Below, in pieces: positions 1 to 63,605 of a DNA stretch of 63,605 bases (positions are counted from its first letter, which is position 1; every line of letters starts with the position of its first letter). The translations under genes and the position numbers were made by a program. Under the pieces are notes generated by a model. It had not been told where the DNA came from. It ran no database searches and saw nothing but the letters and a program-made list of their open reading frames with translations. This DNA is from an uncultured Blautia sp. (GTDB lineage Bacteria > Bacillota > Clostridia > Lachnospirales > Lachnospiraceae). The DNA lies in the NCBI GenBank assembly GCA_945864225.1, contig CAMBAL010000009.1:1-63605 (forward strand), in the 5' to 3' direction.

Positions 1-197
1 TGCTGTTTGAGCATTAACCGATCATTTTTCTTCTATTTTCCGGATCTGTTGATTGAAAATTTTGATATATTATATATATTTCTTGTAAATTAATGGGATA
101 TCCTATAAAATTGAATATATTTTTGATATAAAAAATAAGCTTCTGACAAACATCGGTGAGATGAATTTATGAACATGAATTATATAAAATAGATACA

Positions 198-464
198 GTG
201 AGAGATTATGTGTGCTTAAGAAAAATGATGATTCAATATGCGAAGGAAGCAGTTACAGTATGGGTAAACGGAATGTGCGCAGGGACTGCGGTCGGTGAGC
301 CGTATACATTTGATATCTCTGAACTATCAAGGACAGGAACGAATGATATCCGGGTGGAGGTAACTACAACTTTAACGTTTGCGGTAAGAGATTCTTTTTC
401 CAAGTATACTGTTTTGTCACAGGAAGGAATACAGGGAGCGATATACTATCAGCTTATTTGTTAG
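198..464 (+). pseudogene. C-terminal remnant of a family 2-like glycosidase
   Basis: The readable stretch, from about residue 15, looks like the last beta-sandwich (sugar-binding) domain of a large glycoside hydrolase: VTVWVNGMCAG, then a proline-aromatic segment and FDISEL, then a strand pattern NDIRVEV. In whole enzymes these lines sit near the C-terminus, behind several hundred residues that are absent here. A stop codon lies just upstream, there is no good ribosome site, and the 5' part of the gene is missing. I read it as a decayed gene tail next to a working sugar locus. The family assignment rests on pattern only; a short beta-rich protein of its own is possible but unlikely. Confidence 0.5.
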
Positions 465-634
465 ACTTATATAGACTATATAAGTCCTGGAGCTTCTGCA
501 GTAAATTATTCAGGCTGATTCATCACGATAGGAATACATATTCTTTGGCAATTCAAATTTATTTTTGCCTAATTGCCATTTTTCTGTGTTTTCGATATAA
601 TTGTATCAATTGAATTTACAGGAGATAGAACAAG

Positions 635-1555
635 ATGGCAAAATTTATAGAGTGTGATATTCTGGAGGTAGATACCCTTTGTGATCTGGGAAAAGCGTTG
701 TCTTCTCCCATTCGTGTGGAGATGCTGCAGCTCTTGTATGAGGAAGGGATGATTATTGGGGAGATTGCAAAAAAGATGAATCTTCCGGCTTCTAGTGCTG
801 CCTTTCATCTGAAAATGCTGGAGCAGGCAGGTCTGATCCGTATTGAGAAGCAGCCGGGAACCAGAGGAAGCGTGAAATTCTGCAGCATGAAGGTGGATTA
901 TGTCAATATTAATCTGGTGAAAAAAAATACAGACATTGATGAGGTGTACAATGCGGAGCTTCCGGTGGGAGGATTCAGCAGCTGCTGCGTGACACCTACC
1001 TGCGGTCTTTTTGGAACGGATGGTTTCATTGGAATGGAAGATATGGAGCACTGTTTTTATTATCCGGAACGGATGAATGCAGAGGTTATCTGGTCATCAT
1101 CCGGATATGTGGAATACAAGTTTGCCAATGGTGTGCCCAAAAACAGGAATGTCAAAAAACTTACTTTGTCTCTGGAAATCTGTTCAGAGGCACCGGGATA
1201 CCGTGAGGACTGGAAATCAGATATTACGTTCTGGATTAATGGAAAAGATATGGGGACCTGGACCTGTCCGGGAGATTTCGGCGGCAGACGCGGCCGGCTG
1301 AATCCTCCCAACTGGCCAAGCGGAAATACGCAGTATGGCTGTCAGGTAATTCTGGAAGTGGAGTCTGACGGGGCTTATTTAAATGGAGTGAAAATCAGTT
1401 GCACGGATGTAGATCAGCTGAAGATTATGGAAAGTCCCTGCGTGACTGTCAGAATTGGAAATAAGCCGGATGCGGAGTATGAGGGCGGTTTTAACATTTT
1501 TGGAAAACATTTTGGTGATTACAACCAGGGTATTATACTGACGATGGAATATTAA
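635..1555 (+). CDS. ArsR-family regulator with beta-rich C-terminal domain
   Basis: Residues 1-90 form a winged helix-turn-helix of the ArsR type: a helix around SSPIRVEMLQLL, a recognition region IAKKMNLPASSAAFHLKMLE and a wing with basic residues. The remaining 200 residues are not a usual ArsR metal site. They are rich in beta strands, Gly, Trp and Asn, with segments such as TFWINGKDMGTW that resemble carbohydrate-binding sandwich domains. The start is set by an AGGAG at 620-624. The gene stands alone and ends at a clear hairpin. It lies upstream of a sugar ABC operon whose promoter carries repeated operator-like boxes, so it is a plausible sugar-responsive regulator of that operon; this is inference. 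Confidence 0.8.
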   Translation: MAKFIECDILEVDTLCDLGKALSSPIRVEMLQLLYEEGMIIGEIAKKMNLPASSAAFHLKMLEQAGLIRIEKQPGTRGSVKFCSMKVDYVNINLVKKNTDIDEVYNAELPVGGFSSCCVTPTCGLFGTDGFIGMEDMEHCFYYPERMNAEVIWSSSGYVEYKFANGVPKNRNVKKLTLSLEICSEAPGYREDWKSDITFWINGKDMGTWTCPGDFGGRRGRLNPPNWPSGNTQYGCQVILEVESDGAYLNGVKISCTDVDQLKIMESPCVTVRIGNKPDAEYEGGFNIFGKHFGDYNQGIILTMEY

Positions 1556-1586
1556 TGAATATTTTCTGCAAAGAGAGAGTTGAAAC

Positions 1587-1624
1587 GACCGGAGGATTCT
1601 ATGAAAATCTTCCGGTCATTATTT
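1587..1624 (+). terminator. Hairpin after the ArsR-type gene
   Basis: The arms GACCGGAGGATT and AATCTTCCGGTC enclose a loop of about seven bases and are followed by ATTATTTG. The stem is strong and the T run weak. It lies 31 bp after the stop codon, so it probably ends the regulator transcript. Confidence 0.6.
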
Positions 1625-1642
1625 GTATTCCAATAAGGAAGA

Positions 1643-1661
1643 GAATTTTCGAACACGCTCC
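1643..1661 (-). repeat. Single arm of the dispersed 75-bp palindromic repeat
   Basis: GAATTTTCGAACACGCTCC matches the end of the repeat family seen in full at 59653-59727 and 60092-60164, with one changed base inside the arm. The other arm is not seen here. Confidence 0.5.
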
Positions 1662-1791
1662 AAGAGGATTCTATGACTGACAGAACAGCTGTACAGGAAC
1701 GGGAAAGTCAGGAACTGTGCAAATGTTCGGGTAAAAATTGCACAAAACATACAGAATCACTGATTCAAATTAGAGAAAATCAAAAAAAACA

Positions 1792-1965
1792 AACAGAAAT
1801 ACTGTTGTATTAATAAAAAAAGATGGCGTAATTGTCAAAAAAAATTAAAAGATATATTGAAAACATCGTCAAAATGTAGTAATATAAGAACACGAGGAAC
1901 AGTATTTTTGTTATAAATATAACGAATAAGTACGGTGAAAAAAGTATTATAACAGAAATACTGTT
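1792..1965. promoter_or_regulatory. Triple operator-like boxes around the sugar operon promoter
   Basis: Two identical boxes AACAGAAATACTGTT lie at 1792-1806 and 1951-1965, and an inverted relative AACAGTATTTTTGTT lies at 1898-1912. Each has inverted AACAG/CTGTT ends. The last two sit inside a longer inverted repeat (1898-1916 and 1947-1965, 18 of 19 matching). The boxes flank the promoter at 1857-1885, one upstream and two downstream, an arrangement that would suit repression by looping. The binding protein is unknown; the ArsR-type neighbour is the nearest candidate. Confidence 0.65.
1857..1885 (+). promoter_or_regulatory. Sigma-A type promoter of the sugar ABC operon
   Basis: TTGAAA (1857-1862), a 17-bp gap and TATAAT-like TAATAT (1880-1885) give a good vegetative promoter about 140 bp upstream of the binding-protein gene. 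The long leader holds two operator-like boxes. Confidence 0.7.
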
Positions 1966-2021
1966 TTAATCATCTATCTCGGCCGGATAGTAACACAAAA
2001 TAAAAACAGGAGGAATGAATA

Positions 2022-3338
2022 ATGAAAATGAGAAAGAAATTACTGAGCATGCTTCTTACCGGAGCTATGGTATTGTCCATGGGCGGAATGACTGTTATGG
2101 CTGAAGAAGTAGATATGAATGAAGATGGAACCATCAATAACCCTGAGGCTGTAGAGGTTGCAGATGATGAACTTTCTTTCTGGTCACTGTTTACAGGTGG
2201 TGACGGAGAATGGTTTGGCAAGATTGTTGATGATTATAATGCAACATCACCGACTAACCCGATCAAACGTATCACGCTGGTGTGGGCAGATTATTATACC
2301 AAACTTCAGACAGCAGTAGCTACAGGAAATGGCCCGGATATCGGTGTTTCTCATGTATCTAAATTGTTTGAACTGGCTGATACAGGCGTAGTTGAGCCGA
2401 TTACGGACCAGCTGGATGAACTGGGTGTGGATCTTTCCGAATGCTTCTCACAGGAATCCATTGATTCTGTAACAATTGATGGTGATATTTATGCAATTCC
2501 GCTTGATACACACAGTGAAGTTATGTATTACAATCTTGATCTGCTTGAGCAGGCAGGTGTTACCGAGGATGATGTAAAAGGCATCCAGAGTGCAGAAGAT
2601 TTTGAAGCAATCTGTGCAAAAGTGAAAGAAGCTCTTCCGGAAGACAATTCCGTAATTTCTCTTCAGACAAATGGTGATGATCCATTCCGTATCTGGTATG
2701 CAGTTTACTTCCAGATGGGCGGAACTGATTTCGTAAACGATGGTGCTACAGAGTGTACTCTTGATGTTGAAAAAGCACGTGCTGCTATGGAATGGGTAAA
2801 GAGTCTGTATGACAACGGATACATTCTTGAAGGAATTGATGACCAGACCGCATTCTTCCAGTCTGGTAAGGCAGCTTTCTGTTTCGCAGGTACATGGGTA
2901 ACAGGTAACCTGGAAGCTACAGATGGCTTGAACTTCAACAATACAACGTTCCCGCTTCTGTTTGGTGATACACCATATTGCTGGTCCGATTCTCATACTC
3001 TGACTATCCCGGTAAATGCAGACAGAACAGACGAAGAAACTCTGGAAGCAGTAAAATTCATCGTATCCGCATCTGTTGACGGTGGTATTACATGGGCAGG
3101 TTCCGGCCAGATCCCATCCGCTCTGAAGGCAAATGAGAGCGACGAATACAAAGCAATGAAGGGTTACAACGTTGTTGACGAACTGAAATATTCTAAATAT
3201 GCTCCGCTGGCATCTAACTACTACGGTGGTATGAAATCAGATCTGATCACAGCTCTTGACGGATACTGGCAGAACATGGATGATATTGATACTGCAAGTG
3301 ATAACGTAACTGCAGCAATCGAAGATAATCTTGACTAA
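2022..3338 (+). CDS. Sugar ABC transporter substrate-binding protein
   Basis: This is a family 1 extracellular solute-binding protein (MalE/UgpB type), 438 residues, close to the usual length. The N-terminus is a classic export signal: basic MKMRKK, a hydrophobic core, then an Ala-rich cleavage region near residue 28. There is no lipobox cysteine, so how it stays at the membrane is unclear. The mature protein has the family layout, with YYTKLQTAVATGNGPDI early and DGDIYAIPLDTHSEVMYYN at the hinge. AGGAGG at 2008-2013 fixes the start. It is followed by a terminator-like hairpin and two permease genes, so more binding protein than permease is probably made. The sugar carried is not visible from sequence; no ATPase is encoded nearby, so a shared MsmK-type ATPase is expected. 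Confidence 0.92.
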   Translation: MKMRKKLLSMLLTGAMVLSMGGMTVMAEEVDMNEDGTINNPEAVEVADDELSFWSLFTGGDGEWFGKIVDDYNATSPTNPIKRITLVWADYYTKLQTAVATGNGPDIGVSHVSKLFELADTGVVEPITDQLDELGVDLSECFSQESIDSVTIDGDIYAIPLDTHSEVMYYNLDLLEQAGVTEDDVKGIQSAEDFEAICAKVKEALPEDNSVISLQTNGDDPFRIWYAVYFQMGGTDFVNDGATECTLDVEKARAAMEWVKSLYDNGYILEGIDDQTAFFQSGKAAFCFAGTWVTGNLEATDGLNFNNTTFPLLFGDTPYCWSDSHTLTIPVNADRTDEETLEAVKFIVSASVDGGITWAGSGQIPSALKANESDEYKAMKGYNVVDELKYSKYAPLASNYYGGMKSDLITALDGYWQNMDDIDTASDNVTAAIEDNLD

Positions 3339-3369
3339 TCTTTGGGCAATGGAATGAGTTTTGAATAAC

Positions 3370-3406
3370 AGGGGGAGGGATTGGATCCCTTCCCCGTTAT
3401 TTTTTA
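3370..3406 (+). terminator. Partial terminator between binding protein and permease
   Basis: GGGGAGGGA and TCCCTTCCCC form a stem with a short loop, followed by GTTATTTTTTAAA. It lies inside the operon, so it probably reduces rather than stops transcription into the permeases. Confidence 0.7.
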
Positions 3407-3541
3407 AATCATAAGAAAGTGCTTTGCATTTTCCTATGATTTAAAAAAGCCCTCCGGGCAGGAGCGCACTGCGGAGGAGGGGGAATTATATTGCTAAAGC
3501 AATCCGCCGCAGGCGGAGAATCCTGCAAAGCAGGATTCTTT
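3406..3541. repeat. Row of intergenic hairpin repeats
   Basis: Three hairpins follow one another: AAATCATAAGAAA with its partner (3406-3442), a CCCTCC...GGAGGAGGG stem (about 3450-3482) and GAATCCTGCAAAGCAGGATTC (3518-3538). The first is a member of the GTGCTTTGCAT family also at 8752-8781 and 58107-58138; the last recurs at 23393-23420. They lie in the gap before the permease genes. Confidence 0.65.
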
Positions 3542-3563
3542 CTCATAATTCAGGGGGAATTTT

Positions 3564-4454
3564 ATGAACAGTATGAAAAAAAGACAAAGAAGAGCTACCA
3601 TTACAGCTCTGATTTTTATTCTTCCTTTCTTTATTTTATTTACTATTTTTACGATTTATCCTGTTATCCAGGGTGTATGGGTCAGTTTGAATAAATGGAA
3701 TCTGATGGGACGTCAGAAATTCATAGGATTGGAAAACTATGTAAAAATGTTTAATGATGCGAAATTCTGGACAATGCTGAAGAATACCTGTTTCTTTACT
3801 CTGGTTACTTCACCGTTGATCGTTGTCGTATCACTGGTATTTGCACTGCTGGCTAACAGACCTGTGAGATATAAAAAGTTTCTTCGAATTGCCTATTATG
3901 TACCGGGCGTTCTGTCTGTATCCGTAGGTTCGTTTATTGCACAGTATACTTTCGCACCGTATCGCGGACTGGTAAATGGTATTCTGACATCTCTGGGACT
4001 CGTTACAACTGCAACAGAACCACAGTGGTTTCAGCGTCCAGAACTTGCCTGGGCAGTTGTTGTGATTATGACGGTATGGTGGACCTGCGGATTCCCGATG
4101 CTGATGTATCTGTCTGCCCTGCAGGATATTTCTCCGGAACTGATGGAGGCAGCGTCTGTGGATGGAGCGAACGCAAGACAGAAGTTGTTCCGTATTACCC
4201 TGCCGCTTCTGAAACCGACTATTTATCTGGTTACCATGCTGCAGATTATTGCAAGTTTCAAGGTATTCGGACAGATTCGGTTAATCACCGGTGGAGGTCC
4301 CGGCAACTCAACGAAATCACTTGTAATGTATATTTATGAGGCAGCATTTGACAAGAATAAGATGGGTTATTCCGCTGCCATGTCATATGCGTTATTTATT
4401 ATCATTGCTATCTGTGTAATGATTCAGATGAAACTGCAGAAGGGGGATGAATGA
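3564..4454 (+). CDS. Sugar ABC transporter permease, MalF/UgpA type
   Basis: This is one of two membrane subunits of a family 1 sugar importer, 296 residues with six predicted membrane segments. The first segment carries the common LPFFILFTIFTIYPVIQGVW pattern. The cytoplasmic EAA loop reads MEAASVDGANARQKLFRITLP (split here as MEAASVDGAN then LFRITLP), which docks on the ATPase. The late GGGPGNST motif is also typical of MalF-like permeases. The start at 3564 follows an AGGGGGA-like site. It overlaps the next permease gene by four bases (ATGA), so the two are translationally coupled. Confidence 0.93.
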   Translation: MNSMKKRQRRATITALIFILPFFILFTIFTIYPVIQGVWVSLNKWNLMGRQKFIGLENYVKMFNDAKFWTMLKNTCFFTLVTSPLIVVVSLVFALLANRPVRYKKFLRIAYYVPGVLSVSVGSFIAQYTFAPYRGLVNGILTSLGLVTTATEPQWFQRPELAWAVVVIMTVWWTCGFPMLMYLSALQDISPELMEAASVDGANARQKLFRITLPLLKPTIYLVTMLQIIASFKVFGQIRLITGGGPGNSTKSLVMYIYEAAFDKNKMGYSAAMSYALFIIIAICVMIQMKLQKGDE

Positions 4455-5284
4455 TCATGAAAAAGAAGAATAATGTCGGATCGATTGCTCTTATGGTTAT
4501 TTCCATGATCCTGGCCATGATCATGCTTCTTCCGCTGGTGTGGGCACTGTTTTGTTCTCTGCAGCACGAAGGAAAACAGTTTGCAACAATCTGGGCTTGG
4601 TTTACTCCGCCGTATACGCTGGAAAATTATCCGGATCTTGTTCAGGGAAGCAGTACACTGGTGTGGTTTAAAAACAGTCTGCTGGTTGCTGTGATTGCAA
4701 CGATTCTGACACTTTTTGTATCAACACTGGCAGCCTATGCTCTTGCAAAAATTCCGTTTAAGGGAAGTAAGGCATTGTATATGTACTTCCTGCTTGGTAT
4801 GCTTGTTCCGGGCGAAGCTACCATCGTTCCGTTGTTTATTCTGGTAAATAATATGGGATTGATTGATACTTATGCCGGCCTGATTCTTCCGGGTGTTGCG
4901 GGAGCCATGACGCTGGTAATCACGATGAACTTCTTCAAAACGATTCCGGAAGAACTCCTGGAAGCTGTCCGAATTGACGGAGGAAGTGAGTTTACCATTT
5001 ACTGCAGAATTATTATGCCGTTGTCCAAACCGATTCTTGCAACGGTTGGTTTGATGAGTTTTATCGGAAGCTGGAATAATTACCTGTGGCCATTGCTCTG
5101 TGTATACAATGAGAAGATGTTCACGCTTCCGATTGGTATTCCGACACTGCTGAGTATTCAGCGTCCGGACTATGTTGTACCGATGACTGCCAATATGATC
5201 GCTTCTCTGCCGATGATTATTTTGTATCTGATTTTTGAAAAACAGATCGTTCAGGGTGTTACCATGGATGGCATCAAGGGATGA
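4451..5284 (+). CDS. Sugar ABC transporter permease, MalG/AraQ type
   Basis: This is the second membrane subunit, 277 residues, with six membrane segments. The EAA loop reads LEAVRIDGGSEFTIYCRI followed by MPLSKP, and the C-terminus VTMDGIKG is typical of this family. The start overlaps the upstream stop (ATGA). It pairs with the preceding MalF-like protein to form the channel for the sugar delivered by the binding protein. The stop codon overlaps the start of the acyltransferase-like gene that follows, so the operon continues. Confidence 0.93.
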   Translation: MIMKKKNNVGSIALMVISMILAMIMLLPLVWALFCSLQHEGKQFATIWAWFTPPYTLENYPDLVQGSSTLVWFKNSLLVAVIATILTLFVSTLAAYALAKIPFKGSKALYMYFLLGMLVPGEATIVPLFILVNNMGLIDTYAGLILPGVAGAMTLVITMNFFKTIPEELLEAVRIDGGSEFTIYCRIIMPLSKPILATVGLMSFIGSWNNYLWPLLCVYNEKMFTLPIGIPTLLSIQRPDYVVPMTANMIASLPMIILYLIFEKQIVQGVTMDGIKG

Positions 5285-6285
5285 TGAAAACACGGGTTCG
5301 GGAAATTGATATTATGAAGGGCTTGCTTGTGCTGGCAATGATTCTCTGTCACTGCATCCAGTTTTTCGGGGATGAATCTGCAGGCCTTCAGAAATATCTG
5401 GCAGATTTTATTAATTTAACTACCTTTTCGGGCTTTTTATTCTGCTTCGGATATGTGTGTGAACTGATCTATTATCAGAAGAGTTTTAGAAAAGCTGCAG
5501 TAAAGATGGGAAAAAACGCAGTACGAATGCTGTTTGCTTTTTATATATCAGGAATTGCGTATATTGCATTTGCTCAGAGAAAGAGTTTCAGTTTCGAACG
5601 GATCTACCGGGTTTTGCTGCTTTGGGAATATCCGGGCTGGTCGGAGTTTCTGGCTTCTTTTGCGGCAGTGCTGGCAGTCGGAATTGTGCTGTATCCGCTG
5701 ATGAAGCGTATGAACGGAAAAGTATTTCTGGGAATCACTGTTGTGTCACTGGTCGGCTGTTTTCTGCCATATGAACAGATTCATAATCCATATCTGGCAC
5801 TGTTGGCGGGCTCTAAGGACTACATTACTTTTCCGGTTCTGCAGTATGGCGTGTTTTTTGCGGCAGGAGTATGGTTTTGTAAGAAAAAGACCAGTTGGGA
5901 CGGGAAGACTCTTGCGGCTGCGGTTCTGGCCGGAACAGCGTTTGGTATTTATTATGTATCGTCCGGTTCACTTCCGGGAAGATTTCCACCAGGAATACTG
6001 TTTATCTGCGGCGGTATCGCAGGTGTGTATCTGTACCGTCTGCTGTCGCTGACATTGAAGATGGCTGCAGAGAAGAGTCAGATCATAAATCGGGCAGTTT
6101 CAGCAATTGAAAATATCGGGATGAATTCTCTGTTTTACCTGCTGATGAGCAATCTGCTGATTTTTGCTATGGAAGGTTCGAAATTCAAGTATCCTTCCCG
6201 TAATTTTGCGTATGCGTATGATCTGATCATATTGTTTATATTGTATTATTTTCGCGGATTAATGAAACAAAAAGATAAAAAATGA
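5281..6285 (+). CDS. Acyltransferase 3-like integral membrane protein
   Basis: A 334-residue polytopic membrane protein with about ten hydrophobic segments. The N-terminus REIDIMKGLLVLAMILCH places charged residues before a first helix with a late His, the pattern of OpgC/acyltransferase 3 proteins, which move acetyl or succinyl groups onto sugars across the membrane. The gene overlaps the upstream permease (start at 5281 or 5284) and lies 20 bp before the glycosidase gene, so it is part of the sugar operon. Acyl transfer to or from the imported glycan is a reasonable idea but not shown. The family call is moderate because the hallmark motifs are loose. Confidence 0.6.
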   Translation: MMKTRVREIDIMKGLLVLAMILCHCIQFFGDESAGLQKYLADFINLTTFSGFLFCFGYVCELIYYQKSFRKAAVKMGKNAVRMLFAFYISGIAYIAFAQRKSFSFERIYRVLLLWEYPGWSEFLASFAAVLAVGIVLYPLMKRMNGKVFLGITVVSLVGCFLPYEQIHNPYLALLAGSKDYITFPVLQYGVFFAAGVWFCKKKTSWDGKTLAAAVLAGTAFGIYYVSSGSLPGRFPPGILFICGGIAGVYLYRLLSLTLKMAAEKSQIINRAVSAIENIGMNSLFYLLMSNLLIFAMEGSKFKYPSRNFAYAYDLIILFILYYFRGLMKQKDKK

Positions 6286-6305
6286 TTGATGGAGGGAAAT
6301 AGTTC

Positions 6306-8108
6306 ATGAAATGCTATATCAAAGATTATCCAAGACCCCAGTTTGTTCGTGAGGATTGGGAAAATTTAAACGGAACCTGGGATTTTGCATTTGATGATGC
6401 AAATCAGGGAGAACGTGAGAAATGGTTTGAAACATTTACAGGAGATCTGAAGATTCAGGTGCCATTTACCTATGAAACAAAAATGAGTGGGATTCAGGAT
6501 GAAAAACGCCATGACAATGTCTGGTATCACCGTACCATTCAGGTAGATGCCGGAAAACTGGAAGGCAGACGTTTTATGATCCATTTTGAAGGCAGTGATT
6601 TCCATACAAAACTCTGGGTAAACGGTCAGTATGCGGGAGATCACAAAGGCGGTTATGCAAGATTTTCTTTTGACATTACCGAGCTTTTAAAGGATGGAGA
6701 GAATGAGATTACTGTTAAGGCGGAGGATTCTTTTGATACTCAGCAGCCGCGTGGAAAACAGCGCTGGACAGATGATAATTTTGGCTGCTGGTATGTACAG
6801 ACAACCGGAATCTGGAAAACCGTATGGACCGAGTATGTTCCGGAAGTCCGCCTGGACAAAGTAAAAATGACACCGGTTCTTCACGATGCAGCACTGGAAC
6901 TGGAATATGAGGTGGAAGCACCGGAATGCCTGCTTGACGGACAGATCGAAGTTGTGGCAGAAGTGACTTTCGGCGACACGCTGATCAGCAGAACCAAAAC
7001 AGCAGTGACTTCTTCTCATATCAAAACAACTGCAGATGTGTACCATAAGGGCGGCAATGGATTTGAGTGGGGCGTGCGTACCTGGAGTCCGGAAGATCCA
7101 AGCCTTTATGATGTGACATTCCAAGTGGTAAAAGACGGAGAAGTAGTGGATACCATTGGATCGTATTTTGCAATGCGTGAGATCAGAATTGACGGACCGA
7201 ATATTCTCCTGAACGGACGTCAGCTGTACCAGAGACTGATTCTGGATCAGGGTTACTGGAAAGATTCTCATCTGACACCGCCTTCAGAAGAAGCACTGAT
7301 TGAGGATATTGATAAGATTCATGCACTGGGTTATAACGGCCTGCGCAAACATCAGAAGACAGAGGATGAGAGATTCCTGTACTGGTGTGATGTGAAAGGT
7401 ATGCTTGTATGGAGTGAAGTGGCTGCAGCATATCAGTATTCTGATAAAGCTGTGGAAGAATTCACCCGTGAGTGGCTGGAAATCGTAAGACAGAATTACA
7501 ATCATCCGTGTATCATCACCTGGACGCCGGTCAATGAATCCTGGGGTGTTCCAATGGTCAAGACAGACCGGACACAGCAGCATTTTACAGAGATGCTGTA
7601 TCATCTGACCAAGAGTATTGATAAATATCGTCCGGTAATTGTCAATGACGGATGGGAGCACACCATTTCCGATATCATTACTCTGCATGATTATGAAGAA
7701 TGCGGAGAGGTTCTGAAAGCCCGTTATACAGAATATAAGGATGAACTTCTGAATAATGATGTTTATCATTGCGGTCATCACAGTGCACTGGCAAATGGAT
7801 TTGCTTACAAGGGTCAGCCGATCATCATCAGTGAGTACGGCGGAATTGCGTTCTCCGGCGGCTCAGAGGGACAGTGGGGATATGGTAATACTGTGGCAAC
7901 AAAAGAAGCGTTTATTGACCGTTTTGACCGTATCACAACAGCGGTAAAAGAAATTCCGTACTGCTGTGGTTTCTGCTATACACAGGTATCGGATGTACAG
8001 CAGGAGATCAATGGCCTGATGGATATGGAACGCAATTTCAAGATTGATCCGGAAATCATCCGTGAGATCAATGAGCGCAAGGTCGGATACTGGAGATCTT
8101 TCATGTAA
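6306..8108 (+). CDS. Glycoside hydrolase family 2 enzyme
   Basis: A 600-residue cytoplasmic glycosidase with no signal peptide. It has an N-terminal jelly-roll sugar-binding domain (about 1-170, with LWVNGQYAGDHKGGYARFSF), an immunoglobulin-like middle domain, and a TIM barrel from about residue 290. The acid/base is E411 in PVNESWG and the nucleophile E510 in ISEYGG. The NxK signature of beta-glucuronidases is not seen, so a neutral sugar is more likely; beta-galactosidase, arabinosidase or mannosidase activity cannot be told apart. It is shorter than LacZ and lacks the extra C-terminal domains. GGAGGG before ATG supports the start. As the last gene of the operon it presumably cuts the imported oligosaccharide. 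Confidence 0.88.
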   Translation: MKCYIKDYPRPQFVREDWENLNGTWDFAFDDANQGEREKWFETFTGDLKIQVPFTYETKMSGIQDEKRHDNVWYHRTIQVDAGKLEGRRFMIHFEGSDFHTKLWVNGQYAGDHKGGYARFSFDITELLKDGENEITVKAEDSFDTQQPRGKQRWTDDNFGCWYVQTTGIWKTVWTEYVPEVRLDKVKMTPVLHDAALELEYEVEAPECLLDGQIEVVAEVTFGDTLISRTKTAVTSSHIKTTADVYHKGGNGFEWGVRTWSPEDPSLYDVTFQVVKDGEVVDTIGSYFAMREIRIDGPNILLNGRQLYQRLILDQGYWKDSHLTPPSEEALIEDIDKIHALGYNGLRKHQKTEDERFLYWCDVKGMLVWSEVAAAYQYSDKAVEEFTREWLEIVRQNYNHPCIITWTPVNESWGVPMVKTDRTQQHFTEMLYHLTKSIDKYRPVIVNDGWEHTISDIITLHDYEECGEVLKARYTEYKDELLNNDVYHCGHHSALANGFAYKGQPIIISEYGGIAFSGGSEGQWGYGNTVATKEAFIDRFDRITTAVKEIPYCCGFCYTQVSDVQQEINGLMDMERNFKIDPEIIREINERKVGYWRSFM

Positions 8109-8130
8109 ACAGAATTATGCAGGGCAATAA

Positions 8131-8176
8131 GCCGCAGAATGGGTGGAAATTTCACATCCTGTTCTGCGGCATTATT
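8131..8176 (+). terminator. Hairpin ending the sugar operon
   Basis: Perfect nine-base arms GCCGCAGAA (8131-8139) and TTCTGCGGC (8162-8170) are followed by ATTATTAG. It lies 22 bp after the glycosidase stop. Confidence 0.6.
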
Positions 8177-8283
8177 AGATCAAAATCCCGGGTTTACAAA
8201 CCACGGAAAGTGTGCTAGTATTTGAACATACGACAGGAAAAATACTGTCAAAATCAATAACTGTCCGGTCTGACACACCGTTG

Positions 8284-8747
8284 GAGAATCAGGGCAGAGA
8301 GAAAACTCGTGGAAGAAGAGAGTACACGTGCATACCGCATTACAGAGAAATCCCCGAAGGGACTTTTGCCCGGGGCTGAGAGGGATGTGTATGGGGCATA
8401 TGGAAGATGGCTTCAGAGGGGCGCTGTCGAATATGGGCGTGTTCCGGAGAAACTGGTACAGAGATTGTTTTGCAGAATATGTGCCAGAGAGGACTTCGGA
8501 AGCACAGCACATGGTAGGCTGCGACAGGACCGCCTGTTACAGCGGGAAGGTATCGGATGTGAACGGAATCCGGAAATCATAAGTCACGTCTGTTCAGACA
8601 GGGAGCAGAGGAGATTTATTTTTGAAGGGAATTTTCACAGGAATCCTGTACCTGGCAAGGTTTCTGGCTGCGAGGCAGAAATGAACAGAAGTGGTAACAC
8701 GGGTTTTACTCGTCTTCTCTGAATAAGAACAGAGAGGGCGTTTTTTT
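8284..8747 (+). promoter_or_regulatory. T-box leader upstream of metG
   Basis: The T-box core AAGTGGTAACACGGG lies at 8689-8703. Just downstream, CGTCTTCTCTG (8711-8721) and CAGAGAGGGCG (8730-8740) pair into a terminator with seven Ts (8741-8747). CGTC is shared by the antiterminator and the terminator, the hallmark of T-box switching. The upstream 400 bases are rich in paired segments as expected for stem I and following helices, although I could not fix the specifier loop with certainty. By context it reads uncharged methionine tRNA and raises metG expression. The leader is on the long side for a T-box. Confidence 0.85.
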
Positions 8748-8751
8748 ATGT

Positions 8752-8781
8752 TACAGGAAAGTGCTTCGCATTTTCCTGTGA
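8752..8781. repeat. ACAGGAAAGTGCTT hairpin repeat
   Basis: TTACAGGAAA and TTTCCTGTGA flank GTGCTTCGCAT. The same hairpin, with small changes, occurs at 3406-3442 and 58107-58138. Here it sits between the T-box terminator and metG. Confidence 0.65.
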
Positions 8782-8831
8782 TATAAAACACGGGAAATTA
8801 TGAGAATTTCCCATTTAAGGAGGAATCAGAA

Positions 8832-10796
8832 ATGGAAAAGCAGAAATACTATATCACTACTGCCATTGCCTATACATCAGGCAAACCGCACATCGGAAAT
8901 ACGTATGAGATCGTGCTGGCAGACGCAATCGCCCGCTATAAGAGACAGCAGGGCTATGATGTATTTTTTCAGACCGGAACAGATGAACATGGACAGAAAA
9001 TTGAGCTGAAGGCTGCAGAAGCAGGCATCACTCCGAAGGAATTTGTGGACAATGTATCCGGCGAAATTAAAGGTATCTGGGATCTGATGAATACATCTTA
9101 TGACAAATTTATCCGTACAACAGATGCAGATCATGAAAAACAGGTACAGAAGATTTTCAAAAAAATGTACGCAAAAGGAGATATCTATAAAGGACATTAC
9201 GAAGGAATGTACTGTACTCCATGTGAGTCTTTCTTTACAGAATCCCAGCTTGTCGACGGCAAATGTCCGGACTGCGGACGTCCTTGCGTTCCTGCAAAGG
9301 AAGAAGCTTATTTCTTCAAAATGAGCAAATATGCAGACCGCCTGATCGAGCATATCAATACACATCCGGAATTTATCCAGCCGGAATCCCGCAAGAATGA
9401 GATGATGAACAACTTCCTGCTTCCGGGACTTCAGGATCTCTGTGTATCCAGAACTTCCTTCAAATGGGGAATTCCGGTAGACTTTGATCCGGGCCATGTG
9501 GTTTATGTATGGCTGGATGCACTGACCAACTATATTACCGGTATCGGCTACGATTGTGACGGTGAAAGTACAGAGCAGTTCAGGAAAAACTGGCCGGCAG
9601 ATCTTCATCTGATCGGTAAGGATATCATCCGCTTCCATACCATTTACTGGCCGATTTTCCTGATGTCGCTGGATCTGCCTCTCCCGAAGCAGGTATTCGG
9701 ACATCCGTGGCTGCTTCAGGGCGACGGTAAGATGAGCAAATCCAAAGGAAATGTTCTCTATGCGGATGAACTGGTAGAATTCTTCGGAGTAGATGCTGTC
9801 CGTTATTTCGTACTTCACGAAATGCCGTTTGAGAACGATGGCGTGATTACGTGGGAATTGATGGTGGAACGTCTGAATTCTGAGCTTGCCAATACCCTCG
9901 GCAACCTTGTAAACCGTACCATTTCCATGTCCAATAAATATTTTGGCGGTGTGGTTGAAAACAAAGGCGCAGCAGAGCCGGTAGATGACGATCTGAAAGA
10001 ATTCGTGCTGTCCATCCCTGCAAAAGTCGATGCAAAAATGGACAAACTCCGTGTGGCAGATGCGATCACAGAGGTATTTTCTCTGTTCAAACGCTGCAAC
10101 AAATATATTGACGAGACTATGCCGTGGGCGCTGGCAAAAGATGAGACCAGACAGGACCGTCTTGCTACCGTTCTTTACAACCTTGTAGAGAGCATCTGCA
10201 TCGGTGCGACTCTTCTGGAGTCCTTTATGCCGGAAACTACAGAAAAGATTCTTGCTCAGTTACATGCAGGCAAGAGAACGCTTGAGGATCTGAAAACATT
10301 TGGATTGTATGAATCCGGAACAAAAGTAACAGAAGCACCGGAAATCCTCTTTGCACGTCTGAAACTGGATGAGGTTATGGCAAAAGTTGCAGAACGCCAT
10401 CCGCAGGTGGAAGAGACACAGGAACAGCCGGAGGAGGAGAAAGAAAACGTGATCGACATCGAGGCAAAACCGGAAATTACATTTGAGGATTTTGAGAAAA
10501 TGCAGTTCCAGGTGGGAGAAATCATTGCCTGTGAAGCTGTCAAGAAATCCCGTAAACTTCTCTGTTCTCAGGTGAAGATCGGAAGTCAGGTTCGTCAGAT
10601 CGTATCCGGAATCAAATCCAGCTACTCACCGGAAGAAATGGTGGGCAAGAAGGTTATGGTTCTTACCAATCTGAAACCCGCGAAGCTTGCCGGTATCTTA
10701 AGTGAGGGAATGATTCTCTGCGCAGAAGATGCTGACGGCAATCTGGCTCTGGTCGCTCCGGAGAAAGATATGCCTGCAGGTGCGGAAATCTGCTGA
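8832..10796 (+). CDS. metG: Methionyl-tRNA synthetase
   Basis: A class I aminoacyl-tRNA synthetase that joins methionine to its tRNA in the cytoplasm. HIGN lies at residues 20-23 and KMSKS at 300-304. A zinc knuckle (CTPC ... CPDC) lies in the connective peptide near residues 130-150. A C-terminal tRNA-binding domain (about 545-654, FQVGEIIACE ... GILSEGMIL) is joined by an acidic linker. At 654 residues it is the normal length for the dimeric bacterial form. AAGGAGG precedes the ATG. It is transcribed behind a T-box leader, so methionine supply controls it. Confidence 0.98.
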   Translation: MEKQKYYITTAIAYTSGKPHIGNTYEIVLADAIARYKRQQGYDVFFQTGTDEHGQKIELKAAEAGITPKEFVDNVSGEIKGIWDLMNTSYDKFIRTTDADHEKQVQKIFKKMYAKGDIYKGHYEGMYCTPCESFFTESQLVDGKCPDCGRPCVPAKEEAYFFKMSKYADRLIEHINTHPEFIQPESRKNEMMNNFLLPGLQDLCVSRTSFKWGIPVDFDPGHVVYVWLDALTNYITGIGYDCDGESTEQFRKNWPADLHLIGKDIIRFHTIYWPIFLMSLDLPLPKQVFGHPWLLQGDGKMSKSKGNVLYADELVEFFGVDAVRYFVLHEMPFENDGVITWELMVERLNSELANTLGNLVNRTISMSNKYFGGVVENKGAAEPVDDDLKEFVLSIPAKVDAKMDKLRVADAITEVFSLFKRCNKYIDETMPWALAKDETRQDRLATVLYNLVESICIGATLLESFMPETTEKILAQLHAGKRTLEDLKTFGLYESGTKVTEAPEILFARLKLDEVMAKVAERHPQVEETQEQPEEEKENVIDIEAKPEITFEDFEKMQFQVGEIIACEAVKKSRKLLCSQVKIGSQVRQIVSGIKSSYSPEEMVGKKVMVLTNLKPAKLAGILSEGMILCAEDADGNLALVAPEKDMPAGAEIC

Positions 10797-10914
10797 TCAC
10801 CGCAGATGCTGAAAAGCCGGAAATTTATTTCCGGGAGACAAAAGGTGTTTTTTTGGAATCGTCTGATAAGATGAGATTAAATAAAAATTATACAGAATTT
10901 TTTGGATAACCGGG

Positions 10915-10944
10915 TTGACAAAGGCTCCTGAAGAATATTATAGT
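10915..10944 (+). promoter_or_regulatory. Promoter of the manganese riboswitch-P-type ATPase unit
   Basis: TTGACA (10915-10920), an 18-bp gap and TATAGT (10939-10944) lie about 45 bp before the riboswitch. Together they give a self-contained regulated transcription unit. Confidence 0.7.
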
Positions 10945-10984
10945 AAGAGTAAGGAAATGTCTGTTCCACACGGACATTATGAAT

Positions 10985-11178
10985 GATAAAAGGGAGTAGC
11001 TGGCACATTTGTGTTTGCGATGTCGTCAATCTCGATGGATAATCGTTGGTAAAATCCCGGAGCAATTTTCAAGTACGCTCCAGGTCAGCAGAAATACCTG
11101 TGAATTATCCGTCCGTATCGTAATGAAACAGCGAGACTTTTATTGTATGTTTTTTCATACAATGAAAGTCTCGCTTTT
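10985..11178 (+). promoter_or_regulatory. yybP-ykoY (manganese) riboswitch with terminator
   Basis: The conserved pieces of this class appear in order: AGGGAGTAG (10991-10999), TGTCGTCAATCTCG (11021-11034), a CCCGG segment (11056-11060) and CAGCGAGAC (about 11130-11137). The last overlaps a very strong terminator: GCGAGACTTTTATTGTATG pairs with its complement ending at 11174 and is followed by TTTT. Metal binding should hold GCGAGAC in the aptamer and let transcription proceed. This class senses Mn2+ and typically controls manganese exporters, which fits the P-type ATPase downstream. A hairpin GGAGC...GCTCC inside it (11059-11081) resembles an arm of the dispersed repeat. Confidence 0.88.
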
Positions 11179-11190
11179 GTTGTATAACGG

Positions 11191-11286
11191 GAATCCTGTA
11201 AGGAGAAATATATAAGAGAACCTATATAAGAGAATCCTGTAAGGCAGCCCATATAAAGAAAATGCATACAAACAGAATCCTGTAAA
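11191..11286 (+). repeat. Three GAATCCTGTAA direct repeats in the ATPase leader
   Basis: GAATCCTGTAARG occurs at 11191, 11232 and 11275, 41 and 43 bp apart, each followed by an A-rich stretch with ATATA(A). They fill the gap between the riboswitch terminator and the start codon at 11320. No role is evident. Confidence 0.6.
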
Positions 11287-11319
11287 GAAAATCTTATCAG
11301 TAAAAGAAAGGGTGATTCT

Positions 11320-13938
11320 ATGAAAGCGTATTACAATCAGACATCTGAAGAAATCCGGATGGAACTGAACGGAACTCTGGAGCCTCTGACAGACAGTCAG
11401 GTAAAAGCCAGACAGCAGAAATACGGAATGAATGAACTGACAGAGGCAAAGAAGAAAACAACTCTGCAGATTTTTCTGGAGCAGTTCCGGGATTTTCTGG
11501 TGATCATTCTGATCGGTTCTGCCGTAGTTTCTGTGCTTTTGGGCGAAACAGAAAGTGCCGCTGTCATTCTGGTGGTTATTACCATGAATGCGATTCTCGG
11601 CACAGTACAGACAATCAAAGCAGAGCATTCTCTGAACAGTCTGAAAGAATTGTCCGCACCGACGGCAAAGGTTCTCAGAAACGGAATGATCATGGAGATT
11701 CCCGGACGGGAAGTGACAGTAGGAGATGAAGTCCATCTGGAAGCAGGAGATTTTATTCCGGCTGATGGAAGAATTCTGGAAAGTGCCAGTCTGAAAGCAG
11801 ATGAAAGTGCTCTGACCGGAGAAAGCCTTGGTGTGGAGAAAACCAGTGACACGCTTCCGGGGGAACTTCCGCTGGCAGACCGCAGAAATATGGTATATTC
11901 CGGAAGTTTTGTTACCTATGGGCGTGCCCGCTATCTTGTAACAGGTATCGGAATGGAGACAGAAGTGGGAAAAATTGCCGGACTTCTGAAGAATACTTCT
12001 GAGAAGAAGACTCCCCTTCAGGTGAATCTGGATCAGTTTGGACGGAAGCTCTCCATCATGATTCTTGTTTTGTGCGCTGTGATATTTGGAATACAGGTAC
12101 TGCGCGGGGGAAATGCAGCAGATGCATTTTTGTTTGCGGTAGCCCTGGCTGTTGCGGCGATTCCGGAAGCATTGAGTTCCATTGTAACGATTGTGCTGGC
12201 TTTTGGCACACAGAAGATGGCAAAAGAGGGGGCCATTGTCCGGAAGCTGCAGGCTGTGGAAGGGCTTGGCAGCGTTTCTGTAATCTGTTCTGACAAGACC
12301 GGAACTCTGACTCAGAATAAAATGACAGTAGAGCATTATTATCTGGAAGGAAAAGATGTTCCGGCGAAGGAAATCAATCCGATGAATCCTCTTCATAAAC
12401 AGATGATGCGTTACAGCATCCTCTGTAATGATTCCACCAATATGGACGGACAGGAAATCGGTGATCCTACAGAAACAGCGCTGATCAATCTGGGGGATAA
12501 AAGGGGAGTACCCGCACAGCGTGTGAGGGAGGTTTATTCTCGTCTCGGTGAGCTTCCTTTTGACAGTGACAGAAAACTGATGTCTACGCTGCACCAGCTG
12601 CGTGACGGATATACGATGATCACCAAGGGTGCTGTGGATGTGATGCTGAACCGTGTGAAATATATCCAGAAGGATGGAGTGGTGCGTGAAATAACACCGG
12701 AAGATGTACGAGAGATTGAGAAAGCCAATGAAGTGTATTCTTCTGATGGACTTCGTGTTCTGGGCATGGGTTACCGGAGGATGGACCAGGAGAGAGCGCT
12801 GGAGCCCGAAGATGAAAATTATCTGGTGTTTCTCGGCCTGATCGCAATGATGGATCCGCCCCGTAAGGAAAGTGCTGGTGCAGTTGCAGACTGTATCAGT
12901 GCGGGAATCCGTCCAATTATGATCACAGGTGACCACAAAGTAACGGCTTCAGCGATTGCCAGGCGCATCGGAATTTTGAAAGATCCGTCTGAAGCCTGTG
13001 AGGGTGCGGAAATCGATCATCTGAGTGACAAAGAACTCCAGGATTTTGTAGAACATGTCTCTGTATATGCGCGCGTTTCCCCGGAACATAAAATCCGCAT
13101 TGTCCGTGCATGGCAGGAAAAAGGCAATATTGTAGCGATGACAGGAGACGGGGTCAATGACGCTCCGGCGCTGAAACAGGCGGATATCGGTGTTGCCATG
13201 GGAATTACAGGAACCGAAGTTTCCAAGGATGCGTCTTCTATGATCCTGACAGATGATAATTTTGCAACCATTGTCAAAGCAGTGGAAAACGGAAGGAATG
13301 TATATGCGAATATCAAGCGCTCCATTCAGTTCCTTCTGTCCGGTAATTTTGCGGCAATCCTGGTGGTGCTGGCAGCTTCTCTCTGCGGACTTCCGGTACC
13401 TTTTGAGGCAGTCCATCTGCTTTTTATCAATCTGGTGACAGACAGTCTTCCGGCTATCGCCCTTGGCCTGGAACCGCATAAACATACGGTGATGAACGAA
13501 AAGCCCCGTCCTGTGAATGAATCCATTCTTACAGGAACGTTTCTGCAGAGAGTGGGAGTGGAAGGCGGCATGATCGGCCTGATTACACTGGGAGCTTTTC
13601 TGATCGGTTATCAGGGAGGGAATGCAAAGCTTGCCAGTACAATGGCATTCGGCGTACTCTGTCTTTCCAGACTGGTGCATGGATACAACTGCAAAAGCAA
13701 GAGACCGGTTTTATCTGTAAAGCAGTTATTCAATAACAGATATATGCAGGGTGCATTTATGACCGGATTTATACTACTGACAACAGTACTGACAGTACCG
13801 GCGCTGCATGGGATGTTTGCCGTGCAGACCCTGAATCTGACGCAGCTTCTGATTGTGTATGGGCTCGCGTTTCTGACACTGCCTGTGATCCAGCTGCTGA
13901 AAGTACTGAGAAAATTATTGCTGGTGAAGTCTGCGTAA
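11320..13938 (+). CDS. P-type cation ATPase, probable manganese exporter
   Basis: An 872-residue P2-type ATPase. The phosphorylated aspartate is D325 in CSDKTGTLT, the actuator loop reads DESALTGES, and the hinge reads TGDGVNDAPALKQAD. The fourth membrane helix has IPEALS where calcium pumps have IPEGLP. The yybP-ykoY riboswitch in its leader points to Mn2+ export, like YoaB/MgaP-type pumps of lactic acid bacteria; a calcium or mixed Ca/Mn role is the alternative. It is a membrane protein with about ten helices, two before the actuator, two before the P domain and six at the end. The gene is alone in its transcription unit. Confidence 0.92.
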   Translation: MKAYYNQTSEEIRMELNGTLEPLTDSQVKARQQKYGMNELTEAKKKTTLQIFLEQFRDFLVIILIGSAVVSVLLGETESAAVILVVITMNAILGTVQTIKAEHSLNSLKELSAPTAKVLRNGMIMEIPGREVTVGDEVHLEAGDFIPADGRILESASLKADESALTGESLGVEKTSDTLPGELPLADRRNMVYSGSFVTYGRARYLVTGIGMETEVGKIAGLLKNTSEKKTPLQVNLDQFGRKLSIMILVLCAVIFGIQVLRGGNAADAFLFAVALAVAAIPEALSSIVTIVLAFGTQKMAKEGAIVRKLQAVEGLGSVSVICSDKTGTLTQNKMTVEHYYLEGKDVPAKEINPMNPLHKQMMRYSILCNDSTNMDGQEIGDPTETALINLGDKRGVPAQRVREVYSRLGELPFDSDRKLMSTLHQLRDGYTMITKGAVDVMLNRVKYIQKDGVVREITPEDVREIEKANEVYSSDGLRVLGMGYRRMDQERALEPEDENYLVFLGLIAMMDPPRKESAGAVADCISAGIRPIMITGDHKVTASAIARRIGILKDPSEACEGAEIDHLSDKELQDFVEHVSVYARVSPEHKIRIVRAWQEKGNIVAMTGDGVNDAPALKQADIGVAMGITGTEVSKDASSMILTDDNFATIVKAVENGRNVYANIKRSIQFLLSGNFAAILVVLAASLCGLPVPFEAVHLLFINLVTDSLPAIALGLEPHKHTVMNEKPRPVNESILTGTFLQRVGVEGGMIGLITLGAFLIGYQGGNAKLASTMAFGVLCLSRLVHGYNCKSKRPVLSVKQLFNNRYMQGAFMTGFILLTTVLTVPALHGMFAVQTLNLTQLLIVYGLAFLTLPVIQLLKVLRKLLLVKSA

Positions 13939-14031
13939 GCAGACATTTCCATTTAGCAGGAAATGCCAGCGTGCTGCCCGCTTATACATCAGGAAATGAA
14001 AGCAGATACAGGAAAGCAGCAGACCGGTCAC

Positions 14032-14060
14032 TTGACGCGGGGCGGGTTATTTCCTATACT
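14032..14060 (+). promoter_or_regulatory. Promoter of the molybdenum cofactor gene group
   Basis: TTGACG (14032-14037), a 17-bp gap and TATACT (14055-14060) lie 43 bp before moaC. The leader is too short for a Moco riboswitch and none is seen. Confidence 0.65.
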
Positions 14061-14102
14061 ATAACATAACGGCTGAAATCTGTGCATTGAAGGAGAAAGA
14101 AT

Positions 14103-14582
14103 ATGGGAGATGGTTTTACTCATTTTGACGATAATGGAAATGCGGTGATGGTGGATGTTTCGGAGAAGCGTGTGACATTCCGGACTGCAGTTGCCACAGG
14201 GACGATCCATGTTGGCGAACAGATTATGGAAGCAGTTTCCCGGGGAACGGTAAAAAAAGGTGACGTACTTGGAGTCGCTCGCGTAGCTGGAATTATGGGG
14301 GTCAAAAGAACCTCCGATCTGGTGCCGATGTGCCACCCTCTTCCTGTGCAGAAATGCTCCATTGACTATGAACTGGACAGAGAAAAAAATATGATTCGTG
14401 TGTTCTGCACCGTAAAAACAGAAGGAAAAACAGGGGTGGAAATGGAGGCGCTTACAGGGGTGCAGGTGACTCTTCTGACGATTTATGATATGTGTAAAGC
14501 AATTGATAAGCATATGGTGATGTCGGATATCCATCTGGTAGAAAAGACAGGAGGAAAAAGCGGAACTTTCCGTTTTGATTGA
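14103..14582 (+). CDS. moaC: Cyclic pyranopterin monophosphate synthase MoaC
   Basis: Second step of molybdopterin synthesis: it turns the MoaA product (3',8-cyclo-GTP) into cyclic pyranopterin monophosphate. The 159-residue length is standard. Signature stretches are all present: [25 protein letters not shown] and VEKTGGKSG. It is the first gene of the group and lies six bases before moaA, so the two steps are made together. No moaD, moaE or moeA gene occurs in the window. Confidence 0.96.
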
Positions 14583-14588
14583 TAAGAA

Positions 14589-15569
14589 ATGATAGACCGC
14601 TGTGGACGAAAAATAGACTATCTGCGGATTTCTGTGACAGATCGGTGTAACCTCCGCTGTATTTACTGTATGCCTGAGGGCGGAGTAAAGCTGGTAGACC
14701 GTTCGATGATTCTGCAGGAGCCGGAACTGGTACGGGTCGTCCGTGTAATGGCAGAGCTTGGAATCTGCAAGATCAAACTGACCGGCGGAGAACCTCTGGT
14801 GAGGCCCGGGATGCCGTCTCTGATCAGGCTGCTGAAAGAGATTCCCGGTATCCGGAAGGTGACTCTTACCACGAATGGTGTGTTGCTAAAAGAACAAATG
14901 AAAGACCTGGCATACGCCGGTCTGGACGGACTGAATATCAGCCTGGACAGTTTGGAGGAAGTGTGTTATCAGAAGATTGCAGGAAGAGACAATCTTCATG
15001 AAACTCTTGAAGGAATCCGGGAAGCACTGAAGTATCCGTCGGTTTCTCTGAAAATCAACTGTGTTCCGCTGGGACTGGAAGAGCAGGATCTGTGTGAGAT
15101 TGCAGCGCTGGCGCAGAAGTATCCGCTTCATGTTCGTTTTATAGAAATGATGCCGATTGGATATGGCAAAGAATTCCGGGGAATGCAGGAAGCAGAGATC
15201 ATCAAACTTCTGGAGAAGTGTTTCGGGAAACTGATTCCCTATGAGGGCGAAAAAATTGGAAATGGACCGTGTCATTATTATTCTGTGAACGGTTTTATGG
15301 GGAAAATCGGTTTTATCAGTGCGATCAGCCATAAATTCTGTAGGGAATGCAACCGGATCCGGCTGACTTCGCAGGGGTATCTCAAGACCTGCCTGCAGTA
15401 TACCGCAGGAAGGGATCTACGGGAGGTTATCCGTTCCGGCGGGACGGATGAAGATCTGAAAAAAGTAATCAGAGAGGCGCTTGCAGAGAAGCCGGAAGGA
15501 CATGCTTTTCTGGAAAAAGCGCCGGAAGATGAGACAGAGAAATTATGTATGTCCCAGATTGGCGGATGA
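14589..15569 (+). CDS. moaA: GTP 3',8-cyclase MoaA
   Basis: Radical SAM enzyme for the first step of molybdopterin synthesis. The N-terminal cluster cysteines are C20, C24 and C27 (CNLRCIYC). The second cluster is in CRECNRIRLT near residue 255, with a further Cys in LKTCL. The last two residues are Gly-Gly, which MoaA needs for activity. At 326 residues it has the family length. It begins six bases after moaC. Confidence 0.96.
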   Translation: MIDRCGRKIDYLRISVTDRCNLRCIYCMPEGGVKLVDRSMILQEPELVRVVRVMAELGICKIKLTGGEPLVRPGMPSLIRLLKEIPGIRKVTLTTNGVLLKEQMKDLAYAGLDGLNISLDSLEEVCYQKIAGRDNLHETLEGIREALKYPSVSLKINCVPLGLEEQDLCEIAALAQKYPLHVRFIEMMPIGYGKEFRGMQEAEIIKLLEKCFGKLIPYEGEKIGNGPCHYYSVNGFMGKIGFISAISHKFCRECNRIRLTSQGYLKTCLQYTAGRDLREVIRSGGTDEDLKKVIREALAEKPEGHAFLEKAPEDETEKLCMSQIGG

Positions 15570-15686
15570 TGGATTGGTTATGGGCTTTTGGATAGAAGAT
15601 GAGAACAGATCGGGATGCATAGAGCTTAGAATAAAAATTGAAACACGATGTATGGGAATATGTTCTTGAGAAGATGGAGGTGCACT

Positions 15687-16178
15687 ATGAAACGGGCAGC
15701 GATTATTACATCAAGTGATACAGGATACAGAGGGGAACGGGAGGATCTGAGCGGTCCTGCAATCAGAGAAATTCTGGAGCGGGAAGGGTACGAAGTGGTT
15801 TCCATGGATCTTCTTCCGGATGACCGGGAGATGCTGGCAGGACGGATGGAAGAGATTGCGGACTCCCATGCAGCAGAGCTGATTCTGACCACAGGAGGAA
15901 CCGGTTTTTCCCAGAGGGATGTGATGCCGGAGGCTACAGAGGACATCATCGAGCGCAGAGTTCCGGGGATTCCGGAGGCGATACGTGCTTACAGTATGAC
16001 GATTACGAAGAGGGCTATGCTGAGCCGTGCCACAGCAGGAATCAGGAAAAAAACGCTGATCATTAATCTCCCGGGAAGTCCTAAGGCAGTCAGGGAAAGT
16101 CTGGAATATATCGTGGATTCTCTTGCCCATGGCATTGAAATTCTGACCGGTGAAGCTAAAGATTGTGCCCGGAAATAA
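15687..16178 (+). CDS. mogA: Molybdopterin adenylyltransferase MogA/MoaB type
   Basis: A 163-residue protein of the MoCF-binding fold. It has the ITSSD start, LTTGGTGFSQRDVMPEAT (the pterin-binding loop) and the late NLPGSPKAVRES motif. It adenylylates molybdopterin before metal insertion. The start at 15687 is chosen because GGAGG lies at 15676-15680; in-frame codons further upstream have no ribosome site. It is about 115 bp downstream of moaA on the same strand. MogA and MoaB cannot be separated by sequence here. Confidence 0.9.
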   Translation: MKRAAIITSSDTGYRGEREDLSGPAIREILEREGYEVVSMDLLPDDREMLAGRMEEIADSHAAELILTTGGTGFSQRDVMPEATEDIIERRVPGIPEAIRAYSMTITKRAMLSRATAGIRKKTLIINLPGSPKAVRESLEYIVDSLAHGIEILTGEAKDCARK

Positions 16179-16240
16179 TATAAATCAACCGTTAATCATT
16201 AAGTATCAGAAGTAAAATTGTGCATGAAGGATGAGAAAAA

Positions 16241-17362
16241 ATGGGCAGAGTAATTGCGGTATGCATCAGTGAAGCGAAGGGAACACAGAAAAAAAATGTA
16301 CACAGCGCGGAATTTATCGAGGATTGGGGAATCAGAAATGATGCCCATGCAGGCAAATGGCACCGTCAGGTCAGCCTGCTATCTCATGACAAAATAGAAG
16401 CTTTCCGCGCCAGAGGGGCACAGGTGGAAGACGGCGCGTTTGGAGAGAATCTGGTAGTGGAGGGAATCGATTTTGCCTCGTTTCCGGTGGGAACGATTTT
16501 TCGGTGTAATGATGTTGTGTTGGAGCTGACTCAGGTGGGGAAAAAATGCCACCATGGCTGTGAAATTTTCCGGAAAATGGGGGATTGTATTATGCCAAGA
16601 GAAGGTGTTTTTACAAAGGTTCTTCACGGCGGAGTCATCAGTGAGGGAGACGAACTGACGGTTGACCATAAGAAGAATAAAATTTTGACATTTAGTTATG
16701 ATGACGGGGTAACACAGGATGTCCACCTGATTGAGTTATTTCATAAATACCATATGAAGGCAACCTTTAATTTAAACAGCGGGCTGCTGGGACAGGAGAA
16801 TGAACTTGTACGGGATGGCGTTCGTATTTCCCATAATAAGAATAAGCCGGAAGATGTCCGTTTTATCTATGATGGACATGAAGTAGCAGCACATACGCTT
16901 ACCCATCCTCTTCTGACACAGATCGAGGATGTTCAGGAAATCATCCGTCAGGTGGAAGAGGATCGGATAAAGCTGAGCGATTTATGCGGATATGAAGTGA
17001 TTGGAATGGCATACCCGGGCGGCGGAGTGAATTATAATGATCATGTCAGTGATGTGATCCGGAAACATACCGGTATCAGGTATGCCAGAACAACGTGCTC
17101 GTCTCACAGCTTTGATCTTCAGAATCATTTGTATCAGTTTCAGCCCAGTGTTTATCATCATACGGAAATGGATCGGATGTTTGAGATGGGACGTGAGTTT
17201 CTGGAATTGAAGACAGATGAACGCAAAATTTTTTATGTATGGGGACATGCCTATGAATTTGATATCAGAAATGAGTGGAAGCGATTTGAAGAATTTCTTG
17301 AGATGATGAGTGGCCGAGAAGATATTGCTTACTGCACGAACCGGGAAGCATTTCTGTTGTAA
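16241..17362 (+). CDS. MOSC domain fused to polysaccharide deacetylase domain
   Basis: A 373-residue protein with two halves that are normally separate. Residues 1 to about 143 are a small MOSC domain: FGENLVVEGID, and the conserved Cys in VGKKCHHGCEIF, thought to handle sulfur or molybdopterin ligands. From about 146 to the end it is a NodB-type deacetylase: TFSYDDG with D154-D155, and H218 and H222 in AAHTLTHP, the zinc ligands. There is no stop or start between them; HKKNKILTFSYDDG runs straight on from the MOSC end DELTVD. It follows mogA, the usual place for a MOSC gene. What the joined protein does is unknown. An assembly error could give the same picture, but no frame disturbance is seen. 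Confidence 0.85.
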   Translation: MGRVIAVCISEAKGTQKKNVHSAEFIEDWGIRNDAHAGKWHRQVSLLSHDKIEAFRARGAQVEDGAFGENLVVEGIDFASFPVGTIFRCNDVVLELTQVGKKCHHGCEIFRKMGDCIMPREGVFTKVLHGGVISEGDELTVDHKKNKILTFSYDDGVTQDVHLIELFHKYHMKATFNLNSGLLGQENELVRDGVRISHNKNKPEDVRFIYDGHEVAAHTLTHPLLTQIEDVQEIIRQVEEDRIKLSDLCGYEVIGMAYPGGGVNYNDHVSDVIRKHTGIRYARTTCSSHSFDLQNHLYQFQPSVYHHTEMDRMFEMGREFLELKTDERKIFYVWGHAYEFDIRNEWKRFEEFLEMMSGREDIAYCTNREAFLL

Positions 17363-17410
17363 TAGGACGAGGCGGGCAGTCGAAAATGAATGATACCAGG
17401 AGGGAAAATA

Positions 17411-18184
17411 ATGATTTTTGATACACATGCGCATTATGATGATGAGGCTTTTGACGCAGACAGAGATGTACTTCTGGAGTCTATGGAATCAAATGGAATC
17501 GGGACAATTGTAAATGTCTGTGCCTCCATAGATGGTTTGGAAAAGACCATTGCATTAATGGAAAAATATCCGTTTGTTTATGGCGCTATCGGAGTTCATC
17601 CGGATGACGCAGACCAGATGACCCAGGAAACGCTGGACAAAATAAGAACGCTGCTGCAGCATGAAAAAGCGGTTGCTGTGGGGGAAATCGGGCTTGATTA
17701 TTACTGGCACAAAGAAAAAGAAGAGCATCTGATCCAGCAGAACATGTTCCGTGCCCAGATGGAGATTGCAAGGGAAGAGAAGCTTCCTTTTATGATTCAC
17801 AGCAGGGAAGCTGCGGAGGATACCCTCAATATCGTACGGGAATATATGAAAGGCGGAATGTATGGAGGAATTATCCACTGCTTTTCCTACAGCAAAGAAA
17901 TTGCGAGAGAATACCTGAATATGGGACTTTCTCTTGGAATCGGAGGAGTGGTTACATTTCAGAATGCCCGGAAGCTGAGAGAAGTGGTGGAATATGCACC
18001 GATGGAGCAGATTGTGCTGGAGACAGACAGTCCGTATCTGGCCCCGGTTCCGTTCCGCGGTAAGCGAAATTCCTCACGGAATCTGCCTTATGTGGTAAAC
18101 AGGATAGCGGAACTGAAGGGAATTACCCCGGAAGAAGTGATTGAAATTACAGAAAAAAATGCCCGGAAACTGCTGAATTTATAG
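17411..18184 (+). CDS. tatD: TatD-family metal-dependent hydrolase
   Basis: A 257-residue cytoplasmic metal-dependent hydrolase, known in other bacteria as a 3'-5' DNA exonuclease. Metal ligands are visible as DTHAHYD at the start, GEIGLDYYW with Glu, IHSREA, HCFS and the late ETDSPYLAP. The start is the ATG at 17411 after AGGAGGG; an upstream in-frame ATG has no ribosome site. It stands 48 bp behind the MOSC-deacetylase gene on the same strand. Confidence 0.95.
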   Translation: MIFDTHAHYDDEAFDADRDVLLESMESNGIGTIVNVCASIDGLEKTIALMEKYPFVYGAIGVHPDDADQMTQETLDKIRTLLQHEKAVAVGEIGLDYYWHKEKEEHLIQQNMFRAQMEIAREEKLPFMIHSREAAEDTLNIVREYMKGGMYGGIIHCFSYSKEIAREYLNMGLSLGIGGVVTFQNARKLREVVEYAPMEQIVLETDSPYLAPVPFRGKRNSSRNLPYVVNRIAELKGITPEEVIEITEKNARKLLNL

Positions 18185-18200
18185 CAGTACCCGGGCATTT
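18161..18200 (+). terminator. Hairpin overlapping the tatD stop
   Basis: GCCCGG...CTGCT pairs with AGCAG...CCGGGC (18161-18196), followed by ATTT. It includes the last codons and the stop of tatD. Confidence 0.45.
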
Positions 18201-18263
18201 GCCTGTAATATAAATAAACCCTCCGGGCAGGATTCTTTCTTGAAACTGCCAGGAATTCAGATG

Positions 18264-19691
18264 TCAGTAGGAATCCTCATAGTACTCATCTTCTTCTGAA
18301 CTGTCGGAATCGCTGCTGCCGGAATGAAGCTGTTCATAATATTCCCATGCGTGAATGGATTCGGTATCTTCTACCACTTCTCCGGTAGTCTTGTCGACCA
18401 TGTTTCCCTCCGAGTCAAACCGCACATTCAGAAGATTGGTGTTTGTGGATGGTTTGACATTCATGGACATGATCTCTTCATATTTGGTCTTAAGATTTTC
18501 CAGAGTAAATTCGTCACCGATCAGGTCTCGGACGCTGTGCCGGGAAGCAAGCTCTTCCGTATAGTCTTCCAGCATATAGGGACCGTATTCTCCGGAATCA
18601 TGGTTGTAATGCATAACCAGAGGCTTCACTTCCGGGGAGAGAATTTCAACAGTGGTGGTATCTCCAAGGACGGTTTTTTGAATCGTAAAGCTTGCCATGC
18701 CTCCCAGAAGTTCCGGCAGCTGCTGCTGTGTAGATACGAAGTTTCCGAGAGAATAAAAGATCACAGCACTGTGGCCCTGATCATCAGAAATGCGTCCGTA
18801 AGGCTGAAGCACATGCGGATGTCCGCCGATGATCACATCAACACCCTGCTGGAGGAGAAAAGCTGCCCATTGTTTTTCATATTCATTAGGCATGGTCTCA
18901 TCTTCTGTACCCCAGTGGGCTACAAAAATGATGCAGTCACTGACCTGTTTCGCTTTTTGAATGTCAGCGGCAACCTGGTCTTTGTCAAAAATACTGATCA
19001 TGAAATCATTGCCCTCTCCTGCACCGGAATTATTGGTACCGTATGTATAATCCAGAAATGCAATGGTAATGCCGTTGATCTCCAGTGTTTGAACAGTATC
19101 CGCATCTTCCTGCGTTTCATGGATACCAAGTACCGGAATATCCGGATAATTGGTTTTCCAGAAATCAAAGGTTTGCTGCATGAAGTCATATCCATAGTCG
19201 TCGAAATGATTGGTAGCAGATTCAATGACATTGAAACCTGCCTTGACTACAGCATCTGCCACTTCTACAGGGGTGGCAAAGGAGGGATAGGAGCTGATGG
19301 AGTCATGGTCTGTTGTTAATACGGTTTCCTGGTCGATCATGGCAACATCTGCCGCCTGAATCTCATCCAGAACATTGGCATATATGTGATCATAATTCCA
19401 GGTGCCGGATTCATTCTGACCGGAATACAGAAGCGATTCGTGGTAGAGATTGTCACCTACGGCAATGACTTTTGCAGTGGAAACGACAGGAGTGCGGGCT
19501 GCTTCTTCCTCCTTCAGTCGGGCTGCTTCGGCTGCTTTGGCCGCATCTTCCACCGGTTTGCGGATCATCTGGTAATCCACCTGATAAAATACCAGAACCA
19601 GAATCACAAGTGCAGCGCAGGAAGCGATGAAACTGATTTTGGAATTACTTTTTTCTTTAAAATTCAGCGGAGTATTTTGATTATTTTTCAT
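18264..19691 (-). CDS. CapA-family metallophosphatase-like protein
   Basis: A 475-residue membrane-anchored protein: a short basic tail, one membrane helix at about 24-40, an Ala/Glu-rich linker, then a CapA domain (about 75-370). Recognisable parts are VIAVGDNLYH, NVIESATNHFDDYG, FVAHWGTED and IGGHPHVLQPY. CapA/PgsA proteins belong to the calcineurin-like fold; in capsule operons they help make or anchor poly-gamma-glutamate, but isolated copies like this one have no known substrate. The C-terminus is a Ser/Asp/Glu/Tyr-rich tail. No capsule synthesis genes are nearby. It is divergent from the MarR gene. Confidence 0.88.
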   Translation of the reverse strand: MKNNQNTPLNFKEKSNSKISFIASCAALVILVLVFYQVDYQMIRKPVEDAAKAAEAARLKEEEAARTPVVSTAKVIAVGDNLYHESLLYSGQNESGTWNYDHIYANVLDEIQAADVAMIDQETVLTTDHDSISSYPSFATPVEVADAVVKAGFNVIESATNHFDDYGYDFMQQTFDFWKTNYPDIPVLGIHETQEDADTVQTLEINGITIAFLDYTYGTNNSGAGEGNDFMISIFDKDQVAADIQKAKQVSDCIIFVAHWGTEDETMPNEYEKQWAAFLLQQGVDVIIGGHPHVLQPYGRISDDQGHSAVIFYSLGNFVSTQQQLPELLGGMASFTIQKTVLGDTTTVEILSPEVKPLVMHYNHDSGEYGPYMLEDYTEELASRHSVRDLIGDEFTLENLKTKYEEIMSMNVKPSTNTNLLNVRFDSEGNMVDKTTGEVVEDTESIHAWEYYEQLHSGSSDSDSSEEDEYYEDSY

Positions 19692-19818
19692 AGGAAATTC
19701 CTTTACACAAGTTATTTGATGCAGTTATTCAAACGCGCTCTGATACAGGCAAGGTTACTTAACTTCATATTATAGCAAATTCAATAATGTAAAGAAAGTA
19801 ATTATTGAAAAAAATGCT

Positions 19819-19847
19819 TTGTGTATCAAATTAATCTGTAGTATGAT
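19819..19847 (+). promoter_or_regulatory. Promoter of the MarR-type gene
   Basis: TTGTGT (19819-19824), a 17-bp gap and TATGAT (19842-19847). It lies 55 bp before the start codon in the gap shared with divergent capA. Confidence 0.6.
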
Positions 19848-19901
19848 AAAAGCAAAATGGCAGTGTTCCGTTATTTTTTATAAACAGGAAGGGGAGAGGA
19901 A

Positions 19902-20342
19902 ATGGATCATTACAAAGCAATTAATGACGTACTGGTAAATCTGTTTAACGAAATCCTGGATATCGAACGAAAAGCGCTGATTAACGGAGAATACAAGGAT
20001 ATCTCCGTTAATGATATGCATGTGATAGAAGCAATTGGGATGAAGGAGCCGAGAAATATGTCGGCCGTTTCCAGGGATCTGTCGGTGACTGTAGGAACGC
20101 TTACAACAGCGGTAAACAGTCTGGTAAAAAAAGGATATGTGAAGCGTGTGCGAAGTGAGGAGGACCGGAGAGTCGTTCTGATTTCTCTGACACCAAAGGG
20201 TGAAAAAGCATATTATCACCACAAAGGTTTCCATGACAAAATGGTCCTGGCGGTCTTGCAGGATCTGAATGCGCAGGAGACGGAAAGCCTTACGCGTGCA
20301 CTGCTTAAATTGCAGAAATTTTTCCGTACTTATGATAAGTAA
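19902..20342 (+). CDS. MarR-family transcription regulator
   Basis: A 146-residue winged-helix regulator. The DNA-reading part is near residues 50-85 (MSAVSRDLSVTVGTLTTAVN), followed by the wing RVRSEEDRRVVLISLTPKG, typical of MarR proteins. GGGGAGAGG lies before the ATG. It resembles FabT-type regulators in length and in its first residues, but the fatty acid genes that usually follow FabT are absent, so the target is open. It converges on the DUF885 gene. Confidence 0.85.
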   Translation: MDHYKAINDVLVNLFNEILDIERKALINGEYKDISVNDMHVIEAIGMKEPRNMSAVSRDLSVTVGTLTTAVNSLVKKGYVKRVRSEEDRRVVLISLTPKGEKAYYHHKGFHDKMVLAVLQDLNAQETESLTRALLKLQKFFRTYDK

Positions 20343-20352
20343 AGTGTGATCT

Positions 20353-20426
20353 AGAGCGTGTTGCTATGCTGAGTATTTTTGAGATGTGCTGTCAGGAAAA
20401 TAGAAAAGTCAGATGCACGCTCTAAG
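20353..20426. repeat. Degenerate member of the AGAGCGTG palindromic family
   Basis: CTAGAGCGTG on the left and CACGCTCTAAG on the right form inverted ends with about 55 bases between. It fills the gap between the convergent marR and DUF885 genes and supplies the stop codon (TAG) of the latter. Confidence 0.5.
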
Positions 20427-22200
20427 AAGTATACTCCCGGAGTATGTATTTCTGCAGTACAGGAAACTGGACCGGGCCGATCTGGAGAATTTTCTGATGA
20501 AACTCTTTCAGGTCAAAATCATCTCCGGCTGCTTTGGCGCAGGCAGTCCGAAGGTCCAGGAAGTTGAGATATCCCCAGTAGTATTTCAGATAATTGGCGG
20601 GTGTTTCCACGATATACTGGAAAATATTCCGGGCGGTTTTTTCATCCTGAATACCGAAAGCCTTGAGAAAATCGGCTGTCTGTGCTTCGCTCCATCCTCT
20701 GTAATGAATTCCGATATCCAGGAGAGAATTGATACAGAGATTGATGCTGCGGTTCAGCCATGACAGACGGGCGATTTCCGGGGCATTTTCGGAATCGGAA
20801 AGCTCTCCCGCATAGAGGCAGGCATATGGCTCCGTATAGGTGGCCCAACCTTCGATATAGCCGCTGGAAGTAATCAGCTGCCGGATGTTTGAGGGCGTCT
20901 GTCCGGCAAAAAATACGGTCTGGTAAAGATGCCCCGGATATCCTTCATGCGCAAGTGTGGTGAATAATTCCACAGAAGAGGACTGCCCGGAACGATTGAT
21001 ATAAATAACATTGGGACTTTTCGTATCCAATGGCGGTGTGAGATAAAAGGCCGGGCTCAGATATTCTTCCATGGAACCAGGAACATATCGGATCTCCCAG
21101 GCGGTCTCGTCGATTTGCGGAAAATCTTCCTGCATACAGGTCTTCAGTGTTTTCAGAATCGTATCAGGCTCCATTTCGGGAAACCATGAGGAATCCTTCA
21201 GCTGTGCTGTGAGTGAGGAATCCTGCCTCAGAATTTCACCGGCTTCTTTGCTGTCCAGAAGAAGCTGCTGCAGGAGCCGTTTTTCTGTCTGGCGGACAGG
21301 GACATAGGACCCAACCTGACTTTTGAGAAGGTAGAGATAGTATTGTTTTCCACCCTCGAATGCGGCAAGTCCGCGGCTGCTTTTGCCTGTGCCGCGAAGA
21401 GCATCCAGACCTTCGATCAGTTCCCGGTAGGCGGGAATCACTTCATTTAAAAAGATTTTCTCATGTGTTTCCTCTAATTTTTCCCTTTCCTTTTCGGAAA
21501 ATTTTCCGTATTCGGAGAGTTTCTGACTGAAAATTTCAAGCATATAATTGGATTTTGGATCTTTGATAAAAGCCCTGCACTGTTCCAGAATGCGGTCAAG
21601 TGTGGTATCACTCATAAAAAGTCCGGCAGCTGACTTTTCCTGCTCAAAAGCAAGGATACTCTGGAAATATGGCCGGACGGTGGTAAGAAGGTTCAGATAA
21701 TCACGGATGTCCTCGTCTCTGCGGAAGGTATATTCTGCAAGAAGTACGGGCAGCTGAGCCTGGATACCAAGGCTGGGGCTTAAGGGCTCTTCCAGAAGAG
21801 TCAGACCATCCAGGGAACATTCCGTGTGATAATAAAGCAGTAGCATATCCAGAGTCAGCTGGTTTTCTTCGGATAGTCTGGAATAGGCGAAATCTTTCAG
21901 AATGGTTTCATATTCCTGACATTGGCTGAGAGCTTCGCTTCGGTCGGAACTGACTGTTCCGAGAGATGGGGCAGCAGCGGAAATTCCCTGTTTTTCCGGG
22001 AGGGCCAGAGAATAATGAAGGGTCAGGGAATTTTGGGAAACCTCTTTTTTGAAAATGGATTCTGCAAAGGATTCAAATCTGGCATTTTCTGATAAAACAT
22101 GATTGGTAAGATAGCCGGTGAAAATACCGAGGAAAAGAACAAAAATCAGTGAAACGGTGATCTTCAGAGCCTTTTTGGGAGAACAGTTTCTGGGAAACAT
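20422..22200 (-). CDS. DUF885 family zinc peptidase-like protein
   Basis: A 592-residue protein of the DUF885 family. It carries HEGYPGH, the zinc-binding motif of this group, followed about 30 residues later by YIEGWATYTEPY, which holds the third ligand Glu. A single membrane helix near the N-terminus (ITVSLIFVLFLGIFTGYL) suggests an anchored protein with the catalytic part outside. The start at 22200 is preferred because AAAGGA lies just upstream; a longer start at 22236 adds 12 residues without a ribosome site. The substrate is unknown. It is transcribed towards marR. Confidence 0.85.
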   Translation of the reverse strand: MFPRNCSPKKALKITVSLIFVLFLGIFTGYLTNHVLSENARFESFAESIFKKEVSQNSLTLHYSLALPEKQGISAAAPSLGTVSSDRSEALSQCQEYETILKDFAYSRLSEENQLTLDMLLLYYHTECSLDGLTLLEEPLSPSLGIQAQLPVLLAEYTFRRDEDIRDYLNLLTTVRPYFQSILAFEQEKSAAGLFMSDTTLDRILEQCRAFIKDPKSNYMLEIFSQKLSEYGKFSEKEREKLEETHEKIFLNEVIPAYRELIEGLDALRGTGKSSRGLAAFEGGKQYYLYLLKSQVGSYVPVRQTEKRLLQQLLLDSKEAGEILRQDSSLTAQLKDSSWFPEMEPDTILKTLKTCMQEDFPQIDETAWEIRYVPGSMEEYLSPAFYLTPPLDTKSPNVIYINRSGQSSSVELFTTLAHEGYPGHLYQTVFFAGQTPSNIRQLITSSGYIEGWATYTEPYACLYAGELSDSENAPEIARLSWLNRSINLCINSLLDIGIHYRGWSEAQTADFLKAFGIQDEKTARNIFQYIVETPANYLKYYWGYLNFLDLRTACAKAAGDDFDLKEFHQKILQIGPVQFPVLQKYILREYTS

Positions 22201-22363
22201 AGATGTCCTTTCGCTGGCAGCTGTTTTTACTATCATATTGGAAAAGCGGGAAATCTATGCTATCATGGAGAAAAACAGGCTGCGAATTTGTGTACCGTGA
22301 TTTTTTCGGAGAAATCATGTGCCGGTTTTTGCAGATGTTGATTGGAAGAAAGGGAGCGAAAAG

Positions 22364-23287
22364 ATGTCAGAAGTATATGATTTGATTATATTGGGAGCAG
22401 GACCGGCAGGAATCAGTGCTGCAATTTATGCGGCACGTGCCGGTCTTCATACGTTGTGGCTGGACAAGCAGTTTGCGCCGGGCGGCCAGATCATCAGTAC
22501 CTATGAGGTGGATAATTATCCGGGAATGCCGGGGATCAGCGGGATGGATCTTGGGGAAGCGATGGCTGCACATGCTAAGAAGCTTGGAATTTCTCCAGTG
22601 AGAGAGAATGTGCTTTCTGTGGAAGAAGAGGCAGGAGAGAAGATCGTGCGGACGAAAAAAAATACGTACAGGGCAAAGACCCTTCTCATTGCCTGCGGTG
22701 CTTCCCACCGGAAACTTGGTATTCCGGGAGAGGAAGAACTGGGAGGCATGGGAGTATCCTATTGTGCCACCTGTGACGGTGCTTTTTTCAAAGACAGGAC
22801 GGCGGTGGTTGTCGGCGGAGGAAATACAGCAGTAGAAGATGCGCTTTTTCTGGCAGGAATCTGCAGGAAGGTTTATCTGGTACACAGAAGAGACAAGCTT
22901 CGTGCGGATAAAGTCCTTCAGGACCGTCTGATGGAATGCGCAAACGTGGAACTGGTATGGGACAGTATTCCTTTGGAAATCCGGGGAAATGAGCAGGTAA
23001 CAGGGCTTCTGGTGCGCAATGGAAAGACCGGGGAAGAACGTTTTCTGGATGTGGATGGTGTGTTTATTGCAGTCGGAATTGTACCAAATACGGAAAAATT
23101 TAAGAATTTTGTGCAAATGGACGAAAATGGCTACATTGCTGCAGGGGAAGAAGGGGTGACAAATACGCCCGGAGTCTTCGCTGCAGGGGATATCCGCACC
23201 AAATCGCTCCGTCAGGTGGTCACAGCGGTGTCTGACGGGGCAAATGCTGTGTATTCGATTCAGAAATATTTACTAAAGGAAAAATAG
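22364..23287 (+). CDS. trxB: Thioredoxin reductase-like flavoprotein
   Basis: A 307-residue FAD/NAD(P)H enzyme that moves electrons to a thioredoxin-like partner. It shows the FAD fingerprint LGAGPAGISAA, redox cysteines C134 and C137 (CATC), the nucleotide fingerprint VGGGNTA, HRRDKLRAD and the terminal FAD motif FAAGDI. The start is set at 22364 by AAAGGGAG upstream; an earlier in-frame ATG would add 15 residues not found in the family. No thioredoxin gene is adjacent, so a role with another redoxin is possible. Confidence 0.93.
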   Translation: MSEVYDLIILGAGPAGISAAIYAARAGLHTLWLDKQFAPGGQIISTYEVDNYPGMPGISGMDLGEAMAAHAKKLGISPVRENVLSVEEEAGEKIVRTKKNTYRAKTLLIACGASHRKLGIPGEEELGGMGVSYCATCDGAFFKDRTAVVVGGGNTAVEDALFLAGICRKVYLVHRRDKLRADKVLQDRLMECANVELVWDSIPLEIRGNEQVTGLLVRNGKTGEERFLDVDGVFIAVGIVPNTEKFKNFVQMDENGYIAAGEEGVTNTPGVFAAGDIRTKSLRQVVTAVSDGANAVYSIQKYLLKEK

Positions 23288-23340
23288 GCATGTGCATTTT
23301 TGTATGGTAAATATGCTGTTTTGAGCGGTGATTTTTATAA

Positions 23341-23379
23341 CTGTCAAAATTTGACAGAAAATTTTTTGTATGATAGTAT
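23341..23379 (+). promoter_or_regulatory. Promoter with palindromic operator before the NlpC gene
   Basis: TTGACA (23351-23356), a 17-bp gap and TAGTAT (23374-23379). The -35 box is embedded in a 17-bp palindrome CTGTCAAAATTTGACAG (23341-23357), so a bound regulator would block RNA polymerase. A close copy, differing at two bases, lies at 24693-24709. Confidence 0.6.
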
Positions 23380-23392
23380 GCGCAAATGTTTC

Positions 23393-23420
23393 GGCGGAGA
23401 ATCCTGCATAGCAGGATTCT
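23393..23420. repeat. GAATCCTGC hairpin repeat
   Basis: GCGGAGAATCCTGC followed by its inverted partner GCAGGATTCT. It is nearly identical to the hairpin at 3514-3538. It lies in the leader of the NlpC/P60 gene. Confidence 0.6.
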
Positions 23421-23549
23421 ATCTTAGAAAATCTGTGTGATATCTGTGTCGGGAAAATGCATGAAATCTGTGTCAGCAGAAATGTATAAAACTGCCGGAA
23501 CATTGTTGACGGAATAAACGGATATGATTCAAAAGAGGAGTATATTATC

Positions 23550-24014
23550 ATGAGAAAAAATAAAATCACTGCGTTGTTGTTATGTGTATGTATGCTGGCG
23601 GCAGGTTCCTCTGTGTCTGCAGAACCGGTAAAGAAAACGGAGACAGCAGAGGAAGAACTTCGTGAGGAAATTGTGGAGTTTGCGGTGCAGTTTGAGGGGA
23701 ATCCTTATGTCTATGGAGGTACCAGTCTGACAGGCGGGGCGGACTGCTCCGGATTTGTGATGTCAGTCTTTCAGGAATTCGGTTATGAGCTTCCGCGGGT
23801 GGCTGCGGATCAGTGCAATTCCTCCACGCAGAAAAGTATAGAGGATATTCAGCCGGCGGATTTGGTCTTTTATGGAAACGGGGGCATCAGTCATGTGGCG
23901 CTGTACATCGGAGATGGCCAGATCATTCATGCCAGCACCTCTGCCAGCGGAATCAAAATTTCCGATTATGATTATGAGACCCCGGTGGCTGTCGGGACAT
24001 ATTTGGAATCATAA
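23550..24014 (+). CDS. Secreted NlpC/P60 cell-wall peptidase
   Basis: A 154-residue exported cysteine peptidase that probably cuts peptidoglycan stem peptides. Residues 1-25 are a signal peptide (basic start, hydrophobic core, cleavage after VSA). The catalytic Cys is C66 in GADCSGFV and the His is H115 in SHVALYIG; a second His lies in IIHAST. It consists of the catalytic domain alone with no binding repeats, so it is one of the shortest forms. AGAGG precedes the ATG. Its promoter carries a palindrome, suggesting repression by an unknown factor. Confidence 0.92.
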   Translation: MRKNKITALLLCVCMLAAGSSVSAEPVKKTETAEEELREEIVEFAVQFEGNPYVYGGTSLTGGADCSGFVMSVFQEFGYELPRVAADQCNSSTQKSIEDIQPADLVFYGNGGISHVALYIGDGQIIHASTSASGIKISDYDYETPVAVGTYLES

Positions 24015-24133
24015 CTATAGAAGGGAACGCAATTATGAGCACAATGTCAGAACGTGCAAAAGTTTATTACCTTTGCTTTTAACATCTGTCTTTGAAGAAA
24101 TTGATCAGCAATTTGTTTTCTCTGAAGTTGCTA

Positions 24134-24162
24134 TTGAACACGCTGAGCTTCTGTGATATTAT
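24134..24162 (+). promoter_or_regulatory. Promoter of a candidate small RNA
   Basis: TTGAAC (24134-24139), a 17-bp gap and TATTAT (24157-24162). It points at the two-way terminator about 50 bp further on, with no gene between. Confidence 0.55.
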
Positions 24163-24167
24163 GAATA

Positions 24168-24264
24168 TAAGGAAAACAACCGCCCACAAGGGGTTGACCT
24201 ATTATAGCGTAACATAGAAAATGCCACCCATTACCGGTCAAAGTATGAGGGTGGTTTTTCTATG
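24168..24264 (+). ncRNA. Candidate antitoxin small RNA
   Basis: A transcript from the promoter at 24134-24162 to the terminator at 24213-24264 would be about 95 nt and has no open frame. It ends in the same terminator stem that would end the facing toxin transcript, so the two RNAs would be complementary over this stem. This is the layout of Fst-type type I toxin-antitoxin pairs. Expression is not shown. Confidence 0.45.
24213..24264. terminator. Two-way terminator between small RNA and toxin gene
   Basis: CATAGAAAATGCCACCC (24213-24229) and GGGTGGTTTTTCTATG (24249-24264) form a long stem with T runs on both strands. It can end transcripts from either side. Confidence 0.75.
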
Positions 24265-24274
24265 CCTTAAAACA

Positions 24275-24379
24275 TTATTTGATAAACGTAAAAACGAATG
24301 TCAGCAATGCTAAAATGAACGTTCCAAAAGCCATCAGGTCTTTAAAATCAAAATGATTTTTGTCCATCAGCACACTCAT
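24275..24379 (-). CDS. Holin-like small toxic peptide
   Basis: A 34-residue peptide: a short polar start MSVLMDKNHFDF, then FKDLMAFGTFILALLTF and a short hydrophobic end closing with a Lys. The line FGTFILALLTF is the hallmark of the small holin-like toxin family found throughout Firmicutes. AGAAAG lies just before the ATG, and a second possible start is Met5. TTGACA (read on the minus strand at 24417-24422) with a weak -10 18 bp on could drive it. It faces the candidate small RNA at 24168-24264, and both would end at the same terminator. Membrane insertion and toxicity are inferred from the family. Confidence 0.7.
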   Translation of the reverse strand: MSVLMDKNHFDFKDLMAFGTFILALLTFVFTFIK

Positions 24380-24521
24380 CTTTCTTGTATATATTTTGGC
24401 AGACACTGAACAAAGTTGTCAATGAATTCTTCCAACTGTTCGCCCAGACAATGTCGAGACTTATCCGGAATTGTAGAATAAAATCGCATTTTAAGCAAAA
24501 TGCACAAAAGAAAACGAAAAA

Positions 24522-24996
24522 TGTGGATTGTGGATAACTTGGTGCAAAAACTATCCACATTAGAAAACCTTGGAAACCCTAGAAAAATCAAGTTATACAC
24601 AAAGTTATCCACATTATCCACAGTGATAACATGTGGATTATTAGATTTACATAATGATATTTTAAACACATGTTCTGGTAAAATGTCCTAAACTGACAAA
24701 ATATGACAGGGATATTAAAAAAATGATTGACTTTTAAAATGTGAAAAAAGTATAGAATATTTTTATCAAACATAAACAATAAGGATTAAAATAATTATAT
24801 TATCAGAATATTAAAGGAAATGTTTAAAGACAGGTTCCAATCCGGAAAAACTTTGCAGAGTGAGCGTTTTGTACAAAATAATGAGCAAATAGGATAAATG
24901 CTGAGATGTAATAAAACTGTAACAAATTGTCATAGTGGAAATGATAAGAAAGTTATACACATATCAAAACAGAAGAAGAGCCTTCCATGTGGATAA
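24522..24996. other. Cluster of DnaA boxes beside AT-rich DNA
   Basis: Perfect TTATCCACA boxes: 24529-24537 (minus), 24605-24613 and 24614-24622 (plus, directly abutting) and 24988-24996 (minus). Single-mismatch boxes: 24551-24559, 24593-24601 and 24953-24961 (plus) and 24632-24640 (minus). A weaker one is at 24522-24530. About 300 bp of very AT-rich sequence (24641-24950) lies between the two groups. This is the make-up of a replication origin or a DnaA-titrating or reactivating site. No dnaA, dnaN or other origin-linked gene is in the window, and gene directions do not flip here, so a control site is more likely than oriC. Confidence 0.75.
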
Positions 24997-25090
24997 TGTA
25001 TTCTCATTTGTCAGATATTCGAATCTGACTTCTGAGAACGGTTCTGCCATGTGGAAAGCTCTTTTTTGGTATACTGCTGATTGCAGTTCC

Positions 25091-25714
25091 CTAAGTGTTT
25101 TGTTTCATCCGCTTGATGACCTTCAGTCTGGTGAATTCCTCACGTTCTTTTTCTTCCAGTGCGTTCTGAATATCTTTGGTGAGTGTTTCGTATCTTGGGA
25201 TGGTGATGTTTTTCAGAGCATTGGCGCGCTTCTGCGTTTTTTTGATATTGGCGGCAAGACGGATAGCGGCATTTTCCACCATGGAGAGCTGAATGGAGAG
25301 CTCTTTGACCTTTTCAAAGGCAGCTTTGGCTTCATCCAGGGACATCTTTGTGCTGTAATAAGCATAGGTGGGTTTGCTGCCTGCTGTTTTGTCATATTCC
25401 ACCAGAGGGATTTCCGTCCCCATGACACTGCGGCTTTTGATGCGGATAGAATCCTCTACAGGAACGGTACAGGCAATCTGTTCTACGAACGCAATCCCAA
25501 TCTCCATGTTGGCTTTCTGCAGTGCTGCATAGGCAGTACGGAATGTGTGATCGATCTGCGTCTGGATATCTTTGGCTTGGTCAATGAGTTCCATCATTTC
25601 CCGGATAAGGATATTTCTCTTCTTATCCATCAGTTCGTAACCCTGACGGGAAAGTGCCAGTGAATTTTTGGCAAGAATCAGGTTTCCTTTGGTAGGAAAG
25701 GTATTCGGATCCAT
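25091..25714 (-). CDS. V-type ATPase subunit D
   Basis: The 207-residue central shaft protein of the V1/A1 part; long coiled-coil helices at both ends turn inside the A3B3 head. The start DPNTFPTKGNLILAKNSL (about residues 2-19) and the final coiled coil KTQKRANALKNITIPRYE are typical. It is the last gene of the nine-gene operon, 117 bp after subunit B. No obvious terminator follows. Confidence 0.95.
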   Translation of the reverse strand: MDPNTFPTKGNLILAKNSLALSRQGYELMDKKRNILIREMMELIDQAKDIQTQIDHTFRTAYAALQKANMEIGIAFVEQIACTVPVEDSIRIKSRSVMGTEIPLVEYDKTAGSKPTYAYYSTKMSLDEAKAAFEKVKELSIQLSMVENAAIRLAANIKKTQKRANALKNITIPRYETLTKDIQNALEEKEREEFTRLKVIKRMKQNT

Positions 25715-25831
25715 GAAACCACCTCCAATCTTTTTTATTTGTTACAGTAAATGACTAAGTATGCCGGATGCTGAATTCCATAAAACCAGTCAGAGAATCA
25801 GATTCTGAATTGCATAAAGTCTGCCGGAGAA

Positions 25832-27217
25832 TCAGCTCCGGACTGTCTCATGATAATATTTATCAAGAATCTTCGTATCAATACGGTCAAGTTCTTCTTT
25901 GGGAAGAAGTCCGAGAAGCTCCCAGCCTTTGTCTAAGGTTTCCTGAATGCTGCGGTTCTCGCTTTCGCCCTGGCCGACAAATTCGGCTTCAAATGCCTTG
26001 CCGAATACCAGATACTGTTTGTCCAGCGGCGAGAGCTCATCTTCACCGATAACAGAAGCAAGGGCGCGTGCGTCACCGACCTTCGCATAACAGGAGAAAA
26101 GCTGGTTGGCAACATCCTGATGATCTTCCCGGGTGAAGCCCTCACCGATACCATCCTTCATCAGACGGGAAAGGGAAGGAAGCACATTGATCGGAGGGTA
26201 GATTGCCTGTCCGTGAAGCTGACGATCCAGAACAATCTGCCCTTCAGTGATATAACCTGTCAGGTCAGGAATCGGATGTGTAATATCATCGTTCGGCATG
26301 GTCAGGATCGGAATCTGTGTAACGGAGCCGGTGCCGCCTCTGACGATACCTGCACGTTCGTACAGGGTGGCAAGTTCGCTGTACAAGTAGCCCGGATAAC
26401 CTTTTCTGGAAGGTATTTCCCCCTTGGAAGAGGAAACTTCACGCATTGCCTCGCAGAAAGAAGTAATATCCGTCAGGATAACAAGGATGTGCATTCCCTT
26501 TTCAAATGCAAGGTATTCTGCAGCTGTCAGGGCGATCTTTGGAGTCAGGAGTCGTTCCACTACCGGATCGTTTGCAAGATTCAGGAACATAACAACGTGG
26601 TCAGAAGCTCCGCTTTCCTCAAAGGTACGGCGGAAAAATTCCGCAACATCGTATTTGACACCCATAGCGGCAAATACGATAGCAAAATTTTCATCAGAAT
26701 CACCGCCAAGAGAAGCCTGCTGAACAATCTGCGCAGCAAGTTTGTCATGGGGAAGGCCGTTTCCGGAAAAAATAGGAAGTTTCTGGCCCCGGATCAGTGT
26801 GGTAAGTCCGTCGATGGCGGAAATACCGGTGTTGATGTAGTTTCTTGGATATTCACGGGTAACCGGATTCAGCGGAAGACCGTTGATGTTCAGGCTGACC
26901 TCCGGAGTGATCGCACCAAGACCATCAATGGGCTGGCCGATACCGTTGAAGGTACGTCCGAGAATTTCCGGAGAAAGTCCGATTTCCATGGGATGACCGG
27001 TCAGACGGGTATGGGTGTTGCAAAGAGACATATTGTCGGTTCCCTCAAATACCTGAATAACCGCCTTATCTTCATAGATTTCAATGATACGGCCGATCTT
27101 TCTGGTGCCGTCGTCCATACGGAATTCCACGATTTCTTCGTTTGCGGCATTTTTCACACCTTCCAGGACGACCAGAGGGCCGTTTATTTCGCTTAAACCT
27201 AAATATTCGATTGCCAT
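25832..27217 (-). CDS. V-type ATPase subunit B
   Basis: The 461-residue non-catalytic nucleotide-site subunit that alternates with A in the head. It has the family stretches [29 protein letters not shown] and the late [12 protein letters not shown] and [20 protein letters not shown]. It lacks a true P-loop, as expected. It follows subunit A by 18 bp. Confidence 0.97.
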
Positions 27218-27235
27218 ATAAACTTTTCCTCCTTA

Positions 27236-29005
27236 TCAGCCGTTTTTCTCTAATACATGGTTATAGAAATCATCGATTGCCTGATGATATTCGTCAAATT
27301 TTTCCGGATGATCATTGGGAACATCGTATTTGATGGCAATGACACGTTCAAAAATATTGTCTTCTTTCAGAACGGAGACCGGCATTCCGCGGTTGATCAG
27401 AGCGCGGGATTTTTCATAGAGATAAAGGATGGTTTCCATCATTTTGAGCTGTTTTTCCATAGGAACGCAGGTATCATCCGGATGGAAGGCATTCTGCTGC
27501 AGGAAGCCGAGACGGATGACTCTGGCGATTTCCAGTGTCAGTTTCTGATCATCCGGAAGTACGTCGCTTCCGATCAGTTTGACGATTTCCATCAGGGAAC
27601 TTTCCTGGTTCAGGATAGCCATGATCTGGTTGCGGTAAGTGACAAATTTGGGTGATACATGGTCTCTGTACCATGGGGAAAGATCCTCCAGGTATTCACT
27701 GTAGCTGGTGAGCCAGTGAATGGCCGGGAAATGACGGGCATAGGCAAGGGATTTGTCCAGGCCCCAGAAACAGCGGACGAAACGCTTGGTGTTCTGAGTA
27801 ACAGGCTCGGAAAAGTCACCGCCCTGAGGGGATACCGCTCCGATAATGGAAACGGAACCTTCTGTGCCGTTGAGGTTCTGCATCATTCCGGCTCTCTCAT
27901 AGAATGCGGAAAGCTTGGAAGCAAGATAGGCCGGGAAACCTTCCTCTGCAGGCATTTCTTCCAGACGTCCGGATAATTCACGAAGCGCTTCGGCCCATCG
28001 GGAAGTAGAGTCAGCCATGATCGCCACATCGTAGCCCATATCCCGGTAATATTCTGCCAGAGTCACACCGGTATAAATAGAAGCTTCACGTGCGGCAACC
28101 GGCATGTTGGAGGTGTTGGCGATCAGGGTGGTGCGGTCCATCATCAGGTTTCCGGATTTCGGGTCAATCAGTTTGCTGAAGTCTTCCAGAACCTGTGTCA
28201 TTTCGTTTCCACGCTCGCCGCAGCCGATGTAGATGATGATATCTGCGTCAGACCATTTGGCAATCTGATGCTGAGTCATGGTTTTTCCTGTACCGAACCC
28301 GCCAGGAATGGCTGCTGTTCCGCCTTTGGCGATGGGAAACAGGGTATCCAGGATACGCTGTCCGGTGACAAGGGGAACGCTTGCCGGGAAACGTTTGTGT
28401 GTGGGGCGCGGGATACGGATGGGCCATTTCTGCGCAAGAGACAGATCTTTTGTGGTTCCGTCAGCGAACTGAACAGTTACAATGGGATCCAGGATGGTAT
28501 AGGCTCCGTCCGGTGCCGCCTTGATTACGGTTCCCTCGGAAAGATTCGGAGGAACCATGGATTTATGAAGGATGGAGGAGGTTTCCTGTGTCTCGGCAAT
28601 AATGGTGCCGGGACCGATGAGATTTCCTTCTTTTACAGTAATATGGGTATTCCATTTTTTTTCGGTATCCAGAGAGCTTACGCTGACACCGCGTGAGATG
28701 TATTTGCCGGATGTTTTGGCAATTTCCTCCAGCGGACGCTGAATACCGTCAAAGATATTATGGATGATGCCGGGGCCCAGGAGAACGGAAATCGCATCGT
28801 CCGTTCCTTCTACAATCTCGCCCGGCTTCAGTCCGGTGGTTTCCTCGAAGACCTGGACTGTGGTCATGCCTTTTTTCAGACCGATGACCTCGCCTACCAG
28901 ACGTTCCGGTCCTACGTAAACCATTTCGGAAATTTTAAATCCGGCATCGTCTTTTAAGTAGATGACAGGGCCGTTGATGCCGTAAATGATACCTGTTTTG
29001 CTCAT
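27236..29005 (-). CDS. V-type ATPase catalytic subunit A
   Basis: The 589-residue catalytic subunit. The P-loop is GGFGTGKTMTQHQ near residue 235, and the catalytic region GERGNEMTQVLEDF follows it. The extra non-homologous insert (about 110-190), absent from F-type beta, marks it as V/A type. Its start overlaps the subunit E stop by four bases, so translation is coupled. Confidence 0.98.
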   Translation of the reverse strand: MSKTGIIYGINGPVIYLKDDAGFKISEMVYVGPERLVGEVIGLKKGMTTVQVFEETTGLKPGEIVEGTDDAISVLLGPGIIHNIFDGIQRPLEEIAKTSGKYISRGVSVSSLDTEKKWNTHITVKEGNLIGPGTIIAETQETSSILHKSMVPPNLSEGTVIKAAPDGAYTILDPIVTVQFADGTTKDLSLAQKWPIRIPRPTHKRFPASVPLVTGQRILDTLFPIAKGGTAAIPGGFGTGKTMTQHQIAKWSDADIIIYIGCGERGNEMTQVLEDFSKLIDPKSGNLMMDRTTLIANTSNMPVAAREASIYTGVTLAEYYRDMGYDVAIMADSTSRWAEALRELSGRLEEMPAEEGFPAYLASKLSAFYERAGMMQNLNGTEGSVSIIGAVSPQGGDFSEPVTQNTKRFVRCFWGLDKSLAYARHFPAIHWLTSYSEYLEDLSPWYRDHVSPKFVTYRNQIMAILNQESSLMEIVKLIGSDVLPDDQKLTLEIARVIRLGFLQQNAFHPDDTCVPMEKQLKMMETILYLYEKSRALINRGMPVSVLKEDNIFERVIAIKYDVPNDHPEKFDEYHQAIDDFYNHVLEKNG

Positions 29006-29586
29006 GCTTTCAGCCCTCCGTCAAATTTGAATTCTTCCTGGACTGCATTGAAATTTTCCTGGAAGGAGTTGTCAATGAGGATATTCTTGCCGGGGATGGT
29101 TGCTTTGATTCCGCCGATAAAGGATTCTTCGGAAAGCTCCAGAGGAAAGCCTGTTTTTTGGGCCATGGGCTCCAGTTTGTCGCTGTCACTGGCGGAAAGA
29201 TAAATATGGAGTTCATCTTCACCGGCAAAATTCCGGGCATCCTGAATTTTCTCTGAAAGATAATCCAGGTATTCGGGGGTGGCGGTGAAGGTTTCCAGAT
29301 GATTTTTTACTTCTGCGAATAACTGGTCTGCAAGCTGGTTCTGCTTCTGGGACCAGTCACGCTTCAGGGTGATCATTTCTGCGGAAAGTGCTTTGTTGAT
29401 TTCGCGGCGGACATTTTCGGTCTCTGCCTTGATCTCATATTCGGCATTTTCTGTTTGTGACTTTTTGTATTGTGCCAGCATTTCTGCAAGAGAGGCTTTA
29501 TGTGCTTCAATGTCCCGGGCGGCTTTTTCTTTGGCGGCTTCTACGGAAGTTTTATAGAAATGCTCTAATTTCTCGTCGATTGTCAT
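29002..29586 (-). CDS. V-type ATPase subunit E
   Basis: A 194-residue outer-stalk subunit. The first half is a long charged coiled coil (many Lys, Glu and Ala); the second half is a compact domain with FIGGIKATIPGKNILIDNSF, which binds the head. It pairs with the small H/G coiled-coil protein encoded at the front of the operon. It overlaps subunit A. Confidence 0.93.
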   Translation of the reverse strand: MTIDEKLEHFYKTSVEAAKEKAARDIEAHKASLAEMLAQYKKSQTENAEYEIKAETENVRREINKALSAEMITLKRDWSQKQNQLADQLFAEVKNHLETFTATPEYLDYLSEKIQDARNFAGEDELHIYLSASDSDKLEPMAQKTGFPLELSEESFIGGIKATIPGKNILIDNSFQENFNAVQEEFKFDGGLKA

Positions 29587-29666
29587 AATTACACCTGCCT
29601 GTATCGTTTAGTCTGTAGTGATCCGGTACTGCGGCTGTATGGAATTCAGGAGCCGCAGCAGGGAAG

Positions 29667-29975
29667 TTATAGTTTCAAGCCGATTGCTTCATTTACATAA
29701 GAAGTAATGAAGTCGGGCTTGCGGCCTGTGCCGTGTCTGTCGGGAATTTCGATGATCAACGGTGTTTTGTGATGAAGTCTTACCTCATCTATGATCTCCG
29801 GAAATTCCCGGCCGAATTTTTCTGTAAGAAGGATGATTCCTACTTCTTTGTCTGCAATGGTGCGTTCCAGTGCGTCACGGAGTTCCTTCCTCTCGTGGAC
29901 GACTACGCCTTCCACGCCGGCCAGCCGCATTCCTGTGTAAGTATCAATGTTGTCGCTGATCAAATACATTTTCAT
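29667..29975 (-). CDS. V-type ATPase subunit F
   Basis: The 102-residue small shaft-associated subunit. Recognisable parts are MYLISDNIDTYTGMRLAGVE, IILLTEKFGREFPEII and PLIIEIPDRHGTGR. It sits between K and E, a common order in Firmicutes. Confidence 0.93.
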   Translation of the reverse strand: MKMYLISDNIDTYTGMRLAGVEGVVVHERKELRDALERTIADKEVGIILLTEKFGREFPEIIDEVRLHHKTPLIIEIPDRHGTGRKPDFITSYVNEAIGLKL

Positions 29976-29996
29976 AAAGAAAACCTGCCTTATGGA

Positions 29997-30428
29997 TTAA
30001 AGACTGCCCAGGATCATGAAGGAAATAATCAGACCGTAAAGTGCGATACCTTCTGCCATAGCTACGAAAATAATGGATTTACCGAACAGGCTGCCGTCTT
30101 CGCTGATGGCGCCGAGTGCTGCGCTTGCGGAGCTTGCAACGGCAATACCGGAACCAAGACCGGAGATACCGGTAACGAGAGCGGCTGCGATATATCCAAG
30201 ACCGGTTGCAAGGCCATTGGAAGCATCAGCGGCTGCCTGTACGCTGGAGGTTCCGGCAAGCATGACAACGGCTGCAACGAGCAGGGTTCCGAAGAAGAAA
30301 AAGCAGTTGGCTTTTACAGTTCTGGTATAACGTGCTTTGTTTTTTTCACCAAGAAAGAAATATCCGAAAGGTACGATGATGCTGAGAACTAATGCAATGG
30401 CTGTTACAATCTGAATAAGTGTTGTCAT
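29997..30428 (-). CDS. V-type ATPase membrane rotor subunit K
   Basis: A 143-residue protein with four hydrophobic segments. The second half is the ion-carrying hairpin: GLGSGIAVASSASAALGAIS then MAEGIALYGLIISF, with the Glu that binds the ion. The first two segments lack a carboxylate and the usual glycine pattern, so there is one ion site per subunit. The Gln found before the Glu in the Na+-binding Enterococcus hirae protein (SGIAQGK) is Val here (SGIAVAS), and the LPGTQ stretch of the first hairpin is missing. That argues for H+ rather than Na+ but does not prove it. Confidence 0.9.
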   Translation of the reverse strand: MTTLIQIVTAIALVLSIIVPFGYFFLGEKNKARYTRTVKANCFFFFGTLLVAAVVMLAGTSSVQAAADASNGLATGLGYIAAALVTGISGLGSGIAVASSASAALGAISEDGSLFGKSIIFVAMAEGIALYGLIISFMILGSL

Positions 30429-30467
30429 AATAATTATCCTCCTAAATGTTCAATAAAATGAAGTTAT

Positions 30468-32417
30468 TTATTCTGCTGTTTTTTTCAGGAACGGGCGGAA
30501 CTCGCGTCCGTTTCCATGGTAAAAACGGCTGAACAGTTCGTAGTATTCCAGACGAAGAACCTGGATACCAACGATCAGGCCTTCCATGGCACTTACGAAA
30601 AGGTTGCCAAGAATGATTACAATCCAGTTGGGGCTTCCTCCGTTTGCAGCGCCGGCCAGCATGAGTACCACTTCCATCATGGCGGCATGGCTGACTGCGA
30701 ATGCTCCTACTCGCAGGAAGGAAAGGGTGTTGGACAGGTAGCTCAGGAGAACTTCGAACAGTTCAAAAAAGCTCTGCACAAAGAACATAGGCCCTTTGTT
30801 GTCTGCGGGAAGGATGTCTTTCTCTTTATTGACAAGGTTGGTAAGCGGCTCCTTCAGGAACATGAGAAGCAGCGGCACACCGAACATGATTATGAGAATG
30901 GCGGTTCCCGGAAGTTTTCTGCCGGTCATGAACAGTACAATGGCAGCGACTACGGAACCATAAAATACCAGTCCGGCTGCTGCATTGCTGTCAAACCAGG
31001 TGCGCTCCACGTCTTTGGAACGTATGGCATTGATGATGTTGAAAATCATACAGATCAGGATGATTCCCATACCAAAGGCAATGGCGACAACGAATACCAC
31101 ATTCAGTCTGCCGACCAGAGGGAGATTCATCATGGCGTTCATCGGTTTCAGCCATATGGGTTTCAGAACATCTTCAAAACCAAAGAAGCTTCCATACATA
31201 AATCCGAAGAAAACAGAGAAGACGCCGGCGCAGCTGATGATTCCGGCAAGATCCATTTTCCTGGTTTTGTACAGGAACAGGCCGCCAAGGAAAAGGATCA
31301 GCCCCTGCCCGACATCGCCGAACATGGCTCCGAAAATGAAGGAATACGTAATAGCAACGAACCATGTGGGATCCATTTCGTTGTAGGCCGGGAGACCATA
31401 CATTTTTACATACATTTCAAAGGGCTTGAAGAGTTTCGGGTTTTTCAGTCTGGTTGGCGGCTGCATGGAAGCTTTCGTATCAGGCATGTCGTCGCCCATC
31501 AGGCAGAAAACGCTGACATCGTTTGCAATGTCCTTCTGGAAAGCTGCGGCATCTTTTTCGGACATCCATCCGCAGAGGATGTAAAAGACGTCGTCTGTTT
31601 TGCTCTTGGTGCATGCGGCCAGTCTCCGGACGTCAAATCGGGTAGAATACTGTTCCAGGGCAGCTTTTGCGGAAATGATATCCCGGGCGCTGTCCTGCAG
31701 GAATTTCTGCTGAGCTTCTTTGCATGCGGCCAGTTCCGCATGGATTTCGCTGTGCCGTTTTTCCAGGCTCTCGCATGCTTCGGCAGCTGTTCCGTGATAC
31801 TGATCCGGAAGATAGATCTGTTCGAAATGCATGGAAGCGTAGACGGCATGGATCTTTGAGGCTTCTTTGGCCGGAATAAAATAGACTCCGTAGACGTAGC
31901 GCTCGCCTTCTTCGCATTTGATAAAGATGGTATCCAGACTGTGGTAAATATACTTCTCAAATTTCTGGAAGTATTCTTTTTCAATTCTTCCGAAACGGCA
32001 CTGGATATACTGGAACTTTAAGAGATCAGAAATCTTAAAGTTGATGTTCCGGAAATGACGGATAATTTTTAAAGGCTCGATGAGAGAAGCGTGTTCGTCT
32101 TCGAGTCTTTTGCGGGTGGATGTCAGTTCATCCGCGCGGGCCTGAAGATTCTGGATAGTGGAAATCGCCTGCTCCGCGGTCATGGACACGGGAGTGATAT
32201 TCTGCGGATTTTCCAGTTCCTCATAAAAACGATCCACAGCGGAAATCGATTCTTTATAAGGATTGATTTCCAGAAACGGAGATAATGCCGCAACTTCAGA
32301 AAGTTCGGAGAGGGCATTTTCCAGATGGATTTCGTATTTGGACAAATACGTGTTTACCACCCGGTCAATATCCGTTTTGGGCCCGGTAATACTCAGGAAT
32401 TTCATTTTTTCAATCAA
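30468..32417 (-). CDS. V-type ATPase subunit I (stator a)
   Basis: A 649-residue protein. Residues 1 to about 335 are cytoplasmic with coiled coils that bind the outer stalks; the rest forms about eight membrane helices next to the K ring. The essential Arg lies in LSFLRVGAFAVSHA. FGAMFGDVGQGLILFLGG marks the first helices. It is the usual size and is followed 39 bp later by K. Confidence 0.95.
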   Translation of the reverse strand: MIEKMKFLSITGPKTDIDRVVNTYLSKYEIHLENALSELSEVAALSPFLEINPYKESISAVDRFYEELENPQNITPVSMTAEQAISTIQNLQARADELTSTRKRLEDEHASLIEPLKIIRHFRNINFKISDLLKFQYIQCRFGRIEKEYFQKFEKYIYHSLDTIFIKCEEGERYVYGVYFIPAKEASKIHAVYASMHFEQIYLPDQYHGTAAEACESLEKRHSEIHAELAACKEAQQKFLQDSARDIISAKAALEQYSTRFDVRRLAACTKSKTDDVFYILCGWMSEKDAAAFQKDIANDVSVFCLMGDDMPDTKASMQPPTRLKNPKLFKPFEMYVKMYGLPAYNEMDPTWFVAITYSFIFGAMFGDVGQGLILFLGGLFLYKTRKMDLAGIISCAGVFSVFFGFMYGSFFGFEDVLKPIWLKPMNAMMNLPLVGRLNVVFVVAIAFGMGIILICMIFNIINAIRSKDVERTWFDSNAAAGLVFYGSVVAAIVLFMTGRKLPGTAILIIMFGVPLLLMFLKEPLTNLVNKEKDILPADNKGPMFFVQSFFELFEVLLSYLSNTLSFLRVGAFAVSHAAMMEVVLMLAGAANGGSPNWIVIILGNLFVSAMEGLIVGIQVLRLEYYELFSRFYHGNGREFRPFLKKTAE

Positions 32418-32435
32418 AATGTTACCTCCGGGATG

Positions 32436-33488
32436 TTAATTACTGCGAATATATCGCATGGCATCGTCCGGTTCTACGCCATATCTTACACATTCAATGG
32501 CAATGGTCAGACGGTTTACTTCGTGTTCTTTGTGGTAAAGGTAGGAATACAGTGTTGCCACGGAGTAGGGATCCCTGCGGGATTCTTTTTCCAGAATATT
32601 CCGGAGGATATAGTTATAAAATTCCTCCAGACTGGCGGCAGACAGTTTGGTGTATTTTTTACCATAATAAGTACGGCGGAAAACAGCATTGAATTCATCA
32701 GCGGAAGAAGTTTCCACCAGAGAGCGTGTCTCTTCTTTTTTCAGTTTATAATTGATCGGAATCAGCAGCGCATAGATATCAGCGGGTTGCATGTGAAAAC
32801 ACTGTTTGGATCTCTGGATAAACTGAAGATTCAGCAAATCAAATTTTTCCCCGTAAGCGGTTGTGATCTGTTTCAGATCATTTCCGGAAAACAGCTTTTT
32901 GCGGACATTCCAGATCTGTGTGAAATAATACAGGTCGAGAGCCATACCGTAATCAAACAGCAGGGCATTTTCATGGTCCTGAATATGGGACAGCGGGAGA
33001 TAAAACTCATTGCCCTTCAGAAGATTGATGAACTCCGGCATTGTTTTGCAGGTATTCAGTGCGTCCAGATCCAGATTGGAATGTCTGCGGAAAAACTCTC
33101 TGTAAGGGGAGAGGTCCACAGGATCGGTATCTCTGTGATCGAAGAGGTTCGTAATCATTTCTTTAAGAACACGGATCTCATAGCGCCTGGAATACAGATC
33201 CAGGAATGTTCTCTGCCTGGAGTTGGCAAAATTGTAAATTTTGGAGAAATCCCGGAAGATGGATGCCTTGAGCATTTTCTCAATCTGTCCGCGGTGCAGG
33301 TTGTTCTCATCCACCGAGGCCCAGGTATCCGCGTAGGCCGGGGTACGTTTCAGATAGGCTGCAGCCTGTGGAACGCCAGACAGCCGGATGATTTCTGCCA
33401 ACTGATCTTCCGTGATCAGTTTACTCTGCATGGCTCGTATTTTTGTGGAAAGTCCGCTGTACGAGAGGATACTTCCCATTGTTCTCAC
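32436..33488 (-). CDS. V-type ATPase subunit C (AhaC/NtpC type)
   Basis: A 350-residue, largely helical protein that links the central shaft to the membrane ring. The start GSILSYSGLSTKIRAMQSKL and a Tyr-rich last third fit the AC39/C family. It lies 18 bp before subunit I. Confidence 0.9.
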   Translation of the reverse strand: MRTMGSILSYSGLSTKIRAMQSKLITEDQLAEIIRLSGVPQAAAYLKRTPAYADTWASVDENNLHRGQIEKMLKASIFRDFSKIYNFANSRQRTFLDLYSRRYEIRVLKEMITNLFDHRDTDPVDLSPYREFFRRHSNLDLDALNTCKTMPEFINLLKGNEFYLPLSHIQDHENALLFDYGMALDLYYFTQIWNVRKKLFSGNDLKQITTAYGEKFDLLNLQFIQRSKQCFHMQPADIYALLIPINYKLKKEETRSLVETSSADEFNAVFRRTYYGKKYTKLSAASLEEFYNYILRNILEKESRRDPYSVATLYSYLYHKEHEVNRLTIAIECVRYGVEPDDAMRYIRSN

Positions 33489-33597
33489 TTCCTTTCTGTT
33501 CTATTCTGCAGGTAAATCTGGTACATCGAAAAATAAATAACTGATCAGATGATGTCGGGTATTTTTCTGATGTACTATTTTCTGATACAGAGCAGAT

Positions 33598-33909
33598 TTA
33601 TCTTTGCAGAATCTGACGGAAAAGGTCTTCGGACAGACGCTCGTGGTTTGCGGCATAGTAGGTATCCAATGCGGCAAAATGCGCTTCTGTATCATGCCTG
33701 AGAGCAGTGAGCTGAGCATCCTTTTCTTTTTCCAGTCCATCGCGTATCTGCTGAATTCTGGTGTTTGTTTTACTTTCCAATACAGCGTTGAAGTCTTTGG
33801 ATTGCTTTTCCATTTCTTCAGAAAGCACTTTCTTGGTTTTATCCGCTTCTTCCTGCACAGCTTTGGCCGCCAGTTCAATCTCGGATAATTTACTTAAGAT
33901 TTGTTCCAT
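33598..33909 (-). CDS. V-type ATPase subunit H/G (outer stalk)
   Basis: A 103-residue, almost entirely coiled-coil protein (EQILSKLSEIELAAKAVQEE onward) that pairs with E in the outer stalk. The start at 33909 follows GGAGGG; codons further upstream lack a ribosome site. It is the first gene of the operon. Confidence 0.85.
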   Translation of the reverse strand: MEQILSKLSEIELAAKAVQEEADKTKKVLSEEMEKQSKDFNAVLESKTNTRIQQIRDGLEKEKDAQLTALRHDTEAHFAALDTYYAANHERLSEDLFRQILQR

Positions 33910-33937
33910 TTGCACCCTCCTTTTTTTATGATGCCCT

Positions 33938-33967
33938 ATTATACATCGTTTGTTAAAAAAATCCCAA
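33938..33967 (-). promoter_or_regulatory. Promoter of the V-type ATPase operon
   Basis: Read on the minus strand: TTGGGA (33962-33967), an 18-bp gap and TATAAT (33938-33943), 29 bp before the first start codon. The remaining 380 bp up to trmB hold nothing else that I can name. Confidence 0.65.
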
Positions 33968-34350
33968 TAAAATACCACCAATATTTTAATGAAGAATGCG
34001 GATTTTTTTGTGAAAAATCAGTGCAGATTGTGAGGAGAGAGAAAAATGGACTGACAAAGCGTATAAAAAAGATGGGGAAAATTGTGCATTATTACCAATG
34101 GATGCGGACGGGATAATTTGCAGGGAAGAAGGAGATAAAAGATGCTTATTGTGCTTGCCTGAGAGGGAAAAAACATGTATATTGTAGGAAGAATGCAGCT
34201 GTGAGATCGAGCATGTTTGAATATGGAAAGTTATGATACAGGACATAATAACTACAGAATGGGCTGAATTATGGAACCGACTATATAAAACTGCAGTCCG
34301 ATACTATACAGGTTGTAACAACAGAGATTATATAAATACGGAGGAAATCT

Positions 34351-35004
34351 ATGAGATTAAGAAACATACCGGGGGCGAAGGACGCGGTTCTGGAGAGCCC
34401 GTTTACGATTCAGGAGCCGGAGTCACGTAAGGGGCTCTGGGCAGCGGCATTTCCGAAGAAACAGCCGCTTCATATAGAAGTAGGAATGGGCAAGGGCCGT
34501 TTTTTGATGGATATGGCCCGGCTTCATCCGGAAATCAATTATGTGGGAATTGAGATGTATGACAGTGTACTTCTCCGTGCATTGCAGAGACGCGGGGAAC
34601 TGGCGGAAGAGGGAGAAAAACTTCCCAATCTGTATTTTATGCGCATGGATGCCAGAAATCTGCCGGAAGTTTTTGATAAAGAAGAAGTAGACAGAATCTA
34701 TCTGAATTTCTCGGATCCATGGCCAAAAGCCCGCCATGCGAAACGCCGCCTTACTTCCAGAGAATTTCTGGAAAGATATACAAAAATTCTGGCGAAGGGC
34801 GGAGTTGTGGAATTTAAGACAGACAACCGGGATCTGTTTGAGTTTTCTCTTGAGGAAGTGAAGGAAGCCGGATGGACACTGCTTGCGCATACGTTTGATC
34901 TTCATCATGACGAGGAAATGGTAAAAGGCAATGTGATGACAGAGTATGAGGAGAAATTTTCGTCAATGGGAAATCCCATCTGCAAACTGATCTGCAGACC
35001 GTAA
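34351..35004 (+). CDS. trmB: tRNA (guanine-N7-)-methyltransferase
   Basis: A 217-residue SAM-dependent enzyme that puts the m7G46 mark on tRNA. It shows the SAM loop HIEVGMGKGRFL, YVGIEMYDSVLL, the MRMDARNL acid site and the family hallmark NFSDPWPKARHAKRRLT. GGAGG precedes the ATG. It is transcribed away from the V-ATPase promoter region, towards the tRNA-Lys gene. Confidence 0.97.
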   Translation: MRLRNIPGAKDAVLESPFTIQEPESRKGLWAAAFPKKQPLHIEVGMGKGRFLMDMARLHPEINYVGIEMYDSVLLRALQRRGELAEEGEKLPNLYFMRMDARNLPEVFDKEEVDRIYLNFSDPWPKARHAKRRLTSREFLERYTKILAKGGVVEFKTDNRDLFEFSLEEVKEAGWTLLAHTFDLHHDEEMVKGNVMTEYEEKFSSMGNPICKLICRP

Positions 35005-35043
35005 CGAAGTGTGGTTTTGCTCATATAATAAAAAAACGGCATT

Positions 35044-35066
35044 CTAGAGCGTGTTTGGAAATTCAT
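35044..35066 (+). repeat. Single arm of the dispersed 75-bp palindromic repeat
   Basis: CTAGAGCGTGTTTGGAAATTCATTC (35044-35068) matches the repeat arm with one changed base. It ends 21 bp before the start of a small gene. Confidence 0.55.
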
Positions 35067-35088
35067 TCTGGCGGAAGGCAGGAGTTGT

Positions 35089-35265
35089 ATGAGAAAAAAG
35101 AGCTGGGAAAACAGACTGGCACAGTTTGGTTATGATCATGAGAATCTCCACATACAATTTACTAAAATCCAGAGATCAGCGGGAGAAATCAGTCGTATGC
35201 TGGAAAATCTCCCGCTGAAAAACAATAAAAAATCCGATGCTAAAGAAAAAGATGAAGAAAAATGA
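35089..35265 (+). CDS. Small hypothetical basic protein
   Basis: A 58-residue frame with GGAG shortly before the ATG. It starts MRKKSWENRLAQFGYDHENL, is helical in look, and ends in a Lys/Asp/Glu-rich tail. It has no membrane segment and no motif I know. It sits between trmB and tRNA-Lys, directly behind a dispersed-repeat arm. The coding bias looks real but the function is unknown. Confidence 0.5.
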   Translation: MRKKSWENRLAQFGYDHENLHIQFTKIQRSAGEISRMLENLPLKNNKKSDAKEKDEEK

Positions 35266-35295
35266 AAAAACAGTTAAAAAAATATAAAAAAGAAC

Positions 35296-35324
35296 TTGAC
35301 TTTGGTTGGAACATCTCGTATAAT
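35296..35324 (+). promoter_or_regulatory. Promoter of tRNA-Lys
   Basis: TTGACT (35296-35301), a 17-bp gap and a perfect TATAAT (35319-35324), 22 bp before the tRNA. Confidence 0.8.
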
Positions 35325-35345
35325 ATCACTTGCGTTAAGGAATAA

Positions 35346-35418
35346 GCGCTTTTAGCTCAGTTGGTAGAGCACCTGACTCTTAATCAGGGTGTCCAGGGTT
35401 CGAGCCCCTGAAGGCGCA
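35346..35418 (+). tRNA. tRNA-Lys (anticodon CTT)
   Basis: The cloverleaf is complete: acceptor GCGCTTT/AAGGCGC, D arm AGCTCAGTTGGTAGAGC, anticodon stem CCTGA/TCAGG with loop CTCTTAA, and T arm with GGTTCGAGCC. The discriminator is A and CCA is not encoded. It is a single-gene unit with its own promoter and terminator. Confidence 0.97.
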
Positions 35419-35423
35419 CTAAG

Positions 35424-35476
35424 AAGTACTGTTTTTGCAGACAATGTGTTTGCTGCGGGGACGGTGCTTTTTTTGT
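35424..35476 (+). terminator. Terminator of tRNA-Lys
   Basis: GTACTGTTTTTGCAG pairs, with several G-T pairs, with CTGCGGGGACGGTGC, followed by seven Ts. Confidence 0.65.
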
Positions 35477-35515
35477 GAGAAATCAGGAAATATTGAAAAC
35501 TGTTATATATTGACA

Positions 35516-35552
35516 GCCGTCAACTATTTGCGGTAGTTGGCGGCTATTTTCT
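35516..35552. terminator. Strong hairpin downstream of the kinase remnant
   Basis: GCCGTCAACTA (35516-35526) and TAGTTGGCGGC (35534-35544) are followed by TATTTTC. It lies between the tRNA unit and the minus-strand kinase remnant. Confidence 0.45.
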
Positions 35553-35638
35553 GCCCTTAAAGATTGTGTAACACAATCTTTAACCATGTCTGGAAGAAAT
35601 TACAATCTATATTTTCAAGTGTTCTATGTTCTTATTTT

Positions 35639-36722
35639 TCAATCTTTCAAAGCAGATGCAGGAAGTATGGCATCTATGATGGTTCCCTCACCCTCGGCAC
35701 TTTCGATGGAGAGTCCGTATTTTTCACCGTAGTAGCTGCGCAGACGCTGGCTTACATTCCGGATTCCGATAGAGTGGTGTCCGTTTTCGTCCGGGCAGTC
35801 CGGTGTGTCCTCACGGCAGGCTTTTTGAAGACGGGCCAGACGATCTGCGGGAATGCCGCTTCCATTGTCGGCAACAAGGAAGTGCAGCGTTTCCTGATCA
35901 AACTGGCAGGAAATACTGATATAACAATTGTCTTCACGGTCGGCAAACCCGTGTTCAATACTGTTTTCCACAAGCGGCTGGAGAAGAAAGGCCGGGATTT
36001 CCATTTTCAGGAGCGCAGGTGGAATATTGATGTCAAAATGAAATTTTTCCGGGAAGCGAATGTTCTGTATGGTCATGTAGCGCCTGATCTGCATCAGTTC
36101 TTCTTCCAGACGTGCTACCGGGAAATTTTCAAGGTTGTAGCGGATCAGATCGGACATACACATGGAAATGGTTTCGATTTCCGGAATCCTGTGGATGCTG
36201 GCCAGAGATTTGATCACATTCAGTGTATTGTAAAGAAAATGATGATTGATCTGAAACTGAAGCATTTGTACTTTTATCTGCTGTTCACTGAGACGAATCT
36301 CATAATTGTTCTGAAGACTGCGGGTAAGACGCTGATTTAAACCATTGAAACTGTTGACCAGCTTCAGAAGTTCCTGATTACCGCCGCAGGCTTTTTCATC
36401 AATCAAAGTTTCACTTTCCGGATTCAGTGCATCGATCTCGCTGCAGAGCCGGGAAACAGGCTTTGTCAGGAAACGGGACAGGAAGGCGGCAAGAATCAGT
36501 CCGAGGAATATGGAAAGGAAAAAAATATTGATGTAGGTGACCATTGTATCGCGATAAAGATGCGTGATGGTATTGTTATCCACCAGCTGAACAAGCTTCC
36601 ATCGTGTTGTGGAATTCATGCATCCATTGACTGTAAAATGCTTTGTTCCGGCAGTAAGCTCGTCTGTTGTGGTGACATCCGCATTTTCCAGTGTGTTGCT
36701 GAATTCAGAAAGAGCGGACAGA
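35639..36722 (-). pseudogene. YesM-type sensor histidine kinase, 5' truncated
   Basis: The C-terminal 60% of a membrane sensor kinase that usually controls sugar uptake genes. Present are the end of the outside domain (readable in frame up to about 36722), a membrane helix, a HAMP-like linker (TKPVSRLCSEID), the phosphorylation helix with NHHFLYNTL (most relatives have NPHFLYNTL) and an ATP domain with ENSIEHGF, DNGSGI and GIGIRNV-like lines. The signal sequence, first membrane helix and most of the sensor domain are missing. At about 36722 the sequence changes abruptly to a permease gene on the opposite strand, and a stop follows in the kinase frame. A partner response regulator is absent. 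Confidence 0.85.
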
Positions 36723-37082
36723 AAATTTAACCTTTCAAATTATAAAGAATTATTTACCAATAGCAATTACTGGATTTTTTTGAGAAATTCATTTAAAATT
36801 ACGGTTATTGCAATTTTGATCGTATTGACTCTGGTGCCGGCGGTGTCCTATTCGATTGCACGGAATTTCCAGAAACGGTATTACAAAATGGTTTATTATT
36901 ATCTTTTAATGGGGCTATTTATTCCGTCTCAGGTGGTGCTGCTTCCTGTGACAAAAATGATGTCCAATCTGAAGATGCTGAATCACGCGGGACTGATTAT
37001 TCTTTATGCGGCATTCAGTCTGACACAGGGTGTTTTTTTATTTGTAAATTATATGAGAGGACTTCCGTATGAAATTGAATAA
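36723..37082 (+). pseudogene. MalG-type sugar permease, middle fragment
   Basis: This reads as the middle of an ABC sugar permease: KFNLSNYKELFTNSNYW, then helices up to FLFVNYMRGLPYEIE, where intact relatives continue into the EAA loop. It is cut at the 5' side by the junction with the kinase remnant and at the 3' side by the left end of the IS605 element, whose first bases supply the stop. No start codon remains. Confidence 0.85.
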
Positions 37083-37156
37083 TTGCGCGTCGCATTCTCG
37101 TTACTTTAGTGATGAGTTAGACGCGCAAATTTTTTATATAAAATACAGAACAAATG

Positions 37157-37185
37157 TTTACTATGGGGATTACATATGGTATAAT
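37157..37185 (+). promoter_or_regulatory. tnpA promoter
   Basis: TTTACT (37157-37162), a 17-bp gap and TATAAT (37180-37185). Transcription would begin at about 37191-37193, practically on the tnpA ATG at 37192, so the message would be leaderless. Confidence 0.6.
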
Positions 37186-37191
37186 ATCTAC

Positions 37192-37629
37192 ATGATAAAA
37201 AATATATTCAATATAAATAAAAATGAGCTTTCATATGGTAGGGGATATGTGTATTCCCTGCAGTATCACCTTGTCTGGTGCACGAAATATAGGAAAAAGG
37301 TTTTAAAAGAAGGGATCGATACAGAATGTAAAGAAATGCTGCAAGGTCTTGCAGAAGAATATAAATTTCAGATCCTGGCGATGGAGGTCATGCCGGATTA
37401 TATTCATTTGCTTGTTGACTGCAAACCCCAGTTTTATATCTCGGATATGATCAAGATCATGAAAGGAAATCTTGCGCGCCAGATGTTTCTTGTACATCCG
37501 GAGTTAAAGAAAGAGCTGTGGGGCGGACATCTGTGGAACCCGTCTTACTGTGCCGTAACAGTGAGTGACAGGAGCCGGGACCAGGTGCTTGCTTATATCG
37601 AAGGACAGAAAGAAAAGAAGAAAGTCTGA
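37192..37629 (+). CDS. tnpA: IS200-type Y1 transposase TnpA
   Basis: A 145-residue single-strand DNA transposase. The fold is recognisable from YSLQYHLVWCTKYRKKVL, VMPDYIHLLVDC, GGHLWNPSYCAVTVS and the tyrosine helix VLAYIEGQ. In most relatives the metal motif is HxH (MPDHVHLL); here the first His is Tyr (DYIHLL, codon TAT against CAT), which could abolish metal binding and cutting. No ribosome site is clear at the chosen start, consistent with a leaderless message from the promoter upstream. An in-frame extension to 37069 is possible but would include the IS end hairpin. Confidence 0.88.
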   Translation: MIKNIFNINKNELSYGRGYVYSLQYHLVWCTKYRKKVLKEGIDTECKEMLQGLAEEYKFQILAMEVMPDYIHLLVDCKPQFYISDMIKIMKGNLARQMFLVHPELKKELWGGHLWNPSYCAVTVSDRSRDQVLAYIEGQKEKKKV

Positions 37630-37668
37630 CAGAAGATTTTGTTATTTATTAATGGAAAGAGGAAAAAG

Positions 37669-38997
37669 ATGCAGACAGTATCCAGCTATGGTGTGGAATT
37701 GCGTAAACAGAATATCCCGATCCGCCAGACCCTGGAGATCTACCGGTCCGCAGTCAGTTACCTGACAGAAATATATGGACAGATATGGGAAGAACTGGCA
37801 GGGATTTCGGAGTCAAAGAGATGTTTTAATGCTGCAGAGCATCTGATACATACAACGAAAAGGAACCAGGCCCGATTTGACTTTGATATCCATTATCCAA
37901 AGATGCCTTCCTACCTCAGAAGGGCTGCAATCCGGCACGCACTGGGAAGTGTATCGTCGTATGAAAGCCGTCTGGAGTTGTGGGAAAGGACGGGGGAGAA
38001 GGATGGAAAGCCCAGACTGGTGTATGGAAACCATGCCATGCCGGTCTTCTACCGTGATGTGATGTACCGTGAGAGTGCGGAAGGAAAAGAGGAAGCCTGT
38101 CTGAAACTGTATGACGGCCATGACTGGAAATGGTTCCGTGTACGGTTAAAGCATACGGATATGGAATATCTGCGGAAGAACTGGTCCGGAAAAAAGGCAT
38201 CTGCCCCGACACTGGAAAAAAGACACCATAAATATTTCCTCCGCTTTTCCTATACAGAAGAAGTAACACTTTCCCAAACGCCTGTAAAAGAACAGGTCAT
38301 CTGCAGTGTGGATCTGGGAATCAATACGGATGCGGTCTGTACGATCATGCAGGCAGACGGAACTATCCTGGGGAGAAAGTTTATCAAGTTTCCCAGTGAC
38401 AAAGACCGGATGTACCGCACGCTGGGAAGGATCCGGAGGTTCCAGAGGGAACATGGGTCTGCACAGTCACAGGGAACATGGGCTTATACAAAACGTCTGA
38501 ACTCAGAACTGGGCAGGAAGACCGCAGAGGCGATTGTGAACTATGCAGAGGAAAATCAAGCGGATGTGATCGTGTTTGAGTATCTGGAAATGGAGGGAAA
38601 GATCTCCGGAAAAAAGAAGCAGAAACTGCATCTGTGGAGAAAACGGGACATCCAGAAACGCTGCGGTCATCAGGCGCACAGGAAAGGGATGCGGATATCC
38701 AGGATCTGTGCATGGAATACCAGCAGACTTGCGTATGATGGTTCGGGAATGGTCCTGCGTGATCCGAAAAACCATAGTCTATGTACGTTTGCGACGGGAA
38801 AAAGGTATCACTGCGATTTATCAGCATCTTATAATATCGGAGCAAGATATTTTATCCGTGAACTTTTAAAACCCCTTCCGGCAACGGAAAGGTCTTTACT
38901 GGAGGCAGAAGTTCCTTCTGTAAAGCGCAGAACCTCATGTGTTTATGCAGATCTAAGGGAACTCAGCTCGAAAATGAGCTCCTTAAAAGTATCATAA
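37669..38997 (+). CDS. tnpB: TnpB RNA-guided nuclease of IS605
   Basis: A 442-residue TnpB, an ancestor-type relative of Cas12. The RuvC residues are all present: D215 in SVDLGINT, E304 in VIVFEYLEME and D383 in HCDLSASYN. The zinc ribbon is of the reduced form in which only scattered Cys remain (ICAWNTSRLAYDGSG, LCTF, YHCD). It is expected to cut DNA next to a TAM, guided by RNA from the element's right end. The start at 37669 follows AAAGAGG. It is full length, so it may still work even if TnpA does not. Confidence 0.93.
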   Translation: MQTVSSYGVELRKQNIPIRQTLEIYRSAVSYLTEIYGQIWEELAGISESKRCFNAAEHLIHTTKRNQARFDFDIHYPKMPSYLRRAAIRHALGSVSSYESRLELWERTGEKDGKPRLVYGNHAMPVFYRDVMYRESAEGKEEACLKLYDGHDWKWFRVRLKHTDMEYLRKNWSGKKASAPTLEKRHHKYFLRFSYTEEVTLSQTPVKEQVICSVDLGINTDAVCTIMQADGTILGRKFIKFPSDKDRMYRTLGRIRRFQREHGSAQSQGTWAYTKRLNSELGRKTAEAIVNYAEENQADVIVFEYLEMEGKISGKKKQKLHLWRKRDIQKRCGHQAHRKGMRISRICAWNTSRLAYDGSGMVLRDPKNHSLCTFATGKRYHCDLSASYNIGARYFIRELLKPLPATERSLLEAEVPSVKRRTSCVYADLRELSSKMSSLKVS

Positions 38998-39163
38998 ATA
39001 CAGGCAGATATACAGCGGACTACCTGCAATGTGGGAACCTGCCGTATCCGGCATGGGAAAATGCGCATGACTGCGCGCTCCTAAGTTACAGGCGTATCCG
39101 CCGATATTTAGTCTGGCCGCTTAAAGCGGCTGGAAGCATGTGACTTTAGTCATGTGAGGTTCA
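38930..39163 (+). ncRNA. Probable omega RNA (TnpB guide scaffold)
   Basis: The last part of tnpB and the 165 bp after it are rich in stems: CTCAGCTCG/ATGAGCTCC (about 38962-38985), GCGCATGACTGCGC (39061-39075), GCCGCTTAAAGCGGC (39117-39131) and the end hairpin 39137-39155. In this family the 3' end of this region is the RNA scaffold, and the flanking DNA just after it is the guide. Here the guide would start at about 39164 (CAGAGTTCGATCTTCC). The 5' limit is a guess. Confidence 0.6.
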
Positions 39164-39759
39164 CAGAGTTCGATCTTCCTGAAAAGACAGAGAATATGAT
39201 GAAATTCCTTGGAGTTCTTGCTGCGGATGGTTACGGAGAGGCAGCGGGAATCAGCTGTGAAGATTCGATTTCCGGAAAGCTTACCTGTAATCTTGGAGTG
39301 GTTTTCATGAAGGAAGGAAAGCTGCGTGCAGAAGTGGATATTCGTTATCCGGTAAGTATGCATCAGGATGATTTCCTGCCGAAGCTTCTGAAATTGGCAG
39401 AAAAAGCAGGTTTTGTACCTGTTGAGGTGAGGGATGACCCGCCATATTACATGGAAAAAAATCATCCTTTTGTAAAGGTGTTGATGGACGCCTGGAAGGA
39501 AAGTTCCGGTCGTGCAGGTGAGCCGTTTGTAATGGGAGGCGGTACCTATGCACGGAAAATCCCGAATGCGGTTGCCTTTGGACCGGGACAGCAGAGAGAT
39601 TTCAGAATTCCGGGATTGCCGGATGGACATGGAAACGGTCATTGCGCAGATGAGGCGGAAGCAGCAGAAAATCTGAAAAATGCGGTGAAGATTTATGTTG
39701 AGGCACTGATTCGGGTGGATCAGTGGATTGGGAAACAGAAAGAAAATAAATTTTTATGA
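39164..39759 (+). pseudogene. M20-family dipeptidase, C-terminal fragment
   Basis: The last 198 residues of a PepV-like metallo-dipeptidase: TCNLGVVFMKEGKLRAEVDI, YPVSMHQDDFL and GGGTYARKIPNAVAFGP are diagnostic. The N-terminal 250 or so residues, which hold most zinc ligands and the catalytic Glu, are lost at the IS605 right end. The frame runs back without a stop to the element edge. Any product would be inactive. Confidence 0.85.
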
Positions 39760-39775
39760 TATAAGGAGAAAAATC

Positions 39776-40693
39776 ATGAGAAAGTTTCAAATCAGTGAAA
39801 AAGTAATGGATGTATCTCGAATCGGGCTGGGATGCATGAGAATTACCGGTCTTGGCGGTGAAAAAGAGGTAAGAGAACTGATCGGCAGTGCGATGGAAAG
39901 CGGTATTAATTTTTTTGACCATGCAGATATTTATGCAGGCGGAGAAGCAGAGGAGATTTTCGGAAATGCGCTGACTCCGGGACTGCGTGAGCAGATGGTT
40001 ATTCAGACAAAGTGTGCGATTCGTCCGGGTGTGTGCTACGACTTTTCCAGGGATTACATTCTTCAGTCTGTAGACGGAAGCCTGAAACGTCTGAAAACAG
40101 ATTATATTGATATTCTTCTTCTGCATCGTCCGGATGCATTGATGGATCCGGAGGAAGTGGCAGAGGCTTTTGAGATTCTGGAAAAGTCAGGAAAAGTACG
40201 GGCATTTGGCGTGAGCAATCATAATCCCATGCAGATCGAACTGCTGAACAGCTATTGCGGAGGGAAAATCTGCATTGATCAGATGCAGTTTTCCGTAGCA
40301 CATTGTCCGACCATTGATGCCGGATTGAATGTGAATATTCACAATGATGCAGGATGCAATCGTGATGGAAGCCTGATTGAGTACAGCAGACTGAAAAAAA
40401 TGACATTACAGGCATGGTCACCGTTCCAGTATGGTATGTTTGAAGGTACGTTTATCGGAAGTCCGAAATTCCCGGAACTGAATGCAGTTCTGGATCGTCT
40501 GGCAGAGAAATATCAGGTGACACAGAATGCCGTTGCGATTGCATGGATTCTTCGTCATCCGGCTGGAATCCAGGCAATTGTGGGCAGTACAAACAAAAAA
40601 AGGATTCAGGAAACCGCTAAGGCAGATGCAGTGCAGATGACCAGAGAAGAATGGTATGAGCTTTATCTTGCTGCAGGAAAACAGCTGCCGTAA
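39776..40693 (+). CDS. Aldo/keto reductase, YdhF-like
   Basis: A 305-residue NADPH-dependent oxidoreductase. Catalytic parts are in place: Asp and Tyr in FFDHADIYAGG, Lys in IQTKC and His in LLLHRPD. FGVSNHNPMQ and VGSTNKKRIQE are the cofactor-side lines. AAGGAG precedes the ATG at 39776. It lies 16 bp after the dipeptidase remnant and 30 bp before the desulfidase gene, so it may share transcription with both. The substrate is unknown. Confidence 0.92.
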   Translation: MRKFQISEKVMDVSRIGLGCMRITGLGGEKEVRELIGSAMESGINFFDHADIYAGGEAEEIFGNALTPGLREQMVIQTKCAIRPGVCYDFSRDYILQSVDGSLKRLKTDYIDILLLHRPDALMDPEEVAEAFEILEKSGKVRAFGVSNHNPMQIELLNSYCGGKICIDQMQFSVAHCPTIDAGLNVNIHNDAGCNRDGSLIEYSRLKKMTLQAWSPFQYGMFEGTFIGSPKFPELNAVLDRLAEKYQVTQNAVAIAWILRHPAGIQAIVGSTNKKRIQETAKADAVQMTREEWYELYLAAGKQLP

Positions 40694-40723
40694 GAAGAGA
40701 ATTGAGGTAAATGGAGGAGCATG

Positions 40724-42016
40724 ATGGACAGTATAACATATCAGAGTTATCTGGAAATACTGCATGAAGAACTTGTTCCGGCGCTTGGCTGCACGGAACC
40801 GATTGCAATTGCGTTTGCGGCGGCAAAATCACGGGAGATTCTTGGCGAATTTCCGGAACATATGGACATCTATTGCAGTGGGAATATTATTAAAAATGTA
40901 AAAAGTGTTACCGTGCCGAATTCCGGAGGAATGCGCGGAATTGAATCTGCTGCGATTCTCGGTGCTGTGGGAGGACGGGCAGAGAAGGAGCTGGAAGTTC
41001 TGGAAACTGCAGATCAGGAGGATTGCGAGAAGACCCGTCAGCTCCTTAAGGAAAATTTCTGTACGTGCCATTTACAGGAAGGGGTTTCCAATCTTTATAT
41101 CCGTGTGGAGTGTGCAGGAAAAACGCACAATGCGGCTGTTACGATTGAAGGAACGCATACGAATATTGTCCTGATTCAGAAAGACGGTGAGACTCTTTTC
41201 CAGAAAGAGGAAAAATCCGAATCGGGTGATGCGCAGAGTGAGGACAAACGGAATCTTCTGAATGTGGCGGATATTCTTACCTTTGCCAGTGAAGTACGGA
41301 TGGAGGATATTCAGGATATTATCGGTCGTCAGGCAGAGATGAATATGGCGATTTCTGAGGAAGGTTTAAAAAATCATTATGGTGCAGAAGTGGGAAGAAC
41401 GTTGCTTCGGGCTTATGGGGATGATGTCCGTGTCCGGGCAAAAGCACGCGCAGCCGCCGGCTCAGATGCCCGTATGAATGGCTGTTCCATGCCGGTAGTG
41501 ATTAATTCAGGAAGCGGCAATCAGGGAATGACATGTTCTCTTCCTGTCATTGAGTATGCACAGGAACTGCATACATCGAAAGAGCAGATGTACCGTGCAC
41601 TGGTGGTCAGCAATCTTGTGTCCATTCATCAGAAAAAATATATAGGAAGTCTTTCTGCATACTGCGGTGCAGTCAGTGCAGCGTGCGGCGCAGGAGCTGC
41701 AATTGCATGGCTGAACGGCGGAGATTATGAAGCGGTATCAAAAACCATTACCAATACGCTTGCCAATACAGGCGGAATTGTCTGTGATGGGGCCAAGTCT
41801 TCCTGTGCTGCCAAAATTGCGTCAGCGGTAGATGCCGCGATTCTGGCCTATACCTTGGAACAGGATGATCACAGTTTCCTTCCGGGAGAGGGCCTTGTGC
41901 GTGACAACGTGGAGGATACGATCCGGGATATGGGATATGTGGGAAGAGTTGGAATGAAATCTACGGATGTAACGATTCTGAATCTGATGATCGAACAGAC
42001 GGAATCCGGGAAATAA
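40724..42016 (+). CDS. cyuA: L-cysteine desulfidase family protein (UPF0597)
   Basis: A 430-residue protein of the CdsB/CyuA group, which breaks cysteine to pyruvate, sulfide and ammonia with a 4Fe-4S cluster rather than PLP. It shows PALGCTEPIAIAFAAA at the start, IKNVKSVTVPNSGG, INSGSGNQGM, the AACGAGAA line and CDGAKSSCAAKIA, which supply the cluster cysteines. Two ATG codons lie in tandem; the second (40724) is better spaced from GGAGG. The name cyuA is by family; some members act on serine. Confidence 0.85.
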   Translation: MDSITYQSYLEILHEELVPALGCTEPIAIAFAAAKSREILGEFPEHMDIYCSGNIIKNVKSVTVPNSGGMRGIESAAILGAVGGRAEKELEVLETADQEDCEKTRQLLKENFCTCHLQEGVSNLYIRVECAGKTHNAAVTIEGTHTNIVLIQKDGETLFQKEEKSESGDAQSEDKRNLLNVADILTFASEVRMEDIQDIIGRQAEMNMAISEEGLKNHYGAEVGRTLLRAYGDDVRVRAKARAAAGSDARMNGCSMPVVINSGSGNQGMTCSLPVIEYAQELHTSKEQMYRALVVSNLVSIHQKKYIGSLSAYCGAVSAACGAGAAIAWLNGGDYEAVSKTITNTLANTGGIVCDGAKSSCAAKIASAVDAAILAYTLEQDDHSFLPGEGLVRDNVEDTIRDMGYVGRVGMKSTDVTILNLMIEQTESGK

Positions 42017-42074
42017 AAGTTTTATATTGATTGGAAAGAAAGTTAATGAAAGAAACGTATTAAGAATACAGGGA

Positions 42075-42114
42075 ATCCCTCATGACGTGCAAGTTCATGG
42101 GGGATTTTTTTGGA
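42075..42114 (+). terminator. Terminator after the desulfidase gene
   Basis: ATCCCTCATGA and TCATGGGGGAT are followed by seven Ts. Confidence 0.8.
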
Positions 42115-42244
42115 TAGTGACAGCGGTATAGCATATGTGTAGTTTATAAAAGTCGAAGCAGCCATTAATATTGTTTGTGATATTCTCACAGAAATGCTAT
42201 AATACCTGTATTGCAAATTTTTATTAAGAAAGGCGGCGTATGAT

Positions 42245-42952
42245 ATGGATCCAATGGAGCGGCAGAAACAGCTGCGTCAGGCAATGAATGCAAAAATGAT
42301 ACTTTTTGCCGGCGGTATTTTTCTGATTTTTACAGCGGTAACATCAACCATTATGTATGGAGTCAATTTTTTTACAATTGCGTATGAGGCGTCTAAAGGC
42401 ACCAGTGAATGTGTGGATATTTTGAAAGAGGCAGGAATCAGCATCGGGCTTGCACGAGGTGTGGGAATTTGTTTTCTGGTAGTGGGAGTCTGGGAAACAA
42501 CTGTCGGACTGTGGGCGGTAAGAAGTAATAACAGGATAGACAGATCTCTTAAGACTTTCCGGCTGATTCTTTCTCTTCTTGTTGTGGAAGTGGTGATGCA
42601 GGTATTCCTGTTTGCAGTTCGTATGATGAATCTGGGAATGTTGTTCACGGCAATTGCCATTCCGCTGTTTCTGCTGTGGGGTGCAGGAAGATACCATAAA
42701 ATTGCAAAAGCAGAACCGGAACGGGTCTATGCAGTGGAACCGGCAAAAAAAATAGTACAGAAACCGACAGCAGCAACTCCGAAGAAGAAGAGTATTCATG
42801 AAAGAGCAGTCATGCAGGCGAGACTTCAGGAGGAACCTGAGGAAGAGGAAACCGGGGCTGAAGACAGCGATGTGACAGAAGTCAGCAGCGATTTATCAGA
42901 GAATCACAGTACTGTATCAGAAGATGACGATACGGTATTAAAGTCCGAATAA
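42245..42952 (+). CDS. Unknown four-helix membrane protein
   Basis: A 235-residue protein with four membrane helices (about 18-40, 65-90, 100-125 and 128-147) and a hydrophilic C-terminal third rich in Glu, Asp and Ser (EEPEEEETGAEDSD). I do not recognise a family. The start follows AGGCGG-like sequence. It is alone between a terminator and a promoter-like region. The acidic tail suggests a low-complexity cytoplasmic end. Confidence 0.7.
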   Translation: MDPMERQKQLRQAMNAKMILFAGGIFLIFTAVTSTIMYGVNFFTIAYEASKGTSECVDILKEAGISIGLARGVGICFLVVGVWETTVGLWAVRSNNRIDRSLKTFRLILSLLVVEVVMQVFLFAVRMMNLGMLFTAIAIPLFLLWGAGRYHKIAKAEPERVYAVEPAKKIVQKPTAATPKKKSIHERAVMQARLQEEPEEEETGAEDSDVTEVSSDLSENHSTVSEDDDTVLKSE

Positions 42953-43012
42953 TACTATGAATAGCGGCTGTTTTTCGAGAAAGACAGAATATTCAAAAAA
43001 TATTGATAAAAG

Positions 43013-43299
43013 CAATTGACAAACCACAGTCAATTAAGTCGTTCTCATCGAAATGGTTTTGTGGTATACTGGACATGGCATAAATCTCCTTTGTAAAAAT
43101 GGTTTCTAGTCAATTCCATTATACCAAACGGAACAGGTTTATGCCTTTTTTATTGGCTGAAATATTGAATTTTCAAGGTTCAACACACCGTATCGGTGTG
43201 GGAAGTTTTAGTAAGATAAATTTCACGAAATGATAACCTAGAGCCGGGCTAAGAAGGTCCGGCTCTTTGTACAGGTGAGTTTGGAACTGGTGGTGAAAT
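43013..43299 (+). promoter_or_regulatory. Leader of the chimeric permease gene
   Basis: These 290 bp hold an inverted repeat AATTGAC...GTCAATT (about 43013-43034), a GGCATAAA/TTTATGCC inverted pair (43077-43145), a CACACCGTATCGGTGTG hairpin (43184-43200) and an AGAGCCGG...CCGGCTCT hairpin followed by TTTG (43240-43269). They may be the remains of a regulated leader or of an inserted element. I cannot assign a known class. Confidence 0.35.
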
Positions 43300-44376
43300 A
43301 TGAAAAAAAAGAAAATTCTGAGGGCAGTCGGTCCGTATATCTGGCTGTTGCCAAGCATATTGCTAATGATAGTATTTATCCTGTTCCCGATTTTTGAAGT
43401 GTTCCGTACATCGTTAAGCGAAGTGAGCAGATCAGGTCTGATCAAAGGTTTTGCCGGTCTGGACAATTTTGTAAAAGTTGTGAAAAGCTCCAGCTTTGGA
43501 ATGGTTCTGAAGAATACGCTTGTATGGACGATCGTGGTAGTAGGATTATCTACCCTGATAGGAGTTGTGCTGGCGCTTGTTCTGAATAATGAATTCCGCG
43601 GAAGAAAAGTGGTTCGCGCGATCATTGTATTTCCATGGGCAACTTCCTTGATTATTCAGGCAAGTGTCTGGAAATTTATTATTGATGGAGATTATGGTAC
43701 ATTGAACACTCTGCTGATGAAACTGGGAATTATCAGTAAAGCTGTGAACTGGACTCCTTCCCCGGCTGCTTATTTTGCATGGGAATGCTGGGTAGGTATT
43801 TTTGTAACGGTACCTTTTGTAACATTTTGTGTACTTTCCGGACTGCAGAGTATTGATGATTCTTATTATGAAGCAGCGATAGTAGATGGTGCAGGATTCT
43901 GGCAGAAACTGTTTAGAATCACCCTGCCGCTTGTGAAATCTTCTCTTACAGATACACTTCTGGCACTTGTTTTTGTAAATGCTGCATTTAATCAGGCGTT
44001 TGCAATCTGGCTTCTGAGAGGAACTTTTATGTCGATTTCTCCGGAAATGGAGCAGGCTGCGACGATTGACGGATGTAATCAGCTTCAGGCAATGATCCGA
44101 GTTCTGATTCCGGTAGCAGCTCCAGGTATTGTGACAGCCCTTATTTTTGTGTTTATCAATGCATGGAATGAGTATACGGTTGCATTGACGCTGATTTCCA
44201 GCGATCTGCTGAAACCGCTGACCGTTGGTATTACAGTATTTAACGGCTATAATATGATTGAGTGGCAGTATCTGTTTGCTTCTTCTTTATTTGCAACCAT
44301 ACCTGTTGTGATTCTGTTTGTCTGCATTGAAAAGCATCTGGTAGGCGGACTGACTTCCGGTGGTGTGAAAGGATAG
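43300..44376 (+). CDS. Chimeric sugar ABC permease (MalF head, MalG tail)
   Basis: A 358-residue open frame with two EAA loops, which single permeases never have. Residues 1 to about 220 are the first part of a MalF/UgpA permease (GPYIWLLPSILLMIVFILFP, then EAAIVDGAGFWQKLFRITLP). From about 228 the sequence becomes the C-terminal part of a MalG-type permease (FAIWLLRGTF, EQAATIDGCNQ, NAWNEYTVAL, ending GGVKG). The join is in frame near VFVNAAFNQAFAIW. A deletion that removed the end of one gene and the start of the next explains it. No binding protein or ATPase gene is adjacent, so it is probably non-functional although uninterrupted. Confidence 0.8.
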   Translation: MKKKKILRAVGPYIWLLPSILLMIVFILFPIFEVFRTSLSEVSRSGLIKGFAGLDNFVKVVKSSSFGMVLKNTLVWTIVVVGLSTLIGVVLALVLNNEFRGRKVVRAIIVFPWATSLIIQASVWKFIIDGDYGTLNTLLMKLGIISKAVNWTPSPAAYFAWECWVGIFVTVPFVTFCVLSGLQSIDDSYYEAAIVDGAGFWQKLFRITLPLVKSSLTDTLLALVFVNAAFNQAFAIWLLRGTFMSISPEMEQAATIDGCNQLQAMIRVLIPVAAPGIVTALIFVFINAWNEYTVALTLISSDLLKPLTVGITVFNGYNMIEWQYLFASSLFATIPVVILFVCIEKHLVGGLTSGGVKG

Positions 44377-44427
44377 AGTGTGTTTGAAAATTGCTTTCCG
44401 ACAGATGCGCGTCACAATTTTCGGGAA
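44375..44427 (+). repeat. Copy of the dispersed 75-bp palindromic repeat
   Basis: AGAGTGTGTTTGAAAATTGC begins right at the chimeric permease stop. The sequence then matches the internal CCGACAGATGCRCG part seen at 60111-60140 (minus). The second arm has decayed. Confidence 0.6.
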
Positions 44428-44473
44428 TATGGCTGTGTATCGTTTGGATTAAGATATGTTGAGAAATAAGGGA

Positions 44474-44523
44474 CTTCTGTGAAGCAGTGAAGGCAGTAAC
44501 TGTGACACAGAAGCTCTTTTTTT
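44474..44523 (+). terminator. Terminator after the chimeric permease
   Basis: CTTCTGTG and CACAGAAG enclose about 24 bases and are followed by CTCTTTTTTT. Confidence 0.65.
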
Positions 44524-44710
44524 ATGAAAGATGATTTGTCAGAATTTATAAAATGCATTTTTGTCAGGCTTCTGAAAATGTACTCTTTCAGAAGGCTATA
44601 AAATTTATTTCAGTCAGGAGCTTAAAAAATGATTGCCAGAGAAAGAATAATGTTATAAGTTATACATATGTGAATTTCAGTATATTGGGTGCAGAAGCAA
44701 AACGATATAC

Positions 44711-44758
44711 TTTGGTGTGTTTGAGAATGATTTGGTGCAGATATTTCAAATACGCTCC
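44711..44758. repeat. Short member of the palindromic family before the MATE gene
   Basis: GGTGTGTTTGAGAA (left) and ATATTTCAAATACGCTCC (right) are the two inverted arms. The middle is shortened. It lies 21 bp before the MATE start. Confidence 0.5.
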
Positions 44759-44779
44759 GGAACAGAGGTACAGAAAATT

Positions 44780-46025
44780 ATGAGGGATATGACAGAAGGG
44801 TCGCCTCACAGTCATTTATGGAGATATGCGCTGCCGCTTCTTCTGGGAAACTGGCTGCAGCTGGCATATAATGCAGTGGATTCCATAATTGCAGGACGTT
44901 TTATCGGAAAAAATGCGCTTGCAGCAGAAGGAATTGCAAGTCCGGTCATGAATCTGGTAATCCTTGCAATTACAGGATTGTGTATTGGTGCGGGCGTGCT
45001 CATGAGCGAATATTTTGGCGGAAAAGAATGGGAACAGCTGCGTCAGTCTACGGCAACTATGCTGCTTTGCGGCACCGGTGTATCTGTGGTCGCGGCGGTT
45101 TTGTGCATGGCGGGTACACCGGGGGTTTTGAAATGGATGGCTGTGCCGGAAGAAATTTATGATATTACGGTTATCTATTTGAGAATCATTTTTCTGGGAA
45201 TGCCATTTACATTTTTGTATAATGCATTGGCAGCCGGTCTGAAAAGTGTGGGAGATTCCAAAACTCCGCTGAAGTTTCTGGCTTTTTCCGCAATTCTGAA
45301 TGCAGTTCTGGATCTAATCTTTCTTGGGATGTTTGGTTTCGGAATTGCATGCAGTGCAGTTACGACAGTTGCTGCGGAAGCTTTTTCTGCAGTGCTTGCC
45401 TGCTGTTATATGCTGAGAAATGTGAAAGAACTCTGGCCCAGCAGAGGACAGTGGAAAATCGATCGCAGCATTTCATGCGGTAACGAGAGTGGATGACTTT
45501 GCATGTATACCGGAGCAGGGAATTGCTTTTTCTATTTCCACTTATATTGCACAGAACAGAGGAGCGGAGAAATATGACAGGATCCGAAAGGGATTCCGCG
45601 CGGGAATCCGTCTGGAAGTCTGTTATTGGCTGTTGATCGGGACTGCGGCGGCTGTTTTTCGGACACCTGTAACCGCCCTTTTTGTGAAAGGAGAGGGAGC
45701 GGATGAGGTGATCCATCTGGGAAGCAGATATCTGATGAATATGTCTGTATTTTATCTCTGGCCTGCCCTTACCAATGGATTTCAGGGATTTTACCGCGGA
45801 ATGGGCAAAATGTATACGACCATTCTCGGAACGGTCATACAGATTTCCATCCGCACGCTGTGTACTTATCTGTTAGCGCCGTCTGTGGGAATTACAGGGA
45901 TTGCATTTGCCTGTGTGATCGGCTGGTCTGTAATGCTGATGTTTGAAATTCCGTATTATTTTGTGACATGCAGGAAGATTTTAGGAAAGAAAGGAACAGT
46001 TCATAATGAAAACACTGATTTTTAA
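44780..46025 (+). pseudogene. MATE efflux transporter with internal deletion
   Basis: The first frame (44780-45496) reads as a normal MATE half-transporter (HLWRYALPLLLGNWLQ, VDSIIAGRFIGKNALAA) to KID near 45465, then runs into a stop. From there another frame continues the protein (IAAFHAVTRVDDFACIPEQ onward to 46025). Around 40 residues between the two are missing compared with relatives, and the frame is shifted, so a deletion of roughly 110-120 bp has struck at about 45465. The true start is probably 44780 after AGAGGT. It lies upstream of the flavin reductase gene, whose start overlaps its end. Confidence 0.85.
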
Positions 46026-46557
46026 CGGGTCTCCAAGAGTAAAGGGAGATACGATGAGTCTGATTAATATGGTGACAGAGAATATCAAAGGGGAATACAA
46101 GCTTGTCAATGCCTACAGGTGTGATATTTCTCCCTGTGTGGACTGCAGATACTGCTGGAAGCACAGCGGATGTGCCATTCAGGACGAAATGCAGAGTGTT
46201 TATGATTATATTCAGGAGTGCGATAATATTGTGATCGCATCCCCGCTTTATTTTTCGGAACTGACCGGAAAGCTGCTGGATGTGGGAAGCAGACTGCAGA
46301 CATACTTCAGTGCCAGCTTTCTGAGAAAGGAAAAATGTATCGCAAAGCCGAAAAAAGGTGCGGTTCTGCTGGTTGGCGGCGGAAGCGGAGGGATGGATAA
46401 GGCATACGATACGGCCTGCATTCTTCTTCATGATATGAACTGCCGCGACATCCGCAAAGTCTTCTGCAATCATACGGATGACGTTCCGGCTGCGCAGAAT
46501 GAGCAGGCTATGGAGGAACTGAGGGAAATTATCCGGTATTTTAACGGTGGAGAGTAA
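46006..46557 (+). CDS. NADPH-dependent FMN reductase-like iron-sulfur flavoprotein
   Basis: A 183-residue flavodoxin-fold protein. The FMN phosphate loop is NGSPRVKGDTMSL, and a cysteine group CVDCRYCWKHSGC follows near residue 43, as in iron-sulfur flavoproteins, so a 4Fe-4S cluster is likely. IVIASPLYFSELTG is the second FMN loop. The start overlaps the end of the MATE remnant by 20 bp, which implies cotranscription. The electron partner is unknown. Confidence 0.88.
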   Translation: MKTLIFNGSPRVKGDTMSLINMVTENIKGEYKLVNAYRCDISPCVDCRYCWKHSGCAIQDEMQSVYDYIQECDNIVIASPLYFSELTGKLLDVGSRLQTYFSASFLRKEKCIAKPKKGAVLLVGGGSGGMDKAYDTACILLHDMNCRDIRKVFCNHTDDVPAAQNEQAMEELREIIRYFNGGE

Positions 46558-46655
46558 ATTTTGTTGATGGAAACAGTAATATAGGGGGATAGATTTGTGC
46601 AAGATGTAAGCACGAATGCATAAAAAAGCCAATAAGATAGAGGAGTTGACTAAAA

Positions 46656-46682
46656 AGAGCGCTTTGCAGCGTTCTTTTTTTG
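46656..46682 (+). terminator. Terminator before the antiporter operon
   Basis: AGAGCGC, a six-base loop, GCGTTCT and a T run of about eight. Confidence 0.8.
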
Positions 46683-46713
46683 TAAGAATATGAGGTATTT
46701 TGAAAAAAAATAT

Positions 46714-46721
46714 GGTATACT
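46714..46721 (+). promoter_or_regulatory. Extended -10 promoter of the antiporter operon
   Basis: TGGTATACT (46713-46721) is a TGn-extended -10 box 39 bp before the first gene. No good -35 box is seen. Confidence 0.45.
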
Positions 46722-46759
46722 TAGGTTTGTTTATATCAACGACAGGAAAGGAGACAAGA

Positions 46760-47224
46760 ATGTATCTGCTGTATTTTTTGTTATGGGTTATTTTTAACGG
46801 GAACTTTACACTGGAAATATGCATATTCGGAATTGTGATCGCTGGTGCGATTTTTGCATTTACCTGTAAATTTATGGATTACAGCGTGGAAAAAGAAAAG
46901 CAGAATTACCGGAAAGTGTTTAAATTTCTGCGATATGTCTGTGTGCTGATCATGGAAATTGTGAAAGCAAATTTTGCCGTTATTCACATGATTTTGTCAG
47001 AAAAAGAAGAAGCGGAACCTGCGCTGGTAAGTTTTCAGTCGGACATGAAAACACCTGTAGGCAAGGCCCTTCTGGCAAATGCCATTACGCTGACACCTGG
47101 CACCATTACGGTATCTCTGGAGAATTCCGAATTTGTTGTACACTGTCTGGATGATGATCTTGCTGTGGGAATGGCGGACTCCGTTTTTGTACATCTGATT
47201 TCAGATCTGGAAAAAGACAAATAA
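46760..47224 (+). CDS. mnhE: Mrp antiporter subunit E-like protein
   Basis: A 154-residue MrpE/MnhE/MbhA-type subunit. Two or three membrane helices lead into a small domain with MKTPVGKALLANAITLTPGT, the family signature. AAAGGAG fixes the start at 46760. It is the first of ten same-strand genes. The order E-F-G-D-like-B-C-H matches the antiporter half of archaeal membrane-bound hydrogenase (Mbh) more than the classic mrpABCDEFG order. Confidence 0.9.
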   Translation: MYLLYFLLWVIFNGNFTLEICIFGIVIAGAIFAFTCKFMDYSVEKEKQNYRKVFKFLRYVCVLIMEIVKANFAVIHMILSEKEEAEPALVSFQSDMKTPVGKALLANAITLTPGTITVSLENSEFVVHCLDDDLAVGMADSVFVHLISDLEKDK

Positions 47225-47328
47225 CTGCGGGAGCAGAAAATAGTGAGAGAAAAGTCTTTCAACAATATAAGAATGCCTGCGTAAACAGACATTCGTGTTT
47301 GAAAAATAATAAAAGAGGAGGAAGCATT

Positions 47329-47661
47329 ATGGAAGATACATCGACTGTTCTCGGACAGGCTTATTATGTTCTTTTTACTGCAGCATTGATATTTCTGGCA
47401 ATCATGGTTGTGCTGTGCCTGATCCGTGCGATCATCGGGCCGAAAGTCGCAGACCGTATCGTTGCCACCAATATGATGGGAACGATGATCATGGTTATGA
47501 TCGCCATTCTGGCACTGATGATGCAGGAAGGGTATCTGGTGGATATCTGTCTGATCTATGCGATGATCAGTTTTCTGGCAGTTGTCTGTCTGACAAAAGT
47601 TTACCTGGGTGTTTATCAGGAGAAGAAAATAGAGGAGGCGAAGAAAAATGGCAGTGATTGA
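47329..47661 (+). CDS. mnhF: Mrp antiporter subunit F-like protein
   Basis: A 110-residue protein with three membrane helices. CLIRAIIGPKVADRIVATNM is the MrpF/MbhB hallmark. AGGAGG sets the start at 47329. It overlaps subunit G by 14 bp. Confidence 0.92.
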   Translation: MEDTSTVLGQAYYVLFTAALIFLAIMVVLCLIRAIIGPKVADRIVATNMMGTMIMVMIAILALMMQEGYLVDICLIYAMISFLAVVCLTKVYLGVYQEKKIEEAKKNGSD

Positions 47662-48016
47662 GTGGATTCGTTTCCTTGCCGGGGCAGCACTTCTGCTGTT
47701 CGGACTTGGGATTTTTGCAATTGAAATGATAGGCGTTTTCCGGTTCCATTACGTTCTGAACCGGATGCATGCGGCTGCCATGGGGGATACACTGGGTATC
47801 GGTTTTTCTATAGTGGGTTTGATGATTATAAGCGGATGGAATTTTACCACTCTGAAATTGTTTCTGGTGATTGTGTTTCTGTGGTTTTCTTCTCCGGTAT
47901 CTTCTCATCTGATCGCCCGACTGGAAGTGACCACGAATGAAGATACACAGAAACATTACCGTGAAATGCCGCTGAAGGAACTGGAAAAAGAAAAAGCACA
48001 GAAGGAGGAGGCGTAA
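47648..48016 (+). CDS. mnhG: Mrp antiporter subunit G-like protein
   Basis: A 122-residue protein with three membrane helices. GVFRFHYVLNRMHAAAMGDT is the MrpG/MbhC signature. It overlaps F and precedes the next gene by one base. Confidence 0.92.
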   Translation: MAVIEWIRFLAGAALLLFGLGIFAIEMIGVFRFHYVLNRMHAAAMGDTLGIGFSIVGLMIISGWNFTTLKLFLVIVFLWFSSPVSSHLIARLEVTTNEDTQKHYREMPLKELEKEKAQKEEA

Positions 48017-48017
48017 T

Positions 48018-48281
48018 ATGCAGATTTTCACCTGTATTTTGCTGGGCTTTCTGGTAGTCTGTGCAGTGTCGGTAAGCTTTTCCAAAAACCTGCTGAATTC
48101 GATTCTGATCTTTATGTCCTACAGTCTTGTGATGTCAGTGATCTGGATACTTCTGGAATCTCCGGATCTTGCCATTACAGAGGCCGCAGTGGGCGCCGGA
48201 ATTACCAGTGTTCTGTTTTTTATCACGCTGAAAAAAATTCATGCAATCATGAAGTCGGATGAGGAGGAAAAGGATGAGTAA
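48018..48281 (+). CDS. MbhD-like (DUF4040) antiporter subunit
   Basis: An 87-residue protein with three membrane helices, matching the piece of MrpA that follows its ND5-like core: LLESPDLAITEAAVGAGITS carries the conserved acidic residues. In Mbh-type complexes this part is a separate gene (mbhD), as here. It overlaps the following gene by eight bases. Confidence 0.85.
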   Translation: MQIFTCILLGFLVVCAVSVSFSKNLLNSILIFMSYSLVMSVIWILLESPDLAITEAAVGAGITSVLFFITLKKIHAIMKSDEEEKDE

Positions 48282-49248
48282 AAAAGTGTCAGAAAAAGAT
48301 TATGAGCGTACTTTGTCCTTTCGGATAAAACAGTGGATGGACGGTTCCCGGGATCTTCTTCTGGACAACGTGGAAATGAAGCCTCAGAAGCCGTTTACAG
48401 AAGATAAAATTACGGTGATCAAAAGAAGAAAAGAGAAGAAACAGACGTTTGAAAAAGTCTACGATCTAAAAAATAACCCGGAGGTCCGTATTTTCCGGAA
48501 GGTATATAGGATTTTCAGTGTTTTGTTCTGTCTGTTTCTGGTGACGATGCTTCTGACTGCAGTATCCAATCTGCCAAGTTTCGGAAATGCATCCAATCCG
48601 GTAAACAATGAAGTTTCAGAACGGTATATCGAAAATGGTCTTCAGGAAACGGGAGCTGTGAATCTTGTAACAGGAATGATTCTGGACTACAGGGCTTTTG
48701 ATACACTGGGAGAGTCTCATGTATTATTTATTGCGACCTGTACGGTGCTGATCCTTCTGCGTATCGACGGGGACAAAAAGGGCCGGAGCGGTATGGGATA
48801 CAGTATGGAAAATGACCGGATCTATGAGCCCAAAAATGATATCATTCTTCAGACGGTTGCGAGAATCCTGGTTCCGCCGATTTTTATTTTCGGAATTTAT
48901 ATCATTCTGTGCGGACACCTGGGACCGGGCGGTGGTTTTTCCGGAGGAGCCGTGATTGGAGCCGGGCTGATTCTGTACCTGAATGCTTTCGGATTTGAAA
49001 AAACAGAGCGCTTTTTTACCCAGAAGACCTACCGGAGAACCAGTTTCTGTGCTTTGGCATGTTATGCTCTGGCAAAAAGTTATTCTTTCTACACCGGTGC
49101 CAACCACATTGAGAGTGTGATACCTCTTGGTACGCCCGGTGCGATTTTGAGCAGCGGTCTGATCCTGATTCTGAATATCTGCGTCGGAATCGTTGTGGCA
49201 GGAACCATGTATACGTTTTATGTTATGTTCCGGAAAGGAGCTTATTGA
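48274..49248 (+). CDS. MbhE/MrpB-like antiporter subunit with N-terminal extension
   Basis: A 324-residue protein. Residues 1-85 are hydrophilic and basic, with no known motif. A membrane helix and a short outside segment (about 86-150) resemble MbhE, and the rest is an MrpB/MnhB domain: LVPPIFIFGIYIILCGHLGPGGGFSGG then IPLGTPGAILSSGL. So MbhE-like and MrpB parts are joined in one protein, with an added cytoplasmic head. GGAGG places the start at 48274. Confidence 0.85.
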   Translation: MSKKVSEKDYERTLSFRIKQWMDGSRDLLLDNVEMKPQKPFTEDKITVIKRRKEKKQTFEKVYDLKNNPEVRIFRKVYRIFSVLFCLFLVTMLLTAVSNLPSFGNASNPVNNEVSERYIENGLQETGAVNLVTGMILDYRAFDTLGESHVLFIATCTVLILLRIDGDKKGRSGMGYSMENDRIYEPKNDIILQTVARILVPPIFIFGIYIILCGHLGPGGGFSGGAVIGAGLILYLNAFGFEKTERFFTQKTYRRTSFCALACYALAKSYSFYTGANHIESVIPLGTPGAILSSGLILILNICVGIVVAGTMYTFYVMFRKGAY

Positions 49249-49249
49249 T

Positions 49250-49627
49250 ATGAATATTGCAAATCTTTTCACCAATTATGAAGAGGCGATTGCAATGATC
49301 CTTTTTGGAATCGGCTTTTCGAATCTGCTTCTGCAGAGAAATCTGATCAAAAAAATCATCGGGCTGAATATCATGGATACAGCCATGTATCTGTTTCTGG
49401 CATTGAAGGGATATGTTGACGGACACAAGGCACCGATCGTGACAAACGGTGTACAGAGTGTGGATGCCTATATCAATCCCATTCCCAGCGGTCTGGTTCT
49501 TACCGGTATTGTTGTGTCCGTATCGGTTACAGCTCTGATGCTTTCTCTGACGATCCGACTTTACCGGAGATATCATACGCTGGATCTTGACGAGATTTCC
49601 ACAAAACTGAAAAAGGAGGGATTGTGA
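49250..49627 (+). CDS. mnhC: Mrp antiporter subunit C (NuoK-like)
   Basis: A 125-residue three-helix protein of the MrpC/NuoK family: NLIKKIIGLNIMDTAMYLFL and the PSGLVLTGIVVSVSVTAL line. AAAGGAG sets the start at 49250. The stop overlaps the start of the first ND-type subunit by one base. Confidence 0.92.
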   Translation: MNIANLFTNYEEAIAMILFGIGFSNLLLQRNLIKKIIGLNIMDTAMYLFLALKGYVDGHKAPIVTNGVQSVDAYINPIPSGLVLTGIVVSVSVTALMLSLTIRLYRRYHTLDLDEISTKLKKEGL

Positions 49628-51135
49628 TGCAGTTTGTACAGAATTTTCCGTTTATGACGATTATCCTTTCCCTGTTTTCCGGTCCTCTTTCTTCGATTCT
49701 GGACGGGAAAAAAGCCAAACGCGTCAATCTGGCGGTGATGTCGCTGATTACGGTGATGTCCTGTGCGGTGCTGGTTTTTGTGATAAATTCCGGAAGTGCT
49801 TATGTTTATACAATGGGACATTTTCCGGCTCCCTGGGGAAATGAGATCAGGGTGGGAGTTCTGGAAGCATTTATGGCAGTTTTTTTCTGTGTTATCATGC
49901 TCCTTTGTGTCATTGGCGGTGTCTATGAAAGGGAACAGGAGCTGGAGGATACCAAGCAGAATCTGTATTATGTGATGGTCAATCTGCTTTTGTCTTCTCT
50001 GCTTGCGCTGATCTATACCAATGACCTGTTTACCGCGTATGTGTTTGTGGAAATCAATACGATTTCTGCCTGCGGATTGATTATGATCCGGCAGAACGGC
50101 CGTACACTTGAGGCGGCGACCAGATATATGATCATGAGTCTGATGGGGTCCGGTCTTCTGCTTCTTGGAATCTGTTTTCTGTATGATCTGACAGGGCATC
50201 TTCTGATGAGCAATATCAGAGAGCAGGTGCAGCTGCTTCATCAGGCCGGTGAATATAATATTCCGCTTCTGGTATCACTTGCTTTGATTTCCGTAGGTCT
50301 GGCGATCAAAAGTGCGCTGTTCCCGTTTCATGCCTGGCTTCCGGACGCTTATGGATATTCCACACTGTCCTCTGCCGCAATCTTATCTTCTCTGGTTTCC
50401 AAAGGATACATTTTCCTTCTGGTCAAGATTTTCTTCCGCGTGATCGGATTTGGAATCGTGCGGGACAGCAAAGTGGTGAATGTGCTGTTTGTGTTTGGTG
50501 TTGCAGGTATGATCATGGGATCTGTAAATGCGATCCGGGAGAATAATATCCGCAGAATGATCGCATATTCATCGGTTGCCCAGATCGGTTATATTTATAT
50601 GGGATTTGGTCTTGGAACGACTGCCGGCGTGATTGCGAGTCTTTATCATGTTCTTTCTCATGCAGCTACAAAATCACTGCTCTTTGTGGCAGCTTCCGGT
50701 ATCACGGATGCTTCCGGGGATCATACGGAATTTCTGGAACTGACAGGAGCAGGGTATCGAAATAAACTGGCAGGTGTGGCGTTTACGGTAGGCTCGCTTT
50801 CCATGGTCGGCGTTCCCATGTTTTCCGGATTTATTTCTAAGCTGCTTTTTGCTCAGGCAGGTATGGAGAGCATGCACAAGATGCTGCCGACTTTGATCGC
50901 TCTTGCGATCAGTACGATTTTGAATGCAGTATATTTTATGAAAACAGTGATCCGGATCTATACACCTGTTCCGGCAAAAGTTCTGCAGAAAAAAGAGTAC
51001 CGGTGTATCTCTATGAAGGAACAGCCGTGTAAGTCGACAGCGCTTGTTTTCTTTATTATCCTGAACATGCTTCTCGGCCTCAGCTCGGAACCGGTTATCG
51101 GACTGCTTCGAAGCGGTCTTGCAATGTTCGCTTAA
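49627..51135 (+). CDS. mnhD: ND2/4/5-type antiporter subunit 1 (MrpD-like)
   Basis: A 502-residue proton-channel subunit with about 14 membrane helices. The key charged residues are visible: Glu in YVFVEINTISACG (helix 5), Lys in AIKSALFPFHAWLPDAY (helix 7) and Lys in HAATKSLLFVA. It is closest to MrpD by size. The ATG at 49627 is better spaced from GGAGGG than the GTG three bases earlier. Confidence 0.93.
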   Translation: MQFVQNFPFMTIILSLFSGPLSSILDGKKAKRVNLAVMSLITVMSCAVLVFVINSGSAYVYTMGHFPAPWGNEIRVGVLEAFMAVFFCVIMLLCVIGGVYEREQELEDTKQNLYYVMVNLLLSSLLALIYTNDLFTAYVFVEINTISACGLIMIRQNGRTLEAATRYMIMSLMGSGLLLLGICFLYDLTGHLLMSNIREQVQLLHQAGEYNIPLLVSLALISVGLAIKSALFPFHAWLPDAYGYSTLSSAAILSSLVSKGYIFLLVKIFFRVIGFGIVRDSKVVNVLFVFGVAGMIMGSVNAIRENNIRRMIAYSSVAQIGYIYMGFGLGTTAGVIASLYHVLSHAATKSLLFVAASGITDASGDHTEFLELTGAGYRNKLAGVAFTVGSLSMVGVPMFSGFISKLLFAQAGMESMHKMLPTLIALAISTILNAVYFMKTVIRIYTPVPAKVLQKKEYRCISMKEQPCKSTALVFFIILNMLLGLSSEPVIGLLRSGLAMFA

Positions 51136-51160
51136 GATATCTGCATAGGAGGAAAAGAAT

Positions 51161-52693
51161 ATGAATGGTTGGATTTTGCTGCCGGTATTTCTGCCGGTGA
51201 TCGCCGGGATTTTTCTGCTGCTGATGTTGTCCTGCGAACGCCGCCGTCTGCATCAGGCTGCGGGTACGGTATTGGTCATTTCCGCATTGCTGGCATTGCT
51301 GGCAGCCTGGACCGGAGAAAAAAGTGTAACACTGTTTTATCTTATGAAAGACATTCCTGTGTATTTTCATATTGACGGTATCAGCAGGATTTTTGTCACT
51401 TTCACAAGTATTGTGTGGGTGTGCGTGGGAATTTATGCGTTTGTTTATATGGAGCATGAAGGAGCAGAAAAAAGGTTTTTCGGATTTTATCTCATGGTAT
51501 ATGGGGTATTGGTGGCTCTGGAATTTTCGGGAAATCTGGTAACGATGTATTTTTTTTATGAGCTGATGACACTGACATCAGCGCCGATGGTGCTGCATAA
51601 TGGTTCCCGGGAAGCAATTATGGCAGCTCTGAAGTATTTGTTTTATTCCCTGTGCGGAGCCTATATGGGGTTGTTCGGTATTTATTTCCTGTATCAGAAT
51701 TGTGATACTCTGACATTTACGCCTGGAGGAACACTGAATCCCGCTCTGGCTCAGGACCACAGGACAATTCTTCTGATTGCGGTTTTTGCCATGCTTGTGG
51801 GCTTTGGCGCAAAGGCCGGTATGCTGCCGCTTCATGCATGGCTTCCGGCAGCCCATCCGGTAGCGCCTTCTCCGGCATCCGCAGTGTTTTCCGGAATTGT
51901 GGTAAAAGCGGGTGTGCTTGCTGCTATCCGTACGGTTTATTATGTGGTGGGACCGGATTTTATCAGAGGAACCTGGGTGCAGACTGCGTGGATGGTACTG
52001 GCACTGGTTACGGTCTTTATGGGATCGATGATGGCTTACCGGGAACCTGTTTTCAAAAAAAGACTGGCATATTCCACGGTGAGTCAGATTTCCTATATTC
52101 TATTCGGCCTGTCTCTGCTGACACCGATGGGAATGACAGGAGCGCTGCTCCATACCGTATTTCATGCATTTATCAAAAGTGCCCTGTTTCTGACTGCAGG
52201 AGTGTTTATTTTTGAATGCGGCAAGGCCAGAGTCAGTGAACTGACAGGAATTGGAAAACGAATGCCGAAAACGATCTGGTGCTATACCTTTGCATCGCTG
52301 GCGCTGATTGGTATTCCGCCTGCCTGCGGGTTTGTGAGCAAGTGGTATCTGGCGGAGGGCGCGCTGCATGCGGATGTGGGGATATTCGGATGGCTGGGAC
52401 CGGTGGTACTGCTGGTCAGTGCACTGCTGACTGCGGGATATCTGCTTCCGGTAACGATGAAGGGATTTTTTCCGGGAAAAGGAAACGGAGAAAATTCCGG
52501 TATGAAGAAAGCATCTGTGGAGATTTCCGGAGTGCAGAACGGGATTACAGATGACAGAGATACTGGCAAAAAAGAGCCATCTTTGATGATGCTGATTCCG
52601 CTGGGGATTCTGGCAAGTCTGACCATCATTCTGGGTGTGCTGCCGAATCCGCTGATTCATTATATCAGTCAGCTGGTTTCGGGACTGATGTAG
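51161..52693 (+). CDS. ND2/4/5-type antiporter subunit 2
   Basis: A 510-residue member of the same superfamily. FFYELMTLTSAPM carries the helix-5 Glu, GAKAGMLPLHAWLPAAHP the helix-7 Lys and HAFIKSALFLTAG the helix-8 Lys. A hydrophilic loop near residues 440-470 before the last helices is longer than usual. It follows the first unit by 25 bp with GGAGG before the ATG. Confidence 0.92.
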   Translation: MNGWILLPVFLPVIAGIFLLLMLSCERRRLHQAAGTVLVISALLALLAAWTGEKSVTLFYLMKDIPVYFHIDGISRIFVTFTSIVWVCVGIYAFVYMEHEGAEKRFFGFYLMVYGVLVALEFSGNLVTMYFFYELMTLTSAPMVLHNGSREAIMAALKYLFYSLCGAYMGLFGIYFLYQNCDTLTFTPGGTLNPALAQDHRTILLIAVFAMLVGFGAKAGMLPLHAWLPAAHPVAPSPASAVFSGIVVKAGVLAAIRTVYYVVGPDFIRGTWVQTAWMVLALVTVFMGSMMAYREPVFKKRLAYSTVSQISYILFGLSLLTPMGMTGALLHTVFHAFIKSALFLTAGVFIFECGKARVSELTGIGKRMPKTIWCYTFASLALIGIPPACGFVSKWYLAEGALHADVGIFGWLGPVVLLVSALLTAGYLLPVTMKGFFPGKGNGENSGMKKASVEISGVQNGITDDRDTGKKEPSLMMLIPLGILASLTIILGVLPNPLIHYISQLVSGLM

Positions 52694-52709
52694 GAAGGAG
52701 GACGTGATA

Positions 52710-54185
52710 ATGAGTGCAAATATAATGGTAGTAGTCGTTCTGCTTCCGATTGTTTTCGGGGTACTGATTCCCTTGATCCCGTTTAAAACCCGCAGACATA
52801 TGACCTGGTATGTGGAAGGTGTTGTCCTTCTTACTTCTGTGCTGGTGTGGGGACTTCTGATCTCTCAGCCGGACGGTTCTTTCGTTCTGTTCCGTTTCAC
52901 CGGCAATCTGAGTGTCAGCTTTCGTCTGGACGGACTGGGAACCGTGTTTGCCGGAATCGTGTCTTCTCTGTGGCCGCTTGCCACCCTGTATTCTTTTGAA
53001 TATATGAAACATGAGGGACATGAGAAATTTTTCTTTATGTTTTATGTCATTACGTATGGAGTGACTCTTGGAATCGCTCTGGCAGAGGATATTCTGACCA
53101 TGTATTTCTTCTATGAAATGCTGAGTCTGGTAACACTGCCTCTGATCATGCATACGCTGACGAGAGAAGCAATACTGGCCAGCCGGACATATCTGTATTA
53201 TTCTCTGGGCGGTGCGGCGTTTGCGTTTATCGGAATGATTTTTATTCTGACTTTTGGAACTACTTCTGTGTTTGTGCCGGGTGGTGTGATTGACACCACG
53301 GCACTGGGGGACAGACAGGGGCTGATGCTTCTGATCTATGTGCTGTGTTTCTGCGGATTCAGTGTCAAGGCGGCGATGTTTCCATTTTCGTCCTGGCTTC
53401 CCAAAGCCGGCGTGGCGCCTACTCCTGTAACAGCACTTCTCCACGCGGTAGCAGTTGTCAAAGCAGGAGCTTTTACGGTGATCCGGGTGACTTATTACAG
53501 CTTTGGTACAGAGCTTCTGCGGGGAACCTGGGCTCAGACGGTGGTGCTTGGCCTGACGATTTTTACGATTGTATACGGCTGCAGCAGAGCGCTGAAAGAA
53601 ACGCATCTGAAAAGAAGATTAGCCTGGTCTACGGTCAGCAATCTTTCTTACATTTTGTTTGGTGCGGCATTGATGACACCGCTGGGGCTGGTGGGCGCGC
53701 TGAGTCACATGGTATTTCATGCGGTTATGAAAATCTGTTCCTTCTTCTGCGCAGGAGCGGTTATTTACAAGACCGGCAGAAATTATATTCATGAACTGAA
53801 TGGATTTGGAAGGAAAATGCCGAAGGTATTTACTATTTTTACCATTTCCGGAATGGCGCTGATGGGCGTTCCGGGGCTGTGCGGTTTTGTCAGCAAATGG
53901 AACCTGGCAAAAGCTGCGGCTGCAAGTGAAAATCCTCTTGGTTATCTGGGAGTTGCGGCACTTCTGGTGTCTGCGCTGCTGACTGCCATTTATATGATGA
54001 CCATTTCTCTGCGGGCATTTTTCCCGGGCAGAGATTTTGACTACGATATGATTTCTGATGTGGAAGATCCCAACTGGATGATGATTCTGCCGCTGGTGAT
54101 TTTTGTCATTGCCATGTTTGTGTTTGGACTTCATTCAGAACCGGTGATTACAGCATTGGAATCGATTGCTGCGGCAATGAATTAA
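52710..54185 (+). CDS. ND2/4/5-type antiporter subunit 3
   Basis: A 491-residue member. FFYEMLSLVTLPL (Glu), SVKAAMFPFSSWLPKAGVAP (Lys) and HAVMKICSFFCAGA (Lys) show the channel residues, though WLPKAGVAPTPV departs from the usual HAWLP line. It is most like the preceding subunit, which suggests duplication. The start at 52710 follows AAGGAGG with good spacing. Confidence 0.92.
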   Translation: MSANIMVVVVLLPIVFGVLIPLIPFKTRRHMTWYVEGVVLLTSVLVWGLLISQPDGSFVLFRFTGNLSVSFRLDGLGTVFAGIVSSLWPLATLYSFEYMKHEGHEKFFFMFYVITYGVTLGIALAEDILTMYFFYEMLSLVTLPLIMHTLTREAILASRTYLYYSLGGAAFAFIGMIFILTFGTTSVFVPGGVIDTTALGDRQGLMLLIYVLCFCGFSVKAAMFPFSSWLPKAGVAPTPVTALLHAVAVVKAGAFTVIRVTYYSFGTELLRGTWAQTVVLGLTIFTIVYGCSRALKETHLKRRLAWSTVSNLSYILFGAALMTPLGLVGALSHMVFHAVMKICSFFCAGAVIYKTGRNYIHELNGFGRKMPKVFTIFTISGMALMGVPGLCGFVSKWNLAKAAAASENPLGYLGVAALLVSALLTAIYMMTISLRAFFPGRDFDYDMISDVEDPNWMMILPLVIFVIAMFVFGLHSEPVITALESIAAAMN

Positions 54186-54201
54186 AGGAGGCGTAGAGAA
54201 A

Positions 54202-56343
54202 ATGAATATCATGTTGGTAATTCTGGTATTTTATCCATTTCTGGGCGGACTCCTTTCTTATGCGGCTGGAAGATGCCGTGAGGAATACCGCGATTATGTG
54301 GCGGAATTTGTGGTGATCAGTGAATTTGCGCTGGCAGCAGTGCTGGCGGGAATGAGTCTTGGAGGCGGATGGGGAAATGTGGCTTCCGGGGAACTGTCAG
54401 GAGCCGGGAGTTCTGTGCTGGAACATGTCAGCGAGGGAGCTGCCAGGATATTTGCCCAGGTACACATCCCGGAAATCTGCGGATTTGGACTGCATTTTAC
54501 ACTGGACGGATTCCGTGTGATCTACAGTGTGATTGCAGCCCTGATGTGGATGATGACGATACTTTTGTCCAGAGAATATTTCCGTCATCACGAAAACAGG
54601 AACCGGTTTTATCTGTTTCTTTTGTTAACACTGGGAGCAACGATGGGAGTGTTCCTGTCAGCGGATCTGTACACAACGTTTATCTTTTTTGAAATTATGT
54701 CCTTTACTTCCTATGTCTGGGTGGCACAGGAAGAAAATGCGGAGTCTCTCCGGGCAGCAGCTACCTATCTGGCAGTTGCGGTGATTGGAGGTCTGGTGAT
54801 GCTCATGGGACTGTTCCTGCTTTACCGGGAACTGGGAACCATGGTGATTTCCGAATTGCTGCCTGCAGCGAAGGCATGTGAGAATAAGGATGCACTTTAT
54901 GCGGCAGGTGCCTGTATGCTTGTGGGCTTTGGTGCAAAAGCCGGAGCATTTCCGCTTCACATCTGGCTGCCGAAAGCACATCCGGTTGCACCTGCGCCGG
55001 CATCTGCTCTGCTTTCCGGTATTCTTACAAAAACGGGTATTTTTGGAATTCTGATCATCAGCAGCAATCTGTTTCTTCACGATGCAGCCTGGGGAAATCT
55101 GATTCTGGGAATCGGTGTGCTGACCATGTTCGGCGGAGCTTTGCTTGCAGTATTTTCCATTGACCTGAAGAGGACTCTTGCATGCTCCTCCATGTCACAG
55201 ATTGGTTTTATACTGACAGGAGTGGGTATGCAGGGGCTGCTTGGAGAAGAAAATGCCATGGCTGTGCATGGAACATTTCTTCATATGGTGAATCACTCCA
55301 TGATCAAGCTGGTGCTGTTTATGGCTGCGGGCGTGATTTTCATGAATGTACATGCGCTGAATCTGAATGAGGTTCGGGGTTTCGGAAGGAAAAAACCACT
55401 GCTGAAAGCGATTTTTCTGACAGGGGCACTGGCTATTGGAGGAATTCCGTTCTTTGGCGGATATATCAGCAAAACACTGATCCACGAAAGTATTGTGGAA
55501 TACGGGGGCGGATGGGTGATGCGCGTTGTGGAATATATTTTCCTGTTCAGTGGCGGCCTGACGGTGGCCTATATGACGAAGCTGTATGTGGCGATTTTTG
55601 TGGAAAAGAACGCAAATGCTGAGGTGCAGCGGAAATTTGATCAGATGAAAAAATATATGAACCTGCAGAGTGGTCTGACCCTGGGAATCAGTGCGGCTGT
55701 GCTGCTGATCTGGGGACTGTTTCCGCATACGATGATGGACCGGGCGGCAGAATTGGGACAGGGACTCATGAACCTGGAAGAAACAGGACATGTGGTAGCT
55801 TATTTCAGTCTGAAAAATCTTTCCGGAGCGCTGATCTCCATAAGCATCGGAGCGATTGTTTATCTGTTTGTGATCCGCCGTTATCTGGTGAGAAATCTTT
55901 CGGAGAAGAAGAACAGTGTGAAGTGCTATGTGGATGCATGGCCAAAGTGGCTGGATCTTGAAAATCTGATCTACCGGCCGGTACTTCTTCAGTTCCTGCC
56001 GTTTGTATGCGGGGTGTTCTGCAGAATCGCAGACAGTTTCCTGGAGCTTCTGATTGTTGCTCTGAGGAAGACGATTTATTCGGACAGTCCGCTGCCGCAT
56101 GAACGGCCGGAGGGCAATGCGGTTACGGAATTTGTCGGAAGAGTTCTGAATGGAATCCAGAATCTGGGAAATCGTTTCTGGAACCGCAAAAAACCGGGAA
56201 AGAAGAATTATGTTCATCTGCTGGCTGTTCGGAATGAAGAGTTTAAAGAGACGAATATGATTATCCAGAGAAGTCTGTCGTTCGGACTGATGCTGGTGGG
56301 AATCGGACTTTGTCTGACATTGATCTATATTATCTGGTGGTAA
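54202..56343 (+). CDS. ND5-like antiporter subunit 4 with long C-terminal part
   Basis: A 713-residue protein. The core (about 1-500) has FIFFEIMSFTSYVW (Glu), GAKAGAFPLHIWLPKAHPVA (Lys) and HSMIKLVLFMAAG (Lys). The last 200 residues form further helices and a basic soluble stretch and end in a final membrane helix (LMLVGIGLCLTLIYII), like the lateral arm of NuoL/HyfB proteins. It is the last gene; no hydrogenase or quinone-module genes follow. Confidence 0.92.
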   Translation: MNIMLVILVFYPFLGGLLSYAAGRCREEYRDYVAEFVVISEFALAAVLAGMSLGGGWGNVASGELSGAGSSVLEHVSEGAARIFAQVHIPEICGFGLHFTLDGFRVIYSVIAALMWMMTILLSREYFRHHENRNRFYLFLLLTLGATMGVFLSADLYTTFIFFEIMSFTSYVWVAQEENAESLRAAATYLAVAVIGGLVMLMGLFLLYRELGTMVISELLPAAKACENKDALYAAGACMLVGFGAKAGAFPLHIWLPKAHPVAPAPASALLSGILTKTGIFGILIISSNLFLHDAAWGNLILGIGVLTMFGGALLAVFSIDLKRTLACSSMSQIGFILTGVGMQGLLGEENAMAVHGTFLHMVNHSMIKLVLFMAAGVIFMNVHALNLNEVRGFGRKKPLLKAIFLTGALAIGGIPFFGGYISKTLIHESIVEYGGGWVMRVVEYIFLFSGGLTVAYMTKLYVAIFVEKNANAEVQRKFDQMKKYMNLQSGLTLGISAAVLLIWGLFPHTMMDRAAELGQGLMNLEETGHVVAYFSLKNLSGALISISIGAIVYLFVIRRYLVRNLSEKKNSVKCYVDAWPKWLDLENLIYRPVLLQFLPFVCGVFCRIADSFLELLIVALRKTIYSDSPLPHERPEGNAVTEFVGRVLNGIQNLGNRFWNRKKPGKKNYVHLLAVRNEEFKETNMIIQRSLSFGLMLVGIGLCLTLIYIIWW

Positions 56344-56365
56344 GAAAGTCTGTCATGGTATGTAA

Positions 56366-56416
56366 AAAAACAGAGGGATGTTCAAGCTTGGGCATGAAAA
56401 TCTCTCTGTTTTTTAT
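56366..56416. terminator. Terminator of the antiporter operon
   Basis: AAACAGAGGGAT and ATCTCTCTGTTT form the stem, with Ts after it and As before it, so it can work both ways, for the antiporter operon and for the convergent glycosyltransferase gene. Confidence 0.75.
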
Positions 56417-56529
56417 TGTGCTGTAAAACTTCGAAAAACGGATATTTATGCAGTTTTTACTATTGATGGATCTGAATGTTGTCTGCACACGGAATTAGCT
56501 GGTGAGGACCGGTAATTGGTGAAAACCGG

Positions 56530-57294
56530 TCATTTTTTATTGTGCGGAGCAGATGCAGATATCGTCTTATTGATCGTTCGAAAATCCCTGACTGCGTGAA
56601 TTCCGATTTTGGTGATCTTTTTCAGATTAATGGAATTGGTTCCCCCCTGGCGCGGCCGGAAAGTGATGGGGATATATTTTACTGAGCAGTTCTGCTTGAG
56701 ATAGATTACAGGAATCAGTACATTGGGGAGATTAAAACCATCAGGAATCAAATCAATACATTTTTTGAGTGTTTCTGCCTTCATCAAACGGAAAGGCGTG
56801 TTTGCATCCTGAACGGTCACTCCGAAGCAGAGACGAAGGACCAGCTTTAATGTTTTTGTCACAAAGATACGGGATGATCCATCCTGACGGCCTTTTCGGT
56901 TTCCGATTACCAGATCATAATGGTTTCGCTGAGTCCAGAATTCTTCAAATTCCCCGGGAAGTGTCTGACCATCGGAATCTGTCTGAAAAATGTAATCTGC
57001 GCCATGGATCAGGGCATAATGATATCCGTCAAGAATGGTGGGACCATGACCGCTGTTCTTTTTGGTGACTGCCTGTAAAAGAGGACGGGAGCTGGCACAG
57101 TCTTTGACTATTTTGTAGGTGTTGTCCTTGCTGCCGTCATCAATGATCACCAGTCTGGACTGTTGATTGGCATGATGTTTTTCAATGACGGGATACCAGT
57201 CCTCGATGACCTGGCGGATATTTTCCTCCTCGTTATATGCAGGAATGATGATATAAAGTGTGTCCATGGATTTCTGAGATTTTGCGGACGCCAT
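56530..57294 (-). CDS. Family 2 glycosyltransferase (DPM1-like)
   Basis: A 254-residue GT-A fold enzyme. IIIPAYNEEENI is the nucleotide-sugar start, TDSDGQT carries the metal-binding DxD, and FRPRQGGTNSINLKKI is the acceptor loop of polyprenyl-phosphate glycosyltransferases. There is no membrane helix at the end, so it is a soluble single-domain form. Met10 is an alternative start but lacks a ribosome site. Probably it loads mannose or glucose on a lipid carrier. Confidence 0.88.
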   Translation of the reverse strand: MASAKSQKSMDTLYIIIPAYNEEENIRQVIEDWYPVIEKHHANQQSRLVIIDDGSKDNTYKIVKDCASSRPLLQAVTKKNSGHGPTILDGYHYALIHGADYIFQTDSDGQTLPGEFEEFWTQRNHYDLVIGNRKGRQDGSSRIFVTKTLKLVLRLCFGVTVQDANTPFRLMKAETLKKCIDLIPDGFNLPNVLIPVIYLKQNCSVKYIPITFRPRQGGTNSINLKKITKIGIHAVRDFRTINKTISASAPHNKK

Positions 57295-57314
57295 TTTTAC
57301 AATATGATCCTTTC

Positions 57315-58040
57315 TTATAAAAAGCTCTGGATTCCTGCATAAAATGCCGGAATCAGCAGTGCCGGGAGCATGTTACCTACCGGGAATTTTTTGCCAAATG
57401 CAATGTTTATGCCGACACAGAAAATCAACGCGGAACCCACATAGGAAATATCAGAAATCAGCGCAGCACTCATAAAATCACCAAAAGCAGCTGCAGCGCA
57501 GGTGATGAGCCCCTGATAAAGAAACAGGGGAAGTGCGGAGAAGATGACACCTTTTCCCAGTGTGGAAGCAAAAACGATCACAATGACAAAGTCAAGGATT
57601 GCCTTGGCTGTGAGCGTGGAGTAATCGCCGGTCAGACCATCTTTGATGGATCCGACAATTGCCATGGCTCCGATGCAGATCACAAGTGTACAGGTAACGA
57701 AACCCTCGACAAAATGTGTATCATTTTCTGTATGTAATTTTCGTTTCAGAAATTCTCCGAAATTTTCGAGATGGGCTTCAATATCCAGAAGGCTTCCCGC
57801 AAGACTCCCAAGTACCAGAGAAAAAATCAGCAGCATCGTTCCCTGAGAAGACAATGTCCCGTCTTTGATGACCAGCATTTTTTCCATAACGCCGGCAGCT
57901 CCGATGAAAATTGTGGAAATGCCGCAGGCCTGCATGAGAATCTGGCTGTGTTTTTCCGGAATTCCTTTCTTTAAAGTGACTCCGATGAGTCCGCCGGCAA
58001 TGACTGCGGCAGTATTGATGAGTGTACCTAATCCAAACAT
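57315..58040 (-). CDS. DUF554 family membrane protein
   Basis: A 241-residue protein with about seven membrane helices. The GTLINTAAVIAGGLIGVTLK start and the repeated LGSLAGSLLDIE and GAMAIVGSIKDGL lines are those of DUF554 (YdfK/YqgA-like) proteins, whose function is unknown. It lies 20 bp upstream of the glycosyltransferase on the same strand, so the two are cotranscribed. Confidence 0.9.
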   Translation of the reverse strand: MFGLGTLINTAAVIAGGLIGVTLKKGIPEKHSQILMQACGISTIFIGAAGVMEKMLVIKDGTLSSQGTMLLIFSLVLGSLAGSLLDIEAHLENFGEFLKRKLHTENDTHFVEGFVTCTLVICIGAMAIVGSIKDGLTGDYSTLTAKAILDFVIVIVFASTLGKGVIFSALPLFLYQGLITCAAAAFGDFMSAALISDISYVGSALIFCVGINIAFGKKFPVGNMLPALLIPAFYAGIQSFL

Positions 58041-58106
58041 GGCTTCCTCACTTTATATGTTTTTAGTTTTGTGCATAGACATGTATGCAGGAGCAGATCT
58101 TTTGAT

Positions 58107-58138
58107 ATCACAGGAAAGTGCCTGGCATTTCCCTGTGG
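58107..58138. repeat. ACAGGAAAGTGC hairpin repeat
   Basis: ATCACAGGAAA and TTTCCCTGTGGT flank GTGCCTGGCA. It is the third copy of the family also at 3406-3442 and 8752-8781. Confidence 0.6.
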
Positions 58139-58276
58139 TACAAAAAATATGTGAAAAACAAACTTTACATATTATACAAAAGTTCTTTGAGAAAGTAAAG
58201 TGACGGTGAGGACAGAATTCGGATGTTTTTGTTTGGTAAAAGAACCGTTTATTTTGTTATATAATCATTTTATGCT

Positions 58277-58305
58277 GTAGAGCGTGTTTGAAAACTGCTT
58301 TCCGG
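58277..58305 (+). repeat. Arm of the dispersed 75-bp palindromic repeat
   Basis: TAGAGCGTGTTTGAAAACTG, then CTTTCCGG, matches the repeat start. It sits just after the esterase stop. Confidence 0.6.
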
Positions 58306-58308
58306 AAA

Positions 58309-59577
58309 TTATTTATGGTGAGCGGCAAGCCATTCCAGAATGGTAACGGTTTTGCCATTGATTGTTACAGGGCTTCCGTCAAAGTCTTCCGTACAGCGGT
58401 TGTCCAGCATAGGAACCCATGCCCAGTGACCGACATATTCGAATGGCTTTCCGTCTTCCAGAAAATATTTGCCGGAAGGATCCGTAATATTGTCATAATA
58501 GGTAAAATGAACATCTCCGGCACCTGCTGCCATAATGCGCTGATAGGTGGGAAGTACATAATCTTCCGGTGCTACGACAGGGTCGTTTTTGGCATGGACA
58601 AACCAGATCGGGATTCCTGCCAGAGTGCGGATATCATCATCGCTCATGGCTTTGTCATACATAGCCTCACATACCGGATAAGCGGCAGCATATCTGTCAG
58701 GGTTGCGAAGAAGCATACGTACCGTCATAAAACCGCCATTGGAGCAGCCGCCGATATAGATTCGGGAGGTATCAATGTCCGAATGTTCTTTTACAAAGTC
58801 CCCGATCAATGCTTCCAGACCTTCGGTATACATGGAAATGCCTGTTGTGGTATATTCCCCGGAACCGTTGTCCATCCACATGGTAGGACACTGGGGAGCC
58901 AAAAGCAGTGCCTTGCCGAAGTAAGCCTGTATTTCCGGAGAAATCAGATTAACAACTTTGTTGCCGACAGCTGCGACGGCAGTGTCTTTGCCGCCTTCTC
59001 CTGCTCCATGAAGCCAGATGATGAGCGGAACCTTTTCTCCTGTTTCTGTTTCCGGTTCATAATATACATAAGAAAGAGGCATGTCCGGATGGGCGTGAAA
59101 GCCTTCTTTCAGCCATTCCCCATAGATGATGCGGTTGCCGTCATCCTGATCAAAAATCAGATCAGTCAGGGTACTTTCGGAAAGGATCAGAGGTTTCTGC
59201 TGAGTGATGGTATAGTGGAAGTTCACAAAAACATTGTGGTCACCGTCAAAACGGATAATAGATCCAAGATTATCACGAGGGTCGCAGTAAAGTTCCAGTG
59301 TCAGGTAAGTTCCGTCATTGCAGGAAGTTCCATTTTTGTCCGATGAATAAATGGCGGTAATTTTCCGTTCGCCTTCCATGGGATCTTCCATTTGTTCGCC
59401 CATAAATGCAGGCCATTCATAATCTTCGCCTTTGACAGAGGTGCGTTTGGCAAATACTGTAAACATGTCTGTTTCCAGATGTGCTCCTTTCAGAGATGTT
59501 CCGACATTGAGAATTACCTTGCTGACGTGCGGGCCAAAATCAAAAACTTCTGTGATGGTTTGATAGTGATGATTCAT
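58309..59577 (-). CDS. Two-domain carbohydrate esterase-like alpha/beta hydrolase
   Basis: A 422-residue protein without a signal peptide. Residues 1 to about 150 are beta-rich, like the Ig-like head of Est-type esterases. The rest is an alpha/beta hydrolase: the oxyanion line LIIWLHGAGEGG, nucleophile Ser in GGCSNGGFM, Asp in HAKNDPVV and His in YVGHWAWVP. This fits the PHB depolymerase/feruloyl-acetyl esterase class that acts on plant glycans. The start at 59577 is set by GGAGG; an upstream in-frame start would run into the dispersed repeat. Confidence 0.87.
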   Translation of the reverse strand: MNHHYQTITEVFDFGPHVSKVILNVGTSLKGAHLETDMFTVFAKRTSVKGEDYEWPAFMGEQMEDPMEGERKITAIYSSDKNGTSCNDGTYLTLELYCDPRDNLGSIIRFDGDHNVFVNFHYTITQQKPLILSESTLTDLIFDQDDGNRIIYGEWLKEGFHAHPDMPLSYVYYEPETETGEKVPLIIWLHGAGEGGKDTAVAAVGNKVVNLISPEIQAYFGKALLLAPQCPTMWMDNGSGEYTTTGISMYTEGLEALIGDFVKEHSDIDTSRIYIGGCSNGGFMTVRMLLRNPDRYAAAYPVCEAMYDKAMSDDDIRTLAGIPIWFVHAKNDPVVAPEDYVLPTYQRIMAAGAGDVHFTYYDNITDPSGKYFLEDGKPFEYVGHWAWVPMLDNRCTEDFDGSPVTINGKTVTILEWLAAHHK

Positions 59578-59652
59578 AATAATACCTCCGGAAATTTTAT
59601 GGTTATTTGTTGTATGAGGAGGGATAAAAGTGGTTGCCTCCCATAATGCCTC

Positions 59653-59727
59653 AGCGCTTGTTTGAAAATTCATTACTGTCATCTGCGCACTCCCGTTTTG
59701 CAGGAAAGTAATTTTCAAACACACTCC
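59653..59727. repeat. Full copy of the dispersed palindromic repeat
   Basis: The left arm is GCGCTTGTTTGAAAATT (59655-59670) and the right arm AATTTTCAAACACACTCC (59710-59727), with about 40 bases between. It can fold into one long hairpin. It is the best preserved palindrome of the family. Confidence 0.75.
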
Positions 59728-59880
59728 AGGATTTTTCATGCAAGTATGAAAATTATGATATTAATTTTGTTATTATTATATATGTAACGGGTTTGTAAAT
59801 AAAGAGGATTTTGCTGAAATTGTGTAAAGGAAAAAGGATTGAAAAAGCAGTGTGAAAAGGGACGTAAAAAGAAGGAGGGC

Positions 59881-59955
59881 CGGACCCTTGCGGAGTCCGG
59901 CAAGTATGAAAAAGAAAAAATAGTATGAGGAGTGGCGGAGGCCACATCCAAATTG
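59881..59955. other. Two hairpins in the esterase-MATE gap
   Basis: GCCGGAC...GTCCGGC (59878-59901) and GTGGC...GCCAC (59931-59944) follow a purine-rich stretch. Nothing else is recognised in the gap apart from the repeats. Confidence 0.35.
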
Positions 59956-60091
59956 TCTAATCTATGTAAAAAAGCTTTCGCTTTATTTGCTTAATAATAT
60001 ACCGTCCAAATGTGATGAAAGTGTGAGAAAGATTTGAAAAAAAGATGATGGTTTTCTAAAAAACTTCTAAAATGTGATGAAAACTATAAAT

Positions 60092-60164
60092 GAGCAAATT
60101 TGAAAAATTTCCCGCAAAGTGGGGCGTGCATCTGTCGGGAATGAATTTTCAAACACGCTCTAGA
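60092..60164 (-). repeat. Full copy of the dispersed palindromic repeat
   Basis: Read on the minus strand: TAGAGCGTGTTTGAAAATT, then CCGACAGATGCACG in the middle and TTTTTCAAATTTGCTCA at the other end. The ends are imperfect inverted repeats. The middle shares about 15 bases with the copy at 44375-44427. Confidence 0.7.
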
Positions 60165-60327
60165 GTCTGTTATATGCGGACAATAAGAAGCCTATAGACG
60201 ATTAATGTCTGTACAATGCACACAATTAATCATGAGTTTTGTTCACCTTTCAGTATTTGCTCATTTATAGATGAAAATATAATAGAAAATGCAATATAAA
60301 AATATGATATAAAATGTGATATAAGGC

Positions 60328-60356
60328 AGGACATTTTATAAAAGTGGTTGTATAAT
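60328..60356 (+). promoter_or_regulatory. Promoter of the intact MATE gene
   Basis: AGGACA (60328-60333), a 17-bp gap and TATAAT (60351-60356), 40 bp before the start codon. Confidence 0.55.
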
Positions 60357-60396
60357 GATTTTACAATAGAGAGAGTAACCGGTGGGAGAGAGGAAA

Positions 60397-61752
60397 ATGA
60401 GAGAACAGACAGAAGTAAAAAAACAGTATTTATTCAGTGACCGGGATCTGCGCAAATTAATTGTGCCATTGTTTATTGAACAGTTTCTGGCGATTTTTGT
60501 GGGGCTTGCGGATTCTATTATGGTTGCCTCTGTGGGAGAAACAGCAGTGTCGGCAGTTTCACTGATCGATACGATTATGGTACTCCTTATTAATATTTTT
60601 ACGGCGCTTGCCACAGGCGGGGCAATCGTGGCCGGGCAGGCTCTGGGGCGGAAGCATCAGGATGACAGCTGTGAGGCGGCGGAGCAGACATTACTTTTTG
60701 CAGCTGCTTTTTCTGTGATTATTATGGTACTTGTGTACGCGGGAAAATGGCTGATACTTCATGTGGTTTTTGGCAAAATCGAACCGGAAGTTATGACAAA
60801 CTGCAATCTGTATCTTATGATTGTAACGGCATCGATTCCATTTCTTGCAGTATATAATACCGGAGCTGCCATGTACCGTGCTATGGGAGATTCCAGGACG
60901 CCTATGCTGATGTCGCTGGTGATGAACGGAATCAATCTGATCGGAAATGCCATTCTTCTTTATGGCCTTGGAAGGGGTGTGGAAGGAGCTGCGATTCCTA
61001 CACTTCTGTCGAGAGTTTTTGCCGGAATCTGGATGCTTTTCCTGATCAGAAATCCTCAGAAAATCATTCATGTGCGTACGATTCTTGGCATTCGTCTGAA
61101 ATGGCCGATACTGAAAAAAATCTTACATATCGGTATTCCGTACAGTATGGAAAACAGCATGTTCCAGCTGGGAAAAATTCTGGTATTAAGTCTGGTTTCC
61201 GGTTTTGGAACAGCTTCTATCGCGGCAAATGCGGTGTGCAACAGTGTCTGTGGATTTGCTATTCTGGGAGGAATGTCCATGGGATATGCATTGTCTTCCG
61301 TAAGTGCGCAGTGTGTCGGAAGCGGGGATTATGAACAGGTCCGGTATTATACCAGAAAATTGATGAGATACTCTTATGGCGGCGTTATCCTGATGAATAT
61401 TATTATTGTAACAGTATTGCCTTTTATCATAGGAATTTATGGACTTTCACCGGAAACAGGCGAGATGGCACGGGAGATTATTGTGTATCATGCGGTGCTT
61501 GCGGTCCTGATCTGGCCGTTGTCGTTCACTCTGCCAAATACACTGAGAGCTGCAAATGATGTGGGATACTGCATGTGGGTTTCCATTATTTCCATGTGGA
61601 TTTTCCGTATTGGCTTTAGTTTTGTACTGGGGAAATATATGGGAATGGGAGTTTTTGGCGTCTGGGTTTCCATGACGATCGACTGGGCTGTGAGAGGCGT
61701 GTTCTTTGTGATTCGTTATCGCGGAAAAACATGGGAGATGAAAAAGGTATAA
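60397..61752 (+). CDS. MATE family efflux transporter
   Basis: A 451-residue, 12-helix drug/sodium or proton antiporter. LIVPLFIEQFLAIFVGLADS and GAAMYRAMGDSRTPM are the family lines, and GMGVFGVWVSMTIDW ends it. It is complete, unlike the MATE gene at 44780. The start at 60397 is directly behind GAGAGG; the GTG at 60382 would put the ribosome site inside the gene. The substrate is unknown. Confidence 0.93.
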   Translation: MREQTEVKKQYLFSDRDLRKLIVPLFIEQFLAIFVGLADSIMVASVGETAVSAVSLIDTIMVLLINIFTALATGGAIVAGQALGRKHQDDSCEAAEQTLLFAAAFSVIIMVLVYAGKWLILHVVFGKIEPEVMTNCNLYLMIVTASIPFLAVYNTGAAMYRAMGDSRTPMLMSLVMNGINLIGNAILLYGLGRGVEGAAIPTLLSRVFAGIWMLFLIRNPQKIIHVRTILGIRLKWPILKKILHIGIPYSMENSMFQLGKILVLSLVSGFGTASIAANAVCNSVCGFAILGGMSMGYALSSVSAQCVGSGDYEQVRYYTRKLMRYSYGGVILMNIIIVTVLPFIIGIYGLSPETGEMAREIIVYHAVLAVLIWPLSFTLPNTLRAANDVGYCMWVSIISMWIFRIGFSFVLGKYMGMGVFGVWVSMTIDWAVRGVFFVIRYRGKTWEMKKV

Positions 61753-61812
61753 AGGAAATTTTGCCGAAAGTGACGGGTGAGAAATCAAATGGGAGAATTG
61801 TTAAAAAATGTG

Positions 61813-61893
61813 GAAGCAAACGGCAGTAAAACCGCAATAAAACAATAGAAGCAAACGGCAGTAAAACTGCAATAAAACAATAGAAGCAAACGG
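61813..61893 (+). repeat. 35-bp tandem repeat before guaA
   Basis: The unit starts GAAGCAAACGGCAGTAAAAC and is present at 61813 and 61848 with one base change; a third partial copy begins at 61883 (GAAGCAAACGG). It lies just before the likely guaA -35 region. Confidence 0.8.
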
Positions 61894-61904
61894 TTTTAAA
61901 AAAA

Positions 61905-61935
61905 TGTTGTAAAATTTTCGGAGCTCCCTTATAAT
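61905..61935 (+). promoter_or_regulatory. Likely guaA promoter
   Basis: TTGTAA (61905-61910), a 19-bp gap and TATAAT (61930-61935). The gap is long, so the -35 call is weak. No purine riboswitch is seen in the 80-bp leader. Confidence 0.5.
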
Positions 61936-62017
61936 GATTGCAGAAACAGTATAAGAATAAAAAGAAATGCAGCAGAAACCTCTTTCCTGCGGCACAACTA
62001 CTTTTAGGAGGAAGACG

Positions 62018-63562
62018 ATGAAGAGAGAGACCGTTGTTGTACTTGACTTTGGTGGACAGTATAATCAGCTGATTGCACGCCGTGTCAGAGAATGCAATGT
62101 ATATTGTGAAATTTATTCCTACAAGACAGACATTCAGAAAATTAAAGATATCCAGCCTAAGGGAATTATCTTTACAGGCGGACCGAACAGCTGTTACGAG
62201 CCGGATTCTCCGACCTATACAAAAGAAATTTTTGAACTGGGAGTTCCGATTCTTGGAATCTGCTATGGCGCTCAGCTGATGATGCACCTTCTTGGTGGCA
62301 AGGTTGAAAAAGCGCCTGTCCGCGAGTATGGTAAGATTGAAGTAAACGTGGATACCAATTCCAAACTCTTTACGAATGTATCTCCGAAAACCATTTGCTG
62401 GATGAGCCACAATGATTATATTTCCAAGGCTGCACCGGGATTTGAGATTTCTGCATGGACCAATGACTGCCCAGTAGCAGGTATGGAGAATATAGATAAG
62501 AATCTTTATGCAATCCAGTTCCATCCGGAAGTTCTTCATACGCAGGAAGGAACCAAGATGCTTTCCAACTTTGTTTACAATGTCTGCGGCTGTGCCGGTG
62601 ACTGGAAAATGGATTCTTTTGTAGAAGATTCCATCAAATCTATTCGTGAAAAAGTAGGCAGCGGCAAGGTTCTCTGTGCCCTGTCCGGCGGTGTGGATTC
62701 TTCTGTTGCAGCAGTTCTTCTGTCAAAAGCAGTCGGCAATCAGCTGACCTGTGTATTTGTAGATCATGGCCTTCTCAGAAAAGACGAAGGTGATGAAGTA
62801 GAAGCTGTTTTTGGCCCGGAAGGTCCGTATGATCTGAACTTTATCCGTGTCAATGCCCAGGAAAGATTCTACAGCAAGCTTGCCGGTGTGACTGAGCCGG
62901 AGAAAAAACGTAAGATCATCGGTGAGGAATTCATTCGTGTATTTGAAGAAGAAGCCAAAAAAATCGGTGCTGTAGATTTCCTTGTACAGGGTACGATTTA
63001 TCCGGACGTAGTTGAGAGCGGTGTAGGCGGCGAATCTACCGTCATCAAATCCCACCACAATGTGGGAGGCCTTCCTGACTATGTAGATTTCAAAGAAATC
63101 ATCGAGCCTCTGCGCAACCTGTTCAAGGACGAAGTGCGCAAAGCCGGTCTGGAACTTGGCATCCCGGATTACCTTGTATTCCGTCAGCCGTTCCCGGGTC
63201 CTGGACTTGGTATCCGTATCATCGGTGAAATCACTGCTGAAAAAGTAAAAATGGTCCAGGAAGCCGATGCCATCTGGCGTGAAGAAATCGCCAAAGCCGG
63301 CTGGGACAAGAAAGTAAACCAGTATTTCGCAGCCCTGACCAATATGAGATCCGTCGGTGTCATGGGTGACGAGAGAACCTATGATTATGCCATCGCTCTG
63401 AGAGCCGTGACCACCACCGATTTCATGACCGCCGAGAGCGCAGAAATCCCGTGGGAAGTAATCGGAAAAACGACCAGCAGGATCGTGAACGAAGTGAAAC
63501 ACGTGAACAGAGTACTTTATGACTGCACGGGGAAACCACCGGCTACAATTGAGTTTGAATAA
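62018..63562 (+). CDS. guaA: GMP synthase (glutamine-hydrolysing)
   Basis: The last step of GMP synthesis: XMP plus glutamine and ATP give GMP. The amidotransferase half (1-190) has the catalytic C82 in GICYGAQ and the His/Glu pair in QFHPEV. The synthetase half has the pyrophosphate loop LSGGVDSS and ends with a dimer domain (PGPGLGIRI ... [10 protein letters not shown]). At 514 residues it is complete. AGGAGG sets the start at 62018; a longer in-frame start has no ribosome site. Confidence 0.98.
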
Positions 63563-63605
63563 ATCGAGTTGCTTAAAAAAGCCAGTGTTTATGCGGGTTT
63601 CAGCG

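Follow-up and report, generated by a model that had tools for sequence, protein, structure and literature searches.

A conserved DnaA-box array of fixed spacing in Blautia and other Lachnospiraceae: a candidate locus for chromosomal control of DnaA

The closest described relatives of the locus that we report here are DnaA-box clusters lying outside the replication origin. In Bacillus subtilis, such clusters close to oriC (DBCs) were reportedly described by Okumura et al. in 2012; a DBC of this type is bound by DnaA in vivo, and its loss results in early initiation. In Escherichia coli, DARS sites promote the release of ADP from DnaA. An oriC itself is recognised by a switch of GC skew at the site, by DnaA boxes followed by a GC-cluster and a DnaA-trio, and by the adjoining dnaA and dnaN genes. 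The literature considered comprises PMC5295017, PMC7561715, PMC6669920, PMC4447404, PMC13220808 and PMC5749712, the DnaA box clusters of the last being those of oriC. According to PMC5295017, the B. subtilis DBCs have a strong effect only if all six are removed; this paper and PMC13220808 describe datA as requiring IHF and stimulating ATP hydrolysis. The latter source, a 2026 review, reports that B. subtilis lacks datA and DARS loci and is not known to have, or to lack, regulators that balance ADP-DnaA and ATP-DnaA (PMC13220808). Titles and abstract openings of open-licence PMC papers describe no element such as ours under Lachnospiraceae DnaA boxes, DnaA-LexA-hpf or Gram-positive datA/DARS-like sites; for DnaA or the replication origin of Blautia, the same literature offers, by title and abstract opening, a paper on chromosome folding and prophages.

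The element that we describe shares with the B. subtilis DBCs dense DnaA boxes outside oriC, location near the origin (for our element, in relatives only) and occurrence in Bacillota; DBCs are thought to lower the level of free DnaA. The two differ in that six DBCs are reported, whereas our element usually forms one strong locus per genome; its sequence conservation, constant box spacing and neighbouring palindrome, features kept throughout a family, may also set it apart. Like E. coli datA, it is a single non-coding locus outside oriC with several DnaA boxes; datA, for its part, needs IHF and promotes the hydrolysis of DnaA-ATP. E. coli DARS1 and DARS2 are likewise non-coding DNA with DnaA boxes, DARS2 binding other proteins as well, but they differ from the element in chromosomal position. 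Relative to DBCs and datA, the element would stand out by its fixed architecture and, possibly, by a second regulator.

The DNA that we analysed (the window) is a stretch of 63,605 nucleotides from an uncultured Blautia sp., contig C9 of a 115-contig draft assembly (G000; 2.67 Mb, 84% complete). A preliminary description had counted four perfect and four near-perfect DnaA boxes within 475 bp, two of them abutting, and our scan re-found these positions: exact boxes (TTATCCACA) at 24529 (minus strand), 24605 (plus), 24614 (plus) and 24988 (minus), and boxes with one mismatch at 24551, 24593, 24632 (minus) and 24953, the pair at 24605 and 24614 being the abutting one. Over the whole window the number of boxes is unremarkable (24 sites with at most one mismatch against 17.7 expected, with 24 reached in 7 of 100 shuffles); it is the clustering that is unusual. 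Among 300 dinucleotide-shuffled versions of the window, no 475-bp stretch held more than two exact boxes or four boxes with at most one mismatch, as compared with the four and eight observed. The assembly as a whole contains 54 exact boxes, and groups of four in close range occur at two places only: the cluster in the window and C33:25339-25545. Contig ends such as C33:27240-27286 carry the adapter-like sequence CTGTCTCTTATACACATCT, which we take to be leftover Nextera adapter, and TTATACACA lies within 40 bp of several contig starts, suggesting that more remnants are present; such remnants give rise to false DnaA boxes in genome counts.

In good agreement with the AT-rich DNA noted earlier between the box groups, the gap from 24641 to 24952 has a GC content of 25% against 45% for the window. 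Similarly, tblastn with the G038 proteins found no homologue of dnaA, dnaN or recF in the window, as had been claimed for dnaA and dnaN. The statement that gene strands do not switch here proved wrong: the cluster sits in a 1,076-bp intergenic gap between convergent genes, nlpC/p60 on the left (plus strand, ending at 24014) and V-ATPase subunit D on the right (minus strand, ending at 25091). Among named proteins, those that best match this subunit D come mostly from Blautia.

Comparison with relatives delimits a conserved non-coding element of ~260 bp on the plus strand (~24485..24745, limits approximate), based on a match to profile R1 at 24495-24695 and on conservation up to a TTGAC block in relatives. 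Read 5' to 3' on the box strand, it comprises TGCACAAA, box b4, an A-rich linker, boxes b3-b2-b1, a reverse box, GATTTACATAA, the palindrome and a TTGAC repeat. Its core is an array of four same-strand boxes (24551-24622) with start-to-start spacings of 42, 12 and 9 bp. We compared 61 elements, that of the window and 60 from family loci picked from the stronger profile matches. Box by box, and with counts that lean towards the genus because the search profile was built mainly from near-genus sequences, at most one mismatch is found in 58 of the 61 for b4 (CTATCCACA, 24551..24559, plus strand, 42 bp upstream of b3), in 44 for b3 (TTATACACA, 24593..24601, plus), in all 61 for b2 (exact, 24605..24613, plus, 12 bp after b3) and in 58 for b1 (exact, 24614..24622, plus, abutting b2). 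The A1 profile consists of 37 sequences that we chose, mainly near the genus. The module alignment used 53 of 60 distinct loci, with rows L134, L150 and L184-L188 omitted; of these, L188 entered A1 later, and true elements may also be present at L184 and L185.

The remaining parts are conserved to different degrees. Upstream of the array, comparison of relatives reveals the block TGCACAAA (24501..24508, plus), followed in many of them by TGTCGAA, which resembles a Spo0A box; this half is not intact in the window. An exact DnaA box at 24529..24537 (minus), found by the scan, is poorly conserved among relatives. Alignment of relatives defines the A-rich linker AAACC..AAAAATCAAG (24565..24592, plus). 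Downstream of b1, a reverse DnaA-like box TAATCCACA (24632..24640, minus) is conserved mainly near the genus and the GATTTACATAA block (24644..24654, plus) only there; we rejected GATTTACATAA as a family-wide motif, its exact copies numbering only 5 over ~1.17 Mb of family loci. A LexA-box-like palindrome, AAACACATGTTCTG (24664..24677, plus), follows ~42 bp after the boxes, and of the 55 among 61 elements that have its consensus GAACNNNNGTTTTG with at most two mismatches, 52 have it 40-45 bp after b1. The last part, TTGAC-N9-GTGAA (24727..24745, plus), is an inverted repeat, TTGAC-N9-GTCAA, in several relatives, and it is also -35-like. The extra boxes near atpD vary in position among relatives, and we left the outlying TTATACACA box (24953..24961, plus) and the outlying exact box (24988..24996, minus) out of the conserved core.

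A search for the three-box module with at most two mismatches found it in 53 of 64 genomes of the genus (apparently Blautia) and in 32 of the 34 more complete ones, at one place in 46 genomes and at two in 7; the reversed control pattern was found in none of the 64. Absence of the boxes from close relatives, which the preliminary description had named as grounds against its reading, is not what we observe, an outcome that favours the site. In 11 of the 64 genomes there is no module match, and in at least two others, G057 and G031, the module matches have one or two mismatches and lack the other blocks. Across the family, sampled at one genome per genus and including that of the window, 138 of 150 genomes have a profile match at E ≤ 1e-3, a threshold at which weak matches can be other box arrays, e.g. 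beside dnaA in G199 or at a Mur ligase-dnaD cluster in the window's own genome (24 bits). At E ≤ 1e-10, 110 of the 149 other family genomes match, and three have a second match at E ≤ 1e-8; 12 of the 150 have no match, and some of the unmatched genomes of genus and family are incomplete drafts. Judged by sequence similarity, the array recurs across the family, usually as one strong copy per genome.

At the level of the class, a match at 1e-4 is present in 99 of 195 genomes; nine of these belong to the family, and the matches outside it are mostly partial and weak. Among 15 class loci inspected (L223-L237), the matched stretch was not displayed in two and one is the dnaA-dnaN interval of G374; in three genomes outside the family (G256, G299 and G282) the boxes are accompanied by a perfect AAAACANNTGTTTTG palindrome. 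An extension of the element beyond the family seems likely. At these three loci (L232, L234 and L236) the module is followed by the perfect palindrome CAAAACANNTGTTTTG, with one to three copies per genome. In a search of mobile DNA no plasmid matched, and five 'phage' records did. Four of them, MT837833.1, MT838852.1, MT835545.1 and MT838478.1 (L364, L365, L366 and L368), are unverified Bacteriophage sp. GenBank records in which NlpC or TrxB adjoins the element, which suggests that these portions are contaminating bacterial DNA; the fifth has boxes with only a weak profile match (26 bits). We rejected a mobile origin for the element.

We located dnaA in six genomes of the genus and 14 others of the family, and in 19 of these 20 it is found elsewhere than the element, in some cases on a different contig, the sole exception being the weak match beside dnaA itself in G199. 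Where the two share a contig (15 family genomes), the interval between them is 36-516 kb in 14 and reaches 985 kb in G092. This distance is at most 14.7% of the contig in all 13 genomes for which it was computed, with approximate dnaA start positions; the distance count omits G199 and four genomes with separate contigs (G104, G136, G157 and G171). The element is oriented along the replication fork in 14 of 15 genomes, with the origin taken at dnaA and G092 again the exception, and GC skew on its strand is positive at 54 of the 61 family loci (seven are not co-oriented), although such counts of position and orientation are inflated because the genomes are related, and shared synteny could explain much of them. 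In another set, of 61 rows, 32 have at least 3 kb on both sides, and in 31 of these 32 the element is on the leading-type strand. In 12 single-contig genomes of other families that have a match, 14 of 17 weak matches are co-oriented (genome lengths rounded). Note that origin proximity comes from relatives only, since the window's own assembly, an 84% complete draft, yielded no dnaA contig and no DnaA C-terminal domain.

GC skew (G minus C), which the preliminary description had proposed as a check, does not switch in the window: each of the 64 bins, 1 kb long at most, has a positive value. In G038, sampled skew goes from -0.13 just before dnaA to +0.20 just after it, a clear switch of sign. 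Around the element of this genome it is noisy: from 4.40 to 4.56 Mb it varies between -0.22 and +0.11, with values of ~0 over 9 kb on one side and of -0.12 to -0.22 over 9 kb on the other; this is a local change in the size of the skew with no clear switch of sign, and we read it as reflecting gene content rather than an origin.

The genes flanking the element vary, those for V-ATPase, hpf and mecA being examples. Within 2.6 kb on the left, 43 of 61 loci have nlpC/p60 and/or trxB in the same direction. Within 2.6 kb on the right, there is hpf (plus) in 26, mecA (minus) in 11, atpD (minus) in five and only nlpC (minus) in two, with none of these in 17; the hpf, mecA and trxB families were assigned by a Pfam check of one protein each. 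The comparison of synteny in relatives, also proposed earlier, gives a conserved, origin-near element in changing company. As the element usually follows the end of the left gene and persists through the changes on the right, it is probably not simply the promoter of one gene. At some mecA loci at least, a small gene lies between the element and mecA. At four loci with mecA on the right (L254, L255, L257 and L301), TTTGTCGAAAAAA, which we take to resemble a Spo0A box, and TTGAC-N9-GTCAA follow the element, and in several of these the small gene before mecA looks to us like DUF1858.

Our preferred reading, to which we assign a probability of roughly 0.6, is that the element is an origin-proximal chromosomal control locus that binds and ties up DnaA and delays re-initiation, perhaps together with a second regulator; as such, it would probably help to set when copying of the chromosome starts, resembling the B. 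subtilis DBCs and, in function, E. coli datA. The preliminary description had weighed a DnaA-titrating or regulating site against a displaced origin. The former option gains support from conservation in the genus and family, the usual single strong copy and the location near the origin of relatives; the latter does not hold up. From the sequence and spacing of the element, its conservation, and its position and orientation in relatives, we infer DnaA binding, an oligomer, an effect on initiation and a second factor, as follows. DnaA would load on the abutting pair b1-b2 and spread along one face of the helix, reaching b3 over 12 bp and b4 over 42 bp, or some four helical turns, and the resulting oligomer would be like that assembled where oriC unwinds. 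Fixed, helically phased spacing suggests such a defined oligomer rather than a loose sink. By eye, no GC-cluster and DnaA-trio follow b1, unlike in the dnaA-dnaN intervals of relatives, and for this reason the oligomer would be expected to tie up or inactivate DnaA without opening the DNA. Since the element is close to oriC, it would be copied early after initiation, and copying would double its capacity, lower the level of free active DnaA and discourage an early second start. Finally, at the palindrome, which follows at a near-constant distance of ~42 bp, a second protein (perhaps LexA) may reinforce or loosen the complex under stress.

The likeness to oriC concerns the boxes. Adjacent same-strand boxes are shared with the unwinding part of oriC in the dnaA-dnaN interval of Clostridia, and that of G374, the genes of which were confirmed by tblastn, has the same 12-9 box triple as the element, placed before a DnaA-trio. 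The difference is that in oriC a GC-rich stretch and the DnaA-trio come after the boxes, whereas neither was seen after those of the element. Local alignments against the dnaA-dnaN intervals of five genomes were not significant beyond the boxes, with scores reached by 15, 24, 155, 124 and 280 of 300 shuffles, and we rejected derivation of the element from oriC.

The identity of the second protein is suggested by the palindrome. Upstream of uvrB in the same genome is AGAACAAACGTTCTG, and boxes of the form [GA]AACNNNNGTTY lie upstream of lexA at 9 of 13 loci of relatives; a LexA-type box was found upstream of lexA at none of four loci examined in the genus Blautia. Set against the LexA operator type GAACNNNNGTTC/T, the element palindrome, with 55 of 61 copies within two mismatches of GAACNNNNGTTTTG and AAAC on one side of the window copy, appears to fit loosely. 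A search of 10 genomes found the strict palindrome AAAACANNTGTTTTG in 7, with 11 copies in all, and four of these copies are the element; we rejected it as a marker of SOS genes, since by eye none of the other seven copies lies beside an obvious SOS gene. Given this result and the lexA result in Blautia, LexA is only a lead: the palindrome-binding protein is perhaps LexA.

A more ambitious version, which we hold tentatively and consider rather doubtful, is that the element is a Clostridia-wide, Gram-positive counterpart of datA and DARS, in which a fixed DnaA platform would alter the nucleotide state or oligomer of DnaA and be gated by a LexA-like damage repressor. Were such a damage-gated platform real, the start of replication would be checked by damage signalling directly at a cis-acting DNA site. 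In either version, the element, deeply conserved in a major gut family, offers a defined sequence with which to test whether Gram-positive bacteria use a datA/DARS-like site and whether damage signalling feeds into DnaA control, and it may serve as a near-origin sequence marker in draft genomes.

Two further explanations seem to us unlikely, and to a similar degree. The element could be the regulatory region of a transcript, with DnaA and a LexA-like repressor acting at a TTGAC promoter that served hpf ancestrally or serves a small RNA now. The frequent downstream hpf (26 of 61 family loci, and also G282 of another family) and the conserved, -35-like TTGAC block keep this explanation alive through a possible ancestral hpf link, but the element persists at loci, the window among them, whose right-hand gene is a convergent atpD, and at loci with other genes there; by eye, the downstream sequences displayed have no conserved ORF, and the next TATAAT-like sequence is ~20 bp from TTGAC, longer than usual. 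Rfam likewise has no match there at gathering score, where its hits are tRNA only; a permissive search of 24000-25150 returned only eukaryotic miRNA and snoRNA families, all below gathering. In the other explanation, the element would act as DARS does, a DnaA assembly of fixed geometry releasing ADP and promoting initiation. The fixed spacing, which favours a specific oligomer over loose titration, and the usual single strong copy would suit this role, but relatives carry the element close to the origin, in contrast to the E. coli map positions of DARS1 (17.5 min) and DARS2 (64 min) given in PMC5295017.

That the DNA is passive, its boxes kept for nucleoid organisation or segregation with initiation unaffected, is highly improbable: although deletions of the B. 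subtilis clusters act strongly only together (PMC5295017), conservation at the level of single bases and fixed spacing over many genera argue against it. Weakest is the reading as an origin, whether a displaced or additional one of the chromosome or one that a plasmid or phage has left behind there, which has origin-like box density beside AT-rich DNA and the local skew change of G038 in its favour and is very unlikely given the positive skew throughout the window, dnaA located elsewhere in 19 of 20 relatives, the clear switch at dnaA in G038, the lack of a plasmid match or of significant oriC similarity outside the boxes, and the bacterial DNA in four of the five 'phage' matches.

The window's own genome has a second dense DnaA-box cluster, at C33:25339-25590 (L012), with a murC-like Mur ligase gene on one side and dnaD/dnaI-like genes on the other. 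It has several boxes abutting in a row and a group spaced 44-9-12, resembling the element in its density, this spacing and the presence of GATTGACATAA, and it differs in its place upstream of the dnaD/dnaI-like genes and in its weak profile match. That place makes autoregulation plausible, and the cluster may autoregulate these helicase-loader genes. L134 of G037 looks similar to this cluster. The same genome also encodes, at C37:15749-16480 (L013), a 243-aa protein without the DnaA C-terminal domain, the best Pfam match of which is the DnaA AAA+ domain (PF00308, 8.5e-22); its size and make-up recall what we take to be those of E. coli Hda.
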